Shown piece after piece: positions 1 through 64,000 of a stretch of 64,000 bases of DNA. This DNA comes from Methanosarcina flavescens (GTDB lineage Archaea; Halobacteriota; Methanosarcinia; Methanosarcinales; Methanosarcinaceae): NCBI RefSeq assembly GCF_001304615.2, contig NZ_CP032683.1, positions 1,364,001 through 1,428,000 on the forward strand. Direction: 5' to 3'. Within the stretch, counting starts at the first letter, position 1. Each line of letters begins with the position of its first letter. The notes under the pieces were generated by a model, which did not search any database, was not told where the DNA came from, and saw only the letters and a list, made by a program, of their open reading frames with translations. The position numbers were made by a program, and so were the translations under genes.

Positions 1-2047
1 GATTTTTGTAAATACGCGGCAGAGTGCCGAGGCGCTCGCTGCCAGTTTTCGGAAGCTTGGAGCATCCATAGGGGTGCATCACGGGTCGCTCTCTTTTGAA
101 GCCCGTGTTGAAGCCGAAGAGGCTTTCAAATCCGGAGCTCTGAAAGGACTTATCTGCACTTCATCAATGGAACTGGGTATAGATATCGGCAATGTTGACC
201 GTGTGGTTCAGTACGGGTCTCCGCGCCAGGTTTCAAGGTTGCTCCAGAGAGTGGGAAGAGCAGGGCATAAGCTGCATGCGATTTCACGGGGTACTATTAT
301 CTCAATGGAGACGGATGATACTGCAGAAAGTATGGCAATAACAAAAGCTGCACTTGAAAGCAGGGTTGAAGAAGTCTCCCCGCACGTAAAATCCCTTGAT
401 GTCGTAGCAAACCAGCTTGCAGGCATGGCTATGGATTTTGGGGAGGTCGGAATCGATAAGATTCTTAAAATTCTCAGGCGGACCTACCCATTCCGGGATT
501 TGCAAACTGAAGAGTTACGGAGGGTTGTGGACCAGATAGGGGATTACAAACTGGTCTGGTATGAAAAAGGCTCTAGCGTGCTTAAAAGGCGCAGGAAAAG
601 CTGGGAATACTATTACGACAATCTTTCCATGATCCCGGACGAGAAGAAGTACGAGATTTACGACATTGTGAGCGGAAAATCGGTCGGCGTGCTGGATGAA
701 GCTTTTGTCGTGAACTTTGCAGAGCCTGGCGCCGTTTTCATAACAAAAGGTTACATGTGGCGGGTTGTTGAAATGCCTGACCGGGAACAGGGAAAAGACA
801 GGATCAAAGTAGAGCCTGTGGAAGGCATGGGTGAGGTTCCGAGCTGGTCTGGCGAAGAAATTCCTGTGCCTTTTGAAGTAGCCCAGGACGTAGGAAAGCT
901 CAGGGAAGAAATTGCAGCCTTTATTCGTGATGGCCTTGACGATGAAGCCATTGCAGGACAGCTCCAGACAAAATACCCCGTGGTAAAGAATGCCGCGCTT
1001 GATGTGATCCGCCTTGTGCGCGAACATATAGAAGGAGGCTTTCCCCTTCCCGATGCAAATACAATCGTGATCGAAGACGAAGGCGATGCTGTAACCCTGA
1101 ACGCCTGTTTCGGCCATAACACAAACGGCACTCTTGCCCGAGTTTTGGCTTCACTTCTTTCAGCCCGCTTCGGCAGCAGTGTCGCTCAGGAAGTCGACCC
1201 CTACAGGATAAGGCTAACTCTTCCGCGGCGGATAGGTTCTGTCCAGATCCGGGACATGCTGCTTTCCCTCCGCCCTGAACACGTCGAGCCGATCATAGAA
1301 ATGACCCTGAAAAACACAACCCTGATGAAATGGAAAATGGTCCACATCGCCCGGAAATTCGGAGCCCTCTCACGCGACATCGACTACGACCGGATCAGCA
1401 TGAAAAAACTCCTTGAGATCTATCAGGGCTCTTCAATGTACGATGAGGTTATCAGGGAGATCTTCCACGACCTCCTGGACGTCCAGCGGGCAAAAAAAGT
1501 CCTTACAATGCTCGCTTCCGGCGAGATCTCAGTCGAAGTTTCTCGCCCTACCCCGATCGGATCAGCCGGTTTCGCCATGAAAAAAGACCTTGTCGCCCCG
1601 GAGAAAGCCGACCGCTCAATTGTCCTCGCCCTTAAGGAACGCATTATGAACGACCGGATCATTTTATTCTGCACGAACTGCAAGAAATGGACTTCCCGCC
1701 GCCAGGTAAAAAACGTTCCCGAAGAAATCCTCTGCCCGGTCTGCAGCTCACAGATGATTGCAGCCCTCAAGCCCTGGGAAGAGGAGGAAATCAACCTCGT
1801 CAAAAAACAGGCAAAAAACGTCAAAGTCACCCCCGAAGAAAAGAAACGAATACAGCGCGTCTACAGAAACGCAAGCATAATCCGCTCCCAGGGGAAAAAA
1901 GCAGTTATTGCACTTGCCAGCCGGGGAATAGGACCTGAAACAGCGTCAAGGGTGATTGAGAAGATGAGAGTGGACGAAGAAATGTTTTACAGGGATATTC
2001 TGGTTGCGGAAAGGAATTATGTGAAGACGAAGAAGTTTTGGGAATAA
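1..2047 (+). CDS. lhr: Lhr-type large ATP-dependent helicase, C-terminal part (5' end outside window)
   Basis: The reading frame is open from base 2, so the gene begins upstream and about 680 C-terminal residues are visible. They begin in the second RecA-like domain. The string VHHGSLS is followed by [12 protein letters not shown] (motif V) and QRVGRAGH (motif VI), which is the Lhr signature of superfamily 2 helicases. The long C-terminal region carries a possible zinc site, CTNC near 1670 and CPVC near 1735. Lhr enzymes are 3'-5' DNA/RNA helicases linked to DNA repair. A strong hairpin follows the stop codon. The family assignment is firm; the substrate cannot be read from the sequence. Confidence 0.9.
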
Positions 2048-2089
2048 GAGAATTGGTGCAAATAGACACGGAATAAGACAGAATCAGTT

Positions 2090-2136
2090 GAGTCGAAGGA
2101 AATTAAATACTTATTTTTGGAGTATTTAATTGACTC
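2090..2136 (+). terminator. Hairpin terminator after the Lhr helicase gene
   Basis: AATTAAATACT (2101-2111) pairs perfectly with AGTATTTAATT (2121-2131) around a 9-base loop. GAGTC (2090-2094) and GACTC (2132-2136) extend the stem past a bulge. A T-rich tract follows. It lies 43 bases after the helicase stop codon. Confidence 0.6.
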
Positions 2137-2259
2137 TGATTTTTTTCTATTTTTGTGGATCCTTGTTTAAGTAATATTATGTAACAAATTATAGTTTGTT
2201 ATATACTATAATCTCTATAAGAGTATCATTTTAAAACTTACAACTTTTGGGCAATTATT

Positions 2260-2907
2260 ATGGTCAGAAAAAATCGAACAAGCCCACTGAGACAGGGATT
2301 TGACTTTCAGGATTTATGGATTCTAAAATTGTTTATGGATTGGATCAGAGATCCTTCCAAATATAAATGGATCAAATTCGAGACTAAACCTGAGGAGATA
2401 GAAGGTTACTTTGCTTTTGATGATATTGTATTATGCGACAAAAACGATAGTTATTATTTGTATCAACTAAAACATAAACAGAATCCAGCTACTGAGTATT
2501 GGACATGGGATGAGTTTTTAAAACAGGAAAAAGGAAAAAAAGGTCCAAGAAGGTCACTCTTTCAAAAGTGGTTCGAATCATATATTGGCAATTCTGAAAA
2601 GATATCTCTCATAGAATTTATTACAAATGGATTTCCAGAGACTGAACTTAAGGAATGTATTTTAGATAATAAGATTGATATAAATAAAGTAAAAAGCACC
2701 TTTCCTGAAGTTTATGAAAAAATAAAGTCTCAACTTAATGATGAAGATGCAATTCATGACTTTTTTTCAAATCTAAATTTCCTTTTTGGCCAGAAAGATC
2801 TTGAAGAACTTGAAATGGAGATAAAAAAATACTTCTTTGACGAACTCAGAGCTACTGATCTTGGAGTTTATAAACTACTTAATAATTGGCTCTGTAGAAA
2901 TCCTTAA
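2260..2907 (+). pseudogene. Truncated Cap4/DUF4297-like PD-(D/E)XK nuclease N-terminus, cut off by an IS
   Basis: The frame encodes 209 native residues to base 2887. It then reads into the inverted repeat of the IS, where it stops after six more codons. The N-terminus (RQGFDFQDL), an acidic residue at E41, the FDDIVL motif at 53-58 and QLKHK at 69-73 match the order expected of a PD-(D/E)XK nuclease. This pattern resembles the Cap4/DUF4297 nuclease domain found in CD-NTase and STAND-type defence effectors. In that family the nuclease is followed by a sensor or ATPase domain, which is absent here and not visible beyond the IS. The assignment rests on motif pattern only. Confidence 0.5.
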
Positions 2908-3783
2908 TTTAATCCATAATAATTGTATTACTTTTTTGTTTATATTATAGACTATTAGTTTAACTTTTACTTCTTTTACTTGATTTCTAACCTTTCTTGC
3001 TCTTAATGTTTCTCCAAATTTCCTTTTTACAACAGATATTATTGTCTCTACTATATTCCTTCTATTGTATTTGATCTTATCAAAGTCTTTGTTTAATTGT
3101 TTTCTATATTTTCCGTTTATTCTCTTTCTTTTTCTTTCTCTCAAAGGTACTATTGAATCTGCTTTTATCTCTTCTCTTATTAGAGTATGAATTTCTTCGG
3201 AATCATATCCTTTATCCATCACATAACATTGAGACTTTCTTGACTTGTTTGATTGTCTTATCAGAGTCTTTGCATGCTTGACATCATGATCTGTTTTTTG
3301 GCTAATTTTCCATCCTAATATTACTTTTTTAATAGTGTCTACTGATATTGAAGTTTTAAGGAAGCTCCTTCGGAGCTTCCCTGTTCTCTTAGAATAATAA
3401 TGACTTGCATAAGAACTCGTAAATCCTGTTGCATCAATTGCCGTAATGAGAACTTTTTCTCCATGTGAGTAAAATAGTTTTAGAGTTTTTGACAAAATTA
3501 GGTTAAACAATGAAGAGGGAATTCTGGACACAAACTTTTGAAGAGTAGTGTAATGAGGAACCTTATCAAGGTCAAGTTTTTCCTTTATATTGTTCATGAG
3601 GTCAACAAGTTCTACAAAGTCACGGTAGTCTGTACTTATATACTCCTTCAATAAAACAAGAACAAGAAGCTGATGTTGAGTATAAACACGTTTGGAATAT
3701 TTGCAGGAGTAAAGGTTCAGTCTGGAAGACTGAACCGTTTTAAGACTGAGATCAATAAATTTAATATACTTATTTGATGACAA
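2875..3783 (-). CDS. DDE transposase of IS copy 1
   Basis: This transposase of about 300 residues has DDE-type landmarks: AIDATGF, then [12 protein letters not shown], then [17 protein letters not shown]. The spacing fits the IS4/IS5 superfamily. Translation probably starts at the TTG at 3783, nine bases after GGAG; an upstream TTG at 3816 is also in frame. There is no stop codon inside the IS. The frame runs through the inverted repeat (RISTEP) and ends in flanking DNA after three extra residues (IIK). The sequence differs from the other copies by only a few residues, so transposition was recent. Confidence 0.88.
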
Positions 3784-3895
3784 TAGCAATTGCTCCTTTG
3801 TTTTTTGTGGGGACAAAAAAATTAAGGAGCATTTTTACAATTTTATTTTTATAATTTTTGGGTAAAAACAGAATTTAGAGGATTTCTACAGAGCC
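2888..3895 (-). mobile_element. IS copy 1 (1008 bp, IS5-like), no target duplication
   Basis: The ends GGCTCTGTAGAAATCCT form a perfect 17-bp terminal inverted repeat. The element is 1008 bp, identical in length and nearly in sequence to copies at 32693 and 36342. Unlike those, its flanks do not match: TAATAATT on the left, GATTATAT on the right. Its left edge truncates a nuclease-like gene. Loss of the duplication is consistent with recombination between IS copies after insertion. Confidence 0.92.
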
Positions 3896-3948
3896 GATTA
3901 TATAAATTATTTATATACTCATCAATTCCAGAAATATCGGTATTAAAC

Positions 3949-4824
3949 TTATTTTTCCCTGAAGAAAGCGCATTTTTGATATTTTCCATAATCTTTTACT
4001 CTAATTCTGTGATCTGTAAGATCAAGAGACACTAATCTATGTTTAAATATCAAGTCAATTAGTTTATCTACATCTTCATTATCAAAGTGGAATCCAAACT
4101 CATTAAATAATGAATAAAGAATCTTTTTATTGATTTCTAACGGATTCGCCTTGAGATCAAAACCAAGGCTACTAAAATTTTTATCTATGTCATATAATTT
4201 ATTGCTGAGACAAATTAGCTGTTTTTGTTCATCATTCTCAAGATAAGGATTTTCTTTATAAATATCGTCGTGTGAAAAAGTTGCCCAGTAATGCTGAGCG
4301 ATAGTCCGTAGTTGAATTTTACCTTTTAGTCCTGGATTTGATAAGATGTTTTCTTTTGCTGAAAAAATAAGATGTATTCCACGATACCCATCTACCGGTT
4401 TTTCTATCCGTACAATATTAGGATCAAACTTACTAAAATCAATTTCAGGATAACCGTCTGCTGAGTCTTCCAGTCTTATGCCTATCTCGTAAAATTTTAG
4501 AGATTCTGAAAAATATAGTTTTCTCCAAACTTCATCCAAACTTGATAAATTACTACAAATTACACGAATCCCTAACAAATCGTTCATTTTAACTGTAAAA
4601 TTTTTACAGTTAAGTTCTTCTTTTTTTGAGATTTTGTTGCATATGCTTTCTAGGCTCTTTATTCTGCATGTCGGTCTTTCAACAATAGGTTTCTTTATAC
4701 CACTATTTATGTATTTTAGTTCTACTAGAGCTATTTTCAACAATTTCATTAAATCTTCATTAATTCTATTCAATTCACCTTCAACTGTTATAATATCTAA
4801 ATTTTGATTTTTCATAATAACCAT
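3949..4824 (-). CDS. RelA/SpoT-fold nucleotidyltransferase-like protein, catalytic Glu replaced by Lys
   Basis: The 291-residue protein carries the RelA/SpoT synthetase fold. R54 and K56 lie in RIKSLESICNK, D82 in NDLLGIRV (the Mg-binding Asp position), the G-loop is GYRGIH (146-151), and QLRT precedes AQHYWATFSHDDIYK. In known synthetases the motif is E-[IVLF]-Q-[IVL]-R-T. Here the Glu position is K169 (GKIQLRT), so canonical (p)ppGpp synthesis is doubtful. No HD hydrolase or ACT domain is present, so it is closest to small alarmone synthetases, including toxSAS toxins. Archaea generally lack the stringent response. It starts two bases after the stop of a small frameshifted gene, suggesting coupling. 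Function is not established. Confidence 0.72.
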   Translation of the reverse strand: MVIMKNQNLDIITVEGELNRINEDLMKLLKIALVELKYINSGIKKPIVERPTCRIKSLESICNKISKKEELNCKNFTVKMNDLLGIRVICSNLSSLDEVWRKLYFSESLKFYEIGIRLEDSADGYPEIDFSKFDPNIVRIEKPVDGYRGIHLIFSAKENILSNPGLKGKIQLRTIAQHYWATFSHDDIYKENPYLENDEQKQLICLSNKLYDIDKNFSSLGFDLKANPLEINKKILYSLFNEFGFHFDNEDVDKLIDLIFKHRLVSLDLTDHRIRVKDYGKYQKCAFFREK

Positions 4825-4826
4825 GT

Positions 4827-5134
4827 CTATATAATTTCAACAGCACAGTCGCTACAAAAGTTTACTTCTTTAAACATGTTAAATGATTTAAACAAACGTT
4901 TTAAGTTTTCCGAAAAATTTGTAATTTGCTTACTTTTCTGTAGGATTTGCTCCAATTTATCCATATATTTTGTGATAGAACCTGTGAATTTTCGTAAAAA
5001 TCTAACTTTGAAAGATCTTTGAAATATGAGTCTTTCACCATAGAAGGCTCGTATTTTAAGCAAAAATCACTTATTTTTCTATCATTATTTTGAATATTTT
5101 TCAATAAACGCGAGCTTTTTAATATTTTATTCAT
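4827..5134 (-). pseudogene. Small helical partner of the RelA/SpoT-like gene, apparently frameshifted
   Basis: Two overlapping minus-strand frames look like one protein of about 102 residues broken by a one-base indel. The first (from ATG at 5134) gives a plausible N-terminus through SKLDFYENSQ. The second gives a helix-rich C-terminus (KYMDKLEQILQ, then CSDC) ending two bases before the RelA/SpoT-like gene. The break lies near 4980-5000. The tight spacing resembles an antitoxin-toxin pair, but I recognise no family. It could be a real frameshift mutation, a programmed shift or a sequencing error. Confidence 0.4.
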
Positions 5135-5212
5135 ATCTGTTTCTCATTGTGTATGCCACAATTTTTGAATTTACGAAATAATATTATGATAAAACGATAA
5201 AACCAAAAATCA

Positions 5213-5235
5213 GGGATGAGAACCAATCCCATCCC
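5213..5235 (-). terminator. Hairpin terminator of the frh operon
   Basis: Read on the minus strand, GGGATG (5235-5230) pairs with CATCCC (5218-5213), followed closely by a T-rich run. It lies about 50 bases past the frhB stop codon. Confidence 0.55.
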
Positions 5236-5283
5236 TTTATTCGCTGTAAACAACGCGAATAATTCTTATTAAAAAAAGAAAAT

Positions 5284-6159
5284 TTAGGCGTAAGGGTTCC
5301 GCAGCGCCTTGTTGACACCGAAGTTCTTACGCTCTTCAACTGTCTTCCGGTTTTTATCGATCTTTTCCTTTGCAAGCTTTTTGACAAGCTCAAGACCAGG
5401 TTTGACTTCTTCTATGGGTTTTGTCTCGAACATGCCCGCGGCAACAGCTTTGGACCAGATTTCATTACCTTTCTTGGTGCGGATGAAGACCGTGGACCAG
5501 CCGTCTGGGCTTCCGACCGAGCCGGTTGAAATATCGGCAAGGTTGGAGACATAGTCGAGACAGACGTGGCAGCCTGGTTGCTCGTATTTGTGGGTAGCCT
5601 TTAGGGGCAGGCTGGCGACGTTCCCCCGGTTAGTGTAAACCCAGAACTTGCCCTTCCCAATATCCATTTTACTCACAGAGTTGAGGCTCTGCGCCGCATG
5701 GTCCTCGACAATGGTTTGCAGAGACTTGTATGGGAAGTTCTCCATACAGAAGAGACCAACTGTGAAAGCAACTTTGTCAGGGACGTCCCGCATGTTAATC
5801 GGGTAGAGCTGAGCCTTCCTGACTGCCTGCATCTGGCAGCAGACACCGGTTACACCTACCTTATCGAGGCCGAAAGACCGGGTTGCTTCCTTGAGCCAGG
5901 AGATCTGAGGGCTGATGCTGTACTTCGTCCCTCGTGCCTTGAGAATTTCCTCGCGGCTCATAGCAACGAGCGGTCTGGGCTCCCATGGCCGGTCGCCCTC
6001 GCCTGCCACAATAGTCCCGTCAATTATCCCCTGTTCGAGGGCATAGACCATGAGGGTAGTGGCAATGCCGCCGTCCTGTGCTTTCTGGAGAATCTCCTTG
6101 TCCGTGCTCCTTGCCGAGACGCAAGTTATGTATTTGCCGAGATATGGATCTTCAATCAC
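5284..6159 (-). CDS. frhB: Coenzyme F420-reducing hydrogenase beta subunit
   Basis: This 291-residue subunit carries the F420-binding/FAD iron-sulfur module that passes electrons between the hydrogenase core and F420. Recognisable strings are GGIATTLMVYALE, RGTKYSISPQ, GVTGVCCQMQA and CHVCLDY, whose Cys residues are candidate [4Fe-4S] ligands. It starts at GTG 6159 behind GAGGTGAGA, nine bases after frhG. It is last in the frhA-D-G-B operon and is followed by a terminator hairpin. The identification is secure from sequence and context. Confidence 0.93.
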   Translation of the reverse strand: MIEDPYLGKYITCVSARSTDKEILQKAQDGGIATTLMVYALEQGIIDGTIVAGEGDRPWEPRPLVAMSREEILKARGTKYSISPQISWLKEATRSFGLDKVGVTGVCCQMQAVRKAQLYPINMRDVPDKVAFTVGLFCMENFPYKSLQTIVEDHAAQSLNSVSKMDIGKGKFWVYTNRGNVASLPLKATHKYEQPGCHVCLDYVSNLADISTGSVGSPDGWSTVFIRTKKGNEIWSKAVAAGMFETKPIEEVKPGLELVKKLAKEKIDKNRKTVEERKNFGVNKALRNPYA

Positions 6160-6168
6160 TCTCTCACC

Positions 6169-7002
6169 TCACTTAAGCGCTCCAGCAATTATCTCATTGA
6201 TGTTCTCGAATTCTTCAATCACATCGGAGTTGAAGAACGATCTAGGACAGGCGCCGTAGCAGGAGCCACACTTGATGCAGAGGTCACGCTCCCCCTGCGG
6301 CTTCCCGAACTCCATGGTTATCGCCCGTACTGGGCAAGAGGCAGCGCAGGTGCCGCAGCCCATGCAGAGACCCTGGTTAATTACATCAACCATCAAGTCA
6401 CAGAAGCATCCTGACGTGCCGCGCTTCGCAAGGTCCATGAGGGGCTTTAAGTATTTGCCTGCAAGAGCTTTCTGATCCTCGTTCCCCTCCAGGAGCAGGT
6501 ACGCCATGATAGCAACATTCCTTATGAGCTCTGGGCTCGGAGGGCATCCTGGGATGTAGATATCTACGTCGATGAGATCCCCTATGGGGAGGAAGGATTC
6601 ATGCTGGGGCTGATTGTGCTGCCCGCCGCGGCTGAACCTTGTGATGTTCCCGTAACTCGCGCAGGAACCAAGAGCCACCACGATCTTTGACTTCTTCCGT
6701 GTCTCTTTGATATCCTCCACCGATTCATGATCCTGGATGCAGACCGATCCTTCAACAAGCGCGACGTCCATCTCAGGGATATGCCTGACGTCGGCGAGTG
6801 TAAGGCTGTAGACAAGGTCAGCGTAGTCGTCCAGGATTTTGATGAGTCCTAAGTTATTGTCGGCCACGGACACGAGGCAGCCGGTGCAGCCGCTCAAGTG
6901 TACATGCCCGAGCTTGATCTTATTTGCCACTGGTTTTGTCTCCTTTTTAGCTTCCACCTTTTTCTCCATCGAGATCTGAGCAGATTTTGCTTCTCCGCCC
7001 AT
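6169..7002 (-). CDS. frhG: Coenzyme F420-reducing hydrogenase gamma (small) subunit
   Basis: This 277-residue protein is the electron-transfer small subunit of the [NiFe] enzyme. The N-terminal part has SGCTGC for the proximal cluster, ALGSCASYG and the PGCPPSPE motif. The C-terminal part is a two-cluster ferredoxin domain (CMGCGTCAASCP and CIKCGSCYGACP). The ATG at 7002 follows AGGGGAAC. An N-terminal Lys/Glu-rich stretch of about 27 residues precedes the conserved core. It lies between frhD and frhB in the operon. Confidence 0.94.
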   Translation of the reverse strand: MGGEAKSAQISMEKKVEAKKETKPVANKIKLGHVHLSGCTGCLVSVADNNLGLIKILDDYADLVYSLTLADVRHIPEMDVALVEGSVCIQDHESVEDIKETRKKSKIVVALGSCASYGNITRFSRGGQHNQPQHESFLPIGDLIDVDIYIPGCPPSPELIRNVAIMAYLLLEGNEDQKALAGKYLKPLMDLAKRGTSGCFCDLMVDVINQGLCMGCGTCAASCPVRAITMEFGKPQGERDLCIKCGSCYGACPRSFFNSDVIEEFENINEIIAGALK

Positions 7003-7026
7003 AGTTCCCCTGATGGAGTTAAGCGT

Positions 7027-7497
7027 TCAATTGTTCATCCCGATTTCCTTCAGTATCTCAGATACGGCTTCTGGAATGGATCTCTGTACCTCGTCTGTAA
7101 TCCCGATGACCATCTCAGGGGCAGACACATACTTCTTCTGGCATGCAAGAATCCGGATCTTAATATCGTCCTTGATGACTTGAAGCGGCTCTGTCAGGTC
7201 CCATGAATGGGCGTCCCGATAGCTTCCTACAGGAAGCTCGTCAACTGAGAGCCACCTGAGCTCGCCTGGTTCCCCCCTGAAATCCGCGATGTCCACGATA
7301 ATAAGAGTCTTTGTAGACTCGGGATTGAGAAGGGTAAAGATGAAATGGGGTCCCCCGAGTCCCGCGTCAACGACCGTGACATTCTCTGGAAGCTCGAGTT
7401 CCTTGAGCCTCTCCACAACTGCAGGTCCGAACCCATCATCCGCAAAGAGAGGGTTGCCGCAGCCTGCCACCACGATCTCGGAGTACAGCGATTCCAT
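7027..7497 (-). CDS. frhD: F420 hydrogenase maturation endopeptidase
   Basis: This 156-residue protein belongs to the HybD/HycI family, which removes the C-terminal extension of the large subunit after nickel insertion. The hallmark GCGNPLFADDGFGP spans residues 12-25 and includes a metal-binding Asp. A further Asp is in VVDAGLGG and a His in DAHSWDLT. I chose the ATG at 7497 because GGTGAG precedes it; upstream GTG codons overlap the end of frhA. The gene order A-D-G-B, with D a protease, matches frh rather than a freAEGB arrangement. Confidence 0.9.
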   Translation of the reverse strand: MESLYSEIVVAGCGNPLFADDGFGPAVVERLKELELPENVTVVDAGLGGPHFIFTLLNPESTKTLIIVDIADFRGEPGELRWLSVDELPVGSYRDAHSWDLTEPLQVIKDDIKIRILACQKKYVSAPEMVIGITDEVQRSIPEAVSEILKEIGMNN

Positions 7498-7502
7498 TCG
7501 TC

Positions 7503-8873
7503 TCACCACTGGAGGAGTTTCTCGGCGACTACTTTATCCTCCTCATTCACCACAATCATGTGGGTTGCACATGATACACACGGATCATAAGCCCGGACAA
7601 CCATTTCGGCTATCTGCCAGGGTGCTCCCGTCAGAGCGCGACTGCAGGTCGGAAGGTTCCAGGTGGTGGGCACAAGCATCTCATACCACAGCACCTTTCC
7701 GTCCTTAACCCGTGCGAGGTGGATATCGGTCCCGCGTGGAGCCTCATTTGCAGCCCAGCCCATAGACCCATCTCCCTGTGGAATATGGTCGGCAACAACC
7801 TTGCCTGAGGTATTCAGGGAATCAAGGCACTTAAGGATGGTATAAAGGCAATCAGGATACTCCATCTGCCTGGCGATGTGCTGGGCGAAGGTGCCCTTCT
7901 CGGTGAAATTCTTAAAGGTGGCGAGCCTGGCCCTCGGACCGACCTCAACAGGCTGACCATCATATGTCGGAACGCTGTTACAGGCATCCATCTGGGGATT
8001 GGCCTTGGTGCCGACCTTTGTTGTGCCTCCTATTGGATAACTCGGATCCTCAAGATCGATGGTTACCTCGCCCATGTACCATTCCCATGGCCGAGTCTCT
8101 TTCCATCGGAAGGGGTCCCATGTGGGGTTTTCGTCAAGACTGGATGAACCGTACATCGGGGATGTGGCCATGACCCCCTGGTTGTGGTACCCGAGCGTCT
8201 TGGGGATCGGGATTTGCTTGCCTGCGACGTCTATGTATTCCAAGCTCTGCATATTCCTTATGACATCGAGCATGAACTCCATCTGCTCATGAGCAAGGAC
8301 AAGCCCTTCCTTCGCCAGGTCTGCCATCTTCTGCTTTGCAAGAGGGCTCACGTTGCGGTACATTCCACCAATTCTCGGGTTGGAGGGGTGGATTGCCTCG
8401 CCACCCGCGATGGCTCCAATGGTCTGCCCGATCTCACGAAGGCGGATAATCCTTGCCGCAACGCTTCTGACAGGTTCCTCCTTGGCGAAAACGTTGAATT
8501 TCTTTTCCGTCCCAGGGATGTAAAAATCCGGAAGGATCAGGATGTTGTGCAGGGCGATGCTATGAAGGCGGTTCGCGGCGTGGAGAATTACCCGCAGGAG
8601 TTTAGCATCCGTGGGGATCTCGCAGCCAATCGAGGCCTCCATAGCCTCGATGCCTGCCAGGGTGTGGGCTATGGGACAGATACCGCAGACCCTAGAAGCG
8701 ATCTTCGGGACCTGTTCCATCGTCTTACCTATGGCGAGTTTCTCAATACCCCTGACCGGGGTGATGGAGAGCCAGTCTCCTCGCTCGACAATACCCTCAT
8801 CATTCACCTTCATGGTAAGCTTTGAATGGCCTTCATGTCTCGTGGTTGGAGAGATTTCTACAACTTTCGTCAA
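7503..8873 (-). CDS. frhA: Coenzyme F420-reducing hydrogenase alpha (large) subunit
   Basis: This 456-residue subunit holds the [NiFe] active site. The N-terminal nickel ligands lie in RVCGICPIAH (C63, C66) and the C-terminal pair in DPCVSCATH (C432, C435). Eighteen residues follow H438, consistent with the tail removed by FrhD. The start is TTG at 8873, seven bases after GAGG, giving the N-terminus TKVVEISPTTRHEGH known for methanosarcinal FrhA. All key ligands are intact, so the coding sequence looks functional. Whether it is expressed cannot be read here. Confidence 0.95.
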   Translation of the reverse strand: MTKVVEISPTTRHEGHSKLTMKVNDEGIVERGDWLSITPVRGIEKLAIGKTMEQVPKIASRVCGICPIAHTLAGIEAMEASIGCEIPTDAKLLRVILHAANRLHSIALHNILILPDFYIPGTEKKFNVFAKEEPVRSVAARIIRLREIGQTIGAIAGGEAIHPSNPRIGGMYRNVSPLAKQKMADLAKEGLVLAHEQMEFMLDVIRNMQSLEYIDVAGKQIPIPKTLGYHNQGVMATSPMYGSSSLDENPTWDPFRWKETRPWEWYMGEVTIDLEDPSYPIGGTTKVGTKANPQMDACNSVPTYDGQPVEVGPRARLATFKNFTEKGTFAQHIARQMEYPDCLYTILKCLDSLNTSGKVVADHIPQGDGSMGWAANEAPRGTDIHLARVKDGKVLWYEMLVPTTWNLPTCSRALTGAPWQIAEMVVRAYDPCVSCATHMIVVNEEDKVVAEKLLQW

Positions 8874-8952
8874 TTGTATGCCTCGTTTTCGATTCAATGT
8901 TATTCAGGCGGTACCGTAGATAAGGCACTCCCTGTGTGATTATTCTAAGATA

Positions 8953-8978
8953 GTTACCCGTACATCAGGTACGTTAAC
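8953..8978. promoter_or_regulatory. Imperfect inverted repeat upstream of frhA
   Basis: CGTAC (8959-8963) and GTACG (8969-8973) form a perfect core around ATCAG. GTTA (8953) and TAAC (8975) flank it as outer arms. It lies 80-105 bases upstream of the frhA start and could be an operator. No known motif was recognised. Confidence 0.25.
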
Positions 8979-9320
8979 CCCTTACTTTCTCCAGTGCTTA
9001 TTACCTCAGTATATTAATATTTAACTTACAATTAAAAAGAGTCGAAAACACAATATTACATAAATCCTTCCCTCTATAAAGAAAGCAAAAAATAAGAAAA
9101 TGCACATTTATATTTTATAGATATATTTTTATATTATTTTTGGTGATTTCTATGATGAAGAGAATCTGAAAATTATCAAAGAACACAACTGATAAATATA
9201 TGTAATAATTACTTATTGCGTTTCAGGGATTAATTGATTGGTTAAGAGACCGCTTAAGTACCAGAATTAAATGATGTGGGGAAATTGCTGGTAATAACTT
9301 ATTTTAAAGAAATGTATAAC

Positions 9321-9440
9321 GGCTCTGTAGAAAACCTACTTAATCGTCATCAATAGACTTAAAGTTCTTCAGCAAAATGAATCAGGCAATTTAGTTTTAA
9401 TTTGTTAAGATTGGCTATTTAAGAGGATTTCTACGGAGCC
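9321..9440. mobile_element. MITE-like 120-bp element with IS-type inverted repeats
   Basis: The left end GGCTCTGTAGAAAACCTAC and the right end, read in reverse as GGCTCCGTAGAAATCCTC, closely match the terminal repeats of the 1008-bp IS in this window. The 120-bp interior has no coding frame. This is what a non-autonomous derivative mobilised by the IS transposase, or an old internal deletion product, would look like. No clear 8-bp target duplication flanks it. Confidence 0.7.
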
Positions 9441-9712
9441 TAAAAACTGTTGCTTTTTTAATCATAGAACCTCTAATGCTGTTATTTTTGCGGTCACTTT
9501 TGTCAATATCACTTTTGTCTATTTTTGTATTTTCCCCATTTCTGCTCTGCCTTCTTTCCTCCCTGTGTTGTCTTCTTTTCTGGTTCCTGCGTTTTCCTAC
9601 CTCTTTATTCGGAGTGTGTGAAGCTCTTTCGCCCTCGCAGCTTGCTTTTTTTCTATTATCTGGCTTTACGTTCTCCCCTTATGTGTTTGTCTCTAAAAAC
9701 CCGGGTTCAGTT

Positions 9713-10387
9713 CTATAGAGGTAGATTTCTGATATTGAAGAATTCGCGTTTTGCGCGAGATATGAAATTAACCACTTTCATTTTATCTTTGAAACCATCA
9801 GAATCTTTAAGCCCGGAGCTGGCGTCCACACCATATGGCTTTACAAACCGTATAGCCTCTCTAACATTTTCAGGAGTCAGACCACCTGCTAAGATAACTG
9901 GTTTTGATATCTCTTTAACAATGTTTCTGCTAATATTCCAATCATGGACCAAACCTGTCCCACCTACTTTATCATTGGCTAAATCAAGAGTATCCAGGAT
10001 GAAAGCATCTACCACAGATTCAAAAGGTTTCATAGCTTGAATAACTTCTAACCCATTAACATGAAAATTTTTAATTATTTTTATATAGGGGAAGGCTTTG
10101 CGCAGTGATATGATACTATCAACTGTACAATCAGAATGCAACTGGATAGAAGTAACACCTATCTCATTCGCTAGATTAGAGATCTCCTCAGCGTCATCCA
10201 GTTCTGTAACTAAAACTGGAGAAATATAAGGTGGGCACTCTTTCACGATTTTTTGAGCTAAATGTTTGTCAATAAAGTCATCTGAATTATGTTTTTGTCC
10301 CACTACTAATCCAACCGCATCAGCTCCACAATATGCAGCCATAATAGCGTCTTCGACCCTTTTAATACCACAAATTTTTATTCTCAT
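9713..10387 (-). CDS. trpF: Phosphoribosylanthranilate isomerase
   Basis: This 224-residue (beta/alpha)8 enzyme isomerises N-(5'-phosphoribosyl)anthranilate in tryptophan synthesis. The N-terminal KICGI holds the catalytic Cys, ILDT the catalytic Asp position, and GGTGLVHDW, ILAGGLTPENV and GVDASSGL form the phosphate-binding loops. It stands alone, without other trp genes. Some Methanosarcina genomes carry two trpF genes, so this may be the copy outside the trp operon. The flanking DNA is AT-rich and repeat-bearing. Confidence 0.88.
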   Translation of the reverse strand: MRIKICGIKRVEDAIMAAYCGADAVGLVVGQKHNSDDFIDKHLAQKIVKECPPYISPVLVTELDDAEEISNLANEIGVTSIQLHSDCTVDSIISLRKAFPYIKIIKNFHVNGLEVIQAMKPFESVVDAFILDTLDLANDKVGGTGLVHDWNISRNIVKEISKPVILAGGLTPENVREAIRFVKPYGVDASSGLKDSDGFKDKMKVVNFISRAKREFFNIRNLPL

Positions 10388-10449
10388 TATTATATCCTAG
10401 AAAACCTTTAAGAGGTTTAAATGTTTTACCGGTTGTTATAATGATTGAA

Positions 10450-10505
10450 ATATCAAAGAGAACATATCAAAGAGAGCATATCAAAGAGAACATATCAAAG
10501 AGAAT
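10450..10505. repeat. Four tandem 14-bp repeats
   Basis: The unit ATATCAAAGAGAAC occurs four times head to tail. Unit 2 (GAGAGC) and unit 4 (GAGAAT) vary at the last bases. The array sits about 60 bp upstream of the trpF start. There are no spacers, so it is not a CRISPR array. Confidence 0.85.
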
Positions 10506-11073
10506 ATTATAGTTCCTTAATCAATTGCATGATGAAATTGGTTATCGGATTAAGGAAAAGTCCTGCCAAAACAGAAACTTCTTGAAACCAATAAGATATA
10601 TTTGGTTCATATCGATTTCATCAACAAACTGGATTTATCTTCATATTAGCTTTCAAAATATGTTCATTAAGCATTTATATATGAACTCGCACAATGCTTT
10701 TATAGCTTGAAGGTAATTACGCTGGATGTTGGCACTTGCGTCAATTGACAGGAGCCAATCTATACAATTAGATCGTTTTTCAGTTTGAAGTTTTACATAC
10801 AAAACCACCTGATCGATTGTATATGAATATCCATACACAGTAATATATAAATGCATCAACCTCGTTCCAGTTTAAACTAAAATCACGCTTACCGGCTTAT
10901 CGGGCTGAAAGCCCAAACCATAGAGTCCACAAAATCCAGCTACAAAGAATGGAAAGAATCTCCCGAAAGAGAAGAGTTACCTCACTTCGGGAAAAATATT
11001 TCTGGCAGCCAGGGAGAGGAATCGGCGCTTCTTCCCGGCACAAAGATAACCTGATTTAGAAAAGGTGGCGAGC
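10506..11073. other. Spacer with candidate structured leader before rps19e
   Basis: The first 350 bases are AT-rich with no supportable gene. From about 10885 the composition turns GC-richer and short stems appear: GGGCT-GAA-AGCCC near 10911, and TCCCGAA paired with TTCGGGA across about 10962-10993. This probably is the transcribed leader of the ribosomal cluster. TATA-like sequence lies at 10840-10852. Confidence 0.35.
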
Positions 11074-11523
11074 ATGACAACAGTATTTGATGTTCCTGCA
11101 ACGGAGCTTATTGAGAAGGTTGCAGCTATCCTTAAAGAAAACGACAATATCGTTCCCCCTGAGTGGGCAAAGAACGTAAAGACTGGAGTTCACAAGGAAC
11201 TCCCTCCGAACAACGACGACTGGTGGTATATCAGAACCGCCGCAATCCTGAGAAAAATCTATACTGACGGACCTATAGGAATCGAAAGGCTCAGATCAGT
11301 ATACGGTGGAAAGAAAGACAACGGATCAAAGCCGGGTCACAAAGTAAAAGGTAGCGGTTCGATAGCCAGAAAAGCAGTACAGCAGCTTGAGGCTGCAGGT
11401 TACCTGCAAAAAGTAAAGGACGGAAGAACAGTATCTGCAAAGGGACGTTCCATGCTTGACAATGCAGCAAATGAGCTCAAGCAGGAACTTCTTGAGAAGA
11501 TCCCTGAACTTGCAAAATACTGA
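11074..11523 (+). CDS. rps19e: 30S ribosomal protein S19e
   Basis: This 149-residue archaeal/eukaryotic small-subunit protein is recognised by [40 protein letters not shown] and [15 protein letters not shown]. The ATG at 11074 follows AAAGGTGG, better placed than an in-frame GTG at 11065. It is first in a run of translation genes that extends to ftsY. In eukaryotes S19 acts in 18S rRNA processing and small-subunit assembly. Confidence 0.95.
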
Positions 11524-11627
11524 GAACATCCCATACAGAAGGATCCTGAAAATTTCTAGGGATTCTCTTACAGATAACTAAGTTTAATCCAGATTGCTCC
11601 GGAAAACCGGTTTTTTGGGTGATTGCC

Positions 11628-11987
11628 ATGTCTACAATGGATGATGAACTCAATGAAATCCGAAAAAGGCGGCTAGCAGAGATCCAGAGGCAGCAGGCGC
11701 AAAACCAGCAGTCTGACATTCAGGCAGCTTACCAGCAGGAACAGGCCAGAGCTGAAATGGAAGCTCAGAAGCAGGCTATCCTGAGGCAAATCCTGACTCC
11801 TGAAGCCAGAGAACGCCTTACCGCCCTAAAAATGTCAAGACCGGCTCTTGGAGAACAGCTAGAGATGCAGCTGATCTCGCTTGCTCAGACTGGAAGGCTA
11901 CCGTCTCAAATCGACGATGAACAACTAAAAAAGCTACTTATGAGGATGCAGCCGAAAAAACGTAAGACATCCATAACCCGGATTTAA
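11628..11987 (+). CDS. DNA-binding protein of the PDCD5/TFAR19 family
   Basis: This 119-residue helical protein matches the archaeal PDCD5 homologues. It has a charged, Gln-rich N-terminal helix ([12 protein letters not shown]), the core [10 protein letters not shown] and the end [11 protein letters not shown]. Start ATG 11628 follows GGGTGAT; an upstream GTG is part of that ribosome site. Archaeal members bind nucleic acids but have no firm cellular role. It conventionally lies next to rps19e, as here, and ends five bases before the next gene. Confidence 0.9.
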
Positions 11988-11992
11988 AAACA

Positions 11993-12595
11993 ATGAAAAT
12001 TTCGGTCCTCTTTAGCGGAGGCAAGGACAGTTCGCTCTCTGCCCTTTTGATGGAACCGTTTTTTGAGATAGAACTCATAACCTGCAGCTTTGGCCTGCTC
12101 TCAAATGGCGAGCTGGCAGCAAAAACTGCAAAAGAATTAGGATTTCCGCACAGGGTTCTTACTCTGGAGCGGGAAATCCTTGAAAAGGCTTACGAGAAAA
12201 TAATGCAAGACGGTTTCCCGAAAAACGCCATTAACTACATTCACGAGAAAGCCGTAGAAACTCTTGCTTCGGACCCTGAAGTAAAATTCATTGCAGACGG
12301 AACCCGAAGGGATGATAGAGTTCCTGTGCTCTCGATCTCACAGATACGAAGTATCGAAGACCGGCTGGGAGTTCAGTATATCTGCCCTTTGAAGGGATAT
12401 GGCAGAAAAACCGTGAGTATTCTTGTAGAGCGCTATCTGAGGATTGAAGAGGGACCGAGTGAGAGTACTCCGAAAGCGGACTACGAAACCGAGCTCAGGG
12501 AGTTAATCAGGCAGAGAGACGGTGAAGAGAAAATAAAGGAACTGTTTCCTGCCCATATCCAGTCCCACGTGCTTTCCAGAAAAGAACTGCCCTGA
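11993..12595 (+). CDS. PP-loop ATPase family protein (adenine nucleotide alpha hydrolase fold)
   Basis: This 200-residue protein has the PP-loop FSGGKDSS at residues 7-14, typical of ATP-pyrophosphatase enzymes that adenylate RNA bases or small molecules. ADGTRRDDRVP and CPLKGYGRKTV are further conserved blocks. It starts five bases after the PDCD5-like gene and precedes rpl39e, a common archaeal neighbourhood. A tRNA or ribosome modification role is plausible, but the substrate is unknown. Confidence 0.75.
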   Translation: MKISVLFSGGKDSSLSALLMEPFFEIELITCSFGLLSNGELAAKTAKELGFPHRVLTLEREILEKAYEKIMQDGFPKNAINYIHEKAVETLASDPEVKFIADGTRRDDRVPVLSISQIRSIEDRLGVQYICPLKGYGRKTVSILVERYLRIEEGPSESTPKADYETELRELIRQRDGEEKIKELFPAHIQSHVLSRKELP

Positions 12596-12837
12596 AGAAG
12601 AAATTCCCCGAAATCGGGAAGTCTTCCGGAAGGGAAAATCCTGGAATAAAGATTTATACGATAATCGAGTTATATTCAACCCTTATACTGCTGCAGATCA
12701 ACCAAGACCCTCATAGAATTTACCGGATATGGTTTTAAAAACTGCCATTAAAGCTAGCAGGGTAAAACCTCAATTATGCAAGGGTTACAATCACAATCAG
12801 CTAATTATCGGATATAACCAGAAGTTAATAGAATTAA

Positions 12838-13023
<186 letters not shown>

Positions 13024-13041
13024 GCAAGGAAGGTGGGAAAA

Positions 13042-13311
13042 ATGGCAGACGACATGGTAAAAGAACAGATATATACCATCCCTCTCAGGGACGTAAAGAG
13101 AGTACCTGCCTGGAAAAGAGCCAACAGGGCAGTTACTGAAGTAAGAGGTTTTCTTATGAGGCACATGAAGGTTGATTCTGTACAGGTCAAACTGGATAAA
13201 TCAATTAACGAGCGTCTCTGGGAAAAAGGCTGTAAGAAGCCTCCTCTCTCCATCCGGGTCAGAGCTGTAAAATTCGCAGATGGCGAGGTACATGCAGAAC
13301 TCGCCCAGTAA
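13042..13311 (+). CDS. rpl31e: 50S ribosomal protein L31e
   Basis: This 89-residue protein is recognised by [30 protein letters not shown] and the [10 protein letters not shown] block. ATG 13042 follows GGAAGGTGGG. L31e sits near the tunnel exit of the large subunit. The gene is tightly packed between rpl39e and the aIF6 gene. Confidence 0.94.
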
Positions 13312-13343
13312 AATATACAAGAAAACGCGAAGCTTCAAAGAAT

Positions 13344-14003
13344 ATGATTCGAACAGTGGATATCTACGAAACCCCGGTTATCGGGGTCTTTGCAACCTGC
13401 ACGGAAGATTTTGTTCTTGTCCCTCGCGGCACAAAGCCCGAAACCTGTGCCATACTTGAGGATTCGCTTGACGTAAAGGCTATTGAGACTCTTGTTAATG
13501 GAAGCGTTGTGATCGGAGCCCTTTCCAGAGGAAACTCAAACGGCTTCCTTTTTTCATACGGGACCGATACCAGAGAGGTCCAAAAACTGACAGGAGTTAA
13601 GGCTGAAATTCTCCCGGGCAGGCTGAATGCAGTCGGAAACATTGTACTTGCAAACGACTCTGCAGCACTTGTCCACCCTGAGCTGTCGGACAGAGCTATT
13701 GAGACAATTGCCAGTGTCCTTGAGGTAGAAGTTTACAGGGGAACGATTGCCGGGATAAAGAATGTAGGGATGGCAGGAGTTGTCACAAACAAAGGACTTC
13801 TGGTACACCCGAAAGTTACATCCTCAGAAAGGGAGATACTGGAAAATATCTTCAAGCTTCCGGTATATATAGGAACTACGAACTATGGAACTCAGATGCT
13901 CGGCTCAGGCCTGCTTGCGAACTCAAAGAGCTATCTGGCAGGTTCGGATACTACAGGACCCGAACTCGGTAGAATTGAAGAAGCTCTGGGATTCGTAGAG
14001 TGA
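13344..14003 (+). CDS. eif6: Translation initiation factor aIF-6
   Basis: This 219-residue pentein-fold protein has the expected internal near-repeats ([34 protein letters not shown] and [19 protein letters not shown]). aIF6 binds the 50S subunit and prevents early joining with 30S. It lies 32 bases after rpl31e, which is the usual archaeal L39e-L31e-IF6-LX order. Length is normal and nothing is missing. Confidence 0.95.
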
Positions 14004-14055
14004 GACAAATCATCCATCTGTTACGGAATAAAGCTACAGCAAGAGTGTGACCAAG

Positions 14056-14232
14056 ATGAAGAATTATATTGTTAAAGGCAAATTTAAAGCAGGAAATTCC
14101 TGGGAAAAATTCACAAAAAAGATCGAAAGTCAGAATGAAAAGAACGCAACGGATAAGGTTTATTCTATCTTCGGAAGCAAGCACGGTATTAAGAGAAACC
14201 AGATCCAGATCGAAAGCATTGCTGAGGAGTGA
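14056..14232 (+). CDS. rpl18a: 50S ribosomal protein L18Ae/LX
   Basis: This 58-residue protein reads [12 protein letters not shown] at the start, then FTKKIES and [14 protein letters not shown], as in archaeal LX proteins. ATG 14056 lies seven bases after GTGA; a GTG at 14047 is part of that ribosome site. It ends six bases before pfdA. Confidence 0.9.
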
Positions 14233-14237
14233 AGGAT

Positions 14238-14669
14238 ATGGCAGAAGTCAGTGAAGATGTCAGAAATCTGGCAGCCAGATATCAGGAATTCCAGAGACAG
14301 GCTGAGGCCTTAAGGCAGCAGATGAACATGGTTCAGGCTTCCATTACAAGCTGTGACCAGACAATGGTAACCATCAACGAGCTTAAGACCGCTTCAGTGG
14401 AGGGGAAGATTACCGAAACAATGGTCCCTATAGGATTTGGCTCATTCGTTCATGCCGAAATAAAAAATACAGATAGGGTTATTGTAGACCTTGGATCAGG
14501 CTTCAGTGCAGAGAAAACAGCAGATGAAGCCATTGAGACTCTTAACCGCCGCAAAGAGCAGCTTACGAAAATTCTCCAACAGATGAATGCTTCACTGACT
14601 AACTATATACAGGGTATGCAAGCCTTAGAATCCGAGGCTGCAAGGCTTCAGCAACCCGACCAGGCCTGA
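14238..14669 (+). CDS. pfdA: Prefoldin alpha subunit
   Basis: This 143-residue subunit of the hexameric prefoldin chaperone has two long coiled-coil helices flanking a beta hairpin (MVPIGFGSFVHAEI, VIVDLGSGFSAEKTADEA). Prefoldin delivers unfolded proteins to the thermosome. ATG 14238 follows GGAGTGAAGG and comes six bases after rpl18a. Position before ftsY is typical for archaea. Confidence 0.93.
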   Translation: MAEVSEDVRNLAARYQEFQRQAEALRQQMNMVQASITSCDQTMVTINELKTASVEGKITETMVPIGFGSFVHAEIKNTDRVIVDLGSGFSAEKTADEAIETLNRRKEQLTKILQQMNASLTNYIQGMQALESEAARLQQPDQA

Positions 14670-14781
14670 TAAAACCTGGCCCGGATAAAAAGGATAAAAC
14701 TCAAAACCCCATTTGAGAACAAAATCTTTTATTTTTAATTAATTATCTATTTTTTATTGAATTCCTTTGGGATGGGATCTT

Positions 14782-16065
14782 GTGTTCAGCAAATTCAAAG
14801 AAAAGCTTGGGAATTTTAAGAAGGCACTCAGCAGAACTATTGATGATAAAGCTGTAGAAATCGAACCGGTAATAGAACCTGTGCCTGAGTCCGAAGAGGG
14901 CTTTGAAGAGGAGATCGAGCCCATTCCAGAGGAAGAAGCTCCTGAGACACTCCTAGAAGAGGAAAGTTATGAGGTCAAACCTGAAGAAGTCAAACCTGAA
15001 GAAGTCAAACCTGTAACGAGTGCCCCTTCAAAGGTCGGGATTGAAGACTGGAAAAAGGCCGAATACGGGAAAAAACTTGAAGAGAGAAAGAAGGCTGCAG
15101 AGATCAAACCTGTGGAAGAAGAAAAAGTACCTGAGGAAAAAAAATCCTTCTTTAAAAAATTTTCCTCGAAGGTCGGGTTTGCACAGAAAGCGAAAGCTCT
15201 TGTATTCAATAGGGAGGTCTATCTGGATAGTAAAGACTTGGAAGAGCCTCTCTGGGAACTTGAGATGGGGCTTCTTGAGAGTGACCTCGCTCTTTCAGTT
15301 TCCGAAGCAATTGTGGAGTCCGTGAAAAAACAGCTTACAGGTACTACAAAGCGGATTGGGAGCAATACCGGAGATATTGTAGAGGCAGCCCTTAGAAAAG
15401 CCATCTACGATGTGGTCTCTGCCAATACCTTCGACTTTGACGAGTATGTGAGGAACAGGGAAAAACCGGTCCATATTGTCTTTGTTGGAATCAATGGGAC
15501 AGGGAAAACAACGTCCATTGCAAAAATGGCGCACAGATTGCTGAAATCGGATTATTCTGTGGTTCTTGCTGCAGGAGATACTTTCAGGGCGGGTGCCATT
15601 GATCAGCTCGGGATTCATGCCGACAGACTCGGAGTAAAAATGATTAAGCATCAACCCGGAGCCGATCCTGCGGCAGTTATTTACGATGCAGTGCAATATG
15701 CAAAAGCCCATAAGATAGATTTCGTGCTTTCCGATACTGCAGGCCGTATGCATACTAACCTTAACCTTATGTCACAAATGGAAAAGATCTGCAGGGTAAG
15801 CACTCCAGATCTTATAATTTTTGTAGATGAAGCCGTCGCAGGGAATGATGCAGTTGAAAGGGCTGCACAGTTCAATGAAGCTGTGCCAATTGATGGTTCA
15901 ATTCTGACAAAAATAGATGCTGATGCCAAAGGAGGAGCTGCGATATCCATTGCCTATATCACAGGCAAGCCAATTCTCTTTTTCGGGATAGGACAGGGTT
16001 ATGAGGACTTAAAAAAGTTCGATCCCGAATGGTTCATAGACCAGCTTTTTAACCAGGCCGCTTAA
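14782..16065 (+). CDS. ftsY: Signal recognition particle receptor FtsY
   Basis: This 427-residue SRP-receptor GTPase docks SRP-ribosome complexes at the membrane. An acidic linker at about residues 25-110 includes repeated EVKPE units. The NG domain follows: GINGTGKTT (G1), DTFRAGA, DTAGR (G3), TKIDADAKGGA (G4) and FFGIGQGYEDL. GTG 14782 is preferred because GGGATGGGATC lies just ahead; an in-frame TTG at 14767 is an alternative. A terminator-like hairpin follows. Confidence 0.93.
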   Translation: MFSKFKEKLGNFKKALSRTIDDKAVEIEPVIEPVPESEEGFEEEIEPIPEEEAPETLLEEESYEVKPEEVKPEEVKPVTSAPSKVGIEDWKKAEYGKKLEERKKAAEIKPVEEEKVPEEKKSFFKKFSSKVGFAQKAKALVFNREVYLDSKDLEEPLWELEMGLLESDLALSVSEAIVESVKKQLTGTTKRIGSNTGDIVEAALRKAIYDVVSANTFDFDEYVRNREKPVHIVFVGINGTGKTTSIAKMAHRLLKSDYSVVLAAGDTFRAGAIDQLGIHADRLGVKMIKHQPGADPAAVIYDAVQYAKAHKIDFVLSDTAGRMHTNLNLMSQMEKICRVSTPDLIIFVDEAVAGNDAVERAAQFNEAVPIDGSILTKIDADAKGGAAISIAYITGKPILFFGIGQGYEDLKKFDPEWFIDQLFNQAA

Positions 16066-16082
16066 GCTTTGAGCTAGCATAG

Positions 16083-16122
16083 AATAGTGAGTCAATCAAA
16101 GCGTTTTGGGAGACCCACTATT
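16083..16122 (+). terminator. Hairpin after ftsY
   Basis: AATAGTG (16083-16089) pairs with CACTATT (16116-16122), and GTC/GAC continues the stem after one mismatch. TT-rich sequence follows. It lies 18 bases past the ftsY stop codon. Confidence 0.45.
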
Positions 16123-16219
16123 TTATGAATTCTACTAAAGGACTAATCTGAAAGAAAATATTAGCTTTTTTAAATTTCTGGTTTTCCAGAGGAGAGATTT
16201 AGATTTTTATCGGAGAAGC

Positions 16220-16405
16220 TCAGGGCTCCTCAGGAATTATAATCCATGCTATTATATAGGCAACTATACCTGTTCCTGCACCCATTATAGTGATAAGCAG
16301 CCATAGGAGCCGTATAAGCGTAGGATCAACTTTAAAGTATTCACCTATCCCGCCACATACCCCTGCAATAATCCTGTTCTTCTTTGATCTGTACAACCTA
16401 TTCAT
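16220..16405 (-). CDS. Small PspC-domain membrane protein
   Basis: This 61-residue protein has the PspC pattern: RLYRSKKNRIIAGVCGGIGEYF, then DPTLIRLLW, then a hydrophobic segment (about residues 32-56) ending IIPEEP. PspC domains are linked to envelope-stress responses in bacteria, while archaeal versions are uncharacterised. The ATG at 16405 follows GGGGTGGTC. It stands alone, convergent with ftsY. Confidence 0.82.
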   Translation of the reverse strand: MNRLYRSKKNRIIAGVCGGIGEYFKVDPTLIRLLWLLITIMGAGTGIVAYIIAWIIIPEEP

Positions 16406-16659
16406 TTGACCACCCCTAATTACAAAATGCTTTAAGCTTTATAAAAGCTACATAATAGATTGCTGAGATTCAATTTATAAGTAACTCTGAAATAAGTAAC
16501 TCTGAAAACAGGAGATTTTATCGAGAATCTCTATATGTTTGCAAGTGAGTTGATTTTAGCTGGTTTTTTAATAGCTTTGTAGAAAACCGATCTAAATCAG
16601 TGTCAAGGGCTAAGGCTAACTACTGAAAATCCTCACATATAACAAACCAATCATGAAAT

Positions 16660-17286
16660 CTACTGAGATTTTCTTAAAATTTCTGTAGCTTTAAAATAGC
16701 ATTTATCAAATCCTTCATTGCTAACTTTTCTTGCTGGAACTCCTGCTATTGTAATTCCCTTTTCTTTAAAGGATTTGTTTACTACTGAATTTGCACCTAT
16801 TGCTATATCATCTGCAATTTCAATATCTCCAAAAATTTTAGCACCAGGACCGATATACACATTATTCCCTATTTTTGGCACGGGCAATACAAAATCTGGT
16901 CTGGATTTGTAGTCCCTACTAAAGACGTTTGTTGCAATACTTACGCCGGTATGAATGCGACAATTCTCGCCAACTTTTGCATTACTATTTACAATTATAG
17001 TACCTTTATGAGCAATAGATAATCCAGGACCAAATACATTCGGAGGGATAGTAAATCCTAATTTCGTACTTAGTCTTTGGAATTTGAAAAAAGATACAGA
17101 CTATATGGTTTATATAATACTTTTTTTACAATTTATATAGTACTCTCTTTTTCTTAGTAATCTCTCAAATCTCCAGATATCATCCAGAAAGTAATCTATA
17201 TAATACTGGATTGTACCTCTTTTTTTCCTGAGTGCAATCTCATCTGCTTTTAAATAGAACAAATAATCCTTTTTTGATTTAATCAT
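16660..17286 (-). pseudogene. Serine/polysaccharide O-acetyltransferase (left-handed beta helix), disrupted
   Basis: The N-terminal part starts at ATG 17286 (IKSKKDYLFYLKADEIAL) and is interrupted near 17110 by TAA and TAG codons two codons apart. The C-terminal hexapeptide-repeat domain then continues (NVFGPGLSIAHKGTIIV, HTGVSIA, IGPGAKIFGDIEIAD, GVPARKVS). The two parts share a frame overall. A -2 and a -1 indel would restore a natural linker (YKPYSLYLFF), which favours compensating deletions over simple nonsense changes. The family resembles CysE-type enzymes of capsule clusters. The gene is probably inactive. Confidence 0.75.
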
Positions 17287-17525
17287 AAAGGGTCAACTAA
17301 CGAGTATCAAATTAGTCATCGAATAGTGCTAAGATAGAAAATGAGTTTTTCTAAATATCTTGGCACATTCCTCATAAGTTCTTAGATAAACATGTAGAAT
17401 TTAAACCCTTAGAAGCCAATCCGTTTTATTTAGAAAGTTAACAATTATTGATTTTTACGACGGTTTTAAGTTAGAATTTTACACATAATTCTTTTTTGAA
17501 GGATCTTTCAGAGGTTCATGTTTTT

Positions 17526-18620
17526 TTAGATTCTAGCCCAATCGCTGGTTACATCTTCAGATACAAAGTTCTCCCCGAACGCCTGCACATATATCCTGAA
17601 TTCCTCCCCTGCAGGAATCTTAAGCCCTTTTGCGGTATAGTTGTAAACCCCTTCCGGCTCAATTACAACTGGAGAACTTTCAATCTCGTCCCAGAAAGAG
17701 AGCTGATCTTTAGCCTGAAGGGCAACGTAAAAGGTTATGTTTTCAGCTTTTTCTGAACCCACATTGATTGCGGTGACACTGACATCGACAATTCCCTCTG
17801 TTCTTGAGTACTTGCATTGAGCTTTGAAATCAAGATTAATCTTGGGTCTTCTGGAAACAGGGACAACACGTACAGGTTGGCCTTCATATTCTTCGGGAAT
17901 TTCCCCTATATGCCAATCAGTACCTGTGGTCTCCAGATAATAATAATAATTGTGGCTTTCGTACTCAAAACTCCTGCCCTTCTGCTCAGGATTGCATTTT
18001 ACTCCCAGAGCCATATGTTCAGGGAGTTCAAGAAGGACAACATCACAACCTATTTCCTGAAGAAGCGCTACAGAGAGAATTGCGGTATCTTCACAGTCCC
18101 CGCCTCCCTCATAAAGAGTCTCATAAGGAAAACGAGGGTACTGCTCGTAACCTGAACTCTGGAGATCCGAGGTATAGTTCAAGGACTGAACAAAAGAAAC
18201 ACAAAAACCCGGTATTTCACTTTCCTCAAGCCCACAAGCTTTTGAGAGGGAGATCAAACTGTCTGCAATCTCCTTAATTAACCAGTCATCATACGGGTCC
18301 GAAGCAAATAGATCATAGTCCCTGTTTCGAGTCCTGGCTTTATATGATTCATAAAGTTCATCGTCAAGAGGCAGGGTAAGCTGCCAGCTATGGCTTTTGT
18401 ATTCCCACGAGTAAGTTCGGGACGATGTTCCTGAACTGATGGATTCCTCTGTAACCCAGGCACTGCAAGGCTCACTATTTACTATATTTACTCCTACCAG
18501 ATTCTCCATGGTATCGCCTATACAGGAACCCGTGGAAGTTTCAGGGCAGGGCGATACCAGGATGAAGTCGACCAGATAAATGAACAGGAAGAAGCAAAAA
18601 AGAGTGGCTGCTCTTTTCAC
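17526..18620 (-). CDS. Secreted transglutaminase-like domain protein
   Basis: The 364-residue protein opens with a signal-like hydrophobic segment (about residues 5-23, TLFCFFLFIYLVDFILV). Its centre has the transglutaminase-like triad pattern: YEGGGDCEDTAIL (Cys), LPEHMALGV (His) and TTGTDWHIGEIP (Asp region). The C-terminal 110 residues look like an exported beta-sandwich (VSVTAINVGSEKAENITFYV). It is probably a cell-surface peptidase-like or cross-linking enzyme of unknown substrate. Start is GTG 18620 behind GGGGGC, 34 bases after the DUF523 gene. Confidence 0.72.
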   Translation of the reverse strand: MKRAATLFCFFLFIYLVDFILVSPCPETSTGSCIGDTMENLVGVNIVNSEPCSAWVTEESISSGTSSRTYSWEYKSHSWQLTLPLDDELYESYKARTRNRDYDLFASDPYDDWLIKEIADSLISLSKACGLEESEIPGFCVSFVQSLNYTSDLQSSGYEQYPRFPYETLYEGGGDCEDTAILSVALLQEIGCDVVLLELPEHMALGVKCNPEQKGRSFEYESHNYYYYLETTGTDWHIGEIPEEYEGQPVRVVPVSRRPKINLDFKAQCKYSRTEGIVDVSVTAINVGSEKAENITFYVALQAKDQLSFWDEIESSPVVIEPEGVYNYTAKGLKIPAGEEFRIYVQAFGENFVSEDVTSDWARI

Positions 18621-18654
18621 AAATTAGCCCCCATCTAGATTGCAGTCTGTGATT

Positions 18655-19302
18655 TCATTTCCAAAGATCTTCCCTGTGGTGGGAATCTACATGGTCCACT
18701 TCCAGCAGACCCTCCAGAAAGGGGTCAAAAAAAGTCTGATTCATAAGATACTGATCTTCAAAGCGCACAGCCCACGCCCTGATAGTGTTAATTGCAGAGC
18801 AAAGAGAGGTTTTTCCGTCCTTGTATTTCTGAATCGGATCAAAAAATAATGATTTCTCCTGAGTAGATATTCCCTCTGAGAAATATCCGAAAGCATGTAC
18901 GAGTATATTAATGTTAGAAGTGTACCTCGAAGGTCTAGAGAAGACACTGTAAAGATGCCTCTCGTACTTAATGCCGCAGGAAGGAGACCGATATTTCAGA
19001 ATAAAACCGTCAATGTTTCCTGTAGAATTGAGAAAATCAGTGCAAAATGTTTCCATAACTTCAGTTACATTCCTGCCGCTTGCGGACTGCACAAGCCGCT
19101 GTTCCCCGTTCTCAAGGACTATCCTTACCGGATCCCTGGGAATGCCAAGCCCTAACTCCACCTCCGGGCAAACTGGCAGGAAATCAACATACTCCATGAG
19201 ATTTGCCACTATGGGGCTGCTTATCATATCCCCATTATATCGGCAGTGATCAAACTCAAGGCATCCACTAACCACAACCTTTGGCCTAACAAACTCCCTC
19301 AT
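18655..19302 (-). CDS. DUF523/DUF1722 protein with internal deletion
   Basis: Residues 1-110 match DUF523 (VVSGCLEFDHCRYNG, DFLPVCPEVELGLGIPRDPVR, LKYRSPSCGIK). The end matches only the C-terminal half of DUF1722 (RYTSNINILVHAFGYF, IRAWAVRFEDQYLMNQTFFDPF). Full-length family members run about 310-320 residues. Here 215 remain, and the join falls directly after SPSCGIK, so roughly 100 residues seem lost in frame. The conserved Cys residues of DUF523 are kept. It may be inactive or a reduced variant; the molecular function of the family is unclear to me. Confidence 0.72.
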   Translation of the reverse strand: MREFVRPKVVVSGCLEFDHCRYNGDMISSPIVANLMEYVDFLPVCPEVELGLGIPRDPVRIVLENGEQRLVQSASGRNVTEVMETFCTDFLNSTGNIDGFILKYRSPSCGIKYERHLYSVFSRPSRYTSNINILVHAFGYFSEGISTQEKSLFFDPIQKYKDGKTSLCSAINTIRAWAVRFEDQYLMNQTFFDPFLEGLLEVDHVDSHHREDLWK

Positions 19303-19842
19303 TTAACCCCCATATAAGAAAGGATTTGCAGCATAAATTACTTTCTAGAAGAAAGCCGCAAAAGACTCCTTTTTTAAAAATATAGAGTCAGAAAGTAGAA
19401 GACTCCTAAAAAAGGCTTTAAAGCACTTGTTAGAGAAAAATACTAAGTCCGACTGAATAAATGGTTTAAACTTAATCAGAAACTTACTAAAAATCGCTAT
19501 ACAACAGATTTTATAAGACAGAAATCTCGAAGAAGGCAGTTTATTAAAAAGTTTTTTAGTCAAAGGTAATTTCTTTCTTTTTTCGGGAACAGCTTTATAG
19601 CAACAAAAATAATTATAGGATATGACTTATGGAGGAGGAGTTTATTAAAAAGTTTTTTAGTCAAAGGTAATTTCTTTCTTTTTTCGGGAACAGCTTTATA
19701 GCAACAAAAATAATTATAGGATATGACTTATGGAGGAGGTCAGGGGGAAGGGCAGTGTTTTTAGGGGTTAAGTTCCCGGAACTAGAAGTCAGTCTCCAGA
19801 TCCCAAATAAAACGGTATACTCTTAAAAATATAGGTGAAAAC
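19303..19842. other. Upstream region of the first peroxiredoxin gene
   Basis: This 540-bp spacer has no gene. It contains the 101-bp tandem duplication (19538-19739), each copy ending in a TATA-like stretch (AATTATAGGATATG) and ATGGAGGAG. A leader of about 100 bases follows to the ribosome site AGGTGA before 19843. Two tandem promoters are likely. Confidence 0.5.
19538..19739. repeat. Exact 101-bp tandem duplication
   Basis: Bases 19538-19638 and 19639-19739 are identical, running from AGTTTATTAAAAAG to TTATGGAGGAGG. Each copy includes a TATA-like element and a purine-rich motif. Perfect identity implies a recent event or active maintenance. It lies directly upstream of a peroxiredoxin gene. 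Confidence 0.95.
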
Positions 19843-20532
19843 ATGATACAGGCCGAGTATGAACAGATACATATGCCGCTAATAGGAGACGATGCACCTG
19901 CATTTAAAGCTGTGACAACCGAAGGGCCAATTAATTTTCCAGATGACTACAAAGGCAAATGGGTTATTCTTTTCAGCCACCCTGCGGATTTTACACCCGT
20001 ATGCACTACCGAATTCATGACTTTTGCCAGCATGCAAGAAGATTTCAGAAAAATAAACACCGAACTTATAGGGCTCTCCATAGACAGTGTCTATGCCCAT
20101 ATTGCATGGCTCAAGAGGATAGAAGAGAAAATTGAGTATAAAGGGATGAAAAATCTTGAGGTCAAGTTCCCGGTAATAGAAGACCTGAAGATGGATGTTG
20201 CGAAAAAATACGGTATGATCCAGCCAAATGCCTCAACTACGCAGGCTGTAAGAGCCGTATTTATCATAGATCCTGAGGCAAAAATCAGGACAATACTTTA
20301 CTATCCGCAGTCAACCGGAAGGAATATGCAGGAAATCAAGAGGATAGTTATGGCCCTTCAGAAGAATGCAGCTGAAAAAGTTGCAACGCCGGCTAACTGG
20401 CAGCCAGGAGATGATGTCATTATTCCAGCCCCCAGTTCAATGGTAGCCGTAAAAGAAAGAGCCGGTAATTCAGAGGAGAACATGTACTGTCTTGACTGGT
20501 TTTTGTGCCTGAAAAAAGATAGTAAAAAGTAA
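19843..20532 (+). CDS. Peroxiredoxin (Prx6-like archaeal type), paralogue 1
   Basis: This 229-residue thiol peroxidase reduces H2O2 and organic peroxides. The peroxidatic Cys is C54 in HPADFTPVCTTEF. The C-terminal YCLDWFLC motif (C216, C222) is the extra Cys pair seen in archaeal peroxiredoxins. The Arg of RAVFIIDPEAKIR is present. ATG 19843 follows AGGTGA. A close paralogue lies 370 bp downstream with a related leader, pointing to tandem duplication. A T-rich terminator-like stretch follows the stop. Confidence 0.93.
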   Translation: MIQAEYEQIHMPLIGDDAPAFKAVTTEGPINFPDDYKGKWVILFSHPADFTPVCTTEFMTFASMQEDFRKINTELIGLSIDSVYAHIAWLKRIEEKIEYKGMKNLEVKFPVIEDLKMDVAKKYGMIQPNASTTQAVRAVFIIDPEAKIRTILYYPQSTGRNMQEIKRIVMALQKNAAEKVATPANWQPGDDVIIPAPSSMVAVKERAGNSEENMYCLDWFLCLKKDSKK

Positions 20533-20902
20533 CGTAGAGCATAAAATTCTTTAAACATTATTTTATCAACCTTTTTTTTATTTTATTAATAGAGAATAGC
20601 TCTATGAAAAAAATTTCTGGAAAAACTTACTTCAGAAATCCCTTTTTTAACAGAAATCAGCACTTAGCTTTTCAGTATCAGACTCTGTTTGATTAAAATA
20701 TTTAAAGAATAAAAATTTTCAGCAGAAAAATATTTTATTGCTGTTTGAGAAGAGATTTATAAGAATGAAAATATACATAAAATTACTTATGGAGGACGTG
20801 GGAAGAGCAATGCTTTTAGTGTTCTTTTTAGTGCTCACTCCCGGTAACTCGAAGTCAGTTTCCATATACAGGAACTTCTGAAACAAAAGTGCAGGTGAGA
20901 GT
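20533..20902. promoter_or_regulatory. Promoter and conserved leader of peroxiredoxin paralogue 2
   Basis: A T-run (about 20570-20582) may end the upstream transcript. From ACTTATGGAGGA (about 20785) to the gene, the sequence resembles the leader of paralogue 1. Shared blocks are ACTTATGGAGGA, a purine stretch, then TCCCGG, then GAAGTCAGTYTCCA. The TATA-like AAAATATACATAAAATT precedes it. The shared leader suggests common control. Confidence 0.45.
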
Positions 20903-21601
20903 ATGGTAGAAGCCGAGTATGAGAAAATATGTATACCGCTAATTGGAGAAGATGCACCCTCATTTGAAGCCGTGACAACTCAGGGACCAATAAACTTCCC
21001 TGAAGATTATAAAGGCAAATGGGTAATTCTTTTCAGCCATCCTGCAGATTTCACACCCGTATGCACTACTGAATTTATGACTTTTGCCAGTATGCAGGAA
21101 GAATTCAGAGAAATGAATACTGAGCTCATTGGGGTCTCTATAGACAGCGTTTTCTCCCACATTGCGTGGCTTAAGAGAATTGAGGAGAAAATCGAGTACA
21201 AAGGGATGAAAAATGTAAAGATAGGATTTCCGGTGATCGCTGACCTAAGAATGGATGTTGCCAAAAAATATGGTATGGTTCAGTTAAAGGGTTCAAGAAT
21301 CCAGACTGCAAGAGCAACGTTTGTTATAGATCCCGAGTCAAAAATCAGGGCAATGGTCTACTATCCTATAAATAACGGCAGGAACATTCAGGAATTCAAG
21401 AGGCTCATCAGCGCCATGCAGAAGAATTATGCTGAAGGTGTATCAACTCCAGCAAACTGGCAGCCAGGCGATGATGTTATAATTCGTACTCCTCGTTCAA
21501 TGAATGAGGTAGAGGAAAGGCTAGAGAAAGTCCAGGATGAAGTTTACTGCCTTGACTGGTTTATTTGCCTGAAGAAAGACAGTAAAAATAATTTGGAGTG
21601 A
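20903..21601 (+). CDS. Peroxiredoxin (Prx6-like archaeal type), paralogue 2
   Basis: This 232-residue protein has the same architecture as its upstream paralogue: peroxidatic C54 in PADFTPVCTTEF and C-terminal YCLDWFIC (C216, C222). Start ATG 20903 follows GGTGAG. The two proteins diverge mainly in the region after residue 110 and near the C-terminus, so the duplication is not recent, unlike the 101-bp repeat upstream of the first copy. The pair may differ in substrate or induction. Confidence 0.93.
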   Translation: MVEAEYEKICIPLIGEDAPSFEAVTTQGPINFPEDYKGKWVILFSHPADFTPVCTTEFMTFASMQEEFREMNTELIGVSIDSVFSHIAWLKRIEEKIEYKGMKNVKIGFPVIADLRMDVAKKYGMVQLKGSRIQTARATFVIDPESKIRAMVYYPINNGRNIQEFKRLISAMQKNYAEGVSTPANWQPGDDVIIRTPRSMNEVEERLEKVQDEVYCLDWFICLKKDSKNNLE

Positions 21602-22043
21602 TTGAATTAAAAATCTCAAGGGCCTGGAAGTAAGGCACAGGTAAATTGGTGGAGTTAGTTTAAGAGTTGCGTAAGTATAGAAGAATCTCTTACCCCCCAA
21701 TAAGAGATCCTCCTGGTGAACCGAAGAAGGTCTAAGACTCCGTTTCACCAGAGTTCATCGCAAACAGGGTGCAAAAGTTCAAAAGCTGAAATAAAATCTG
21801 AAAAGACGAAATATGACCTTCTTGAATCTCCAATTTTGTGTGGTTGGTCTAATATATCCGAAATATTATACGAAGAACTGCTATATAAAATTTACTCCAA
21901 TTTATAACAAATAATCATTAAAGTATATTGATTCTGGATAAAACTGAGATGAAGAAGAGAAATTTAATAAAAACCGGAATTGAGGGCGAGAGTCGATAAG
22001 GGAGAAAAGAATAAAATGGTAAGTAAAAAAATGAAAAAAGGAA
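21602..22043. other. Spacer after the peroxiredoxin pair
   Basis: No gene is supportable. A perfect 8-bp stem (ATCTCTTA 21685-21692 with TAAGAGAT 21701-21708, loop of eight bases rich in C) may be a terminator or processing site. A longer imperfect stem (GGTGAA and TTCACC near 21715-21750) follows. The remainder is AT-rich. Confidence 0.4.
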
Positions 22044-22862
22044 TTACTTCTTTCCGAGCTCCTTTGAACGCTCGCTTGCTTTTATAACCGCATTCATGAA
22101 TGCAGCCCTGATTCCTGCCTCTTCAAGGATACGAACGCCCTGAATGGTAGTTCCAGCAGGAGAGGTAACCATATCCTTGAGTTCTCCGGGATGCAGGCCT
22201 GTTTCAAGTGCCATTTTTGCAGCCCCAAGTACAGTCTGGGCTGCTAGAGTGAGGGCACTTTTCCTATCCATTCCTTCAAGTACAGCGCCATCAGCCATTG
22301 CTTCAATTACAGGAAAGATAAATGCAGGCCCACTGCCTGAAAGGCCTGTAACGGCATCCATCAGGGATTCAGGCACCTGTACCGCAGTGCCGACTGCAGA
22401 AAAGATCTCAAGCGCGGTTTTCAGGTCTTCGGAGGTGGCATTTTTGCCCGGGGAAATTCCTGAGGCGGCTTCGGAAACTGTAGCTGCAATATTTGGCATC
22501 ACCCGGACGACTCTTGTGCCTTCAGGAAGGGCATTTTCGTAAGTGGCAAGAGGCACACCGGCTGCAATTGAGATGATAAGTTTATCGGCATTTATGTAAG
22601 GTTTAAGATCTTCTAGTACCGAGCCTAGAATCTGGGGCTTCACCGCAAGAACAAGAATATCGGATGCCTGAGCAATAACAGCATTATCAGTTGATACATT
22701 GATGCCAAGCTGAGAATTCAGCTCATTCAAAAAAGGTTCATATACGTCACTTGCACCAAGATTTTCAGGTTTTACAATTCCGGCCTTTATAATTCCCTGC
22801 ATAAGAGCAGAGCCCATTTTTCCTGCTCCGATAAATCCTATTTTTCGGTTCTGAACTGTCAT
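22044..22862 (-). CDS. proC: Pyrroline-5-carboxylate reductase
   Basis: This 272-residue enzyme makes proline from pyrroline-5-carboxylate with NAD(P)H. The Rossmann motif GFIGAGKMGSALMQG is N-terminal. VLAVKPQ, IAAGVPL, RVMPNIAA and the C-terminal GLSGSGPAFIF and TSPAGTTIQG are family blocks. ATG 22862 follows AGGAGAAG. It is the last of the proA-proB-proC set, separated from proB by 312 bp of repeats, so it may have its own promoter. Confidence 0.94.
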   Translation of the reverse strand: MTVQNRKIGFIGAGKMGSALMQGIIKAGIVKPENLGASDVYEPFLNELNSQLGINVSTDNAVIAQASDILVLAVKPQILGSVLEDLKPYINADKLIISIAAGVPLATYENALPEGTRVVRVMPNIAATVSEAASGISPGKNATSEDLKTALEIFSAVGTAVQVPESLMDAVTGLSGSGPAFIFPVIEAMADGAVLEGMDRKSALTLAAQTVLGAAKMALETGLHPGELKDMVTSPAGTTIQGVRILEEAGIRAAFMNAVIKASERSKELGKK

Positions 22863-23174
22863 ATATTACTTCTCCTATTATTGAGATAAAAGCAAATAAA
22901 GAGGCACTTGCCTTTTAAAACTTATCTACAGTTAATATTGAGTAATCTCAAGAAATTTAGTAGTTTAAATCAGTTTAGTAATTTAAAGGAACTAAGTAAT
23001 CTAAAGGAACTAAGTAATTTTTAAAGCAGCTTAGAATTTAAAGCAGCTTAGAATTTAAAGGAATCGAAGGTTTAAAAGAATTTGACAGATTGATAAAAGG
23101 TCCGGACAAGAAGAAATTAATTCAAATCCCAGGTCCGAAAAATCAAGATTGATTCTTCAGGCCTGCGAATTGAT
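22863..23174. repeat. AT-rich spacer with short tandem repeats between proB and proC
   Basis: Around 22965-23063 the motif AGTAATCTAAAGGAACTA occurs about three times with variation, then AGCAGCTTAGAATTTAA twice. No coding frame or clear terminator was seen. The repeats probably arose by slippage. Confidence 0.6.
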
Positions 23175-24332
23175 TCAATACAACTCTTCCAGTATGCCGA
23201 TATTCTCTTTTTTTATAACATTACTGTAATTATTATAGCCGAGGATACCCTCAATTTCGTCGGTATGAGCTCCTTTAATTTTGGCAAGTTCCTCAGAAGT
23301 GTAATCTGTAATTCCTTTTGCAAAGACTCTACCTTCACATTCGAGTCTTACCACATCTCCCCGGTCAAAATTTCCCTCAACCTCTATAATCCCTGCAGGA
23401 AGAAGGCTGTTTTTCCCCAGAACTGCGGCTTTTGCCCCTGCATCCACACGGACAGTACCTGAAGCCTTTGCAAGAATGATCCAGCGGGCGCGGTTCTTCC
23501 GAATGTGCCTTTCAGCCAGGAAAAAGGTACCTATCTCTTCTCCGGAAAGAGCTTTCAGAAGCACGTTATCAATTTCACTATTTGTTATCAGGACATAACA
23601 GCCTGCCATGCTGCAGATCTTTGCAGCTTTTATTTTTGTTCTCATTCCTCCTACACCCTTGAAACTCGTAGGGTCACCCCCATAACTTTCGATCTCAGGT
23701 GTTATTTTTTCAACGAGAGAGATGAGCCTGGCGTCGCTGTGTGTTTTGGGGTTCTTATCGAAAAGACCATCGATATCCGAAAGGATAATCAGGAGGTCAG
23801 CATCGATTTTACTTGCGACCATTGCAGAGAGTTTGTCATTGTCTCCGAAGATAGCTTCAATCTCATTCGTACACGTACAGTCGTTTTCATTTATTATGGG
23901 AACTACCCCATATTCCAGAAGGGTGGAGATACTGTTCCTCAGGTTCAGGTAAGATATCCTGTCAGAATAGAAATCATAAGTGAGGAGGATCTGAGCAACT
24001 TTTATCCCATATTTTGCGAAGGCTTCGCTCCAGTACTGCATCAAGATACTTTGCCCCACAGCTGCTGCTGCCTGCCGGATAGGTATTTCCCGAGGTTTAG
24101 GAGCAATGCCCAGTTCATAGAGCCCGACACCTATCGCCCCTGAACTTACCACAATTACTTCTTTTCCGCTCCTTCGAAGCTCAAAGACTTGGGCTGCAAT
24201 ATTTTCCATAAAGTCAGGATCAATACTGCAATTTTCTTTTGTACTATCACAGTTCTTTTTTGTAATTGAGGATGTACCGATTTTGACAACGACTTTATTA
24301 ACTTCATTGAGAAATTTTTTTCTGTCTATCAA
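23175..24332 (-). CDS. proB: Glutamate 5-kinase
   Basis: This 385-residue enzyme phosphorylates glutamate as the first step to proline. The amino-acid kinase domain shows VVVKIGTSSIT, VSSGAIGVG, NENDC, FGDNDKLSAMVA and ILSDIDGLF. A C-terminal PUA domain (about residues 290-370, KASGTVRVDAGAKAAV) is typical. Start is GTG 24332 behind GAGG. It lies 137 bp downstream of proA on the same strand. Confidence 0.94.
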   Translation of the reverse strand: MIDRKKFLNEVNKVVVKIGTSSITKKNCDSTKENCSIDPDFMENIAAQVFELRRSGKEVIVVSSGAIGVGLYELGIAPKPREIPIRQAAAAVGQSILMQYWSEAFAKYGIKVAQILLTYDFYSDRISYLNLRNSISTLLEYGVVPIINENDCTCTNEIEAIFGDNDKLSAMVASKIDADLLIILSDIDGLFDKNPKTHSDARLISLVEKITPEIESYGGDPTSFKGVGGMRTKIKAAKICSMAGCYVLITNSEIDNVLLKALSGEEIGTFFLAERHIRKNRARWIILAKASGTVRVDAGAKAAVLGKNSLLPAGIIEVEGNFDRGDVVRLECEGRVFAKGITDYTSEELAKIKGAHTDEIEGILGYNNYSNVIKKENIGILEELY

Positions 24333-24469
24333 TCACAAGGCCTCATAAGGTATTTTGGAGGTGCGGCTGAAATATAATGCAACCGCAGTCCGAATTCCAT
24401 CGCTTGAATTCAATTTGCGCTGGTATTTGAGTTCAGATATATAAATATATCACAAACATTCGACAGGTC

Positions 24470-25813
24470 TCAGTTTATATCTTCGAATTTAAGATCAAGT
24501 TTTCTGTGCGTGTAGGGCTTTGCATTTTCTCCAGCATAATCTGCAACAATCTGCCCCTTCCCGAGCAAGATGTATTTATAAATCAGCAGTCCTTCCATGC
24601 CCACGGGTCCACGGGAGTGAATTTTATTTGTGCTAATTCCAACTTCAGCTCCTTTCCCGTAACGATAGCCGTCAGCAAAACGGGTTGAAGCATTTACCAT
24701 AACACTAGAAGAATCAACAAGCCCTGTAAATTCATTTCTTCTGGTGGCGTCCTCGGTTATTATTCCATCGGTGTGATGGGAGCCGAAAGTGTTTATGTGG
24801 TCAATTGCTTCCTTGATAGTATCAACGTACTTTATTGAAAGAATGAGATCATTGTATTCAAGGCTCCAGTCTTCCTCAGTAGCCTTTGAAAGTGGGGAAA
24901 ATCCTTTATTCTCAAGCAGAGCATAAGTGTCAGGATCGCAGCGCAGCTCAACTCCTGCCCCAAGGTACATTTCTGCCATCCTGGGCAGGAAAGCATCCGC
25001 GATTTTACGGTTAACCAGAAGGGTTTCAATGGCATTGCATACTGCAGGATATTGAACTTTGGCATCAAAGCAGACCTTCCAGGCTATATCGAGGTCCGCA
25101 TATTCGTCCACGTAGATATGGCAAATTCCGCTTGTGTGCCCAAGCACCGGAATTTTCGTATTTTCCTGGATAAATTTGACAAATTCGTTTGAGCCCCTGG
25201 GGATAAGAAGATCTACATAGGCATCAAGGCTTAAAAGATCCATAATCTCCTCTCTGGTTTCCATAAGCTGGAAAGCTCCAGTTGGCATGCCGTCGGTGGA
25301 TTCTATGGCTTTTACAAGAATCTGGAAAATAGTGCGATTGGACTCTTTTGCTTCACTTCCGCCCTTGAAAATGGTCGCATTTCCGCTCTTCAGGCAAAGA
25401 GACATAACCTGAGGTACCACATCAGGTCGAGATTCAAAGATTACCCCTATAAGGCCGATTGGACAGCTCACCTGGTAGAGAACGAGGTCTTTGTCCAGTT
25501 CAAGAGTAGAGAGGGTATCTCCTACAGGGTCATCGAGCTTAATTACATCTCTGATTCCTGCGATCATCCCATCAATCTTCGAATCGTTCACTTTAAGTCT
25601 GTCTACAAGGGCCTGAGTAAGCTTTCCCTTATTTTTCAGTTCAGCTGCGTATTCAAGGTCTTTTGAATTTGCATCCAGAATAGCTTTCCTTTCCTTATCC
25701 AGAGCCTGAGCCATGGCCTCAAGCGCTCGATTTTTTATTTCTGTGTTTACACTGGAAAGTTCAATTGATGCTCTTTTTGCCTGAATTACTTTGGTTTTGA
25801 TATCTTCAGCCAT
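24470..25813 (-). CDS. proA: Glutamate-5-semialdehyde dehydrogenase
   Basis: This 447-residue enzyme reduces glutamyl-5-phosphate with NADPH. Blocks seen are CPIGLIGVIFESRPDV, LKSGNATIFKGGSEA, HTSGICHIYVDE, YPAVCNAIETLL with the catalytic Cys, and NASTRFADG. I chose ATG 25813, two bases after GGTGTGATC; the longer open frame adds 20 unlikely residues. It is upstream of proB, so ProA-ProB order is inverted relative to many bacteria. Confidence 0.94.
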   Translation of the reverse strand: MAEDIKTKVIQAKRASIELSSVNTEIKNRALEAMAQALDKERKAILDANSKDLEYAAELKNKGKLTQALVDRLKVNDSKIDGMIAGIRDVIKLDDPVGDTLSTLELDKDLVLYQVSCPIGLIGVIFESRPDVVPQVMSLCLKSGNATIFKGGSEAKESNRTIFQILVKAIESTDGMPTGAFQLMETREEIMDLLSLDAYVDLLIPRGSNEFVKFIQENTKIPVLGHTSGICHIYVDEYADLDIAWKVCFDAKVQYPAVCNAIETLLVNRKIADAFLPRMAEMYLGAGVELRCDPDTYALLENKGFSPLSKATEEDWSLEYNDLILSIKYVDTIKEAIDHINTFGSHHTDGIITEDATRRNEFTGLVDSSSVMVNASTRFADGYRYGKGAEVGISTNKIHSRGPVGMEGLLIYKYILLGKGQIVADYAGENAKPYTHRKLDLKFEDIN

Positions 25814-27092
25814 ATGATCACACCGTTTGATATGATGACTTCTGAGTGCCCACATCGATAATCGGGCAGCCAAATTGTAATCATGTTAATGAATTTACTG
25901 AAGGTTCAGTATTGAATCTGGAGGTTAGGTATTTTCGATACGCTATATAATTATCAAGCTTGTTATTTAATTATAGATAATTGATCTTACTATTAAATTA
26001 TAATAAGTTTACTATAGAATTATAACGGTGATCTTACTATTAAATAAGAATCCTGCCATCAGATTTGGCCTGCTATTGAACCAATGATAAGATCAAACTG
26101 AATATTGAAATTATTATATTGAGTACTGAGTTAAATTGAATGTTGAAATTAAACTAAGTATTGAGTTAAATTGAATATTGAAATTATTATACAGAGTACT
26201 GAGTTAAATTGAGTGTCTTTTTCTTTAAGTGAGGGTATTTTCTTTAAATGTCGGTATATTCATAATTCTAAGATATATTAAATCTTCCCGCCACATCTAG
26301 AAAGTAGGCATGGAAGAAAAGAAGTGAAGACATTTACTGTAATACTTTCGATACCTTTTATACACTGTTGCAGTAAATGATACAGTGAAGTTCTGGACAA
26401 AAGATAACAGCTTATCAAGTAGCTTTTTACTTGCAGTGCTGATAACTCGGAGGGCTTAACTCCATATATTTTTATCTGAGGTCTTTATGCCTGAAGTAAA
26501 ATTTGCTGAGTTCTTCTTTATTTTAAATTCATATGAAATATAGCTTTATCTTAATAAAGTTTATTTTCAATTTCGTTAAATAGAAAGCTAATCTTTAATA
26601 GTTCTATATACAGGATAAAATCAACAGGATAAAATCAATTTCACTTTAATTTGTTGAGACAGTATATTAATGACACTGTCTTATAAGGTAAGATCCCACA
26701 GTTTATATTATAAAAGGAAATATAACTTATTAAAAATTCGACAAGAATAAGTAAAACAGCTTTCTTAATGATCGATATTATTTCAAAACGAATATATATA
26801 CGATGAATATAACTATGTTTACACGACTCCATTACCTAGGAGCGTGCTACATCTGAAAAAGGAAATTGCAAGGCACCCTTATAATTTTTTAGTTTTTCTT
26901 GCAGCAGAGAGACAAAGTTTTGCAGCCGGGGGCCAAGACCATATATAGCGTATAAAAGTGATTAAAAGGTCATAAGAGGCTAGAAATGCCAAAACCCCTG
27001 CCTGTTCAACATCTCTCATACACAAAGATTATTATAGGGGTACATCCATATCGAAATGGGGATAACTTCAGTATATTGGTGGTGTGTAAAAA
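25814..27092. other. Long AT-rich spacer with degenerate repeats
   Basis: In 1.28 kb no gene is supported. From 25970 to 26050 the string CTTACTATTAAAT recurs. At about 26097-26213 a 35-38 bp unit (ATTGAATATTGAAATTATTA to GTACTGAGTTAA) occurs three times with variation. A 63-codon minus frame at 26641-26832 looks non-coding. GGTGGTGTG near 27079 is the ribosome site of the next gene. Confidence 0.5.
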
Positions 27093-27509
27093 ATGAAATC
27101 ATTTGCATTAGTCCGGGCAGACGATTCGGACAAAGTAAAAATAGCCTTACATGATCTGGAACGATACGGACATATTCAATTTTCAGCTACTCCAAAACGC
27201 ATAGAACCGACCTATGCTGATGAGCTTCTTGTTAGTGTAATGGGCGTATCCCTCAAATCAAAATGTAACTCTGCCGCATTGGTAGAATTGAATAATCATG
27301 CAGGTGCAGCAATTAGCAGGCTGAAGAAAATCCATCCTCCTGCTCATATAATCATTATCAGTCCAAGACACAAAATGTTTGAAGAACTGGCTGGCAAGTT
27401 TTCAAAATATCCAGAATTTGACCGAACATTTAACCATCAGAAGAGTCCACAAAATATGGAGGTCATTCAGGAGAAAGGAGAGACCTCCAATCCGATGCAA
27501 AGAGAATAA
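27093..27509 (+). CDS. Archaeal DUF356-like protein
   Basis: This 138-residue protein reads FALVRADDSDKVKIALHDLERYGHI at the start and has SLKSKCNSAALVEL and IHPPAHIIIISPRHKMFEEL. I associate this pattern with DUF356 proteins of methanogens, which have no known function. The last 30 residues are polar and probably disordered. ATG 27093 follows GGTGGTGTG. It stands alone after a long AT-rich spacer. Confidence 0.6.
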   Translation: MKSFALVRADDSDKVKIALHDLERYGHIQFSATPKRIEPTYADELLVSVMGVSLKSKCNSAALVELNNHAGAAISRLKKIHPPAHIIIISPRHKMFEELAGKFSKYPEFDRTFNHQKSPQNMEVIQEKGETSNPMQRE

Positions 27510-27602
27510 AATAACTTCGCCAATTAATAACATTAACTTTATAAATTTTAATTTAGTTTAAAGTTAACTTTATAAATTAACTTTATATTTTTTTAAATCG
27601 AT

Positions 27603-28034
27603 TTATTGAAAATCCTGCTTTGAGCAGTACCCGGTCTTCAACCTAAGCCTGGAAACATAGGTATAAAGACTTTCTATATCTTTAATTTCTTTCTGGGAGA
27701 TGAGTCTGAGTTTGTTTCGAATTTCAAGCTCAGGTTTCAGGCCAAAGCTCTCGAAATATCCTGAAAGCTTTATAGCCAGCAGGTCACCCCGTCTGTCCCA
27801 ATCAGTTAATATGACCACCTCATTGCCAAGCTGGGCAATCCTTTCTGAAAAATTAAAGAGGGAGTGCCGGGTCGCAAGTTCGAAATTGCCCTCAATTCCA
27901 AGCTTTTTCAATGAGAGAACATCTCTTTTTCCTTCAACTATGATAATTGCTCCCCGTGAAGAATATTCAGAGATTTCGGAGAGTAACTCTTCAATCCTTT
28001 CAAGCCTTTTTCTGTAAATATCAAGATCAGCCAC
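27603..28034 (-). CDS. Toprim-domain protein (UPF0292 type)
   Basis: This 143-residue protein is a minimal Toprim domain: [17 protein letters not shown] (Glu motif) and [14 protein letters not shown] (the DxD motif). Toprim folds serve primases, topoisomerases and small nucleases. Stand-alone archaeal forms resemble the DnaG Toprim core but lack the helicase-binding and zinc parts. The start is GTG 28034. It probably acts on RNA or DNA ends, but this is inference. Confidence 0.8.
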
Positions 28035-28204
28035 TTTGTCTGCAACCTGTTATTATACGAACTTTTAAAATTACGCTTTTTTAAAATCTATAAGATACTT
28101 TTCAGAGGAGGAAAAACTTACTCTTAAAACTTGAAGACTTACTCTAAACTTAGTTACTACCTAAATTCTGTTATTAGAGCTCTAGTTTTCCCTAAATTTC
28201 TATT

Positions 28205-28522
28205 TTATTTCCTTAAACAAGCTCCAAAAATAGAAATCGCCCGTTGGTATGAAACTCCTTTTAATAATAATGATTTCTTACTGCTTGTTGCTCCACTATT
28301 TATAAGAATATCTGAACTGCTAATTTTGAAGAGATCAGCAAGGCATTCAACTAGCTGTTCATTTGCCTTTCCTTTCTGGGCGCTTTTGGTCAGTTTTACT
28401 TCAATCCGTTTGCGCCATTCATTGTAGCCGCTCGGAACCAAGACTGACTTGGAACCAGGAGTAACTTCGATATCAACAATTATATCGGAACCCAGATCTG
28501 TGATTGCCTCTTCAAAAGACAT
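28205..28522 (-). CDS. UPF0235/DUF167 (YggU-like) protein
   Basis: This 105-residue protein shows the DUF167 pattern: DIEVTPGSKS, then RIEVKLTKSAQKGKANEQLVECLADLF, then INSGATSSKKSLLLKG. Structures of this family show a small alpha/beta fold of unknown role. ATG 28522 follows AAAGGTAA. It lies upstream of the Toprim gene on the same strand, with a gap of 170 bp. Confidence 0.85.
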   Translation of the reverse strand: MSFEEAITDLGSDIIVDIEVTPGSKSVLVPSGYNEWRKRIEVKLTKSAQKGKANEQLVECLADLFKISSSDILINSGATSSKKSLLLKGVSYQRAISIFGACLRK

Positions 28523-29126
28523 ATGTTTTACCTTTCTGGAAGTATTCTATAAATACCTGTCAAAGCAAAGAATTGGAAATGATAAGTTTCTAAGTTAGAA
28601 GAAAGTCTCCAATCGGATTTAAGATAAGATATAGATCCATAATTCAAAAATTATAGTTAAGTGTTTTAAAATCAGCAGAGAATAGTGCTGTAGCCCGAGC
28701 GCACTAACTCCGAAAGCTCATCCTCTGGTTCTCCGCAGTCACTTTCAGTTACCCTCGTGCCGGGCAGTGTCACACTATAGATGTACCGCATTGGGGTTGT
28801 CTATACACTCACAGTCAGGATTTTCCATTATCTCGTGCAAGGACCTATACAATGCGACGAAGCCATATTATATACATACTGATATATAAAAATGTCGGCG
28901 AGCGGCGGGTATGTTACATTGCATATACTTATGGGAGATATTTATAATAAAAATCAATTTTCTCTTAAAAGAGTGACCTCAATTGTAAACGGCATTATAA
29001 TAGCTACATTCTCAAAAAGATTGCTATAATAGTAAAAATTTGAAGGAAAACTTATTATACTATGTATATGTTTGCTTTTCCACAAATTGGGCGCAGATGC
29101 TCAATGAATAGCAGAGGTGCGTATAT
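28523..29126. other. Spacer between DUF167 and amidohydrolase genes
   Basis: Apart from the GC-richer segment at 28686-28860 with the candidate microprotein, the 604-bp spacer is AT-rich. TATA-like runs near 28930-28955 and 29030-29065 could serve the plus-strand amidohydrolase. GAGGTG at 29114 is its ribosome site. Confidence 0.4.
28672..28791 (-). CDS. Candidate 39-residue acidic microprotein or gene remnant
   Basis: A frame from ATG 28791 contains the block LPGTRVTESDCGEPEDELSE and ends in Cys. The DNA is GC-richer than its surroundings. An adjacent frame just upstream also reads protein-like (LHEIMENPDCECIDNPNAV) up to the same point, so one longer protein may have suffered a one-base shift near 28790. 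A TATA-like TTTTTATATATC lies upstream on this strand (about 28880-28893). I recognise no family. Confidence 0.35.
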   Translation of the reverse strand: MRYIYSVTLPGTRVTESDCGEPEDELSELVRSGYSTILC

Positions 29127-30236
29127 ATGTACGGCACTGAAAAGATAATTCCCGGGACAATTATTGCAGGTCCTGAGCTGGAACCTATCGAAGGATATGT
29201 TTGCATACATAGAGGAGTAATTACAGAGGTTGAAGAGGAACGTACACACTCTAACAACATAATAGCTCCCTGTTTTGTCAATGCTCATACTCACCTTGGA
29301 GATTCGGTATTCAAGGACCCTCCTCTGGGAAAAGTTTCAGGATACCGGACTCAAAGAGACCTAGATGCTCTTGTAAAACCTCCTGACGGATTAAAACACA
29401 GGATTCTAAGAGAAACGCCATACAAAACCCTTATCGAGTACATGAGAAAGTCTCTACTGGATATGATAGAAACCGGAACCTGTGCTTTTGCGGATTTCAG
29501 GGAAGGAGGGGTTGTGGGGGTAGCAGCCCTGAATAAAGCTCTCGAAGGACTTAAACTTCATCCCATGGTACTGGGTAGACCTGCTGAACCAGAATTGCCT
29601 CTTCAGGTTGTAATGGCTGAAGTAAGAAGGATTCTTTTGCATTCTTCCGGAATTGGTATGAGCGGGACAAACGACCTTGATCTCGGACTGCTTGAGAGTA
29701 TTGCTGCCAGCACACGGCAGTACAAAAAATTCTTTGCAATCCATGCAGGAGAGAAAGATACGAGCGATATAGAAGAAGCGTTATCACTCGAACCGGATCT
29801 TCTGATTCATTTAACAAATGCTACAAAAAGAGATCTTGAATACGTGGCTGATGCGAAGATTCCGGTCGTTGTCTGTCCCAGATCTAACCTCATTACAGGA
29901 GCCGGAATGCCACCTATTGCCGAGATGCTGGAAGCTGGAATAAGAGTAGCTGCGGGCACGGATAATGTAATGTTAAATTCTGTAAATATGTTTGCTGAAA
30001 TGGAATTTATGTCTAAGATTTTTTCTATTGATGATAGGCAAGTATTTAAAATTTGCACACTTAATGGTTCTTTTGTAATGGGGCCTGATTCTACGGGTTC
30101 GATACAAAAGGGGAATAAAGCTAATCTCATGATCCTGAATGGAAGTTCAAATAATCTTGCAGGGATAAAGAACCCCATAAGTGGAATCACAAGGCGGGCA
30201 AGACCCGATGATATACTATCGGTACTTCATTCGTAA
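29127..30236 (+). CDS. Amidohydrolase family metal-dependent deaminase/hydrolase
   Basis: This 369-residue TIM-barrel hydrolase shows the ordered metal ligands of the family: VNAHTHLGDS (HxH), FAIHAGE, VCPRSNL and AAGTDNVMLN with the final Asp. This matches the cytosine-deaminase/TRZ-like branch acting on purine, pyrimidine or pterin-like rings. The substrate is unknown. ATG 29127 follows GAGGTG. It is 19 bp upstream of a universal stress protein gene and probably co-transcribed. Confidence 0.82.
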   Translation: MYGTEKIIPGTIIAGPELEPIEGYVCIHRGVITEVEEERTHSNNIIAPCFVNAHTHLGDSVFKDPPLGKVSGYRTQRDLDALVKPPDGLKHRILRETPYKTLIEYMRKSLLDMIETGTCAFADFREGGVVGVAALNKALEGLKLHPMVLGRPAEPELPLQVVMAEVRRILLHSSGIGMSGTNDLDLGLLESIAASTRQYKKFFAIHAGEKDTSDIEEALSLEPDLLIHLTNATKRDLEYVADAKIPVVVCPRSNLITGAGMPPIAEMLEAGIRVAAGTDNVMLNSVNMFAEMEFMSKIFSIDDRQVFKICTLNGSFVMGPDSTGSIQKGNKANLMILNGSSNNLAGIKNPISGITRRARPDDILSVLHS

Positions 30237-30254
30237 AGCAATTGGAGAACAAAT

Positions 30255-30707
30255 ATGGTGAGCGAATTTTACCGGAATATAGTGATTGCAACAGATGGAT
30301 CCGAGAACAACCAGAGAGCTGTTTCTTACGGTATTGAGATTGCAAAACTTAGCGGAGCCACAGTTCACGCTCTTTACGTAGTAGATACAACTTCTTTTTC
30401 CTCGATACCTATGGACGCGGGCTGGGAAGCAATGTATGAGGCCCTGAGAAGAGAAGGGGAAAAAGCGATATATGAGGTTAAGAAACGCGGAGAAGTCTCA
30501 GGGGTTGAAGTGAGAGAAGTTCTGCTGGAAGGTCATCCGAGCAATGAGATTACAGATTTTGCAGAGAACAATAATGCTGACCTGATAGTTGTAGGTACCC
30601 TCGGTAAAACCGGGCTCGATAGATTTCTGATGGGAAGCGTTGCAGAGAAAGTAGTAAGAGGCTCAAAAGTCCCGGTCCTGGTAGTCCGGAGTGAAAAGCA
30701 GAGTTAA
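30255..30707 (+). CDS. Universal stress protein, UspA family
   Basis: This 150-residue Rossmann-like protein begins IVIATDGSENNQRAVSYGIEIA and ends with the ATP-binding signature GTLGKTGLDRFLMGSVAEKVV (G-x2-G-x9-G-S). Members bind ATP or AMP and respond to stress. It follows the amidohydrolase by 19 bp and precedes a CBS-domain gene. USP plus CBS suggests adenylate-sensing proteins together, which is inference. Confidence 0.9.
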   Translation: MVSEFYRNIVIATDGSENNQRAVSYGIEIAKLSGATVHALYVVDTTSFSSIPMDAGWEAMYEALRREGEKAIYEVKKRGEVSGVEVREVLLEGHPSNEITDFAENNNADLIVVGTLGKTGLDRFLMGSVAEKVVRGSKVPVLVVRSEKQS

Positions 30708-30792
30708 GATTTTCTGTCAACTGGAAGCCTTTTGAGAACAGATATACAAGAAAAGAAAACCAGGATTAAGCATATACAAAGGTGTAGATCAC

Positions 30793-31647
30793 ATGCCAAA
30801 AAACATCTTCATTGAGGATATCATGGTAAGGGACGTAGCAAGCGCAACCCTTCCAGGTTCAAGGGATGAGGTTCTTAAAATTCTTAAGAACAAACACATT
30901 TCGGGAGTACCAGTACTTAAAGACTCCAAAGTTGTGGGAATTGTAACCAGAACAAACCTTTTACAGAACCCTGAAGAAGAGCAACTGGCCCTTCTTATGA
31001 CACGGGATCCGATAACAATATCCCCTGGATCAGATCTGCAGACTGCTGCACGCTTGCTTCTGAAGCATGGCATAAGAAGACTTCCGGTAGTGGATAATGG
31101 TAAGCTTGTAGGACTCGTTACCGTAGCAGATGTCGTAGGCACAATTGCAGACATGAACATCGATATTCCAATTAAGGACTATGTGGAGAAGGAAGTCGTT
31201 GCGATTTACAGTGAGACTCCCCTGCCTGTTGCTGCCAGGATTATGGAGCTTGCAGCCGTCAAAGCTGTCCCTGTGCTGGATGCAAACCTAGAGCTCGTAG
31301 GAATAATCTCGGACAGGGATATTATTGCTGCCAGCGTAATTGAAGATAGTGTAGAGATGTCAGATATGTCTTCAGGTCTGGACGATGATGCCTGGACCTG
31401 GGAATCAATGCGAGATACCTTGAGCATTTATTACAGCGTATCAAGGATTAAGGTCCCCAACCTGATTGGACGCGATATAATGATCAAGGAGCCGATTACA
31501 GCTACATATATTGCATCTGTCAGTGACTGTGCACGAAAAATGAAACGCAACCGGATTGACCAGATTCCAATTATTAATTCTAACCGCAAGCTTCAGGGGC
31601 TTTTGAGAGACCATGACCTTTTGAAGCCACTGATAGAAATGGAGTAA
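30793..31647 (+). CDS. Protein with four CBS domains
   Basis: This 284-residue protein consists of four CBS motifs. They start at about residues 7 (IMVRDVASATLPG), 70 (MTRDPITISPGSD), 130 (YVEKEVVAIYSE) and 230 (IMIKEPITATYIA), with repeated GVPVLKDSKVVGIVT-like ends. Paired CBS domains bind adenine nucleotides and regulate enzymes or channels. No fused effector domain is present. ATG 30793 follows GGTGTAGATC. Confidence 0.9.
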   Translation: MPKNIFIEDIMVRDVASATLPGSRDEVLKILKNKHISGVPVLKDSKVVGIVTRTNLLQNPEEEQLALLMTRDPITISPGSDLQTAARLLLKHGIRRLPVVDNGKLVGLVTVADVVGTIADMNIDIPIKDYVEKEVVAIYSETPLPVAARIMELAAVKAVPVLDANLELVGIISDRDIIAASVIEDSVEMSDMSSGLDDDAWTWESMRDTLSIYYSVSRIKVPNLIGRDIMIKEPITATYIASVSDCARKMKRNRIDQIPIINSNRKLQGLLRDHDLLKPLIEME

Positions 31648-31799
31648 ACTTAAACAAAGACTTGTTCCTAAAAATCGTTAAATCCTTTAACGTGAGGTAA
31701 AGAAAAAGCCAGGAAACATTAAATTACTCAATATTCTCCACTCAGGAAGCACTCTGATGAAAGATACTTCCGATAAAACTTTTTTCAGGAGCCAGAAAA

Positions 31800-32483
31800 A
31801 TGGAAAAACCTTTTATTTTCATTAATTCTGCTATGTCAGCCGACGGCAAACTTTCAACAAAGGAAAGGAAACAGGTCAGGATCTCCGGAAAACTTGATTT
31901 TGAGAGAGTGGACGAACTACGAGCTCAGGCAGATGCAATTATGGTAGGAATAGGAACTGTCCTTTCAGACGACCCAAGCCTGACCGTAAAATCTCAAGAA
32001 AGAAGGGCAGCTAGGAAAGTCGCCGGAAAAGACGAGAACCCAGCAAGAATTATTGTAGACAGCTCGGCAAGAACTCCACTGGATGCCGACATTTTCAAAA
32101 AAGGGGAAGGAACAAGAATTATTGCTGTTTCAAACTCTGCGCCTGCCGAAAAAGTAAGAAAGCTGGAAGAAAAAGCTGTTGTTATCAGAACAGGTACCGA
32201 GAAAGTTGACCTTGAGAAGCTTGTAAGAAAATTAAAGGAAATGGGCATAAACACACTTATGGTAGAGGGAGGGGCAACCCTGAACTGGGGCATGCTCTCC
32301 GCAGGTCTTGTTGATGAAATATATACTTTCGTTGGAAATCTGATAATAGGAGGGAAAACAGCTCCAACCTTTACGGACGGGGAAGGTTTCACGGAAGCCG
32401 AACTTCTCGGACTTGAACTGCTTTCAGCTAAAAAAATCGAAAACGGTATACTCCTTAAATGGAAGGTTAAAAAAAGGAATTGA
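31800..32483 (+). CDS. 2,5-diamino-6-ribosylamino-pyrimidinone 5'-phosphate reductase (RibD C-terminal type)
   Basis: This 227-residue, DHFR-like reductase matches the archaeal/fungal enzyme that acts second in riboflavin and F420 precursor synthesis. Blocks are FINSAMSADGKLST, DAIMVGIGTVLSDDPSLTV, RIIVDSSARTPL and LMVEGGATLNWGML. No deaminase domain is fused, as expected in archaea. The product pathway supplies flavin and the deazaflavin needed for F420. It ends at a pyrimidine-rich tract next to IS copy 2. Confidence 0.88.
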   Translation: MEKPFIFINSAMSADGKLSTKERKQVRISGKLDFERVDELRAQADAIMVGIGTVLSDDPSLTVKSQERRAARKVAGKDENPARIIVDSSARTPLDADIFKKGEGTRIIAVSNSAPAEKVRKLEEKAVVIRTGTEKVDLEKLVRKLKEMGINTLMVEGGATLNWGMLSAGLVDEIYTFVGNLIIGGKTAPTFTDGEGFTEAELLGLELLSAKKIENGILLKWKVKKRN

Positions 32484-32650
32484 ATTTTTCCTTCCTTTTA
32501 TTTCCTTCCTTTTATTTTTTCTTTCTTTTATTTCCTTCCTTTTATTTCCTTCCTTTTATTTTTTCTTTCTTTTATTTCCTTCCTTTTATTTTCCTCTCTT
32601 TTATTTTCCTCTCATTTATTTTCTCCCTCATTTATTTTTCTTTTTTCTTG
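32484..32650. repeat. Polypyrimidine tandem-repeat tract
   Basis: About 165 bases consist almost only of C and T on the plus strand, built from TTCCTTCCTTTTATTT-like units. It starts at the stop codon of the reductase gene. Open frames here are low-complexity artefacts. It may act as a T-rich archaeal terminator and could form unusual DNA structure. Confidence 0.85.
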
Positions 32651-32692
32651 CCTTATGACTTAAACAAATGGTTTCCTTTTTATCAAAAAATA

Positions 32693-33700
32693 GGCTCTGT
32701 AGAAATCCTCTAAATTCTGTTTTTACCCAAAAATTATAAAAATAAAATTGTAAAAATGCTCCTTAATTTTTTTGTCCCCACAAAAAACAAAGGAGCAATT
32801 GCTATTGTCATCAAATAAGTATATTAAATTTATTGATCTCAGTCTTAAAACGGTTCAGTCTTCCAGACTGAACCTTTACTCCTGCAAATATTCCAAACGT
32901 GTTTATACTCAACATCAGCTTCTTGTTCTTGTTTTATTGAAGGAGTATATAAGTACAGACTACCGTGACTTTGTAGAACTTGTTGACCTCATGAACAGTA
33001 TAAAGAAAAAACTTGACCTTGATAAGGTTCCTCATTACACTACTCTTCAAAAGTTTGTGTCCAGAATTCCCTCTTCATTGTTTAACCTAATTTTGTCAAA
33101 AACTCTAAAACTATTTTACTCACATGGAGAAAAAGTTCTCATTACGGCAATTGATGCAACAGGATTTACGAGTTCTTATGCAAGTCATTATTATTCTAAG
33201 AGAACAGGGAAGCTCCGAAGGAGCTTCCTTAAAACTTCAATATCAGTAGACACTATTAAAAAAGTAATATTAGGATGGAAAATTAGCCAAAAAACAGATC
33301 ATGATGTCAAGCATGCAAAGACTCTGATAAGACAATCAAACAAGTCAAGAAAGTCTCAATGTTATGTGATGGATAAAGGATATGATTCCGAAGAAATTCA
33401 TACTCTAATAAGAGAAGAGATAAAAGCAGATTCAATAGTACCTTTGAGAGAAAGAAAAAGAAAGAGAATAAACGGAAAATATAGAAAACAATTAAACAAA
33501 GACTTTGATAAGATCAAATACAATAGAAGGAATATAGTAGAGACAATAATATCTGTTGTAAAAAGGAAATTTGGAGAAACATTAAGAGCAAGAAAGGTTA
33601 GAAATCAAGTAAAAGAAGTAAAAGTTAAACTAATAGTCTATAATATAAACAAAAAAGTAATACAATTATTATGGATTAAATTAAGGATTTCTACAGAGCC
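32693..33700 (+). mobile_element. IS copy 2 (1008 bp, IS5-like) with 8-bp target duplication
   Basis: The element has 17-bp perfect terminal repeats (GGCTCTGTAGAAATCCT). It is flanked by AAAAAATA on both sides (32685-32692 and 33701-33708), an exact 8-bp duplication. Eight-base duplications fit the ISH1-type branch of IS5. It inserted into intergenic AT-rich DNA after the polypyrimidine tract. Confidence 0.95.
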
Positions 33701-33761
33701 AAAAAATAAACTTCTTAAGAGCCTCGAAGTTAATCCCCGTCGTTTTAATGGTGGGGTATAG
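32805..33761 (+). CDS. DDE transposase of IS copy 2
   Basis: It is nearly identical to the transposases at 2875 and 36454, differing at NSIKKKLD against NNIKEKLD. The DDE landmarks AIDATGF, YVMDKGY and [14 protein letters not shown] are intact. TTG 32805 follows GGAG by nine bases; TTG 32772 is in frame upstream. As in the other copies the frame has no stop inside the IS. Here it acquires 19 residues from flanking DNA before ending at 33761. Confidence 0.88.
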
Positions 33762-33900
33762 CCGTCATATTATATTTTTGATTTAAGAGGAGGTGCCAGT
33801 AATCAACTCCATACAGAATTTTAATCATACAATCTGGTTTTGAAATAGGAATCCCTTCCTGAGTGGCCAAAAACTCTAAGCGTTCAATCGAATTTATCAT
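33745..33900 (-). CDS. Possible small protein of 51 residues
   Basis: A frame from ATG 33900 contains [19 protein letters not shown] and [11 protein letters not shown] and ends at 33745. Residue use looks protein-like, but there is no clear ribosome site and no recognised family. It overlaps the tail of the IS copy 2 transposase frame by 17 bases. It could be a remnant. The rest of the 33701-34076 spacer is AT-rich and otherwise empty. Confidence 0.25.
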
Positions 33901-34076
33901 CGATTTTTATACGACATTATATTATTTCAGCATGAATATATAACTCCGAGGTCTTTTTCTTTATAATCTAATTATTTAGTGGATATGAGGACACAGTACC
34001 AAAGTTCGTAATAAATATAAATTGAAAATTACTGGATTTTGGAACAGAGTCTATATGATGGAGACCTGAAAAAGAA

Positions 34077-35369
34077 ATGCAGTTTAAATATGGATTAGAT
34101 GACAAACCTAAAGGATTGGAAATGATAATATACGGTTTGCAATGGTTTGTAGTGAGCATCCCGGCTTTGTTAATTATAGGAAAGCTAATTGCCACAATGC
34201 AATATGATGATCTTAGTCAGCAGATAATATATATACAAAAACTTATTTTTGTCACTTCCATTGTACTTATTGCTCAGGTATTGTGGGGGCACCGTTTGCC
34301 TCTGGTATTAGGGCCTGCAACCGTCCTGTTGATAGGAATTATAGCTTCTCAAAGCACCAGACCTGAATTCATATCAACCTCTATTTTTATAGGGGGTCTA
34401 GTACTGGCTTTGGTTGCTTTTTCCGGGCTTTTTGCTCATGTGCAGAAACTTTTTACGGTGAGAGTAGTTTCCGTAATCCTTATCCTTATAGCCTTTACCT
34501 TATCTCCCGTAATTCTTAACCTTATCTTTTCTCCTGAATCAGCCATCTCCCCTCTTTTCAACCTATCTTTTGCCATGTTGCTTTGTCTTGGTATGTTCAC
34601 TGCTAATAAATTGCTAAATGGGGTCTGGAAAGCAACTGTAGTAATTGGTGGGATTCTTTTCGGAAGCATTACTCATGCTTTGTTACAAACAGTTTTAGTC
34701 CCTGCGTCTTCTGTCTCCGTTCAAGAACTCCCCATGTTCGGCCTTTTCTTTGGAGATCTTTCGTTTAAATTTGCCCTTGATCTGGGAATCCTGCTCTCGT
34801 TCTTGTTCTGTTATCTTGCACTTTCCATAAACGACCTGGGTTCGATACAATCCGTAGGAGGTCTCTTAAACGCCAGCTCAATGGAAGAACGTGTCTGCAA
34901 AGGAGTTGGGATTACAGGGCTTGGAAATGTCACAGCAGGTCTTTTCGGAGTTGTCGGACCTGTTAATTTCTCTTTCAGCCCAGGGCTGATCACAGCCACG
35001 GGTTGCGCTTCACGCTATTCTTTGCTCCCGGCCGGTGTCGGATTGCTTATCCTGTCCTTTTTCCCCGCAGCAGTCAATTTTATCAGTAATATTCCTCCGG
35101 TAGTGATAGGAAGTGTTCTGGTCTATCTGATGAGTGCTCAGATAGCTTCAGGGTTGCTCATGCTTACAGAAAGAAGTGCCATCAGTGGGTTTAATGAAGG
35201 ATTGATAGTCGGTTTTCCCATCCTGATCGCAACGATTCTGGCTTTTATTCCTTCTGGGCTCCTGACAACCTTTCCTCCCGTACTGAGACCAGTTGTAGGG
35301 AATGGGTTTGTTATGGGGGTAATTACTGTAATCTTGCTTGAACGCCTGATATTGAAGATTCAGGGTTAA
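34077..35369 (+). CDS. NCS2-family purine/pyrimidine permease
   Basis: This 430-residue protein has about 12-14 hydrophobic segments with nucleobase:cation symporter-2 hallmarks: an early YGLQWFVVSIPALLI, the ALSINDLGSI block and GNVTAGLFGVVGPVNFSFSPGLI. It would import uracil, xanthine or a related base across the cytoplasmic membrane. Specificity cannot be told. It stands between two IS copies, but each copy has its own target duplication, so the gene was not carried in as a composite transposon. Confidence 0.82.
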   Translation: MQFKYGLDDKPKGLEMIIYGLQWFVVSIPALLIIGKLIATMQYDDLSQQIIYIQKLIFVTSIVLIAQVLWGHRLPLVLGPATVLLIGIIASQSTRPEFISTSIFIGGLVLALVAFSGLFAHVQKLFTVRVVSVILILIAFTLSPVILNLIFSPESAISPLFNLSFAMLLCLGMFTANKLLNGVWKATVVIGGILFGSITHALLQTVLVPASSVSVQELPMFGLFFGDLSFKFALDLGILLSFLFCYLALSINDLGSIQSVGGLLNASSMEERVCKGVGITGLGNVTAGLFGVVGPVNFSFSPGLITATGCASRYSLLPAGVGLLILSFFPAAVNFISNIPPVVIGSVLVYLMSAQIASGLLMLTERSAISGFNEGLIVGFPILIATILAFIPSGLLTTFPPVLRPVVGNGFVMGVITVILLERLILKIQG

Positions 35370-35704
35370 TACCAGAATAGGCATGCATTTGTGGATAAAA
35401 TGTGAGTGCTGCAAGTGCCCAGTCTTACTGACAAAATCAAAATGCTGCAATAGCCTGCTGGATCTTCCTCAACTTCCTGAGACCCAAGGAAGGAGATATC
35501 TCAAAAAGCATCCTTAAAATCATCGACATGGGCAATTACCGGACAGAAGAATAGAACGCAGTTAAAGTCCAGTTACTGGATTAGGCCCAAAATCGAGCCT
35601 TTTCCACAAATGCAGGCGTTCAGCCATTTTAATTTATTTTTGAAGTTTATTATCTTGATTAGTCGTGCCCTTGCATCGGGCAATTCTGCTGATCATATGT
35701 CCGA
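35370..35704. other. Spacer with a possible gene remnant
   Basis: This 335-bp spacer has no intact gene. A short open stretch at 35456-35554 reads WIFLNFLRPKEGDISKSIL and continues to a TAG without any start. It is GC-richer than the surroundings and may be a decayed fragment of unknown origin. Confidence 0.25.
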
Positions 35705-36341
35705 TCAAGGCTTGAGTTTTTGCTTTTCAAACCCGCCTTTGCAATATACAAAAACTTCCAGTCCACATTCGCCTTTAAGAAACTCCCTCATTTTGCGGTC
35801 ATAAATCCTCTGGACATTCTTTAAATTGTTTTTCCTGAAATGAGTTATCACAGCTCCGAAAAAGTCAATCATCTGTTTAAGATAAGCTTCTTCATAAGCC
35901 CTGGTTTCCCGTACAATTGCCTCACATTCCGAATCCTCAATTTTGGAATTATATCTCCCATGCTCATTTAAGCCGCTAATCTGCCTCCAGTCCACTTTTC
36001 CAAATTCATCAGCTTCCTGATGGAGCATATAAGGATAGACCCTGCAGATTGTGGGACGGTTGTCATAAATCTTGCATCTTTTATTCTCAAGGAAAACACA
36101 GGAGCCGTCAGGCTTTGTTCTCAGCGCATAGCCCGACACATAAAAATTCCCCTTCTGGTCACAAAATTCAGGAGTTGGAGCAGGAGTAACGGCATCAGGA
36201 TCTATTTGCCTTATTAGTTCCAGGTCTGCATCAAGCAGAAAAACATGGTCATTAAACTCTTTAGTGCAGCAGCGTGCACAGAACTCACATCTGAACCCCA
36301 GTTCTTTGATTATCCCAACAAATTCAGAGTTAGGAAACTTC

Positions 36342-37349
36342 GGCTCTGTAGAAATCCTCTAAATTCTGTTTTTACCCAAAAATTATAAAAATAAAATTGT
36401 AAAAATGCTCCTTAATTTTTTTGTCCACACAAAAAACAAAGGAGCAATTGCTATTGTCATCAAATAAGTATATTAAATTTATTGATCTCAGTCTTAAAAC
36501 GGTTCAGTCTTCCAGACTGAACCTTTACTCCTGCAAATATTCCAAACGTGTTTATACTCAACATCAGCTTCTTGTTCTTGTTTTATTGAAGGAGTATATA
36601 AGTACAGACTACCGTGACTTTGTAGAACTTGTTGACCTCATGAACAATATAAAGGAAAAACTTGACCTTGATAAGGTTCCTCATTACACTACTCTTCAAA
36701 AGTTTGTGTCCAGAATTCCCTCTTCATTGTTTAACCTAATTTTGTCAAAAACTCTAAAACTATTTTACTCACATGGAGAAAAAGTTCTCATTACGGCAAT
36801 TGATGCAACAGGATTTACGAGTTCTTATGCAAGTCATTATTATTCTAAGAGAACAGGGAAGCTCCGAAGGAGCTTCCTTAAAACTTCAATATCAGTAGAC
36901 ACTATTAAAAAAGTAATATTAGGATGGAAAATTAGCCAAAAAACAGATCATGATGTCAAGCATGCAAAGACTCTGATAAGACAATCAAACAAGTCAAGAA
37001 AGTCTCAATGTTATGTGATGGATAAAGGATATGATTCCGAAGAAATTCATACTCTAATAAGAGAAGAGATAAAAGCAGATTCAATAGTACCTTTGAGAGA
37101 AAGAAAAAGAAAGAGAATAAACGGAAAATATAGAAAACAATTAAACAAAGACTTTGATAAGATCAAATACAATAGAAGGAATATAGTAGAGACAATAATA
37201 TCTGTTGTAAAAAGAAAATTTGGAGAAACATTAAGAGCAAGAAAGGTTAGAAATCAAGTAAAAGAAGTAAAAGTTAAACTAATAGTCTATAATATAAACA
37301 AAAAAGTAATACAATTATTATGGATTAAATTAAGGATTTCTACAGAGCC
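36342..37349 (+). mobile_element. IS copy 3 (1008 bp, IS5-like) with 8-bp target duplication
   Basis: The ends are the same 17-bp inverted repeats as in the other copies. GAAACTTC flanks both sides (36334-36341 and 37350-37357). It lies within codon 26-27 of the YkgJ-family gene, in opposite orientation. Near identity to the other copies implies recent movement. Confidence 0.96.
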
Positions 37350-37362
37350 GAAACTTCTTTAA
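36454..37362 (+). CDS. DDE transposase of IS copy 3
   Basis: It is the same protein as in copies 1 and 2, with one change in the leader region ahead of the preferred TTG start (STQKT against SPQKT). All DDE landmarks are intact. The frame leaves the IS through RISTEP and stops after KLL in flanking DNA. The start choice is TTG 36454 by analogy; TTG 36421 is also open. Confidence 0.88.
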
Positions 37363-37433
37363 GCCTGCAAGTTCTTCTCGCGCATCTTCAAGCCTTGATT
37401 CAATATTATCCTTTTTAACGTTAATCACCTTTT

Positions 37434-37650
37434 AAGAAACAAGTTTTTTCACAAAATTTTTCACAAGACTTTTCAAAAAAGGCTTGAGCGAAACCGTTGC
37501 GCCGGTTTATCACGCCATCATGCCGGTTTTTGATCAAACTTTTTTCTAAAAAGTTTGCGGTCAAGCCTTTTCGTAAAAGGGTTGCAGTGCAACGGTTTTG
37601 GTCAAGCGATGCCACACTTGCAGTTCAACGGTTTAATTACAACTTTTAGT
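37434..37650. repeat. Imperfect palindromic repeat cluster
   Basis: A dense set of short palindromes and near-repeats: CTTTTTTCTAAAAAG, CCTTTTCGTAAAAGG, GTTGCAGTGCAAC, and CAAGCC/GGCTTG motifs repeated in both orientations. Such GC-variable, translatable repeats look like dispersed Methanosarcina repetitive DNA. A minus frame of 64 codons runs through it but is probably repeat-derived. The remainder of 37651-37965 is an AT-rich promoter region. Confidence 0.55.
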
Positions 37651-37971
37651 CATATTCTAACCTAATATCCGTAACATTTAATTACTAGCATTTCTCTTTA
37701 TGATAAACCCAAGGCTTGATGACATTTATAATTTTGCACCTTCAGGCCTCAAGGAATATCAAATATCTTCAAGTATCATTGAGAATTATCAATTTAACGT
37801 TATCGAGTCAGGAAATACCTGTTTGAATACTTGCTTATTGGGACTTGCCGGATAGAAGAAAAAATCCGCGGCAACCGGCAGTATCCAGCAACAAGCAAAT
37901 ACTTGTTACAATGTGATAAATTACAAATAATTCAGAGAAAATTAAGATAAAAATTTTAGCGAGGAATGATA

Positions 37972-38145
37972 ATGGGCAAAACCGGCAGCATTGAATGGGT
38001 AAAGGTAAAAGGCAGAAAAGGCAGAGTAATTAAGGTCCCGAAATCAAATGCTCAAAAAGCACACCCAGGACCTGCACAGCGATTTACTTCTTCTGGTCAT
38101 AAGAGGCGCTTTATCAGAAGATCTCCAAAAGCCCTTGTAAAGTGA
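37972..38145 (+). CDS. Small basic protein (DUF5350-like)
   Basis: This 57-residue, Lys/Arg-rich protein starts [18 protein letters not shown] and ends [13 protein letters not shown]. The composition suggests nucleic-acid or ribosome binding. I associate it with the methanogen family DUF5350, from memory only. ATG 37972 lies seven bases after GCGAGG; another ATG is six bases upstream. It has its own terminator. Confidence 0.7.
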
Positions 38146-38159
38146 TTTTAAGGGCTTTT
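38127..38159 (+). terminator. Hairpin terminator overlapping the end of the small basic gene
   Basis: AAAAGCCCTT (38127-38136) pairs perfectly with AAGGGCTTTT (38150-38159), followed by a T-rich tract. The left arm includes the last coding bases. Confidence 0.7.
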
Positions 38160-38304
38160 AATTTTAACTTTTTTAATTTTCTTTTAAGCGTTCAGAAGTA
38201 TTTTTAATATTTTTAAGGAATTCTAAATATTTTCTTCAGAAAATAGGTTTTTTCCTTTAAATAGCAGGGTTTGAAAAGGAGAAATTTTGAAAAATACAGG
38301 GCTT

Positions 38305-39498
38305 TTATTCTATCAAAAAGACATCCACTTCTTCTCCCTCATCATACCCTTCAATATCTTCGGGCACAAGCACGTACCCATCAGCCTTTGCAACCGAACT
38401 AAGGATCCCTGCTCCAGCCCCTGTAAGGGGGCGAACCTTATCCCCCTCAAAGACAACGCGGATAAAATTAACGTATCCTATTTTAGAACTGATTTTTGCA
38501 GCCAGGCGCCTTTTAAGAATAAGTTCGGGAACTTCTGGAATTGCTGCCAGTTTCCTAATTCCGGGACGAACAAAGAAGTAGAGAGCAACGAGTCCGGCGA
38601 CAGGATAACCGGGAAGGCAGACAACAGGGACACTATTTATAATCCCAAGCGCTGCAGGTTTTCCTGGACTGGCTCCTATGCCGTGTACGAGTAATTCCCC
38701 GAGGGCTGCCAAAATCTCAGGGGCATGATCCCTTTTCCCTACCGAGGTTCCGCCCGAAAGAAGGATCATATCGGCGTCCAGGTTTGCTTCTACAGCCCTT
38801 TTTATACTATCCGGATTATCAGGCACGATCTCAGTACATCGAGGAATTCCACCCCATTTCTTCACATAAAGGGCCGACATCAACCCATTGGTTTCAATCA
38901 TCTTGCCGAGTGGAGGAACATCCACACTCTTCTTACGGCTTACAAGCTCATCCCCTGTCGGAATGATTGCAACGACAGGCTTTTTGAAGACTTTCACTCT
39001 GTCAAATCCAAGCGATGCCAGTACGGCTACGTCACACGGACGAAGGAGATGCCCTTCTTCAAAAACCCTGTCTCCTTTTTTTATATCTTCCCCGATCTGT
39101 CCTACATTCCTATTCGGGTAGACCTGTGCCCTGATCTCAACAAGGTTTCCTGCAGTAGCAGTATCTTCAACCATGACGACAGCATCAGCTTCTTCAGGCA
39201 CTGCTGCTCCGGTATGTACCCAGGTCGAGCCTCCTTCCTCTATTTGATCAGAGAGCTGCAGCAGAACAGGGTTTGCAGGAGAAGCCCCCAGAGTATTGAC
39301 AGCCTTTACCGCGTACCCATCCATAGCAGCACGTCTGTAGTGAGGCACATCCCTCTCAGAAATTATGGCTTCTGCAAGCACCCTGCCTGCGCAGTCTTCG
39401 AGTGAAACTTCTTCTGTTTTTCTCAGAGTGGAAATATTTTCAAGGAAAAGTCTTAAAGCTTCATTAACCGGGGTTCGCTCTTTGAATATCCTGCCCAT
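38305..39498 (-). CDS. moeA: Molybdopterin molybdotransferase
   Basis: This 397-residue enzyme inserts molybdenum or tungsten into adenylated molybdopterin. Blocks are ISERDVPHYRRAAMDGYAV, ADAVVMVEDT, IPTGDELV, LLSGGTSVGKRD and CLPGYPVAGLV. A C-terminal beta-barrel domain IV is present. ATG 39498 follows GGAAGGGAG. It lies 23 bp downstream of moaD. Methanosarcina needs the cofactor for formylmethanofuran dehydrogenase. Confidence 0.93.
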   Translation of the reverse strand: MGRIFKERTPVNEALRLFLENISTLRKTEEVSLEDCAGRVLAEAIISERDVPHYRRAAMDGYAVKAVNTLGASPANPVLLQLSDQIEEGGSTWVHTGAAVPEEADAVVMVEDTATAGNLVEIRAQVYPNRNVGQIGEDIKKGDRVFEEGHLLRPCDVAVLASLGFDRVKVFKKPVVAIIPTGDELVSRKKSVDVPPLGKMIETNGLMSALYVKKWGGIPRCTEIVPDNPDSIKRAVEANLDADMILLSGGTSVGKRDHAPEILAALGELLVHGIGASPGKPAALGIINSVPVVCLPGYPVAGLVALYFFVRPGIRKLAAIPEVPELILKRRLAAKISSKIGYVNFIRVVFEGDKVRPLTGAGAGILSSVAKADGYVLVPEDIEGYDEGEEVDVFLIE

Positions 39499-39521
39499 AG
39501 TCTCCCTTCCTGAAAAGAGAA

Positions 39522-39815
39522 TTAGCCTCCAGAGACAGGAGGCAGGACTGCAAGCTCATCGCCATCTGAAAGAAGCGTATCAAGTCCGTCAAGATGCCTG
39601 ACATTGTTTCCATTTATAAGGACATTAATTGAACCGCACATGACAGGAGTTTCGCGTTCCTCTTCGGATTGTTCAAAAATAAGAGATTCTAATTCGGGAT
39701 ATTTTTCAGTAAGGGATAAAAGGACATCAATAACTTTTTCTCCTGAGATCTGCAGTTCCGATGTGCCTGCCTTTTCACGCAAATTTGCAAATAACTTGAT
39801 TTTTACCTCAGCCAT
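39522..39815 (-). CDS. moaD: MoaD-type molybdopterin synthase small subunit
   Basis: This 97-residue ubiquitin-fold protein begins VKIKLFANLREKAG and ends PPVSGG, with the diglycine that is thiocarboxylated to carry sulfur. Placement directly upstream of moeA supports a MoaD rather than ThiS role. An insertion near residues 47-60 (EQSEEERETPV) is longer than usual. Confidence 0.88.
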   Translation of the reverse strand: MAEVKIKLFANLREKAGTSELQISGEKVIDVLLSLTEKYPELESLIFEQSEEERETPVMCGSINVLINGNNVRHLDGLDTLLSDGDELAVLPPVSGG

Positions 39816-39893
39816 GAGAGACTATTTTATCCTATTCCTTAAATATACCTATGCCTTATTAAGAAGCAGCTATGCTGGAAGGTTTGGGGAATA

Positions 39894-41531
39894 ATGCAAC
39901 AGGGTCAGGATTACAATATAGAGAACTCATCAGGGCTTTCTGAGAAAAAATATAAAGCATCAGGAATTCTGATCATTCTTTTTGCCCTGTTAATAAGACT
40001 GTTTGACCTGGGAGAACGAGTTTTTCATCATGATGAAAGCGTACATGCCAGTTTCACTCTTAAACTTCTGGATGCCGGGCAATACAGTTATAATCCGGCT
40101 TATCACGGTCCCTTTCTTTTCCACTCTACCGCTGCAGTCTTCTATTTTCTAGGAATCAGTGATACAACCGCACGCCTGATTCCTGTTTTCTTTGGAGTAG
40201 CGGCAATTCTGCTGGTCTTTTTGCTCAAGAAGGAACTTGGGAAAAGAGGTGTACTCTGGGCGGCTTTTTTGCTTGCTTTTTCTCCGAGTATGGTGTATTT
40301 TTCAAGATTTTTCAGGAACGACCTGATCATTGTTTTCTGTACCCTTGCTGCGGTTATAGGGGGGATTCGCTACCTTGAAAACCTCCACAGCCAGAAGAGA
40401 TATCCTTATCTTATCCTTACAGCTTTTTCCCTTGCCCTTGCCGTATCCTCAAAAGAAAACGCCTATCTTGTCATTGTGATGTTCGGAGCCTACGCAGGGA
40501 TTTATTCCTTATACAGGTTTTATTCCGACTGGGAAAGAGGGGGAATTAATCTTAAAAAGGTTTTTTCTCTCAATATCACTGCTATTTCTCCATTTCTTCC
40601 CGATATCCTGCTATCTGGCGTATTCTTTATTTTTACGGTAATGTTATTCTATACAAGCCTTTTCAGGGTCCATGAGACCCTTTTCTCAATTGTGGGGAGA
40701 GCTTTCTCCCACTGGATGGAGATGCACAAAATTGAACGCATAGGAGGTCCTTTTTACTTTTACATTCCTATTCTTTTCGTGTATGAAAGCCCTATTCTGA
40801 TTTTTGGGACTGCAGGTATTGTCCATTTCCTGAAAAAGAAAGGTAAAAACTTCTCTTTTTTCCTGTTTGTCTCCTACTGGGCAATTGCAAGTTTGCTGCT
40901 CTATTCCTATCTCCAAGAAAAGGTTCCCTGGCTTGTTGTGCATATTGTCTTGCCCTTCGGAATTCTGGCAGGAGCTTATCTGGGTGACCTTTTTTCCAGG
41001 ACTTCTGGCAGAGAACAGGTAAGTTCATCAGGAGCAGAAAACATTAGCTTCGGAGCAGACAAAACCCCTGCGTCCAGAATGAGATATTCCAGTACCTACA
41101 ATCTCGTAGTGGGAATTCTAGCACTTACCCTGATAATGTCCCTGTTTCAGTGCATTTCTGTAAACTTTTACAGGAGTATGGAACATGACGAATTGATGAC
41201 TTATTCACAAGCGCCTCAGGATATCAGGGAACTTATGGGGAAAATCGAAGGATTCAATAAAGGGCCTGAAAACCTAAGGATAGCTGTTGTAGATCCATAT
41301 AATCTTTACTGGCCCCTGCCCTGGTACTTCAGGGACTATGAAAAAGCAGAGTATTATACAGCTCCTCCTGGGAACGAAAAATACGATGCAATAATCGTGC
41401 CTGCGGCGTACCGGATGTATGAGGAAATACCCGAAGAAAGGTATGCCTCATATAACTTCTCCCTGCGCCCAGGAAAGCAGCTTACCCTTTACTATGACAA
41501 AAACTTGAAAATAGTGAGCGATGATCTTTGA
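39894..41531 (+). CDS. Agl23-like polytopic membrane protein (TIGR03663 type)
   Basis: This 545-residue protein has about 11 membrane segments and a GT-C-like start: LFDLGERVFHHDESVHASF with the acidic loop motif, then YNPAYHGPFLFHS and FSRFFRNDLIIVF. This is the TIGR03663/Agl23 pattern linked to archaeal N-glycosylation and flippase activity. A soluble C-terminal part follows residue 430. It is divergent from moaD. The family call is from pattern; the glycan substrate is unknown. Confidence 0.78.
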   Translation: MQQGQDYNIENSSGLSEKKYKASGILIILFALLIRLFDLGERVFHHDESVHASFTLKLLDAGQYSYNPAYHGPFLFHSTAAVFYFLGISDTTARLIPVFFGVAAILLVFLLKKELGKRGVLWAAFLLAFSPSMVYFSRFFRNDLIIVFCTLAAVIGGIRYLENLHSQKRYPYLILTAFSLALAVSSKENAYLVIVMFGAYAGIYSLYRFYSDWERGGINLKKVFSLNITAISPFLPDILLSGVFFIFTVMLFYTSLFRVHETLFSIVGRAFSHWMEMHKIERIGGPFYFYIPILFVYESPILIFGTAGIVHFLKKKGKNFSFFLFVSYWAIASLLLYSYLQEKVPWLVVHIVLPFGILAGAYLGDLFSRTSGREQVSSSGAENISFGADKTPASRMRYSSTYNLVVGILALTLIMSLFQCISVNFYRSMEHDELMTYSQAPQDIRELMGKIEGFNKGPENLRIAVVDPYNLYWPLPWYFRDYEKAEYYTAPPGNEKYDAIIVPAAYRMYEEIPEERYASYNFSLRPGKQLTLYYDKNLKIVSDDL

Positions 41532-41833
41532 AAAGGGAATCCTCGTTAAATACCAGGGAAAGAGTAGTGAGTGCTTCCAGCTACTGTTTTTGATATTCAG
41601 TGTTAAGATTTTCGGGGAAGCTGCAGAACGAATCAGTGTCCCCTCAGTTATGGGGGAAATCCTGGCTGGAGCCTCACTTGGAGTGTTTTTCCATAATGTA
41701 GAGATTGACACAATTATTTTTTTGCTGAGCTGAGTCAACCTTCCTGCTATTCACTGCCGAATACAAAGATGTGAGCTTCAAAATTACCTGCATGTATGAA
41801 ATGGGCTATCCATGCCAGGCAACGAAAAGTTGA
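41521..41833 (+). pseudogene. Remnant of a KefB/CPA2-type cation:proton antiporter
   Basis: The first frame reads LFLIFSVKIFGEAAERISV and PSVMGEILAGASLGV, the first two helices of a CPA2 antiporter, and stops at 41731. A one-base shift restores the next helix (TFLLFTAEYKDVSF), which ends at 41833. At least 300 further residues are absent. It overlaps the end of the Agl23-like gene by 11 bases. This is a 5' fragment with a frameshift, not a functional transporter. Confidence 0.75.
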
Positions 41834-41900
41834 GCAGCAGTGACAGGTCTCAGAGTTAAAAATAAATTAAAAACTTAAACTAAGTCTTGAAAATCTTAAC

Positions 41901-44645
41901 TCAGTCAGACTTTGTTTTTTCATATTTATTCTCCTTATGACCTCTTCCGGAGAAGTACTTTACAAGTTCCATAGCGATAAACGTAGTAGAAGCAAGCGGC
42001 AGTATTACTTCCCAGTCAGAGAGAGAGAGTGGAACAGTCCCGAAAGCATTCTGGAAGAAAGGAACATAAATTACTATCAGTTGCAGGATTATTGTTGTCA
42101 TGACTGCATAAACCAGGGGCTTGTTTGTAAAAAGCCCCAGGGAAAAGACCGAGTATCGATCAGAACGCCAGTTGAAGGCATTGAACATCTCTGAGAAGAC
42201 CACAAGTGTAAAGATCAGAGTCTGGAGTTTTTCAATGGGGAAGCCTCTATCAAGAGCCCAGGTTAAAACGATGAGACCCTGAAGAGCAATCAACCCTCCT
42301 ATTCCAAGCCCGGCTATGATTTCCCTGCGGGTGACAACCCCTTCCTTAACATTTCTTGGCTTTTGTCTCATGATGTTGAGGTCCGGAGGCTCAACTGAAA
42401 GAGCCATTGGAGGAAGCCCATCTGTAATCAGGTTAATCCAGAGGATCTGAACTGCAAGAAGAGGCAGGATTTGCCATCCCAGAATCGCAATAAGGACTAT
42501 GAGAACCTCGCCAGTATGAGTTGAGATCCCGTAAGTAATAAAATTCCTAATATTTTTGAATATGTTGCGCCCTTCTTCAACCGCTGCAACAATGGATGCA
42601 AAATTATCATCTGTGAGAATCATACTTGAAGCTTCTTTGCTGACATCCGTGCCTGTGATTCCCATAGCTATTCCCATATCTGCAGCTTTGAGGGCAGGGG
42701 CATCATTCACCCCGTCCCCTGTCATTGCCACAACATAACCCTTTTTCTTAAAAGCGTCTATTACCCTCAATTTATGGGCAGGATAGACCCTTGCATAAAC
42801 TGAAATCCTCTCAACCTTCTCTTCGAACTCGGCATCCCCAAGACTATCAAGCTCTGATCCTGTAAGAGTGAGATCGTTTTCCTTTAAAATCCCGAGTTCC
42901 TTTGCAATTGCAGACGCCGTAATTTTATGATCTCCTGTTATCATTACAGTTTTAATACCTGCGTCTGCACACTTCTGGATTGCAACCTTTACTTCCTCTC
43001 TAGGGGGATCTCTCATGCCCATTAAGCCTGAGAAAATCATATCCTCCTCAATTTCCTCTGCAGTGCGTTCTCCAGAGGAAACTTTCTCAGGAGAGATATC
43101 CTCAGCCAGGGGGCGGAATGAGAAAGCCATAACCCTTAGGGCCTGGTCAGCCATTTCCCTGATTTTCCCTGAGATCAATTGTTTTACCTCAGGAGATAAA
43201 GCTTTTATTTCACCATCATGAAAAATTTTCGTACATGATTCAAGGATTACTTCAGGAGCTCCCTTTGAGAAAGCAACCAATCCATTTACAGGAAAACTGA
43301 CTGAGTTAGCTTCCACTCTATTGAGGGTAGCCATTCTTTTTCTTTCAGAGGAAAAGGGGATTTCCCCAAGCCGTGGATATTCCTGATCAAGCTCGGTTTT
43401 ATGGAGTCCTCCCTTTGCGGCTGCAACCACAAGAGCCGCCTCCGTAGGGTCCCCTTTAATCTCCCATATCCCATCCTTTTTAAAAAGACCAGCATCATTG
43501 CAAAGCACAGCCCCCAGAAAGAGAGCCTGAAGATGGGGATCTTCTGCAGGAAATTCCTGATTTTCTTTAAAGAACTCTCCTTCAGGAGAGTATCCAACTC
43601 CTGTAACCTTTAAAAGCTGTTCGTTGACACAAATTATCTCAACCGTCATTTTATTCTGTGTAAGTGTGCCTGTTTTGTCCGAGCAGATAACGTCTGTAGC
43701 TCCAAGAGTTTCTACAGATGGCAATTTTCTTACGAGGGCATGTCTTTTGATCATTCTCCGAACTCCAAGCCCAAGCCCTACTGTAACAACTGCAGGAAGA
43801 GCCTCAGGAATGGCAGCGACTGCAAGGGCGACTCCCCAGAGAAACATATCGAAAAGGGGGAAGCCATAAAGAACCCCAAGTATTGCAACAAAAGCCACAA
43901 TTATGAGAGTTGCGATACCAATCAATCGACCAAATTTATCAAGACTATCCTGCAGAGGAGTTCTGGATCTCTCTATTGTTCCTAAAAGCCCTGCCAGTTC
44001 TCCAAAAGCCGTATTCATTCCAGTTGCCGTGACAACGGCACAGCCTCTTCCGTAAGCAACTGACGTTCCTGTATAGACCATGTTTGTTCTGTCAGCCTCT
44101 GGAGTCTCTGAAGGCAAAGCTTCAGTACTTTTCTTAACTGGGACAGATTCTCCCGTAAGAGAAGACTCATCAGTTTTTAGATTGAATTCTTTAACTACCC
44201 TAGCATCCGCGGGAATGCGATCCCCTGTCTGGAGAATAATAAGATCTCCCGGGACAAGCTTTTTTGAGGGAATTTTTTTCTCGACCCCGTCCCTTATAAC
44301 AGTGGCTTCCGGAGATGTGAGGGATCTCAGGAGTTCAATTGCTTTTTCAGCCCGGTACTCCTGCGCAAAACTCAAGGTACCTGCAAGAAAGACCGTGAAA
44401 ATGATTACTATTGCATCAATTAACTCCCCAAGCAGGGCTGAGATAATAGAGGCAGTTATCAAAATGATAATCAGTACACTTTTAAACTGTGAGATAAAGA
44501 GTCGCAGGACTGAAACTTTTTCCTCTTCTTTAAGTTCATTTTCGCCATATTTTTCAAGTCTTTTTTCGGCTTCCTCTGAACTTAAACCTTCTTCTGATAC
44601 CCCAAGCTCTTCAAAAACGGAATTTATTTCTTGGTCGTAATACAC
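41901..44645 (-). CDS. Cation-transporting P-type ATPase (P2 type, Ca2+-ATPase-like)
   Basis: This protein of about 914 residues has the full P-type order: an N-terminal cation-ATPase domain (GLSSEEAEKRLEKYGENEL), TGES in SSLTGESVPV, PEALPAV in helix 4, phosphorylated Asp in CSDKTGTLTQNKM, KGDPTEAAL and TGDGVNDAPALK. PEALP rather than PEGLP at the ion site leaves the transported ion open, with Ca2+ or Na+/K+ possible. GTG 44645 is preferred for its upstream GGTAGGGG; TTG 44660 is in frame. Confidence 0.9.
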   Translation of the reverse strand: MYYDQEINSVFEELGVSEEGLSSEEAEKRLEKYGENELKEEEKVSVLRLFISQFKSVLIIILITASIISALLGELIDAIVIIFTVFLAGTLSFAQEYRAEKAIELLRSLTSPEATVIRDGVEKKIPSKKLVPGDLIILQTGDRIPADARVVKEFNLKTDESSLTGESVPVKKSTEALPSETPEADRTNMVYTGTSVAYGRGCAVVTATGMNTAFGELAGLLGTIERSRTPLQDSLDKFGRLIGIATLIIVAFVAILGVLYGFPLFDMFLWGVALAVAAIPEALPAVVTVGLGLGVRRMIKRHALVRKLPSVETLGATDVICSDKTGTLTQNKMTVEIICVNEQLLKVTGVGYSPEGEFFKENQEFPAEDPHLQALFLGAVLCNDAGLFKKDGIWEIKGDPTEAALVVAAAKGGLHKTELDQEYPRLGEIPFSSERKRMATLNRVEANSVSFPVNGLVAFSKGAPEVILESCTKIFHDGEIKALSPEVKQLISGKIREMADQALRVMAFSFRPLAEDISPEKVSSGERTAEEIEEDMIFSGLMGMRDPPREEVKVAIQKCADAGIKTVMITGDHKITASAIAKELGILKENDLTLTGSELDSLGDAEFEEKVERISVYARVYPAHKLRVIDAFKKKGYVVAMTGDGVNDAPALKAADMGIAMGITGTDVSKEASSMILTDDNFASIVAAVEEGRNIFKNIRNFITYGISTHTGEVLIVLIAILGWQILPLLAVQILWINLITDGLPPMALSVEPPDLNIMRQKPRNVKEGVVTRREIIAGLGIGGLIALQGLIVLTWALDRGFPIEKLQTLIFTLVVFSEMFNAFNWRSDRYSVFSLGLFTNKPLVYAVMTTIILQLIVIYVPFFQNAFGTVPLSLSDWEVILPLASTTFIAMELVKYFSGRGHKENKYEKTKSD

Positions 44646-44926
44646 TCCCCTACCTCTCAAGCCTTTGGATTAACAGGATAATATCCCTCAACTAATATAT
44701 TCGCTCCTAATATATTCGTTCCTTCAATATAAGTTAGTTCAAAGCATATATAATGATTAAGCGTGTCGATATATTACAAGATTTGTAAAGGAATACAGAT
44801 ATGTAGTGAACCTTTGTGGAAAAGAAATATAAGACATTAGCTTTTTTGATATCAAGATCGGGTTTGAAATCTTAAGGGGTATTTAGATTTCGATTAAAAG
44901 CTAAAACAGGTAAAGGAAAATTGGGT

Positions 44927-46261
44927 ATGAAAATTATAATAATCGGAAGTGGGGTTGCAGGACTTACAGCCGGATACAGGCTCTGCAAATCAAATGAGAT
45001 CATTATTTTTGAAAAAGATGCGGAAATAGGGGGGATGGCTGCAAGTTACTGCCAGGACTGTGCAGGAAAAAGTTATTTTATAGAGAAGTATTACCACCAC
45101 ATATTCAGGAGTGATTCGGAACTTCTTGATCTGATAAGGGAACTGGGTCTTGAAGATCAAATGCTGTGGCTTAAGGGGAAAAATGCCTATTTTGTAGAAG
45201 GTAAAAGCTATCCTATGAATACTCCTGTTGAGATTCTAAGATTTGACCCGCTTTCATTTACAGATCTGGTAAAACTTGGCCTGTTGGTGCTCAGGATTAA
45301 GTTAATAAGAGATACTACCCCCTATGACAGTATAAAGGCGAAAGACTGGATTCTTGAGACCACGGGAAATTCCGTATATGAAAACTTTTTTGCTCCTCTC
45401 TTGAAAAGCAAGTTCGGGGATAACGCCGAGAATGTTTCTGCAGCCTGGCTTATAGGGCGCGTTAAAATAAGGTCGGATAGAGGAAAAGATGGGGAGAAAC
45501 TGGGGTACCTGAGAGGAGGATTCAACTCCCTGATAGAAGCTCTTGCAAGAGAAATCACTGCACAGGGAGGCAAGATTCTGCAAAATAAAGCTGTAGAGGA
45601 AATTGTTATCAAAGATAATGCTGTGCAGGGTGTGGTCGCTGACGGAGAATTCATACCCTGTGATGCCGTGATTTCAACTGTTGAACCCAGAGTACTTGAT
45701 ATTCTCACAAAAGGCAAGCTTGGAGCTCTTCACGAAACCCTGCGAAGTATTCGTTACCAGGGCACAGCATGCGCCCTGATAGGGCTTAAGAAAAGGCTTA
45801 TGGAAGATGGGAATTACTGGCTGAATATAAAGGCTGACGTGCCTTTTGGAGCCGTGATAGAGCACACCAATTTTATGCCTTTTGAGGATTATGGAGAGCA
45901 CCTTCTCTATGTAACTTCTTATTTCCAGAATGAGAACGATGCTCTCTGGGTTAAAAAGGAAGAAGAAGTCCTGGATGCTTATCTAAAAGGTCTGGAGAGG
46001 ATGTTTCCAGATTTTAAAAGGACTGATATTAAATGGGCAAAAATCTTCCGCAGAATGGATACTGCACCTGTGTATGAACAGGGATATCTTCAAAAAGTTT
46101 TACCATTTGCTCCAGGTCCATCGGGACTTTACCTGGCAGGAATGTTCTCATCAACCAATTACCCTGAAAGAAGCATGAACGGCTCTGTAAAAGCCGGGTT
46201 GGAGGCTGCAAATTTCTTCACGAAAAAAGATAAAAAATGTGAGGTTTGCTGGCTTGACTGA
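44927..46261 (+). CDS. FAD-dependent amine-oxidase/protoporphyrinogen-oxidase-like protein
   Basis: This 444-residue flavoprotein has a dinucleotide fold at the N-terminus (IIIIGSGVAGLTAGYRL, then IFEKDAEIGGMAAS), a central GYLRGGFNSLIEALA block, and the C-terminal FAD motif GLYLAGMFSSTNYPERSMNGSVKAG. Homologues in archaea often lie near glycosylation genes and act on isoprenoid, sugar or porphyrin-like substrates. The substrate is not readable. ATG 44927 is chosen over TTG 44921. Confidence 0.8.
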   Translation: MKIIIIGSGVAGLTAGYRLCKSNEIIIFEKDAEIGGMAASYCQDCAGKSYFIEKYYHHIFRSDSELLDLIRELGLEDQMLWLKGKNAYFVEGKSYPMNTPVEILRFDPLSFTDLVKLGLLVLRIKLIRDTTPYDSIKAKDWILETTGNSVYENFFAPLLKSKFGDNAENVSAAWLIGRVKIRSDRGKDGEKLGYLRGGFNSLIEALAREITAQGGKILQNKAVEEIVIKDNAVQGVVADGEFIPCDAVISTVEPRVLDILTKGKLGALHETLRSIRYQGTACALIGLKKRLMEDGNYWLNIKADVPFGAVIEHTNFMPFEDYGEHLLYVTSYFQNENDALWVKKEEEVLDAYLKGLERMFPDFKRTDIKWAKIFRRMDTAPVYEQGYLQKVLPFAPGPSGLYLAGMFSSTNYPERSMNGSVKAGLEAANFFTKKDKKCEVCWLD

Positions 46262-46683
46262 GAACTGAGAAAGTGGCATCCTGTATTTTAATTAAGAGTT
46301 TTGCATACCTGAAGAAGCCACCTGACTTAATATAATCTTTCAGGACGAACTATTATATAGCCTAAGGGATGATAATATACTGTCTGTAGCTACATGCAGA
46401 AAGAAGTTCTGCATGATTACCTGTCCTTCCAGATTTATCATTCATGGGGACTTTAGCGATGATGAAGAAGGAAAAGACAGTTAAATCTAAAAATTTGGAT
46501 TTCTGCCGTAATCGGCATTCTGGGGGCATGCTGGTCAAACCCGCATTAGCGGAGATGGCACAGGAGAATAAACTTGTTTTTCCCTGAGGCTTGGCTCTCA
46601 AAGAGCCCGGATGCTGTAAAGATGCTGCCCTGGCTTCCGGGAAGGGGTTTTGGCAGCGTAGAAATAAAGAGGAGTGGTAAAAG
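46262..46683 (+). promoter_or_regulatory. Long candidate leader upstream of the DUF3303 gene
   Basis: A TATA-like TATTATATAG lies near 46350. About 300 bases of moderate GC follow without a solid gene. Stems include GCAGAAAGAAGTTCTGC (about 46394), GGCTCTCAAAGAGCC (about 46592) and TTCCGGGAA. A 42-codon frame (46459-46587, starting MMKKEKTVKSKN) has no good ribosome site. It may be a structured 5' leader or contain a small RNA. Confidence 0.3.
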
Positions 46684-46959
46684 ATGTTATTCATGGACGT
46701 TAGTACCTGGGACCCTTCGAACCGCGATAAGATCCTAGAACATTTTAAGAAACTGGAGATTCCAGAAGGAATTGATGTCATTAACCAGTGGATTGACCTT
46801 TCTGGAAATAGATATTATATTCTTTACGAAGCTGAAAGTGCAGAGGCTTATGGAGCGTTCAATCTGCCCTGGTCGGATATCTGCGTAATTGACAGCGTGC
46901 CGGTTATGGAAGCTTCCGAATTCATGCAGCTTCTGCCGAAATATCAAAAGAAAGCCTGA
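46684..46959 (+). CDS. DUF3303-like small protein
   Basis: This 91-residue protein begins MLFMDVSTWDPSNRDKILEH and has YYILYEAESAEAYGAF and WSDICVIDSVPVME. I match this to DUF3303, a small ferredoxin-like (dimeric alpha/beta) fold of unknown role. ATG 46684 follows AGGAGTGG. It appears monocistronic behind a long leader. Confidence 0.65.
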   Translation: MLFMDVSTWDPSNRDKILEHFKKLEIPEGIDVINQWIDLSGNRYYILYEAESAEAYGAFNLPWSDICVIDSVPVMEASEFMQLLPKYQKKA

Positions 46960-47092
46960 ACTGTCAGCAAGGCTCTATAAAAACTGCCGATGAGCTGCAA
47001 ACTAACAGCCTCATCGAAAAATCTTTATTTTATTATTCTCGATTACAGGGCTTTTTATAGCTTTTTAAATTACTCCAGGCTCATATCCGATT

Positions 47093-47184
47093 TTAATCAT
47101 TACATCAGGTTTTCAGCATTGCTGTTTTAAGTTCAAGATTAATCATTACATCAGGTTTTCAGCATTACCGTTTTCAGGTCAAGA
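47093..47184. repeat. 46-bp tandem duplication at the 3' end of the aldehyde dehydrogenase gene
   Basis: Bases 47093-47138 and 47139-47184 are near-identical (TTAATCATTACATCAGGTTT to TTCAAGA). The downstream copy is non-coding but still encodes a variant of the gene's C-terminus (LELKTAMLKT against LDLKTVMLKT), so the end of the gene was duplicated and has drifted. Confidence 0.85.
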
Positions 47185-48581
47185 TATTCGGAAAGAGCAT
47201 CAGGCCCGTTTTCTTTTCCTATCCCACTCTCTCTGGTGCCTCCGAAAGGAACCTCAGGAGCGACCTTAAGGTGCTGATTTAGCCAGATAATTCCTGCATT
47301 CAGCCTTTCGCATCCTATACGTGCTCTATCAATATTCTTTGTCCAGATGGATGCTCCAAGGCCGTAGCATGTATTGTTTGCTTTCTCAATTGCTTCATCA
47401 AGGTCTTTTACCCGGACTACAGGTAACACCGGGCCAAACACTTCCTCATTTAAAAGTCTGGATTCCTCTGACACATCTGCAACAAGTGTGGGCTCAAAGA
47501 AATATCCCTTACTATAATCGCTGCCCTCTGGAACCCTGCCCCCTGTAAGTATCCTTCCTTCCTCCTTTTCTTTTAATTCTGCGACAAGTTCTTTTATATA
47601 CTCCCATTGCCTGCGGTTGTTAAGGGGTCCCATATCAACATCTTCGTGCAGTCCATTCCCAACTCTTAAATTCCGGATACCAGCCTCAAGCTTTTTTATG
47701 AATTCTTCAGCCACGGATTCAAAAACAAACAGCCTTTTTACGGCAGTACAGATCTGTCCGCAATTGTAAAACCTTCCTCGAAGGGCTCCTGCAACTGCAG
47801 CCTCAAGGTTTGCATCATCACAGACAAGCATAGGGTCGCTTCCTCCAAGCTCAAGTGTTACTCTTTTCATTCCACTGGCTGCAAGTTCAGCTACACGCTT
47901 CCCGGTTCCGGTTTCTCCGGTAAAAGAAATTCTTTTCACTTTACGGTTCTTAACCAGGGATTCTCCTACAACCTCACCAGGACCTGTAACGATATTGAGC
48001 ACACCCGCAGGCAAACCTGCTTCACTAAGGATAGAAGACAGGGTGAGGTTAGTAAGGGGAGTGCTGCTTGCAGGTTTCAGAACAAGCGTATTCCCGGAGA
48101 TCAGGGCAGGACTTATCTTCCACGCCATAATAAGGGCAGGCATATTCCAGGGAATTATAGCGGAACAGACTCCAAGAGGTTTCTTCACGGTAAAAGCATA
48201 TCCGCTTTGGTGGATCGGGATAAAATCTCCGTGGAAACTGCTCGCAAGCCCGCAATAATATTCAAGGACATTTGCAAAACCTTCTATCTCGTTTTTAGCT
48301 TCGGTAAGAGGTTTTCCCTGCTCCCTGGTGAGCAGGACGGCAAGTTCATCCTTTCTTTCTCTTACAATTCCCGCAGCCCTGTAAAGTATTCCAGCTCTTT
48401 GCTGCGGGGATGTGGAAGCCCAATCACTAAAGGCTGACCATGCAGCTTCAACAGCCATTGCCGCATCTTCTTCAGTGCCTCTTGGAACCCGATCAATAAA
48501 CTCACCTGTTGCCGGGTTTATAATATCAGAAAACTCACAACCGCATGCTTCCACAGCTTTTCCGCCAATCTGCATTTTCAT
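47151..48581 (-). CDS. NAD(P)-dependent aldehyde dehydrogenase
   Basis: This 476-residue enzyme of the ALDH superfamily oxidises an aldehyde to an acid. IIPWNMPALIMAWKISPAL, ISFTGETGTGK, the catalytic Glu in LELGGSDP, the catalytic Cys in FYNCGQICTAVKR and EVFGPVLPV are present. Similarity to succinate-semialdehyde or lactaldehyde dehydrogenase types is likely; the substrate is open. ATG 48581 follows GTGAT; a longer frame starting at 48599 lacks support. Confidence 0.9.
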   Translation of the reverse strand: MKMQIGGKAVEACGCEFSDIINPATGEFIDRVPRGTEEDAAMAVEAAWSAFSDWASTSPQQRAGILYRAAGIVRERKDELAVLLTREQGKPLTEAKNEIEGFANVLEYYCGLASSFHGDFIPIHQSGYAFTVKKPLGVCSAIIPWNMPALIMAWKISPALISGNTLVLKPASSTPLTNLTLSSILSEAGLPAGVLNIVTGPGEVVGESLVKNRKVKRISFTGETGTGKRVAELAASGMKRVTLELGGSDPMLVCDDANLEAAVAGALRGRFYNCGQICTAVKRLFVFESVAEEFIKKLEAGIRNLRVGNGLHEDVDMGPLNNRRQWEYIKELVAELKEKEEGRILTGGRVPEGSDYSKGYFFEPTLVADVSEESRLLNEEVFGPVLPVVRVKDLDEAIEKANNTCYGLGASIWTKNIDRARIGCERLNAGIIWLNQHLKVAPEVPFGGTRESGIGKENGPDALSEYLDLKTVMLKT

Positions 48582-48836
48582 ATTTATCACTATCTGCAAA
48601 GCTCTATTTTAAGATAACAAGAGGGATCGGGAACGCTAAACCGGAGAAAATCACAAGTTGTAAAGCGTCTCAGGTACAATCTCACGATCATATATTCCAC
48701 TTTGGATTTTTTCACCTGAGGTAAGCGGGGCTAGAGCCTGTATGACTTGTCTCCAATGGGAGGAAGGATGACTCAGGAATCCACTAAATTTTTAGTTTAG
48801 CGCTAGTTCACGTTTATATCTTCTTTCGGGCACTAT

Positions 48837-50039
48837 TTAGAAATGTCCAACACCTTTGCTGCACATAGCTTTTTTCCCATGTAACAAATAATACAATAGT
48901 AAGCACACTACCGCAAAAACTGCCATGAGCATGTATATCCCTCTATAACCAGTAAAAGGAATGATAAATCCAACCGCCAAAGGTCCAATTCCCATTCCTA
49001 TATCTGAAAACACAAAATATGTTGAGTTTGCCAATCCCATACGGTGTTGTGGGGTTATTTTAACAGAAATGGCTTGAGTACTGGACTGTATAGCTCCAAA
49101 TCCAAGCCCTATCAAAGCTGCGGCTAACAAAAGTGTATAGCCGTGATGAGTTTGGCTAAATAATACCATTCCAGCCGTAAATATCAGAATTGCCGGGTAC
49201 ATGATTGCATTTTCACCTTTGGAGTCAAACAGTCGACCAATAATAGGCCTCGAAACTAAAATTACTGTGGCATATACTATGAAAAAGAAGCTGGCTGCAT
49301 CCACGAGATGAATTTCCTTGGAGTACACTTCAAGGAAGGACACAACACTCGAATAACAGCTGAAAATAAACATACCAACAACTGAAATTGGAATTACCCT
49401 GGGTTCAAAGAAGTTGTTAAATTTGAATTCCTTCATTTTCTCCAGCTGTTCTTTTGTTAATTTTATTTCATGTAAGGATGATAAAAATGGCAGAATCACA
49501 AGACTGATTGCTGAGGCAACTGCACAGGTAGCAAAAATTATGACGAAACTGCCATGTTGGCTAATTAACATACCCAAAAAGGGGCCGATAGCGGTTGCGA
49601 GTATCTGACTTAATCCGAAATAGGCAATCCCTTCACCCTTCCTCTCCATAGGAATAATATTTGCAACGATTGTAGCCGCTGCTGTAGTAGTAATGCCAAA
49701 TCCCATGCCATGGAGAAAGCGGACAGCAAACAGAAGACGAATATTATTAACCCTAAAATATAATAGCGTCATAATTAAGTTTAAAATAACTCCAACATAA
49801 AGGGTCTTCTTATGACCGATTTGTCCAATCCATTTTCCGACAAACAGACGTGCGATAAGTCCACCAATTATGAATATGCTGGCAGAAAAGCCCGCTTCAC
49901 CTGGGGATGAATTAAATTTACTCATCGCATATCCAGACATAACTATCATTAATAAGTAAAAATTTAAGGCAGCTATAAAATTTTCAACGAAAACGACTAC
50001 AAAATCGTTAGTCCATAATCTTGTTTTTTTTGGATTCAT
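48837..50039 (-). CDS. Major facilitator superfamily transporter
   Basis: This 400-residue protein has 12 hydrophobic segments. The loop motifs are GKWIGQIGHKK between helices 2 and 3 and GRLFDSKGEN in the second half, and RFLHGMGFGITTTAAATI is a typical helix. It resembles drug or small-molecule exporters. The coding DNA is more AT-rich than its neighbours. Direction and substrate are unknown. Confidence 0.85.
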   Translation of the reverse strand: MNPKKTRLWTNDFVVVFVENFIAALNFYLLMIVMSGYAMSKFNSSPGEAGFSASIFIIGGLIARLFVGKWIGQIGHKKTLYVGVILNLIMTLLYFRVNNIRLLFAVRFLHGMGFGITTTAAATIVANIIPMERKGEGIAYFGLSQILATAIGPFLGMLISQHGSFVIIFATCAVASAISLVILPFLSSLHEIKLTKEQLEKMKEFKFNNFFEPRVIPISVVGMFIFSCYSSVVSFLEVYSKEIHLVDAASFFFIVYATVILVSRPIIGRLFDSKGENAIMYPAILIFTAGMVLFSQTHHGYTLLLAAALIGLGFGAIQSSTQAISVKITPQHRMGLANSTYFVFSDIGMGIGPLAVGFIIPFTGYRGIYMLMAVFAVVCLLLYYLLHGKKAMCSKGVGHF

Positions 50040-50812
50040 GTATTATGTCTCATTATGTCTCCTTTTTCTTATGAGGAACTCTTAAGATTAGTGAAACGTG
50101 CCACTTTTATGTATTTAAAAAGCCATAATTGAATTCGGAGAGCTAGCATGCAGGTTTACCGTATATGTTTGGAGGCAAAATAGACCAGAAGCTGTTTCGA
50201 TCTAGCCTTTTTTCATATGTTGAACTATTCTTGGATAGCTGTTCTCGGATAACTGTTCTAAAAGTACTATGTTTGAATTAGTTACATTATGAAACTAATT
50301 TGATCTTTATACATTTTTAGCGTATATAGTAGTTACTAATGTTAAGTAGTTACTAATGAAATCAAATCAGGATACGAATTAGCGAGATAAGAATTAGCAA
50401 AGCCGAACACAAAGTAACAAAAACCTGAATACAGAGGAATAGTGAATAATGAAGGCTTGCTACAAGCCTCAAGAGAGAATTCAATCATGTAAAATTTAAA
50501 AAAGATAAAATCGGAAGAAAAAGGAAATTTATTCCATACGATAAAAATATAAACCTATTTACAAAATACATAAAATAAATATTATCGGCACTTATGTCAG
50601 GTAAATAAAAGTTGGGGAAATAGGAATACCGACTGCAAAAGTAGTTGGAAGATCTCAATAATCTCTCGGAAACGGCATAACCTTTAGTGGTCTTTCCGAG
50701 CTAATAAAAGGCTTAGATTTTGGATACAGGTTTTATTTATAGAAAGTGCACCTCAAGAAAGTGGGGCTTTAGAAGTGCACGTTAAACGACCGATTTTAAA
50801 GGGAAGAGAGCA
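50040..50812. other. Spacer between divergent MFS and DUF2298 genes
   Basis: No gene is visible in 773 bp. A perfect 8-bp stem, CTCGGAAA (50665-50672) with TTTCCGAG (50693-50700), lies in the probable leader of the DUF2298 gene. TATA-like AAAAATATAAACC (about 50543) and AAATAAATATTATC (about 50573) precede it. A direct repeat AAGTGCAC occurs near 50745 and 50773. Confidence 0.4.
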
Positions 50813-52984
50813 GTGCTAGAGTATTTTAACGTGATTTTGTGGTTTGTATTTATAGAAATACTGGGCTTGATTTCCATTCCTCTTGCCGGAATAGTTGGGA
50901 ACAGGCTTGCTGACAGAGGATATTCTGCAGCCAGAACTCTGGGAATAATGCTTGTTACTTACATGACCTGGTTTTTTTCGTATAGATGGGGCTTTAACCG
51001 GAGTACGATCCTGATTTCAGTTCTTTTGCTTTGCCTTATTTCGGGAATAGTTTATAGAAAACGAAGTATTTTACCGGAAAAGAAGGTAATGCTGTCAAAC
51101 GAGCTTGTATTCACAGCAGGATTTTTTTTCTTCCTGTTTGTACGCATGCATCTCCCTGAGATTTACAGGCACGAAAAATTTATGGACTTTGCCTTTCTGA
51201 ACGCAGTGATGAGAACTGCTTCTTTTCCCCCGGCAGATCCTTGGTTTGCAGGTGGCTTCCTCGACTTTTATTACTACTTGGGATACCTTTCAGTAGGAGT
51301 TCCGGGAAAATTACTTTCTGTCGAGCCTTCAATGCTTTTCAATCTGGCTATTGCACTCACTTTCGCTCTATCTTTCAACCTCCTTTTCGGTTTCGGATAT
51401 AATATTTCTCATGGAAAAGCCAGGTACGGAGTCCTGACCGCCTTATCTGTGATTCTGCTCGGAAACCTGCAGGGACTTAAAGAGTTCCTTACCCTGTATA
51501 TTGTCAAACAGCCAATCTCAATGGGATACTACTGGAGCAGTTCGAGAGTTATTCCCTATACGATAAATGAATTTCCTTACTTCAGTTTCATACACGGGGA
51601 CCTGCATTCCCATGTACTTGCAATTCCCTTCCAGCTGGTGGTACTTACTTTCCTTTTGAATATATATTTAAGAGAAGACAGTAAATGGGTCTTTGAAAAC
51701 GTGCTAGCACTCCTGATTTTTTCAGTATCTCTTGGCTTCTTATTCCCTTCCAATTCCTGGGATTTCCCAGTATATTTCAGCCTGACGCTTGCAGTTATTT
51801 TTGCTTTTTACTGCGGGTGTTATATTCGCAATAAAAACTTACCCGGCTCCTTTACAGGCTTTTTGGGAACAATTTTTCTGGTTTCCGTTCTCAGCCTTCT
51901 TCCTTATTTGCCCTTTTACCTGACATTTAAACCCCAAGCTGCAGGTGGATTTGACTTTGTTCCGCCGGAACTTCGAACAACAATTAAAGAGTTTCTGATC
52001 CTGTTCAGCCTTTTCCTCTTTCTGACTTTCTCGTTCCTTATGACCAAGCTGGAATCCAGACAAAAAGTACAATATTTCATTCTGTGGATAGGAATTACTG
52101 CAATTCTCGCCAGAGAATTATCTATTCCTCTGCTTGTAATTCTTCTCCCCTTGTTTGCCCTCTCGCTGTATTCATTCCTTAAAGATCTTCCGGAAAGGAG
52201 CAGTGCAGGATTTGTATTCCTTCTTATAGCAGCAGCTGCATTTGTAGCACTTCTCTGTGAAGTTATTTTCCTTGATGACCCTATTCCAGGGAAATTTGCT
52301 CGTATGAATACAGTTTTCAAATTTTATATGCATTTATGGATTTTTCTGGCTATTGCAGCTTCCTATTCGTACTCTCAACTCTATCTTCGTTACAGGGCAT
52401 TATCACCCGGAAATATCTTTTTTTCGACTAAGCGAGGTTATGGAAAAAAAGTCTGGATGATCTCGCTTGTGCTCCTTGTTCTCTCATGTAGCGTTTTTCC
52501 TGTGGTAGCAACCGTCACAAGAATTGAAGATATGAATGCAAAACCTACTCTTGATGGCATGGAATATATGAAAAAACTGGACAGGGGAGATTACGACGCC
52601 ATAAGATGGATGCAGGAAAATATCAAAGGAACTCCTGTAATTCTTGAGGCTTCCGATGTTAACAGCAGTTATCAGTATACATCACGTGTCTCGGCAAATA
52701 CCGGGCTTCCAACAGTTATCGGTTGGACAAGGCATGAGCGGTTCTGGGGAAGAGACCATGAAGAAATCAGGACAAGACTTGAAGATGTAAATACCACTTA
52801 CAGTACAGTCAGTGAAAAAAAAACTCTTGAGCTTATGAATAAATATAACGTAAGCTATGTGTATATCGGTAAACTTGAAAGGCAAATGTATGACATAAAG
52901 ACGGATAAGTTCGAGGATGAAACTTATTTTGAACCGGTTTACCAGGGCTCAGTCCGGATTTATAAAGTAAAAAACAAGTTCTGA
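50813..52984 (+). CDS. DUF2298 (TIGR03662-type) polytopic membrane protein
   Basis: This 723-residue protein has about 15 membrane segments. The YMTWFFSYRWGF helix, KFMDFAFLNAVMRTASFPPADPWFAGG and FLDFYYYLGYL blocks, FPYFSFIHGDLHSHV and RMNTVFKFYMHLWI are DUF2298 hallmarks. The acidic MDF and HGDLH loops suggest a GT-C-like glycosyltransferase. The family tends to accompany TIGR03663 proteins, as at 39894. The start is GTG 50813 after GGGAAGAG. Confidence 0.8.
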   Translation: MLEYFNVILWFVFIEILGLISIPLAGIVGNRLADRGYSAARTLGIMLVTYMTWFFSYRWGFNRSTILISVLLLCLISGIVYRKRSILPEKKVMLSNELVFTAGFFFFLFVRMHLPEIYRHEKFMDFAFLNAVMRTASFPPADPWFAGGFLDFYYYLGYLSVGVPGKLLSVEPSMLFNLAIALTFALSFNLLFGFGYNISHGKARYGVLTALSVILLGNLQGLKEFLTLYIVKQPISMGYYWSSSRVIPYTINEFPYFSFIHGDLHSHVLAIPFQLVVLTFLLNIYLREDSKWVFENVLALLIFSVSLGFLFPSNSWDFPVYFSLTLAVIFAFYCGCYIRNKNLPGSFTGFLGTIFLVSVLSLLPYLPFYLTFKPQAAGGFDFVPPELRTTIKEFLILFSLFLFLTFSFLMTKLESRQKVQYFILWIGITAILARELSIPLLVILLPLFALSLYSFLKDLPERSSAGFVFLLIAAAAFVALLCEVIFLDDPIPGKFARMNTVFKFYMHLWIFLAIAASYSYSQLYLRYRALSPGNIFFSTKRGYGKKVWMISLVLLVLSCSVFPVVATVTRIEDMNAKPTLDGMEYMKKLDRGDYDAIRWMQENIKGTPVILEASDVNSSYQYTSRVSANTGLPTVIGWTRHERFWGRDHEEIRTRLEDVNTTYSTVSEKKTLELMNKYNVSYVYIGKLERQMYDIKTDKFEDETYFEPVYQGSVRIYKVKNKF

Positions 52985-53094
52985 GAGTTTTCGGTTTTTA
53001 GGGGGGACCTTAAACTCGGACTCATATAAAAATCAGGATATACAAACCGTAAATTCGCTCCTAATACTGGAATGAAAATAGAGAGGTTTTATCC

Positions 53095-54834
53095 ATTACC
53101 AGCGTTTCGGTAGTTTTACCAGCTTATAACGAGGCAGCGAATATCGAAAAGGCTGTCTTTGCTACAGCGGAAACACTTTTTAAAATAACTGATCATTTTG
53201 AGATCATTATAGCAGAGGACGGCAGCACAGATGGTACGGACAGAATAGCTTCCGAGCTCTCGGAAGAGTACGCTTATGTTGTCCACCTGCATTCGGATAA
53301 GCGGCAGGGCAGAGGAAAAGCCCTGAGCAGGGCATTTAAAATCGCTTCAGGAGAAGTCCTCTGCTATATTGATGTGGATCTTGCAACGGATATGAAATAT
53401 CTGGAAAAATTGGTCAGGGCTGTGAGTAAGGATGGCTATGATTTTGCCACAGGCTCGAGAATGATGCGTGAAAGCGATGCAAAAAGGCCTTTTAAACGGG
53501 AGTTCGCAAGCAGGGGATATAATTTTCTGGTGAGGATCTTTTTGCATTCAAAGCTTTGTGATCATCAGTGCGGATTTAAGGCTTTCAGAAGAGAAGCTCT
53601 TTTTGAACTTCTCGATGATATCGAGAATGAACACTGGTTTTGGGATACAGAAGTACTCGTAAGAGCCCAGCACAGAGGATACAGGGTAATAGAGTTTCCT
53701 GTTTACTGGAGGCATGGAGGATCAAGTAAGGTTAATCTGGCAAAAGATGTCAAAGGAATGGGATCAGAGATATTCCGGCTCTGGCGGGAACTCTCATTCC
53801 CACTTATCGTTTCAGGAAAAAGGAAGGTCTTTCTTGCAACTTGCCTTGCGATTCTGATCCTTGCATTTGTTGCGACTTTCTTGGGCGCGTCCGATATTCT
53901 GGAAAATGTGAGAGCTGCCTCTTTCAGGACTCTGGCGTTCGCTTCTCTGGTGTACTGCATCTCCTGGCCTTTAAGGGGAGTGCGTTTTCAGCAGATCCTT
54001 AAAAGACTCGGAAGCGAGTACGGACTTGGTTTCCTTATAGGCAGCATTTTTATCAGCCAATCAGCAAACGTAGTTCTCCCCGCACGCATAGGAGATCTAA
54101 GCAGAATGTATATCCTGAAAAAAAGCAAGAATCTTGCCTTTACAACAAGTTTCTCCTCACTGACCGTAGAAAGGGTCTTTGATATAGTTGCAATTACTTC
54201 CATAGCAATACTTGCATCTTCAGGTGCAGCGTCCCGTTTTGAGCTTGCTTCATGGATGAGCTCCCTGATAAAGCTATCCGGGCTTGCAGTAGTGCTTTTC
54301 TTCTCAATTCTTTTTATTGCATCTTTTAGGGAAAGCCACGCTAAAACAACACTGGAAAGAGAAAACTTCCAGAACGGGCTCTCTGGCAAGATAAAGGGTT
54401 TTGCATCAACTTTTCTCCACCAGATGAGCGTTGTTGCAGTACGACCTGGCTCATTTCTGGCCGTAACCGCATCCTCTCTTCTTATATGGGGAATAGATAT
54501 ATTCACCTGCCTTCTGGTGCTTAAAGCTTTTCCGATAGCAGGAGTAGATGTTTCCTCAACGTACATGATATCTCTTATTTTCCTGGCTGTAGCTCTCGGA
54601 AATATAGCAAAAACCTTCCCAATAACACCTGGTGCTATAGGAACATACGAAGTTGCTCTTACTGCAGTTTTTGCTCTTGGGGGAATCGAGCCGAAAATAG
54701 GGTTTACGGTTGCCGTGCTTGATCATATTATAAAAAATTCAATTACTCTTATTGGAGGCGGCTTTGCCCTCTCGGGGCTCGGATTGAGGTGGAAAGAAGT
54801 ACTTTGCACGGATAAGGATATTTTGAAAGGATAA
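53095..54834 (+). CDS. GT2 glycosyltransferase fused to a flippase-like (LPG synthase TM) domain, probable ATT start
   Basis: Residues 1-230 are a dolichol-phosphate-mannose-synthase-like GT2 domain: SVVLPAYNEAANIEKAV, IAEDGSTDGT, GRGKALSRAF, YIDVDLATDM and QCGFKAFRREAL. The remaining 330 residues have about 8 membrane segments of the UPF0104/LPG-synthase-TM type (VLPARIGDLSRMYILKKSK, ITPGAIGTYE). No ATG, GTG or TTG exists in frame before residue 94, yet the conserved start needs the region from 53095. An ATT lies seven bases after GAGAGGT, so it is the likely initiator. It probably makes and moves lipid-linked sugars. Confidence 0.8.
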   Translation: MTSVSVVLPAYNEAANIEKAVFATAETLFKITDHFEIIIAEDGSTDGTDRIASELSEEYAYVVHLHSDKRQGRGKALSRAFKIASGEVLCYIDVDLATDMKYLEKLVRAVSKDGYDFATGSRMMRESDAKRPFKREFASRGYNFLVRIFLHSKLCDHQCGFKAFRREALFELLDDIENEHWFWDTEVLVRAQHRGYRVIEFPVYWRHGGSSKVNLAKDVKGMGSEIFRLWRELSFPLIVSGKRKVFLATCLAILILAFVATFLGASDILENVRAASFRTLAFASLVYCISWPLRGVRFQQILKRLGSEYGLGFLIGSIFISQSANVVLPARIGDLSRMYILKKSKNLAFTTSFSSLTVERVFDIVAITSIAILASSGAASRFELASWMSSLIKLSGLAVVLFFSILFIASFRESHAKTTLERENFQNGLSGKIKGFASTFLHQMSVVAVRPGSFLAVTASSLLIWGIDIFTCLLVLKAFPIAGVDVSSTYMISLIFLAVALGNIAKTFPITPGAIGTYEVALTAVFALGGIEPKIGFTVAVLDHIIKNSITLIGGGFALSGLGLRWKEVLCTDKDILKG

Positions 54835-54963
54835 AGCAGGATAAATTCAGGATAGCGTGAACTGAGTCTGACAGTCTTAAAGATGAAGTTCGGAGAGGCA
54901 ATTGTAAACTTAACACAAAGAATTAAAGCAATAACCACATGTTTTATTCGAACTGGTGGTCAA

Positions 54964-55329
54964 GTGGAAGAAGTATCTGAGGAAAAAATAATAAAAGTAA
55001 AGGATGCATATTGTCTTCCGGAAGACGTTTTTAGTGCCGTGCATACAGCAATCAATGAAGAAATGGAAGAAATTGTCAGCCTGTTTAAGGTGCTTGCAGA
55101 CCCGACGCGCCTCAGGATTCTCAGGGCTCTTGAAGTCCAGAGCCTCTGTGTCTGTGTCCTTGTAGAGTGCACGGATCAAAAGCATTCAGCACTTTCCTAT
55201 CATCTTAAGCTGTTAAAAGAAGCAGGCCTGGTAGACTCTCGAAGAGAACGCAGTTTCCAGATCTACTACCTCACGGAGTTCGGGTGCTTACTCCTGAAAC
55301 ACATTGAAAAATATTTTGAAAAAACTTGA
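54964..55329 (+). CDS. ArsR-family transcriptional regulator
   Basis: This 121-residue winged-helix regulator has LFKVLADPTRLRILRAL, then SLCVCVLVE, then HSALSYHLKLLKEAGLVDSRRE. The CVC in the recognition-helix region resembles the metal site of arsenic-type ArsR proteins, so a metal(loid) or thiol signal is possible. GTG 54964 behind GGTGGT gives a normal length; an ATG at 54883 would add 27 residues. No obvious target gene lies beside it. Confidence 0.82.
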   Translation: MEEVSEEKIIKVKDAYCLPEDVFSAVHTAINEEMEEIVSLFKVLADPTRLRILRALEVQSLCVCVLVECTDQKHSALSYHLKLLKEAGLVDSRRERSFQIYYLTEFGCLLLKHIEKYFEKT

Positions 55330-55469
55330 ATTGGAAAAATGGGGAGGAATTATCTCTCTTTGGAATTTTCCTCCATTTAGGGGGCACAATTCTCTCTGGA
55401 ACGCTTTCCTCTTCTCTTGTCTGATTCTCTTTACTGCTTAGAGTGTTAGTCCTGCCCTGCCAAGTAAGG

Positions 55470-55892
55470 TCAGATTTTTTCGTTTGACGCTACCGTTGTA
55501 AGCTTTGAGAACTTTACCCCTTTGAGGGCCATTATAGCTTCAGCAAGCTCCTTAATCTCTTCACCGTCTCCATCCAGGACGATTACTTCAAAGCAATTAT
55601 CGTGATCAAGGTGGATATGCACTGAGGATTTTATCAGGTGAGAGTAGTTGTGCTGGATGTCTGCAAGGGCATTTGAAAGCCCTCTTTTGGTGTGATCGTA
55701 AATAACCGCAACCGTTCCGACACGGTGGCCTTTAATATCACCCATCCATTCGTAATAGGAAATATAACTCCTGATAGCGTCCCTTATGCCTTCCGAACGG
55801 GAAGAATAACCTCTTTTTTCGATAATCTCATCAAATTTATTCAGAAGGGTACCGGGAAGGGAAACCCCTATCCTCATCAATTCTGTTTCCAT
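55470..55892 (-). CDS. nikR: NikR-family nickel-responsive regulator
   Basis: This 140-residue protein combines an N-terminal ribbon-helix-helix ([33 protein letters not shown]) with a C-terminal ACT-like nickel domain. The ligands are visible in [20 protein letters not shown] (His-x-His and Cys), plus a His in QHNYSH. NikR represses nickel uptake when nickel is replete. ATG 55892 follows GGTGATACG. Nickel demand fits the hydrogenase and F430 chemistry of methanogens. Confidence 0.88.
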
Positions 55893-56290
55893 CGTATCAC
55901 CGGGTAATCTTGGATTCGTCTACAAGATAATACTTTAGAATATTGTAAGTATTACTATATATGTTTTTTTCACTTGGATACTAATATAAAAGAGTTGATT
56001 AAAAGATAATTATTCTTCAGTAATATTAATCTTTGGGAACGATTTACATTTGCCATCAGGAAAACGGAGGGCTCTTTCATTAAGAAGAAATAATATAAAA
56101 ATGCAAAAAAAAGTGAAAGAAAGTCTTAATCAGCTTTTTGTTAAACAAGACTTTCAGAAAATTATATTGAACATACATTCCCGCATGAGTATATCTGGCA
56201 GTGCAGATGTGATTTTCCGGCTTAAACACAATTTCCTTCTGAACGTAATTGTCTGTATGAAAAGAACCTGCCACTCATGCAGTTGCGCTG
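55893..56290. other. Spacer upstream of nikR
   Basis: The first 100 bases contain the nikR promoter region, with the imperfect dyad AATACTTTAGAATATTGTAAGTATT near 55929. A plus-strand frame at 56050-56316 and an antisense one lack any family signal and I do not call them. Confidence 0.35.
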
Positions 56291-57649
56291 TTATCGTCTA
56301 TCAACAAGCCTTTTAGGTCTGCCCTTTATCCTGTGTAACTCAAGCCCCATAGGGTCTGTGAAGTTGAACACTATTTTGAAAGTGCCTTCAGTATAAGCCC
56401 TGGAAAGCGAAGGCTTATACCTTAGAAAAGCCCTGATAAAATTTTCTTCTATAAGGTCCCGATCGCATATATCAGGATTTTCACACTCTATACTGACCCT
56501 GAGTATGGTCTCTCCCTCGTCCTCATCACCATAAAGGAAAGCCTCATATTCTCCTGTCAGATAGTCCATGTTCTCACGCTGGAAAACACCCTTTTCCACA
56601 TCTACGCGGTTAAAGGGAGCTCCTCCTACCCACACAGTTTCAGCCTCCCTCTGGGGAGTCATAATTTTCATATGAGTTCTTCCGCAGGGACATTGTTTAC
56701 GAGTGAGCACCACAGTTGTGTCTTCAGTATCATAGTTTAAAAGAAGGTTTCCTGCTTTTGCCCCAACAGGCAGCAATGTGCTCAGAATTACCCTTCCACA
56801 TTCTCCTTCAGGTACGTAATTCCCTATATGGGGATCGTAAATGTCAAGGTGAACAAAATCCTCAGGCACATGCAGCCCGAAGACCTCACTGCACTCTCCG
56901 CACATTGTGCCTTCTGTGCTCCCATACGTGTTGTACACAGGACAACCCCAAATCTCGGAAAGGTAGTTCCTGGATTCTTCAGCAAAGGCTTCTCCTCCCA
57001 CGACCAGTTTATCTACACCTGATTCCTGAGGATCAATGCCTTCTATCCGCATTCTTCTGGCAAGATTCAGGAGTTTGAAGACACTGCCTACTATGCCTGT
57101 AGGCCTGTAGGACTCGATAACGCGAAGGGGAAATGTGCATTTCCCCTCAGGAATAATGCTCATGCCAAGCTGCCTGGCTGCAAGGGTCATGGTGTTTGCG
57201 CCTACGTTCATTCCGTAAGAAGCACAGACAACAACCCTGTCTCCAGGGCCGAAACCCTGTGACCTGAAAATCCGGGCATATTTTTCCGAGTATCGTTCCC
57301 AGTCCTCCCATGTAAGAAAAAAGCTTTTAGGAGTTCCGCTAGTTCCGCTGGTTTCGTGAACTGTAAAAACATCTTCCCAGGGCACGCTCTTGAACATAAA
57401 TTCCTTCATCTCGGGAGGCTGGTTCTCACGGATAGTTTTGCCAGAGATTATAGGTAGATCCAGAAGATCTTCATGGGTTTTAATTTCAGCTGGGTCTATA
57501 CTCTGTTTCTCAAACCATTTTTTGTAAAAAGGGGAATTTTCTGCCGCATATTTTGCCGTGTACCGCACCCGCTCCTCGATAAGAGCATCAAGTTCTCCTC
57601 TGTCCAGAGTTTCGATTTCTGGGTTAAAATAAGGTTCTGAGCTGTCCAT
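56291..57649 (-). CDS. Coenzyme F390 synthetase / phenylacetate-CoA ligase-like adenylating enzyme
   Basis: This 452-residue ANL-superfamily enzyme has the PaaK-like layout: ENSPFYKKWF, then the phosphate loop HETSGTSGTPKSF, VVCASYGMNVGANT, YGSTEGTMCGEC, LLNYDTEDTTVVL and the Cys motif RKQCPCGRTHMKI. Archaeal members include F390 synthetase, which adenylates F420 under oxidative stress. ATG 57649 lies behind GGTGTTTGGT; TTG 57661 is an alternative. The F390 role is inferred; acyl or aryl acid activation is possible. Confidence 0.72.
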   Translation of the reverse strand: MDSSEPYFNPEIETLDRGELDALIEERVRYTAKYAAENSPFYKKWFEKQSIDPAEIKTHEDLLDLPIISGKTIRENQPPEMKEFMFKSVPWEDVFTVHETSGTSGTPKSFFLTWEDWERYSEKYARIFRSQGFGPGDRVVVCASYGMNVGANTMTLAARQLGMSIIPEGKCTFPLRVIESYRPTGIVGSVFKLLNLARRMRIEGIDPQESGVDKLVVGGEAFAEESRNYLSEIWGCPVYNTYGSTEGTMCGECSEVFGLHVPEDFVHLDIYDPHIGNYVPEGECGRVILSTLLPVGAKAGNLLLNYDTEDTTVVLTRKQCPCGRTHMKIMTPQREAETVWVGGAPFNRVDVEKGVFQRENMDYLTGEYEAFLYGDEDEGETILRVSIECENPDICDRDLIEENFIRAFLRYKPSLSRAYTEGTFKIVFNFTDPMGLELHRIKGRPKRLVDRR

Positions 57650-58088
57650 ACCAAACACCAATACCAGGTAAATTAACTATTTAGCGCATATAAAAACCTG
57701 TTATTTATTGGTTCTAAACATGAAACATTTGTGAGTAAATTAAGAGTTTTAACCTTTTTTCGGGTTTGACAAAAGCAGTTTAGTATTCCATATCTTAAAT
57801 CAAAGCAGCTGTCAGGGACTTAAACAGAGTGACGTAAAAAATTCCAAAAATGACCGATGAAATTGAGAAGTTATTTATAATATATCCCATATGTGGGAAT
57901 TGGTGGTAAATAGAGTTAAGCGCAGGATATCGTGCCTTCAAAAGCCACATATATATCCGATGTACGATGCTGATACTATTTACCGAATTGGCAGCAAAAA
58001 CAGAGGGAAGAGGTTAATTTAGAACAATTACTGCTGCCCAAAAAGCAAAGGAAAAAGGGCAGTAAACGCTAAACCAGAGTGTGATGGA
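57650..58088. other. Divergent promoter region before the NifX-like gene
   Basis: No gene is visible in 439 bp. TTATTTATAATATATCCCATATGTGGGAATT (in pieces, about 57870-57901) holds a TATA-like run and a dyad TCCCA-TATG-TGGGA. A second TATA-like ACATATATATCC lies near 57948. GTGATGGA just ahead of 58089 is the ribosome site. Confidence 0.35.
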
Positions 58089-58463
58089 ATGACAAAAATT
58101 GCTGTACCATCGATAAGTGACAAGGGATTGGAATCGGATGTGTGTGCCCATTATGGCTCATGTGAATATTTTACTATTGTAAATGTCGAGAACGGCACAA
58201 TTACAGGCATTGACACTATAATTAATAGCTCTCCTGATGGAGTGCATAACTGCGCCGCTCCCTCAGTAATCCTGAAATCACACAATGTCGATACCGTACT
58301 TGTCTCGGGTATTGGCGGAAGACCTCTAATGTCACTGAAGGAAAAGAAGATAAAAGTATTTGCAGGAGCTGCAGGCAAAGTATCTGATGCAGTTCAGGAT
58401 TACAACAACGGATTGCTGCAAGAGTTATTTATGAATGGAACTTGCAGTTGTTCTCATCACTAA
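58089..58463 (+). CDS. Dinitrogenase iron-molybdenum cofactor (NifX/NifB C-terminal-like) family protein
   Basis: This 124-residue protein matches the PF02579 fold: KIAVPSISDKGLESDVCAHYGSCEYFTIV, LVSGIGGRPLMSL and VFAGAAGKVSDAVQDYNNG. It ends in a Cys/His tail, CSCSHH, likely metal-binding. Relatives carry iron-sulfur or FeMo-type clusters, but stand-alone archaeal copies are uncharacterised. It precedes a DUF169 gene and probably shares its transcript. Confidence 0.85.
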   Translation: MTKIAVPSISDKGLESDVCAHYGSCEYFTIVNVENGTITGIDTIINSSPDGVHNCAAPSVILKSHNVDTVLVSGIGGRPLMSLKEKKIKVFAGAAGKVSDAVQDYNNGLLQELFMNGTCSCSHH

Positions 58464-58496
58464 AATGAAAGGTTATTGAGAACTGGAGTTGAGAAT

Positions 58497-59186
58497 ATGG
58501 ATGTAGGAGAGATAAACAGATATGGACAGGAAATGGTAGAGTGCCTGAAACTCACAACTTCCCCGGTTGCAGTAAAACTGATTCCTAAAGGAGGAGAAAT
58601 CCCGAAAGGGATTACCAGAGTAGATGAAGCTATGAGACACTGCCAGCTGGTTGACAGGGTAAGAAGGACCGGCGAGAAATTCTATACCCTGGTCGAAGAC
58701 CAGATGTGTAAAGGCGGAGCCGGTGCAATGGGTCTTGGGGAAATGCCCCCGAAAGTCGCAAGCGGAGAATTCTATTTTAAAGGGTTAAAACAATTCAGCA
58801 CCCAGGGTGCAGCAAGGCGTACCCTTGAGATGGTTTCCAAACTTCCCGCAAACTCAACAGAAGCTATCCTGTATTCTCCCCTGGAAAACACTTCATTTAC
58901 ACCGGATGTTGTTGTGGTTATCTGCACTCCCAGACAGGTTATGCTGCTTACGCAGGCTATGATGTATAAAACAGGTGGCAGAATTAAATCAAGTTTCGCA
59001 GGGAAACAAAGCCTGTGTTCGGACGGGGTTGTAAAAGTCTACAAAGAAGGCAAAATAGGAGTTACAGTCGGCTGCAGTGGAAGCAGGAACTATACCAAAA
59101 TCGCAGATGAAGAAATGATTATGGGAATCCCGATCGAACTCCTGGCTGATGTCGCCTCAGGGCTCAAAGCAATCTGCCCCAGGTAA
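58497..59186 (+). CDS. DUF169-family protein
   Basis: This 229-residue protein shows the DUF169 pattern: LTTSPVAVKLIP, RHCQLVDRVRR, EDQMCKGGAGAMGLG, ILYSPLENTSFTPDVVVVI and QSLCSDGVVKVYKEGKIGVTVGCSGSR. Conserved Cys residues (about 46, 73, 177 and 196) suggest metal or cluster binding. ATG 58497 follows GGAGTTGAG. Its function is unknown; pairing with a NifX-like protein hints at metal-cofactor handling. Confidence 0.8.
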   Translation: MDVGEINRYGQEMVECLKLTTSPVAVKLIPKGGEIPKGITRVDEAMRHCQLVDRVRRTGEKFYTLVEDQMCKGGAGAMGLGEMPPKVASGEFYFKGLKQFSTQGAARRTLEMVSKLPANSTEAILYSPLENTSFTPDVVVVICTPRQVMLLTQAMMYKTGGRIKSSFAGKQSLCSDGVVKVYKEGKIGVTVGCSGSRNYTKIADEEMIMGIPIELLADVASGLKAICPR

Positions 59187-59440
59187 AATGCAGTAAACAT
59201 ACTGCTCCTTCAAATAAAACTCCTTCATGTTCAGACCCTTTCATAAACCGTTTCTGGAAAAATAAAATGAAAGAGTCCATCAAAATATATCTCTTCAGAC
59301 CTATTTAGCTTGCCGAAAATTAGTCTGTCGGAAAATTAAGTTATTTACATTAATTTTGAAACCTGAGAAATATAAGAATCTTCTTTCTGAAGATTAAGTG
59401 AACAGGTTCGGAACAAAAACAAAGTAGTCTCAGAGCTTAT

Positions 59441-59823
59441 TTAAGCATCAAAGGGTACAAGGTATACACCATCTGCCCTCTTCTGACCTTTTACCAGCTC
59501 GCAATGTCTGAGGAGAGCAAACTGGTTCTCGGTTTCCAGCAGAGATATTCCGAATTTTTTTGCAATTTCTTCTTTTTTACCCCTCCACTAGAAACAATAA
59601 ACTCATAAATGGCTTTTTGCAGTTCGGTCAGGCCATCTATACCCTCTAAGCCATGCATTTTTCTAAAAAGTTTTATAGAGCGCACAGCCACAGGATCTGC
59701 AAACTTGATTCTCTATTACTCTTCCAGATAACAGTCCTCGCATATCATCCTCCCGTTCACTTTAATGTATTCAACTCCAGGAATTTCTTTTCTACATGCC
59801 GGGCAGGTTACAAAATAAGAAAT
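59441..59823 (-). pseudogene. Decayed zinc-ribbon plus winged-helix regulator
   Basis: In order on the minus strand: FVTCPACRKEIPGVEYIKV and ICEDCYLEE (a zinc ribbon), then TAA TAG in frame, then FADPVAVRSIKLFRKMHGLEG, LTELQKAIYEFIVSSGGV. A +1 slip in an A-run near 59583 leads to EEIAKKFGIS, LRHCELVKGQK and YLVPFDA. The expected start is an ATT (59823) rather than ATG. Two stops, one frameshift and a lost start show advanced decay of a gene of about 125 codons. The intact form would be a DNA-binding protein. Confidence 0.7.
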
Positions 59824-59891
59824 ATTTTTATGAGTCGCGATTGCCGGATTTATTCGTTTTTACCAGGCCGTAAAATTCAAGATAACAGGAT

Positions 59892-60221
59892 TCAAACCCT
59901 GCAATCACACCCTCTTTCCTTTAGGAGCCGGATCTGTTCTTCATAAGAATCCACAAGCTCGTCCTGAACTGCTTCTCCTATCGCAAAGGTAGGGTCGAGA
60001 GGAGTGTGGTGCTTATAACCGCGTTTTGTCATTTCCTCAACCAGGGCTTCATGCCTCAGGTACAGAGCTTTGAGTTTTCCCCTCCAGCGCATGGTCTCGG
60101 GATGATGTGCATAACCCTTCTTGTTATTGATAATTATTGACCATAAAGCATGGAGCTCACGGTGTTCCCCAAGCAGGTGATTTCTGCATAATCTCTCAGG
60201 AGGTACATCCCAGATCCTCAT
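59892..60221 (-). CDS. Pyrimidine-dimer DNA glycosylase (DenV/endonuclease V type)
   Basis: This 109-residue protein begins MRIWDVPPERLCRNHLLGEHRELHAL in two conserved blocks. HHPETMRWRGKLKALYLRHEALVEEM follows. Arg3 and Glu20-like positions resemble the T4 DenV fold, which excises UV-induced pyrimidine dimers. It is shorter than T4 DenV (138 residues), as in the archaeal/bacterial subfamily. The role is inferred from motif similarity. Confidence 0.72.
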   Translation of the reverse strand: MRIWDVPPERLCRNHLLGEHRELHALWSIIINNKKGYAHHPETMRWRGKLKALYLRHEALVEEMTKRGYKHHTPLDPTFAIGEAVQDELVDSYEEQIRLLKERGCDCRV

Positions 60222-60360
60222 AAGATGAATTCAGAGCGCATTTAAGAAAGGGTTTTCGGAAGGAGGAGAGCTTTACTTAACACAAAAATTAAGTCTCATG
60301 TTCTGCGTCTGATTCTTTGTTCTTATACATATTTACATACTGCCTGAGAAAACATAGTCC

Positions 60361-61458
60361 ATGAGACCACGGGTATTCCAGCATTCTGGCTTCTTTCTGC
60401 TTCTTCTGGCTGTCACATGCTTTATACTAACTCCTACACTTGCTCATGTGCCGGTTTTTGGAGGGGAGGGTAAAAGTCCTGAGACCGCAATCCAGATTGA
60501 AGATCCTGCGAAATCAAGAGTTTTTTACGGGCAGCTTGCATTCGGAGACATCAGGTATTACAGTTTTAATATGGAAAAGGGAGAGAGAATTATACTAGGT
60601 CTTATTGTTCCCGTTGAACAGGGAAACCAGGATTTTACCCCAGGTCTTATTCTTATCGGGCCTGGATTTGAGAATGGAGGGCAGTCCCCCGAGAGATTGG
60701 AAGTGCCCGAAGGATATGGGGCAAAAGTGCTTTCCTACAACCTTCCAGAGAGTCCTGTGTATGAAGGGTTTACCCCGAGTACTTTTTATTCGCTTTCCCG
60801 GCTCGATATGGAAGCTCCTGAAAGCGGGACATATTACGTTGCAGTAAGTGCGGTACAGGGAACAGGCGTAGCAAGGGAAGAAGACTCAGTACAGGAAGAA
60901 AATACACAGGGGAGGGAAACTCCAGAAAAAGGAAATTACGGAGTAGTTCTGGGATACAGAGAAACTTTCACTCTGAAGGAATGGATCACCACACCTCTTA
61001 GCCAGATAAAGGTTTATCGCTGGGAGGGTCAGAGTTTGCTTTTGATCTTTACTCCGCTTGCGCTTACTCTTGCAGCAGGGTTTGTGGCAATTTATTTAAA
61101 AAGGGAAACCGTAGCCGGGCTCAGTCTTGCAAGCATCTCAGGAACGCTTGCAGGTATCTTCTTTCTGGGCACAGGAGCGTCCTATATCTTCCAGATGCTC
61201 CTGTCACTGAGTAAAAGTTCGTATTCCCCAGAGATATTTATTACTTTTATCCTGATCCTTGCCAGCACAGGACTTGGAGTTGCTGCAATTGCCTTAAGCC
61301 TTAAAGATAAAAGGTACGGTACAGGATCGATAAGAAAACGGCTTTATTTCTTTGCTCTGGGAATAGCCGGACTTTTATTATGGGCAGGATTGCTCATAGG
61401 ACCGTTCCTGGCGTTTGAAGCTGCACTCCTTCCCGGGAACGTAAAGAATAATGTATGA
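60361..61458 (+). CDS. Exported/membrane protein of unknown function
   Basis: This 365-residue protein has a signal-like hydrophobic N-terminus (FFLLLLAVTCFILTP). An extracellular beta-rich region of about 190 residues follows (KSPETAIQIEDPAKSRVFYGQL, YYSFNMEKGERI, SGTYYVAVSA). It ends with four membrane helices (LLLIFTPLALTLAAGF, GIFFLGTGASYIF, FITFILILASTGLG, FALGIAGLLLWAGLL). The extracellular part recalls pre-peptidase-like sandwich domains. No known family was recognised. Confidence 0.72.
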   Translation: MRPRVFQHSGFFLLLLAVTCFILTPTLAHVPVFGGEGKSPETAIQIEDPAKSRVFYGQLAFGDIRYYSFNMEKGERIILGLIVPVEQGNQDFTPGLILIGPGFENGGQSPERLEVPEGYGAKVLSYNLPESPVYEGFTPSTFYSLSRLDMEAPESGTYYVAVSAVQGTGVAREEDSVQEENTQGRETPEKGNYGVVLGYRETFTLKEWITTPLSQIKVYRWEGQSLLLIFTPLALTLAAGFVAIYLKRETVAGLSLASISGTLAGIFFLGTGASYIFQMLLSLSKSSYSPEIFITFILILASTGLGVAAIALSLKDKRYGTGSIRKRLYFFALGIAGLLLWAGLLIGPFLAFEAALLPGNVKNNV

Positions 61459-61708
61459 AATTTAAAAACAATAGTAACTAAATAATATAATTCAAGTTAT
61501 ATGAGTAGACTTATGGTATTCAAATATTAAGGAAAAAGAAATAAAATGAATGAATAAAAATAAAGAAACAAGATAAGAAATAAAAATATGTCCCTAAAAA
61601 TGAGAAACGCTTTGTTTTAATTTTATACCCAGCCTTCTGAAAAATAACAGCTGGTTAAGACCCTTTCATAGTATTACACCTGAAAGGAGCTCTTCTAATC
61701 TTTTTTAA

Positions 61709-61942
61709 TTAGTGACGAACAGCGGCCTCATGAGTTTGATACGTATCAGCTCTAACAGTGAAATAAATCATGTAAAGCGCTGCAAGTCCGACTAATATAT
61801 ATATAATCCTCGAGAGAGTACTTCCTGCCCCGAAGATAGCGTCTACAAGGTTAAAATCTAAGAGCCCTACAAGCCCCCAGTTTAATCCGCCTATTATAAC
61901 AAGTATAAGTGCAATTAAGTCTACCGGATTTCTAACTGCCAT
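61709..61942 (-). CDS. DUF378 small membrane protein
   Basis: This 77-residue protein has two membrane helices: NPVDLIALILVIIGGLNWGLVGL and IIYILVGLAALYMIYFTV. The GGLNWGLVG string is the DUF378 hallmark. Start ATG 61942 follows GGGAGTGAT. A His/Thr-rich tail ends the protein. Function is unknown. Confidence 0.82.
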   Translation of the reverse strand: MAVRNPVDLIALILVIIGGLNWGLVGLLDFNLVDAIFGAGSTLSRIIYILVGLAALYMIYFTVRADTYQTHEAAVRH

Positions 61943-62477
61943 AGATATCACTCCCTTTTTGTTTTATTCCCCTATATTTCATAATAGGGAGAAATATAAT
62001 AAACCCAATATTAAAATTGGATGTACTTGTATTTATATATGACTAATAGAAAAAAATTGGAACTTATTAGAGGAAAAAATAGAAAATAAAACTAAATTAT
62101 TATTTAGGTGCAGGAATCTTTTATTTCTCAGGTACTTTTCTAACCGGATATTTTGAGATAACTCAGATAATCTGTAGGAATTTTACATATTTTTGAAAGA
62201 GTTGTTTTAATCTGTAGAGAATTAATAAAATTTCCTTTATTTCAACCAACTGTCAGAAGCATTAGAGAATATACCAGCCTTAAACTTTCTACTCTAAATT
62301 TTTGGATGAAACTTCTAAACGCTATATGGGAATTAAGTGTCTGTTTTTAGAAAGGGTATCCAAAAAGATAATACTCTGGCACTTAAGATAAAAAATTTTC
62401 AGGCATAAAGCTTGGTGAGCTATATTTTCGTTGGGTCTGGTGGGCGAGTCTCTTATCTCCCGCCCCTTATCTCCGTA
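61943..62477. other. AT-rich spacer
   Basis: No gene is seen in 535 bp. Near 62440-62465 the stem GGGCG/CGCCC and the doubled CTTATCTCC lie just 3' of the minus-strand membrane gene, a possible terminator. The rest is AT-rich. Confidence 0.35.
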
Positions 62478-62807
62478 TTAGAGAGCACCAGATATTCCAG
62501 ATAGCACTAAATATAGAGAGACTACATAGAAAATTAAATTTATAAATATCTTACCCGCTTTATAATCAGATTTAGCTTGATGCTCATTTTCATATAACTC
62601 AACATATAATCTGTAATCTATTGATTTTCGATTCCAGTTGTCAATTAATATACAAAATCCTCCTACTAGCATAATTAAAAAGCTAGCTTTTGTTGCTAAA
62701 TTAACAACAACTGGATAACTCTTTATTATTAAAAAAGTAAGTATAATGCCATCAAGTCCTATGAAATATCTATAATAATTATCTAAAGAAGAGGAATGCT
62801 GATTCAT
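62478..62807 (-). CDS. Small three-helix membrane protein of unknown family
   Basis: This 109-residue protein has hydrophobic stretches at about residues 15-33 (YFIGLDGIILTFLII), 38-56 (ATKASFLIMLVGGFCILI) and 87-107 (IFINLIFYVVSLYLVLSGI). A charged loop containing YRLYVELYENEHQAK lies between the last two. AT-rich codon use sets it apart from neighbours and suggests transfer. No family is recognised. Confidence 0.6.
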   Translation of the reverse strand: MNQHSSSLDNYYRYFIGLDGIILTFLIIKSYPVVVNLATKASFLIMLVGGFCILIDNWNRKSIDYRLYVELYENEHQAKSDYKAGKIFINLIFYVVSLYLVLSGISGAL

Positions 62808-63355
62808 AATTATACACCGTATAAAGTCTTTTAGTTATATTAAAACATTAAGATAAATATTAATTTAATGCTCTATGCAAATTTTGTTTATCTGCTGTTT
62901 GGCAGATTTGAAGGCCAGTCTATCTAAAGAAATAGATCCATTTTTAGCTATATTTCAGGAAGCAGGCGAAACACCTTAATTATCCGGAAAAAGCGCAAAT
63001 TTAAGCTTTAATAAGCCTGCATACATATCGATAAAAGCTAAGATTTTGGAATACAACTTAAACAGAAAATATGTATAAGTTGCCTGGGTGAAATTTAAGA
63101 TTTCTACAGAACGCGAGATTTTGCAGTATATGATTAAAAATCTGATTTCTTTTACAGCGCTCATAACCCATGTACCTGGTATTTCTAAAATTTCTCTACT
63201 CTGCCAGGCATGATAACAAACTCCTTCAATGCTCTGACAATTCCGTTAAATAACTGGTTCATTATCCGGCACCTTAGCATAAAAATCTGAATATCTATAG
63301 GACTCATAAACTATCTGAATCTCGATATATAATGTAGTCAAAAACGTAGAAATTT
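62808..63355. other. Spacer with degenerate short frames
   Basis: In 548 bp only short frames occur: a plus frame at about 62875-62979 (LSKEIDPFLAIFQEAGE) and a minus frame at 62976-63164. Neither has a ribosome site or family. TTAAGATTTCTACAGAAC near 63098 resembles the right end of the 1008-bp IS and may be a leftover end. Confidence 0.35.
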
Positions 63356-64000
63356 TTAGAGCTCAAAAACCTGTCCGTCATATCCAAGGGGCAAAAATAA
63401 TGCCTCAACATGGTGAGGACGAAACAGATGACTGAGATGGGTCAAAACCACCTCTTTTGCATTGAGCCGCTCTGCAAGTGCCATAGCTTCTTCTGAATTC
63501 ATGTGCTTTTCTATATGAATATGGGGCGGAACTATAGCGTCGGCAACAAGAAGGTCAGGATCCTGCATCAGCTCAAGGCTCGCTTCGGGAATCTCCGAGT
63601 TTGTGTCTCCTGTAATCACTATTTTTTTGTCGCCTTCGAGGATTATAACCCCTATAGGAACCTCCACTGGGGGGTGATTTACCTTAAAAAAAGTAAATTG
63701 CAGCCCTATTAGTTCGAACGGCTCATAAAGCTTTACGTAGTGATACCTTGGTTTAAGAAAGGAGACATACTGATCTATGTATTCGAGAGTTTCACGAATC
63801 CCATAGACATCAACATTATTTTGAACCCTGTAGAACTCGCCGAACCCAGAATAGTGGTCGTAATGCCCGTGTGTCCAGATAACTCCATCTACACAGGAAA
63901 GATTTTGCTTGAGGAACTGCTGCCTGAGATCAGGGCTTGTGTCAATAAGGATTTTACCTTCCCCGGATTCCACTAGGATGGAAGAACGAAGACGCTGGCT
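63356..64000 (-). CDS. MBL-fold metallo-hydrolase, PhnP-like (5' end outside window)
   Basis: The frame is open to the window edge, where SQRLRSSILVESGEGK is read, so roughly the first 50-60 residues are missing. The metal motif THGHYDHYSG is intact, followed by NHPPVEVPIG, VITGDTNSEI and VLTHLSH. This pattern fits the PhnP/RNase-Z-like branch that cleaves cyclic phosphodiesters. The C-terminus (GYDGQVFEL) is normal. Substrate specificity is unknown. Confidence 0.82.
   Translation of the reverse strand, partial: SQRLRSSILVESGEGKILIDTSPDLRQQFLKQNLSCVDGVIWTHGHYDHYSGFGEFYRVQNNVDVYGIRETLEYIDQYVSFLKPRYHYVKLYEPFELIGLQFTFFKVNHPPVEVPIGVIILEGDKKIVITGDTNSEIPEASLELMQDPDLLVADAIVPPHIHIEKHMNSEEAMALAERLNAKEVVLTHLSHLFRPHHVEALFLPLGYDGQVFEL

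Follow-up and report, generated by a model that had tools for sequence, protein, structure and literature searches.

The precedents for conserved AUU-type starts found in print are bacterial. The Escherichia coli genes infC (encoding IF3) and pcnB start with AUU (as cited in PMC1780047), and their weak initiation is described as limiting or regulating expression. For lepA of Borrelia burgdorferi and Bacillus licheniformis, the same source reports an inferred AUU start, with no other start restoring the full-length protein. In Streptomyces, the GTC start of sigR is repressed by IF3, according to PMC5472188. Non-AUG starts are also reported in chloroplasts (PMC9845219), and Ribo-seq in Methanosarcina mazei assigned ATG, TTG, GTG, and CTG starts to unannotated small open reading frames (ORFs) (PMC11456600). 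In the titles and abstracts searched, a scope outside which most subscription journals lie, no conserved AUU or AUA start was found for an archaeal gene.

Within a 64,000-nucleotide stretch of Methanosarcina flavescens DNA (the window), a GT2-flippase fusion gene appears to begin with ATT (Table 1). It resembles infC and pcnB in that AUU would start a chromosomal gene; those examples are bacterial and experimental, whereas this start is archaeal, belongs to a glycosyltransferase, and is one that we infer by comparison only. The lepA case is similar in its inference of AUU but is named for two species in its source, versus 29 genomes and further families here. Like sigR as described in print, the gene may keep a non-canonical start for protein-level control; sigR differs in using GTC, in encoding a bacterial sigma factor, and in having a demonstrated mechanism.

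The first-pass annotation had recognized a GT2-flippase fusion from the sequence, and all three profile matches agree, each scoring above its curated cutoff. PF00535 (E value of 3.3e-31; 108.9 bits versus a cutoff of 23.3) places the first part of the protein in the GT2 family, and the second part belongs to PF03706 (2.7e-44; 152.3 versus 33.4) and to TIGR00374, flippase-like (1.3e-29; 103.7 versus 43.2). "Flippase-like" is the annotation name of the PF03706/TIGR00374 part, and lipid flipping is putative. The dolichol monophosphate mannose synthase of P. furiosus (5mlz) has the GT2 domain in common (E value of 4.1e-19, residues 3 to 213), but the match ends before the second part (LPG_synthase_TM/TIGR00374). 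The ORF spans 53065 to 54834, with a TAA as its upstream boundary, and the upstream gene ends 110 nt before the ATT, leaving the start without overlap. Downstream lie an ArsR-type regulator (54883 to 55329, plus strand) and a NikR-like regulator (55470 to 55892, minus strand).

Table 1. Features at and around the GT2-flippase fusion gene, in window coordinates
Feature	Position	Strand	Basis
Upstream gene, TIGR03662 Chlor_Arch_YYY/DUF2298	50813..52984	+	Profile match
TATA-like stretch tcatataaaaat, possible own promoter	53022..53033	+	By eye
In-frame TAA, closes frame 5' of gene	53062..53064	+	Sequence
Out-of-frame ATG, 13-codon ORF ending in TAG, overlaps start	53072..53113	+	Not conserved in ATA orthologues
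Shine-Dalgarno-like GAGAGGT, 7 nt before ATT	53081..53087	+	Sequence
ATT, well-supported start codon	53095..53097	+	ATT/ATA in 29/29 Methanosarcina orthologues with the same N terminus
GT2-flippase fusion gene, 579 codons from ATT to stop	53095..54834	+	Sequence, domain profiles, orthologues
GT2 domain PF00535, residues 15-179	53107..53601	+	Profile match
GTG, first in-frame canonical codon, rejected as start	53374..53376	+	Sequence, Ka/Ks
LPG_synthase_TM PF03706/flippase-like membrane domain, residues 257-564	53833..54756	+	Profile match

After the TAA, the frame reads TAC TGG AAT GAA AAT AGA GAG GTT TTA TCC ATT ACC AGC GTT TCG GTA GTT TTA CCA. Reading the sequence upheld the earlier claims that no ATG, GTG, or TTG lies in frame between this stop and SVVLPAYNEA and that an ATT stands seven bases behind GAGAGGT in the frame closed by the TAA. 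A start at GTG 53374 would cost the first 93 residues.

A protein search covered 59 genomes including the window's own, 30 of them Methanosarcina, and 29 of these 30 have the gene with a readable N terminus; in G017, the best match is merely distant (E value of 1e-12). An AUH codon (AUU, AUA, or AUC) holds the start position in all 29 orthologues (ATT in 14, ATA in 15; ATG, GTG, or TTG in none), and 26 of them have no in-frame canonical alternative upstream. The three exceptions have an ATG 24 nt before ATA (loci L008 and L026) or a TTG 39 nt before ATT (L034). Because ATT or ATA recurs in 28 other genomes, a sequencing error hiding an ATG, which the first-pass annotation had named as a possible refutation, is ruled out. 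In G020, the gene is split over two contig pieces, L028 without the N terminus and L035 with it. Stops further down break the G019 orthologue (L034/L213, G019:C1:186642-188405) into several frames. Several of the orthologues have a GT2 domain identical to that of a row in the named collection, as L010 does to L211 (M. spelaei), which identifies the genus as Methanosarcina.

Ile-codon variation alone (ATT, ATA, ATC) is also expected of an internal Ile codon, and the variation in the group is of this kind only. Translation would then begin further upstream, either at an unrecognized codon or at ATG 53072 with a subsequent -1 frameshift; a -1-frame ATG lies 23 nt upstream in the window and in 14 others, and L008 and L026 have an in-frame ATG. 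We regard an internal Ile codon as very improbable. In ten of the 29 orthologues, the 45 nt before AUH contain no ATG in any frame, and inspection by eye showed no shared slippery site. The codons between the Shine-Dalgarno (SD) sequence and AUH are not conserved but vary by group (TTA TCC, GTT CGT, GCT TGT), the common reading running from AUH on. In six orthologues (L003, L007, L014, L022, L024, and L025), a stop directly adjoins the SD, so that few codons are left upstream of AUH. Distant homologues, moreover, have ATG or GTG at the homologous codon. The frameshift from ATG 53072 was rejected as not conserved.

Ka/Ks was compared for ten orthologues chosen from 28. From just after the ATT to the first canonical codon, it was 0.06 to 0.11 in all ten comparisons (0.04 to 0.10 in the following 131 codons), which indicates that this stretch is translated. 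The alignment to solved GT2 enzymes (5mlz, as above) starts at residue 3 counted from ATT. A decayed gene, a sequencing error, or a short protein made from GTG 53374 would fit with that GTG being the first canonical codon, and the stops in the G019 copy indicate that loss does occur. We nevertheless consider these explanations very improbable indeed: 28 other genomes present the same state, purifying selection acts before the GTG, and a start there loses much of the GT2 domain. As far as sequence comparison can establish them, the position of the start, its conservation, and translation of the N terminus are demonstrated. The comparative tests across Methanosarcina orthologues thus back the proposal that ATT 53095 is a genuine start codon, which we regard as well supported; the observation is confirmed as real, conserved, and unusual.

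The case for an AUH start is weakest at the SD. In 16 of the 29 orthologues, GAGGT precedes AUH by 7 nt, and L026 has AGGTG at a spacing of 5 nt, for a five-base match in 17; GAGG occurs at 10 nt in 6, and another 6 (L004, L005, L007, L008, L009, and L011) have no four-base match. The 12 orthologues outside the five-base set read GGGGT or GGGGG at the site. In our reading, these are weaker sites that pair through wobble; GGGGT, the sequence in the six with no four-base match, pairs only with a G-U wobble. Within the ATT group, some orthologues have only a weak match.

The GTG inside SVVL was also considered as a start and rejected. It is present in 12 of the 29 orthologues, including three with ATA (L008, L013, and L014), and GTA or GTT occupies the site in 17, including the window. 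The site lies 22 nt behind GAGAGGT.

The first-pass annotation had proposed checking homologues for ATG at this codon; such homologues are present, but outside the Methanosarcina orthologue group. Among the distant rows read for the homologous codon (L036 to L058), ATG falls exactly there in eight (L040, L045, L048, L052, L053, L054, L055, and L058) and GTG in one (L041). In the named set, which holds the best 80 of 576 relatives and is not a census, rows from ANME-1, ANME-2, Syntrophoarchaeum, and GoM-Arc1 have ATG at the homologous codon. The Methanosarcinaceae fusion L227 has GTG there, reading MTEVSVILPAYNEA. In most Methanoperedens rows, the sequence resembles GGAGG-N5 to 7-ATA; 20 of the 28 rows in this clade were scored AUH and 8 canonical, with L249 among the latter only because a GTG falls in its SD-like stretch. 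Family f2 (with ANME-2 HR1) has ATT one codon earlier.

GT2-only paralogues in Methanosarcina are mixed, with ATT in L036 to L039, whereas L043 has an ATG three codons upstream. In another GT2-only paralogue, L047 (G014, about 1070 to 1790), no canonical or AUH codon follows AAGGTGG, which counts against the AUH reading; its start candidates would be ACG or TTT. Six ANME-2c-like rows carry ACG, with ATT or ATC as the next codon; these GT2 genes (L050, L051, L261, L263, L266, and L267) read AGGTGATGRACG before the ATT or ATC, with no in-frame canonical codon after the stop.

For the family as a whole, removal of 24 near-copies from 135 rows left 111 distinct rows, of which 62 have AUH (ATA in 36, ATT in 26); in 43, a canonical codon lies no more than eight codons away, and 6 are other. 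Among the 62 AUH rows, nine do carry a canonical codon, but only at a greater distance upstream, and one runs to the end of its contig. A quick tree of 134 rows places AUH in two groups and requires at least six changes between the AUH and canonical states. Throughout Methanosarcina and in many Methanosarcinales relatives, this codon has remained AUU or AUA; that the non-canonical start is conserved genus-wide and in relatives is what the earlier reader could not see.

Three tRNAs with a CAU anticodon were read and assigned by their stems as an initiator (L337), an elongator with an intron (L357), and Ile2 (L323); two Ile(GAU) tRNA genes were also read. L337 combines CAU with A1-U72 and an anticodon stem whose loop end has three G-C pairs, making it an initiator-like Met tRNA. 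No initiator with an Ile anticodon was found among the 150 of 228 first-look tRNA candidates that were scored; the simplest account is thus that the normal initiator reads AUH despite a third-position mismatch. In the mechanism that we propose, the SD would place the 30S subunit, and the ordinary initiator Met-tRNA (CAU) would initiate at AUU with a mismatch confined to the third codon position. Decoding would presumably be as Met, giving a protein that begins Met-Thr-Ser-Val-Ser-Val-Val-Leu-Pro, with TSVSVVLPAYNE expected after the start Met.

The strength of an ATT start has reportedly been measured in E. coli. The figure is about 0.3% of ATG initiation (Hecht 2017, as cited in PMC10666635). 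Weak initiation of this kind would keep the membrane-bound glycosyltransferase, whose substrate may be of the polyprenyl-phosphate type, scarce. The most natural interpretation is that selection maintains the weak initiation. To our knowledge, archaea lack IF3, and aIF1 is a candidate proofreader in archaea. In Sulfolobus, aIF1 is reported to favor discrimination against non-canonical starts (PMC6237735). Alternatively, then, start-codon proofreading by aIF1 could gate synthesis of the glycosyltransferase. We consider it highly likely that the gene is intact and has an authentic ATT start at 53095, that the SD places initiation at AUU, and that the weakness of this start most plausibly limits or gates synthesis; we infer a regulatory role as the purpose of the weak start.

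Three surveys addressed other genes with AUH starts. The first covered 400 kb, with 173 genes tested and 4 of 177 untestable. It flagged 16 of the 173, and a further 7 were late in the window's genome only; most flags resembled conserved leaders or antisense frames, and one was cbiG. This survey missed the GT2-flippase gene because of the GTG in SVVL. The second, on the same 400 kb and requiring AUH plus an SD, flagged 11 of 177 genes, among which the GT2-flippase gene and cbiG stood up by eye. The third set 800 kb of the window's genome against 800 kb of G002 and flagged 10 of 312 conserved genes. Seven were dropped by eye as conserved leaders or antisense frames, and three, the GT2-flippase gene, hps, and cbiG, were kept because coding-type synonymous change precedes any canonical codon. 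To be detected in this survey, a gene must have at least 15 columns ahead of the first canonical codon in either genome, so that other AUH genes will have been missed.

The hps gene (G000:C1:1651886-1653173, minus strand, outside the window; loci L291 to L320) encodes a bifunctional hexulose-6-phosphate synthase (NF005442, 749.9 bits, above the cutoff), with the start context GAGGTGAT-ACT-ATA. Across 30 Methanosarcina genomes, its start codon is ATA in 15, ATC in 13, ATT in 1 (one codon later), and ATG in 1; L312 and L318 have an additional canonical codon far upstream. L315, the single locus with ATG, has it at the same codon and provides a natural control.

For cbiG (G000:C1:1551439-1552027, minus strand, outside the window; loci L142 to L170), the top match, cobalt-precorrin 5A hydrolase, falls below the curated cutoff (236 of 281 bits). 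Its start context is CAGGAGGTC-N6-ATA, with ATA in all 29 loci and no in-frame canonical codon nearby; none was found in G011 among the 30 genomes searched. The end of a cobM/cbiF-like gene (for which TIGR01465 is the best match, a fragment below the cutoff) runs over this ATA; an ATG there would change a Tyr codon to Cys, so that the ATA may be forced. The GT2-flippase gene, unlike cbiG, does not overlap its upstream gene. Judged partly by eye, the AUH start appears to be common to at least one, and probably two, other genes.

These comparisons also bear on whether the weakness of the start has any function. An adequate SD might yield enough protein from AUH, with ATG not being favored. Consistent with this, several Methanoperedens relatives and L227 carry canonical starts, hps has ATG in 1 of 30 genomes, and the ATA of cbiG is possibly forced by its overlap. 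However, ATG occurs in none of the 29 GT2-flippase orthologues though ATA to ATG is a single transition, and AUH is kept in 62 of the 111 distinct family rows. We therefore regard a functionless weak start as rather unlikely, and a start whose weakness limits or gates synthesis as the preferred reading.

More tentatively, it is possible that the Methanosarcinales keep a small set of genes with AUU, AUA, or AUC starts (GT2-flippase, hps, and cbiG; 3 of 312), for which proofreading by aIF1 would provide graded control, a counterpart of bacterial control by IF3. If so, gene finders limited to ATG, GTG, and TTG would cut off or miss such N termini. The genus-wide AUH start itself implies that the N termini of AUH-start genes are misannotated wherever only these three codons are allowed. 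Methanosarcina is a genus with working genetics, and with ATT, ATA, ATG, and GTG all occurring naturally at a single homologous position, the use of weak start codons for control in archaea becomes testable.
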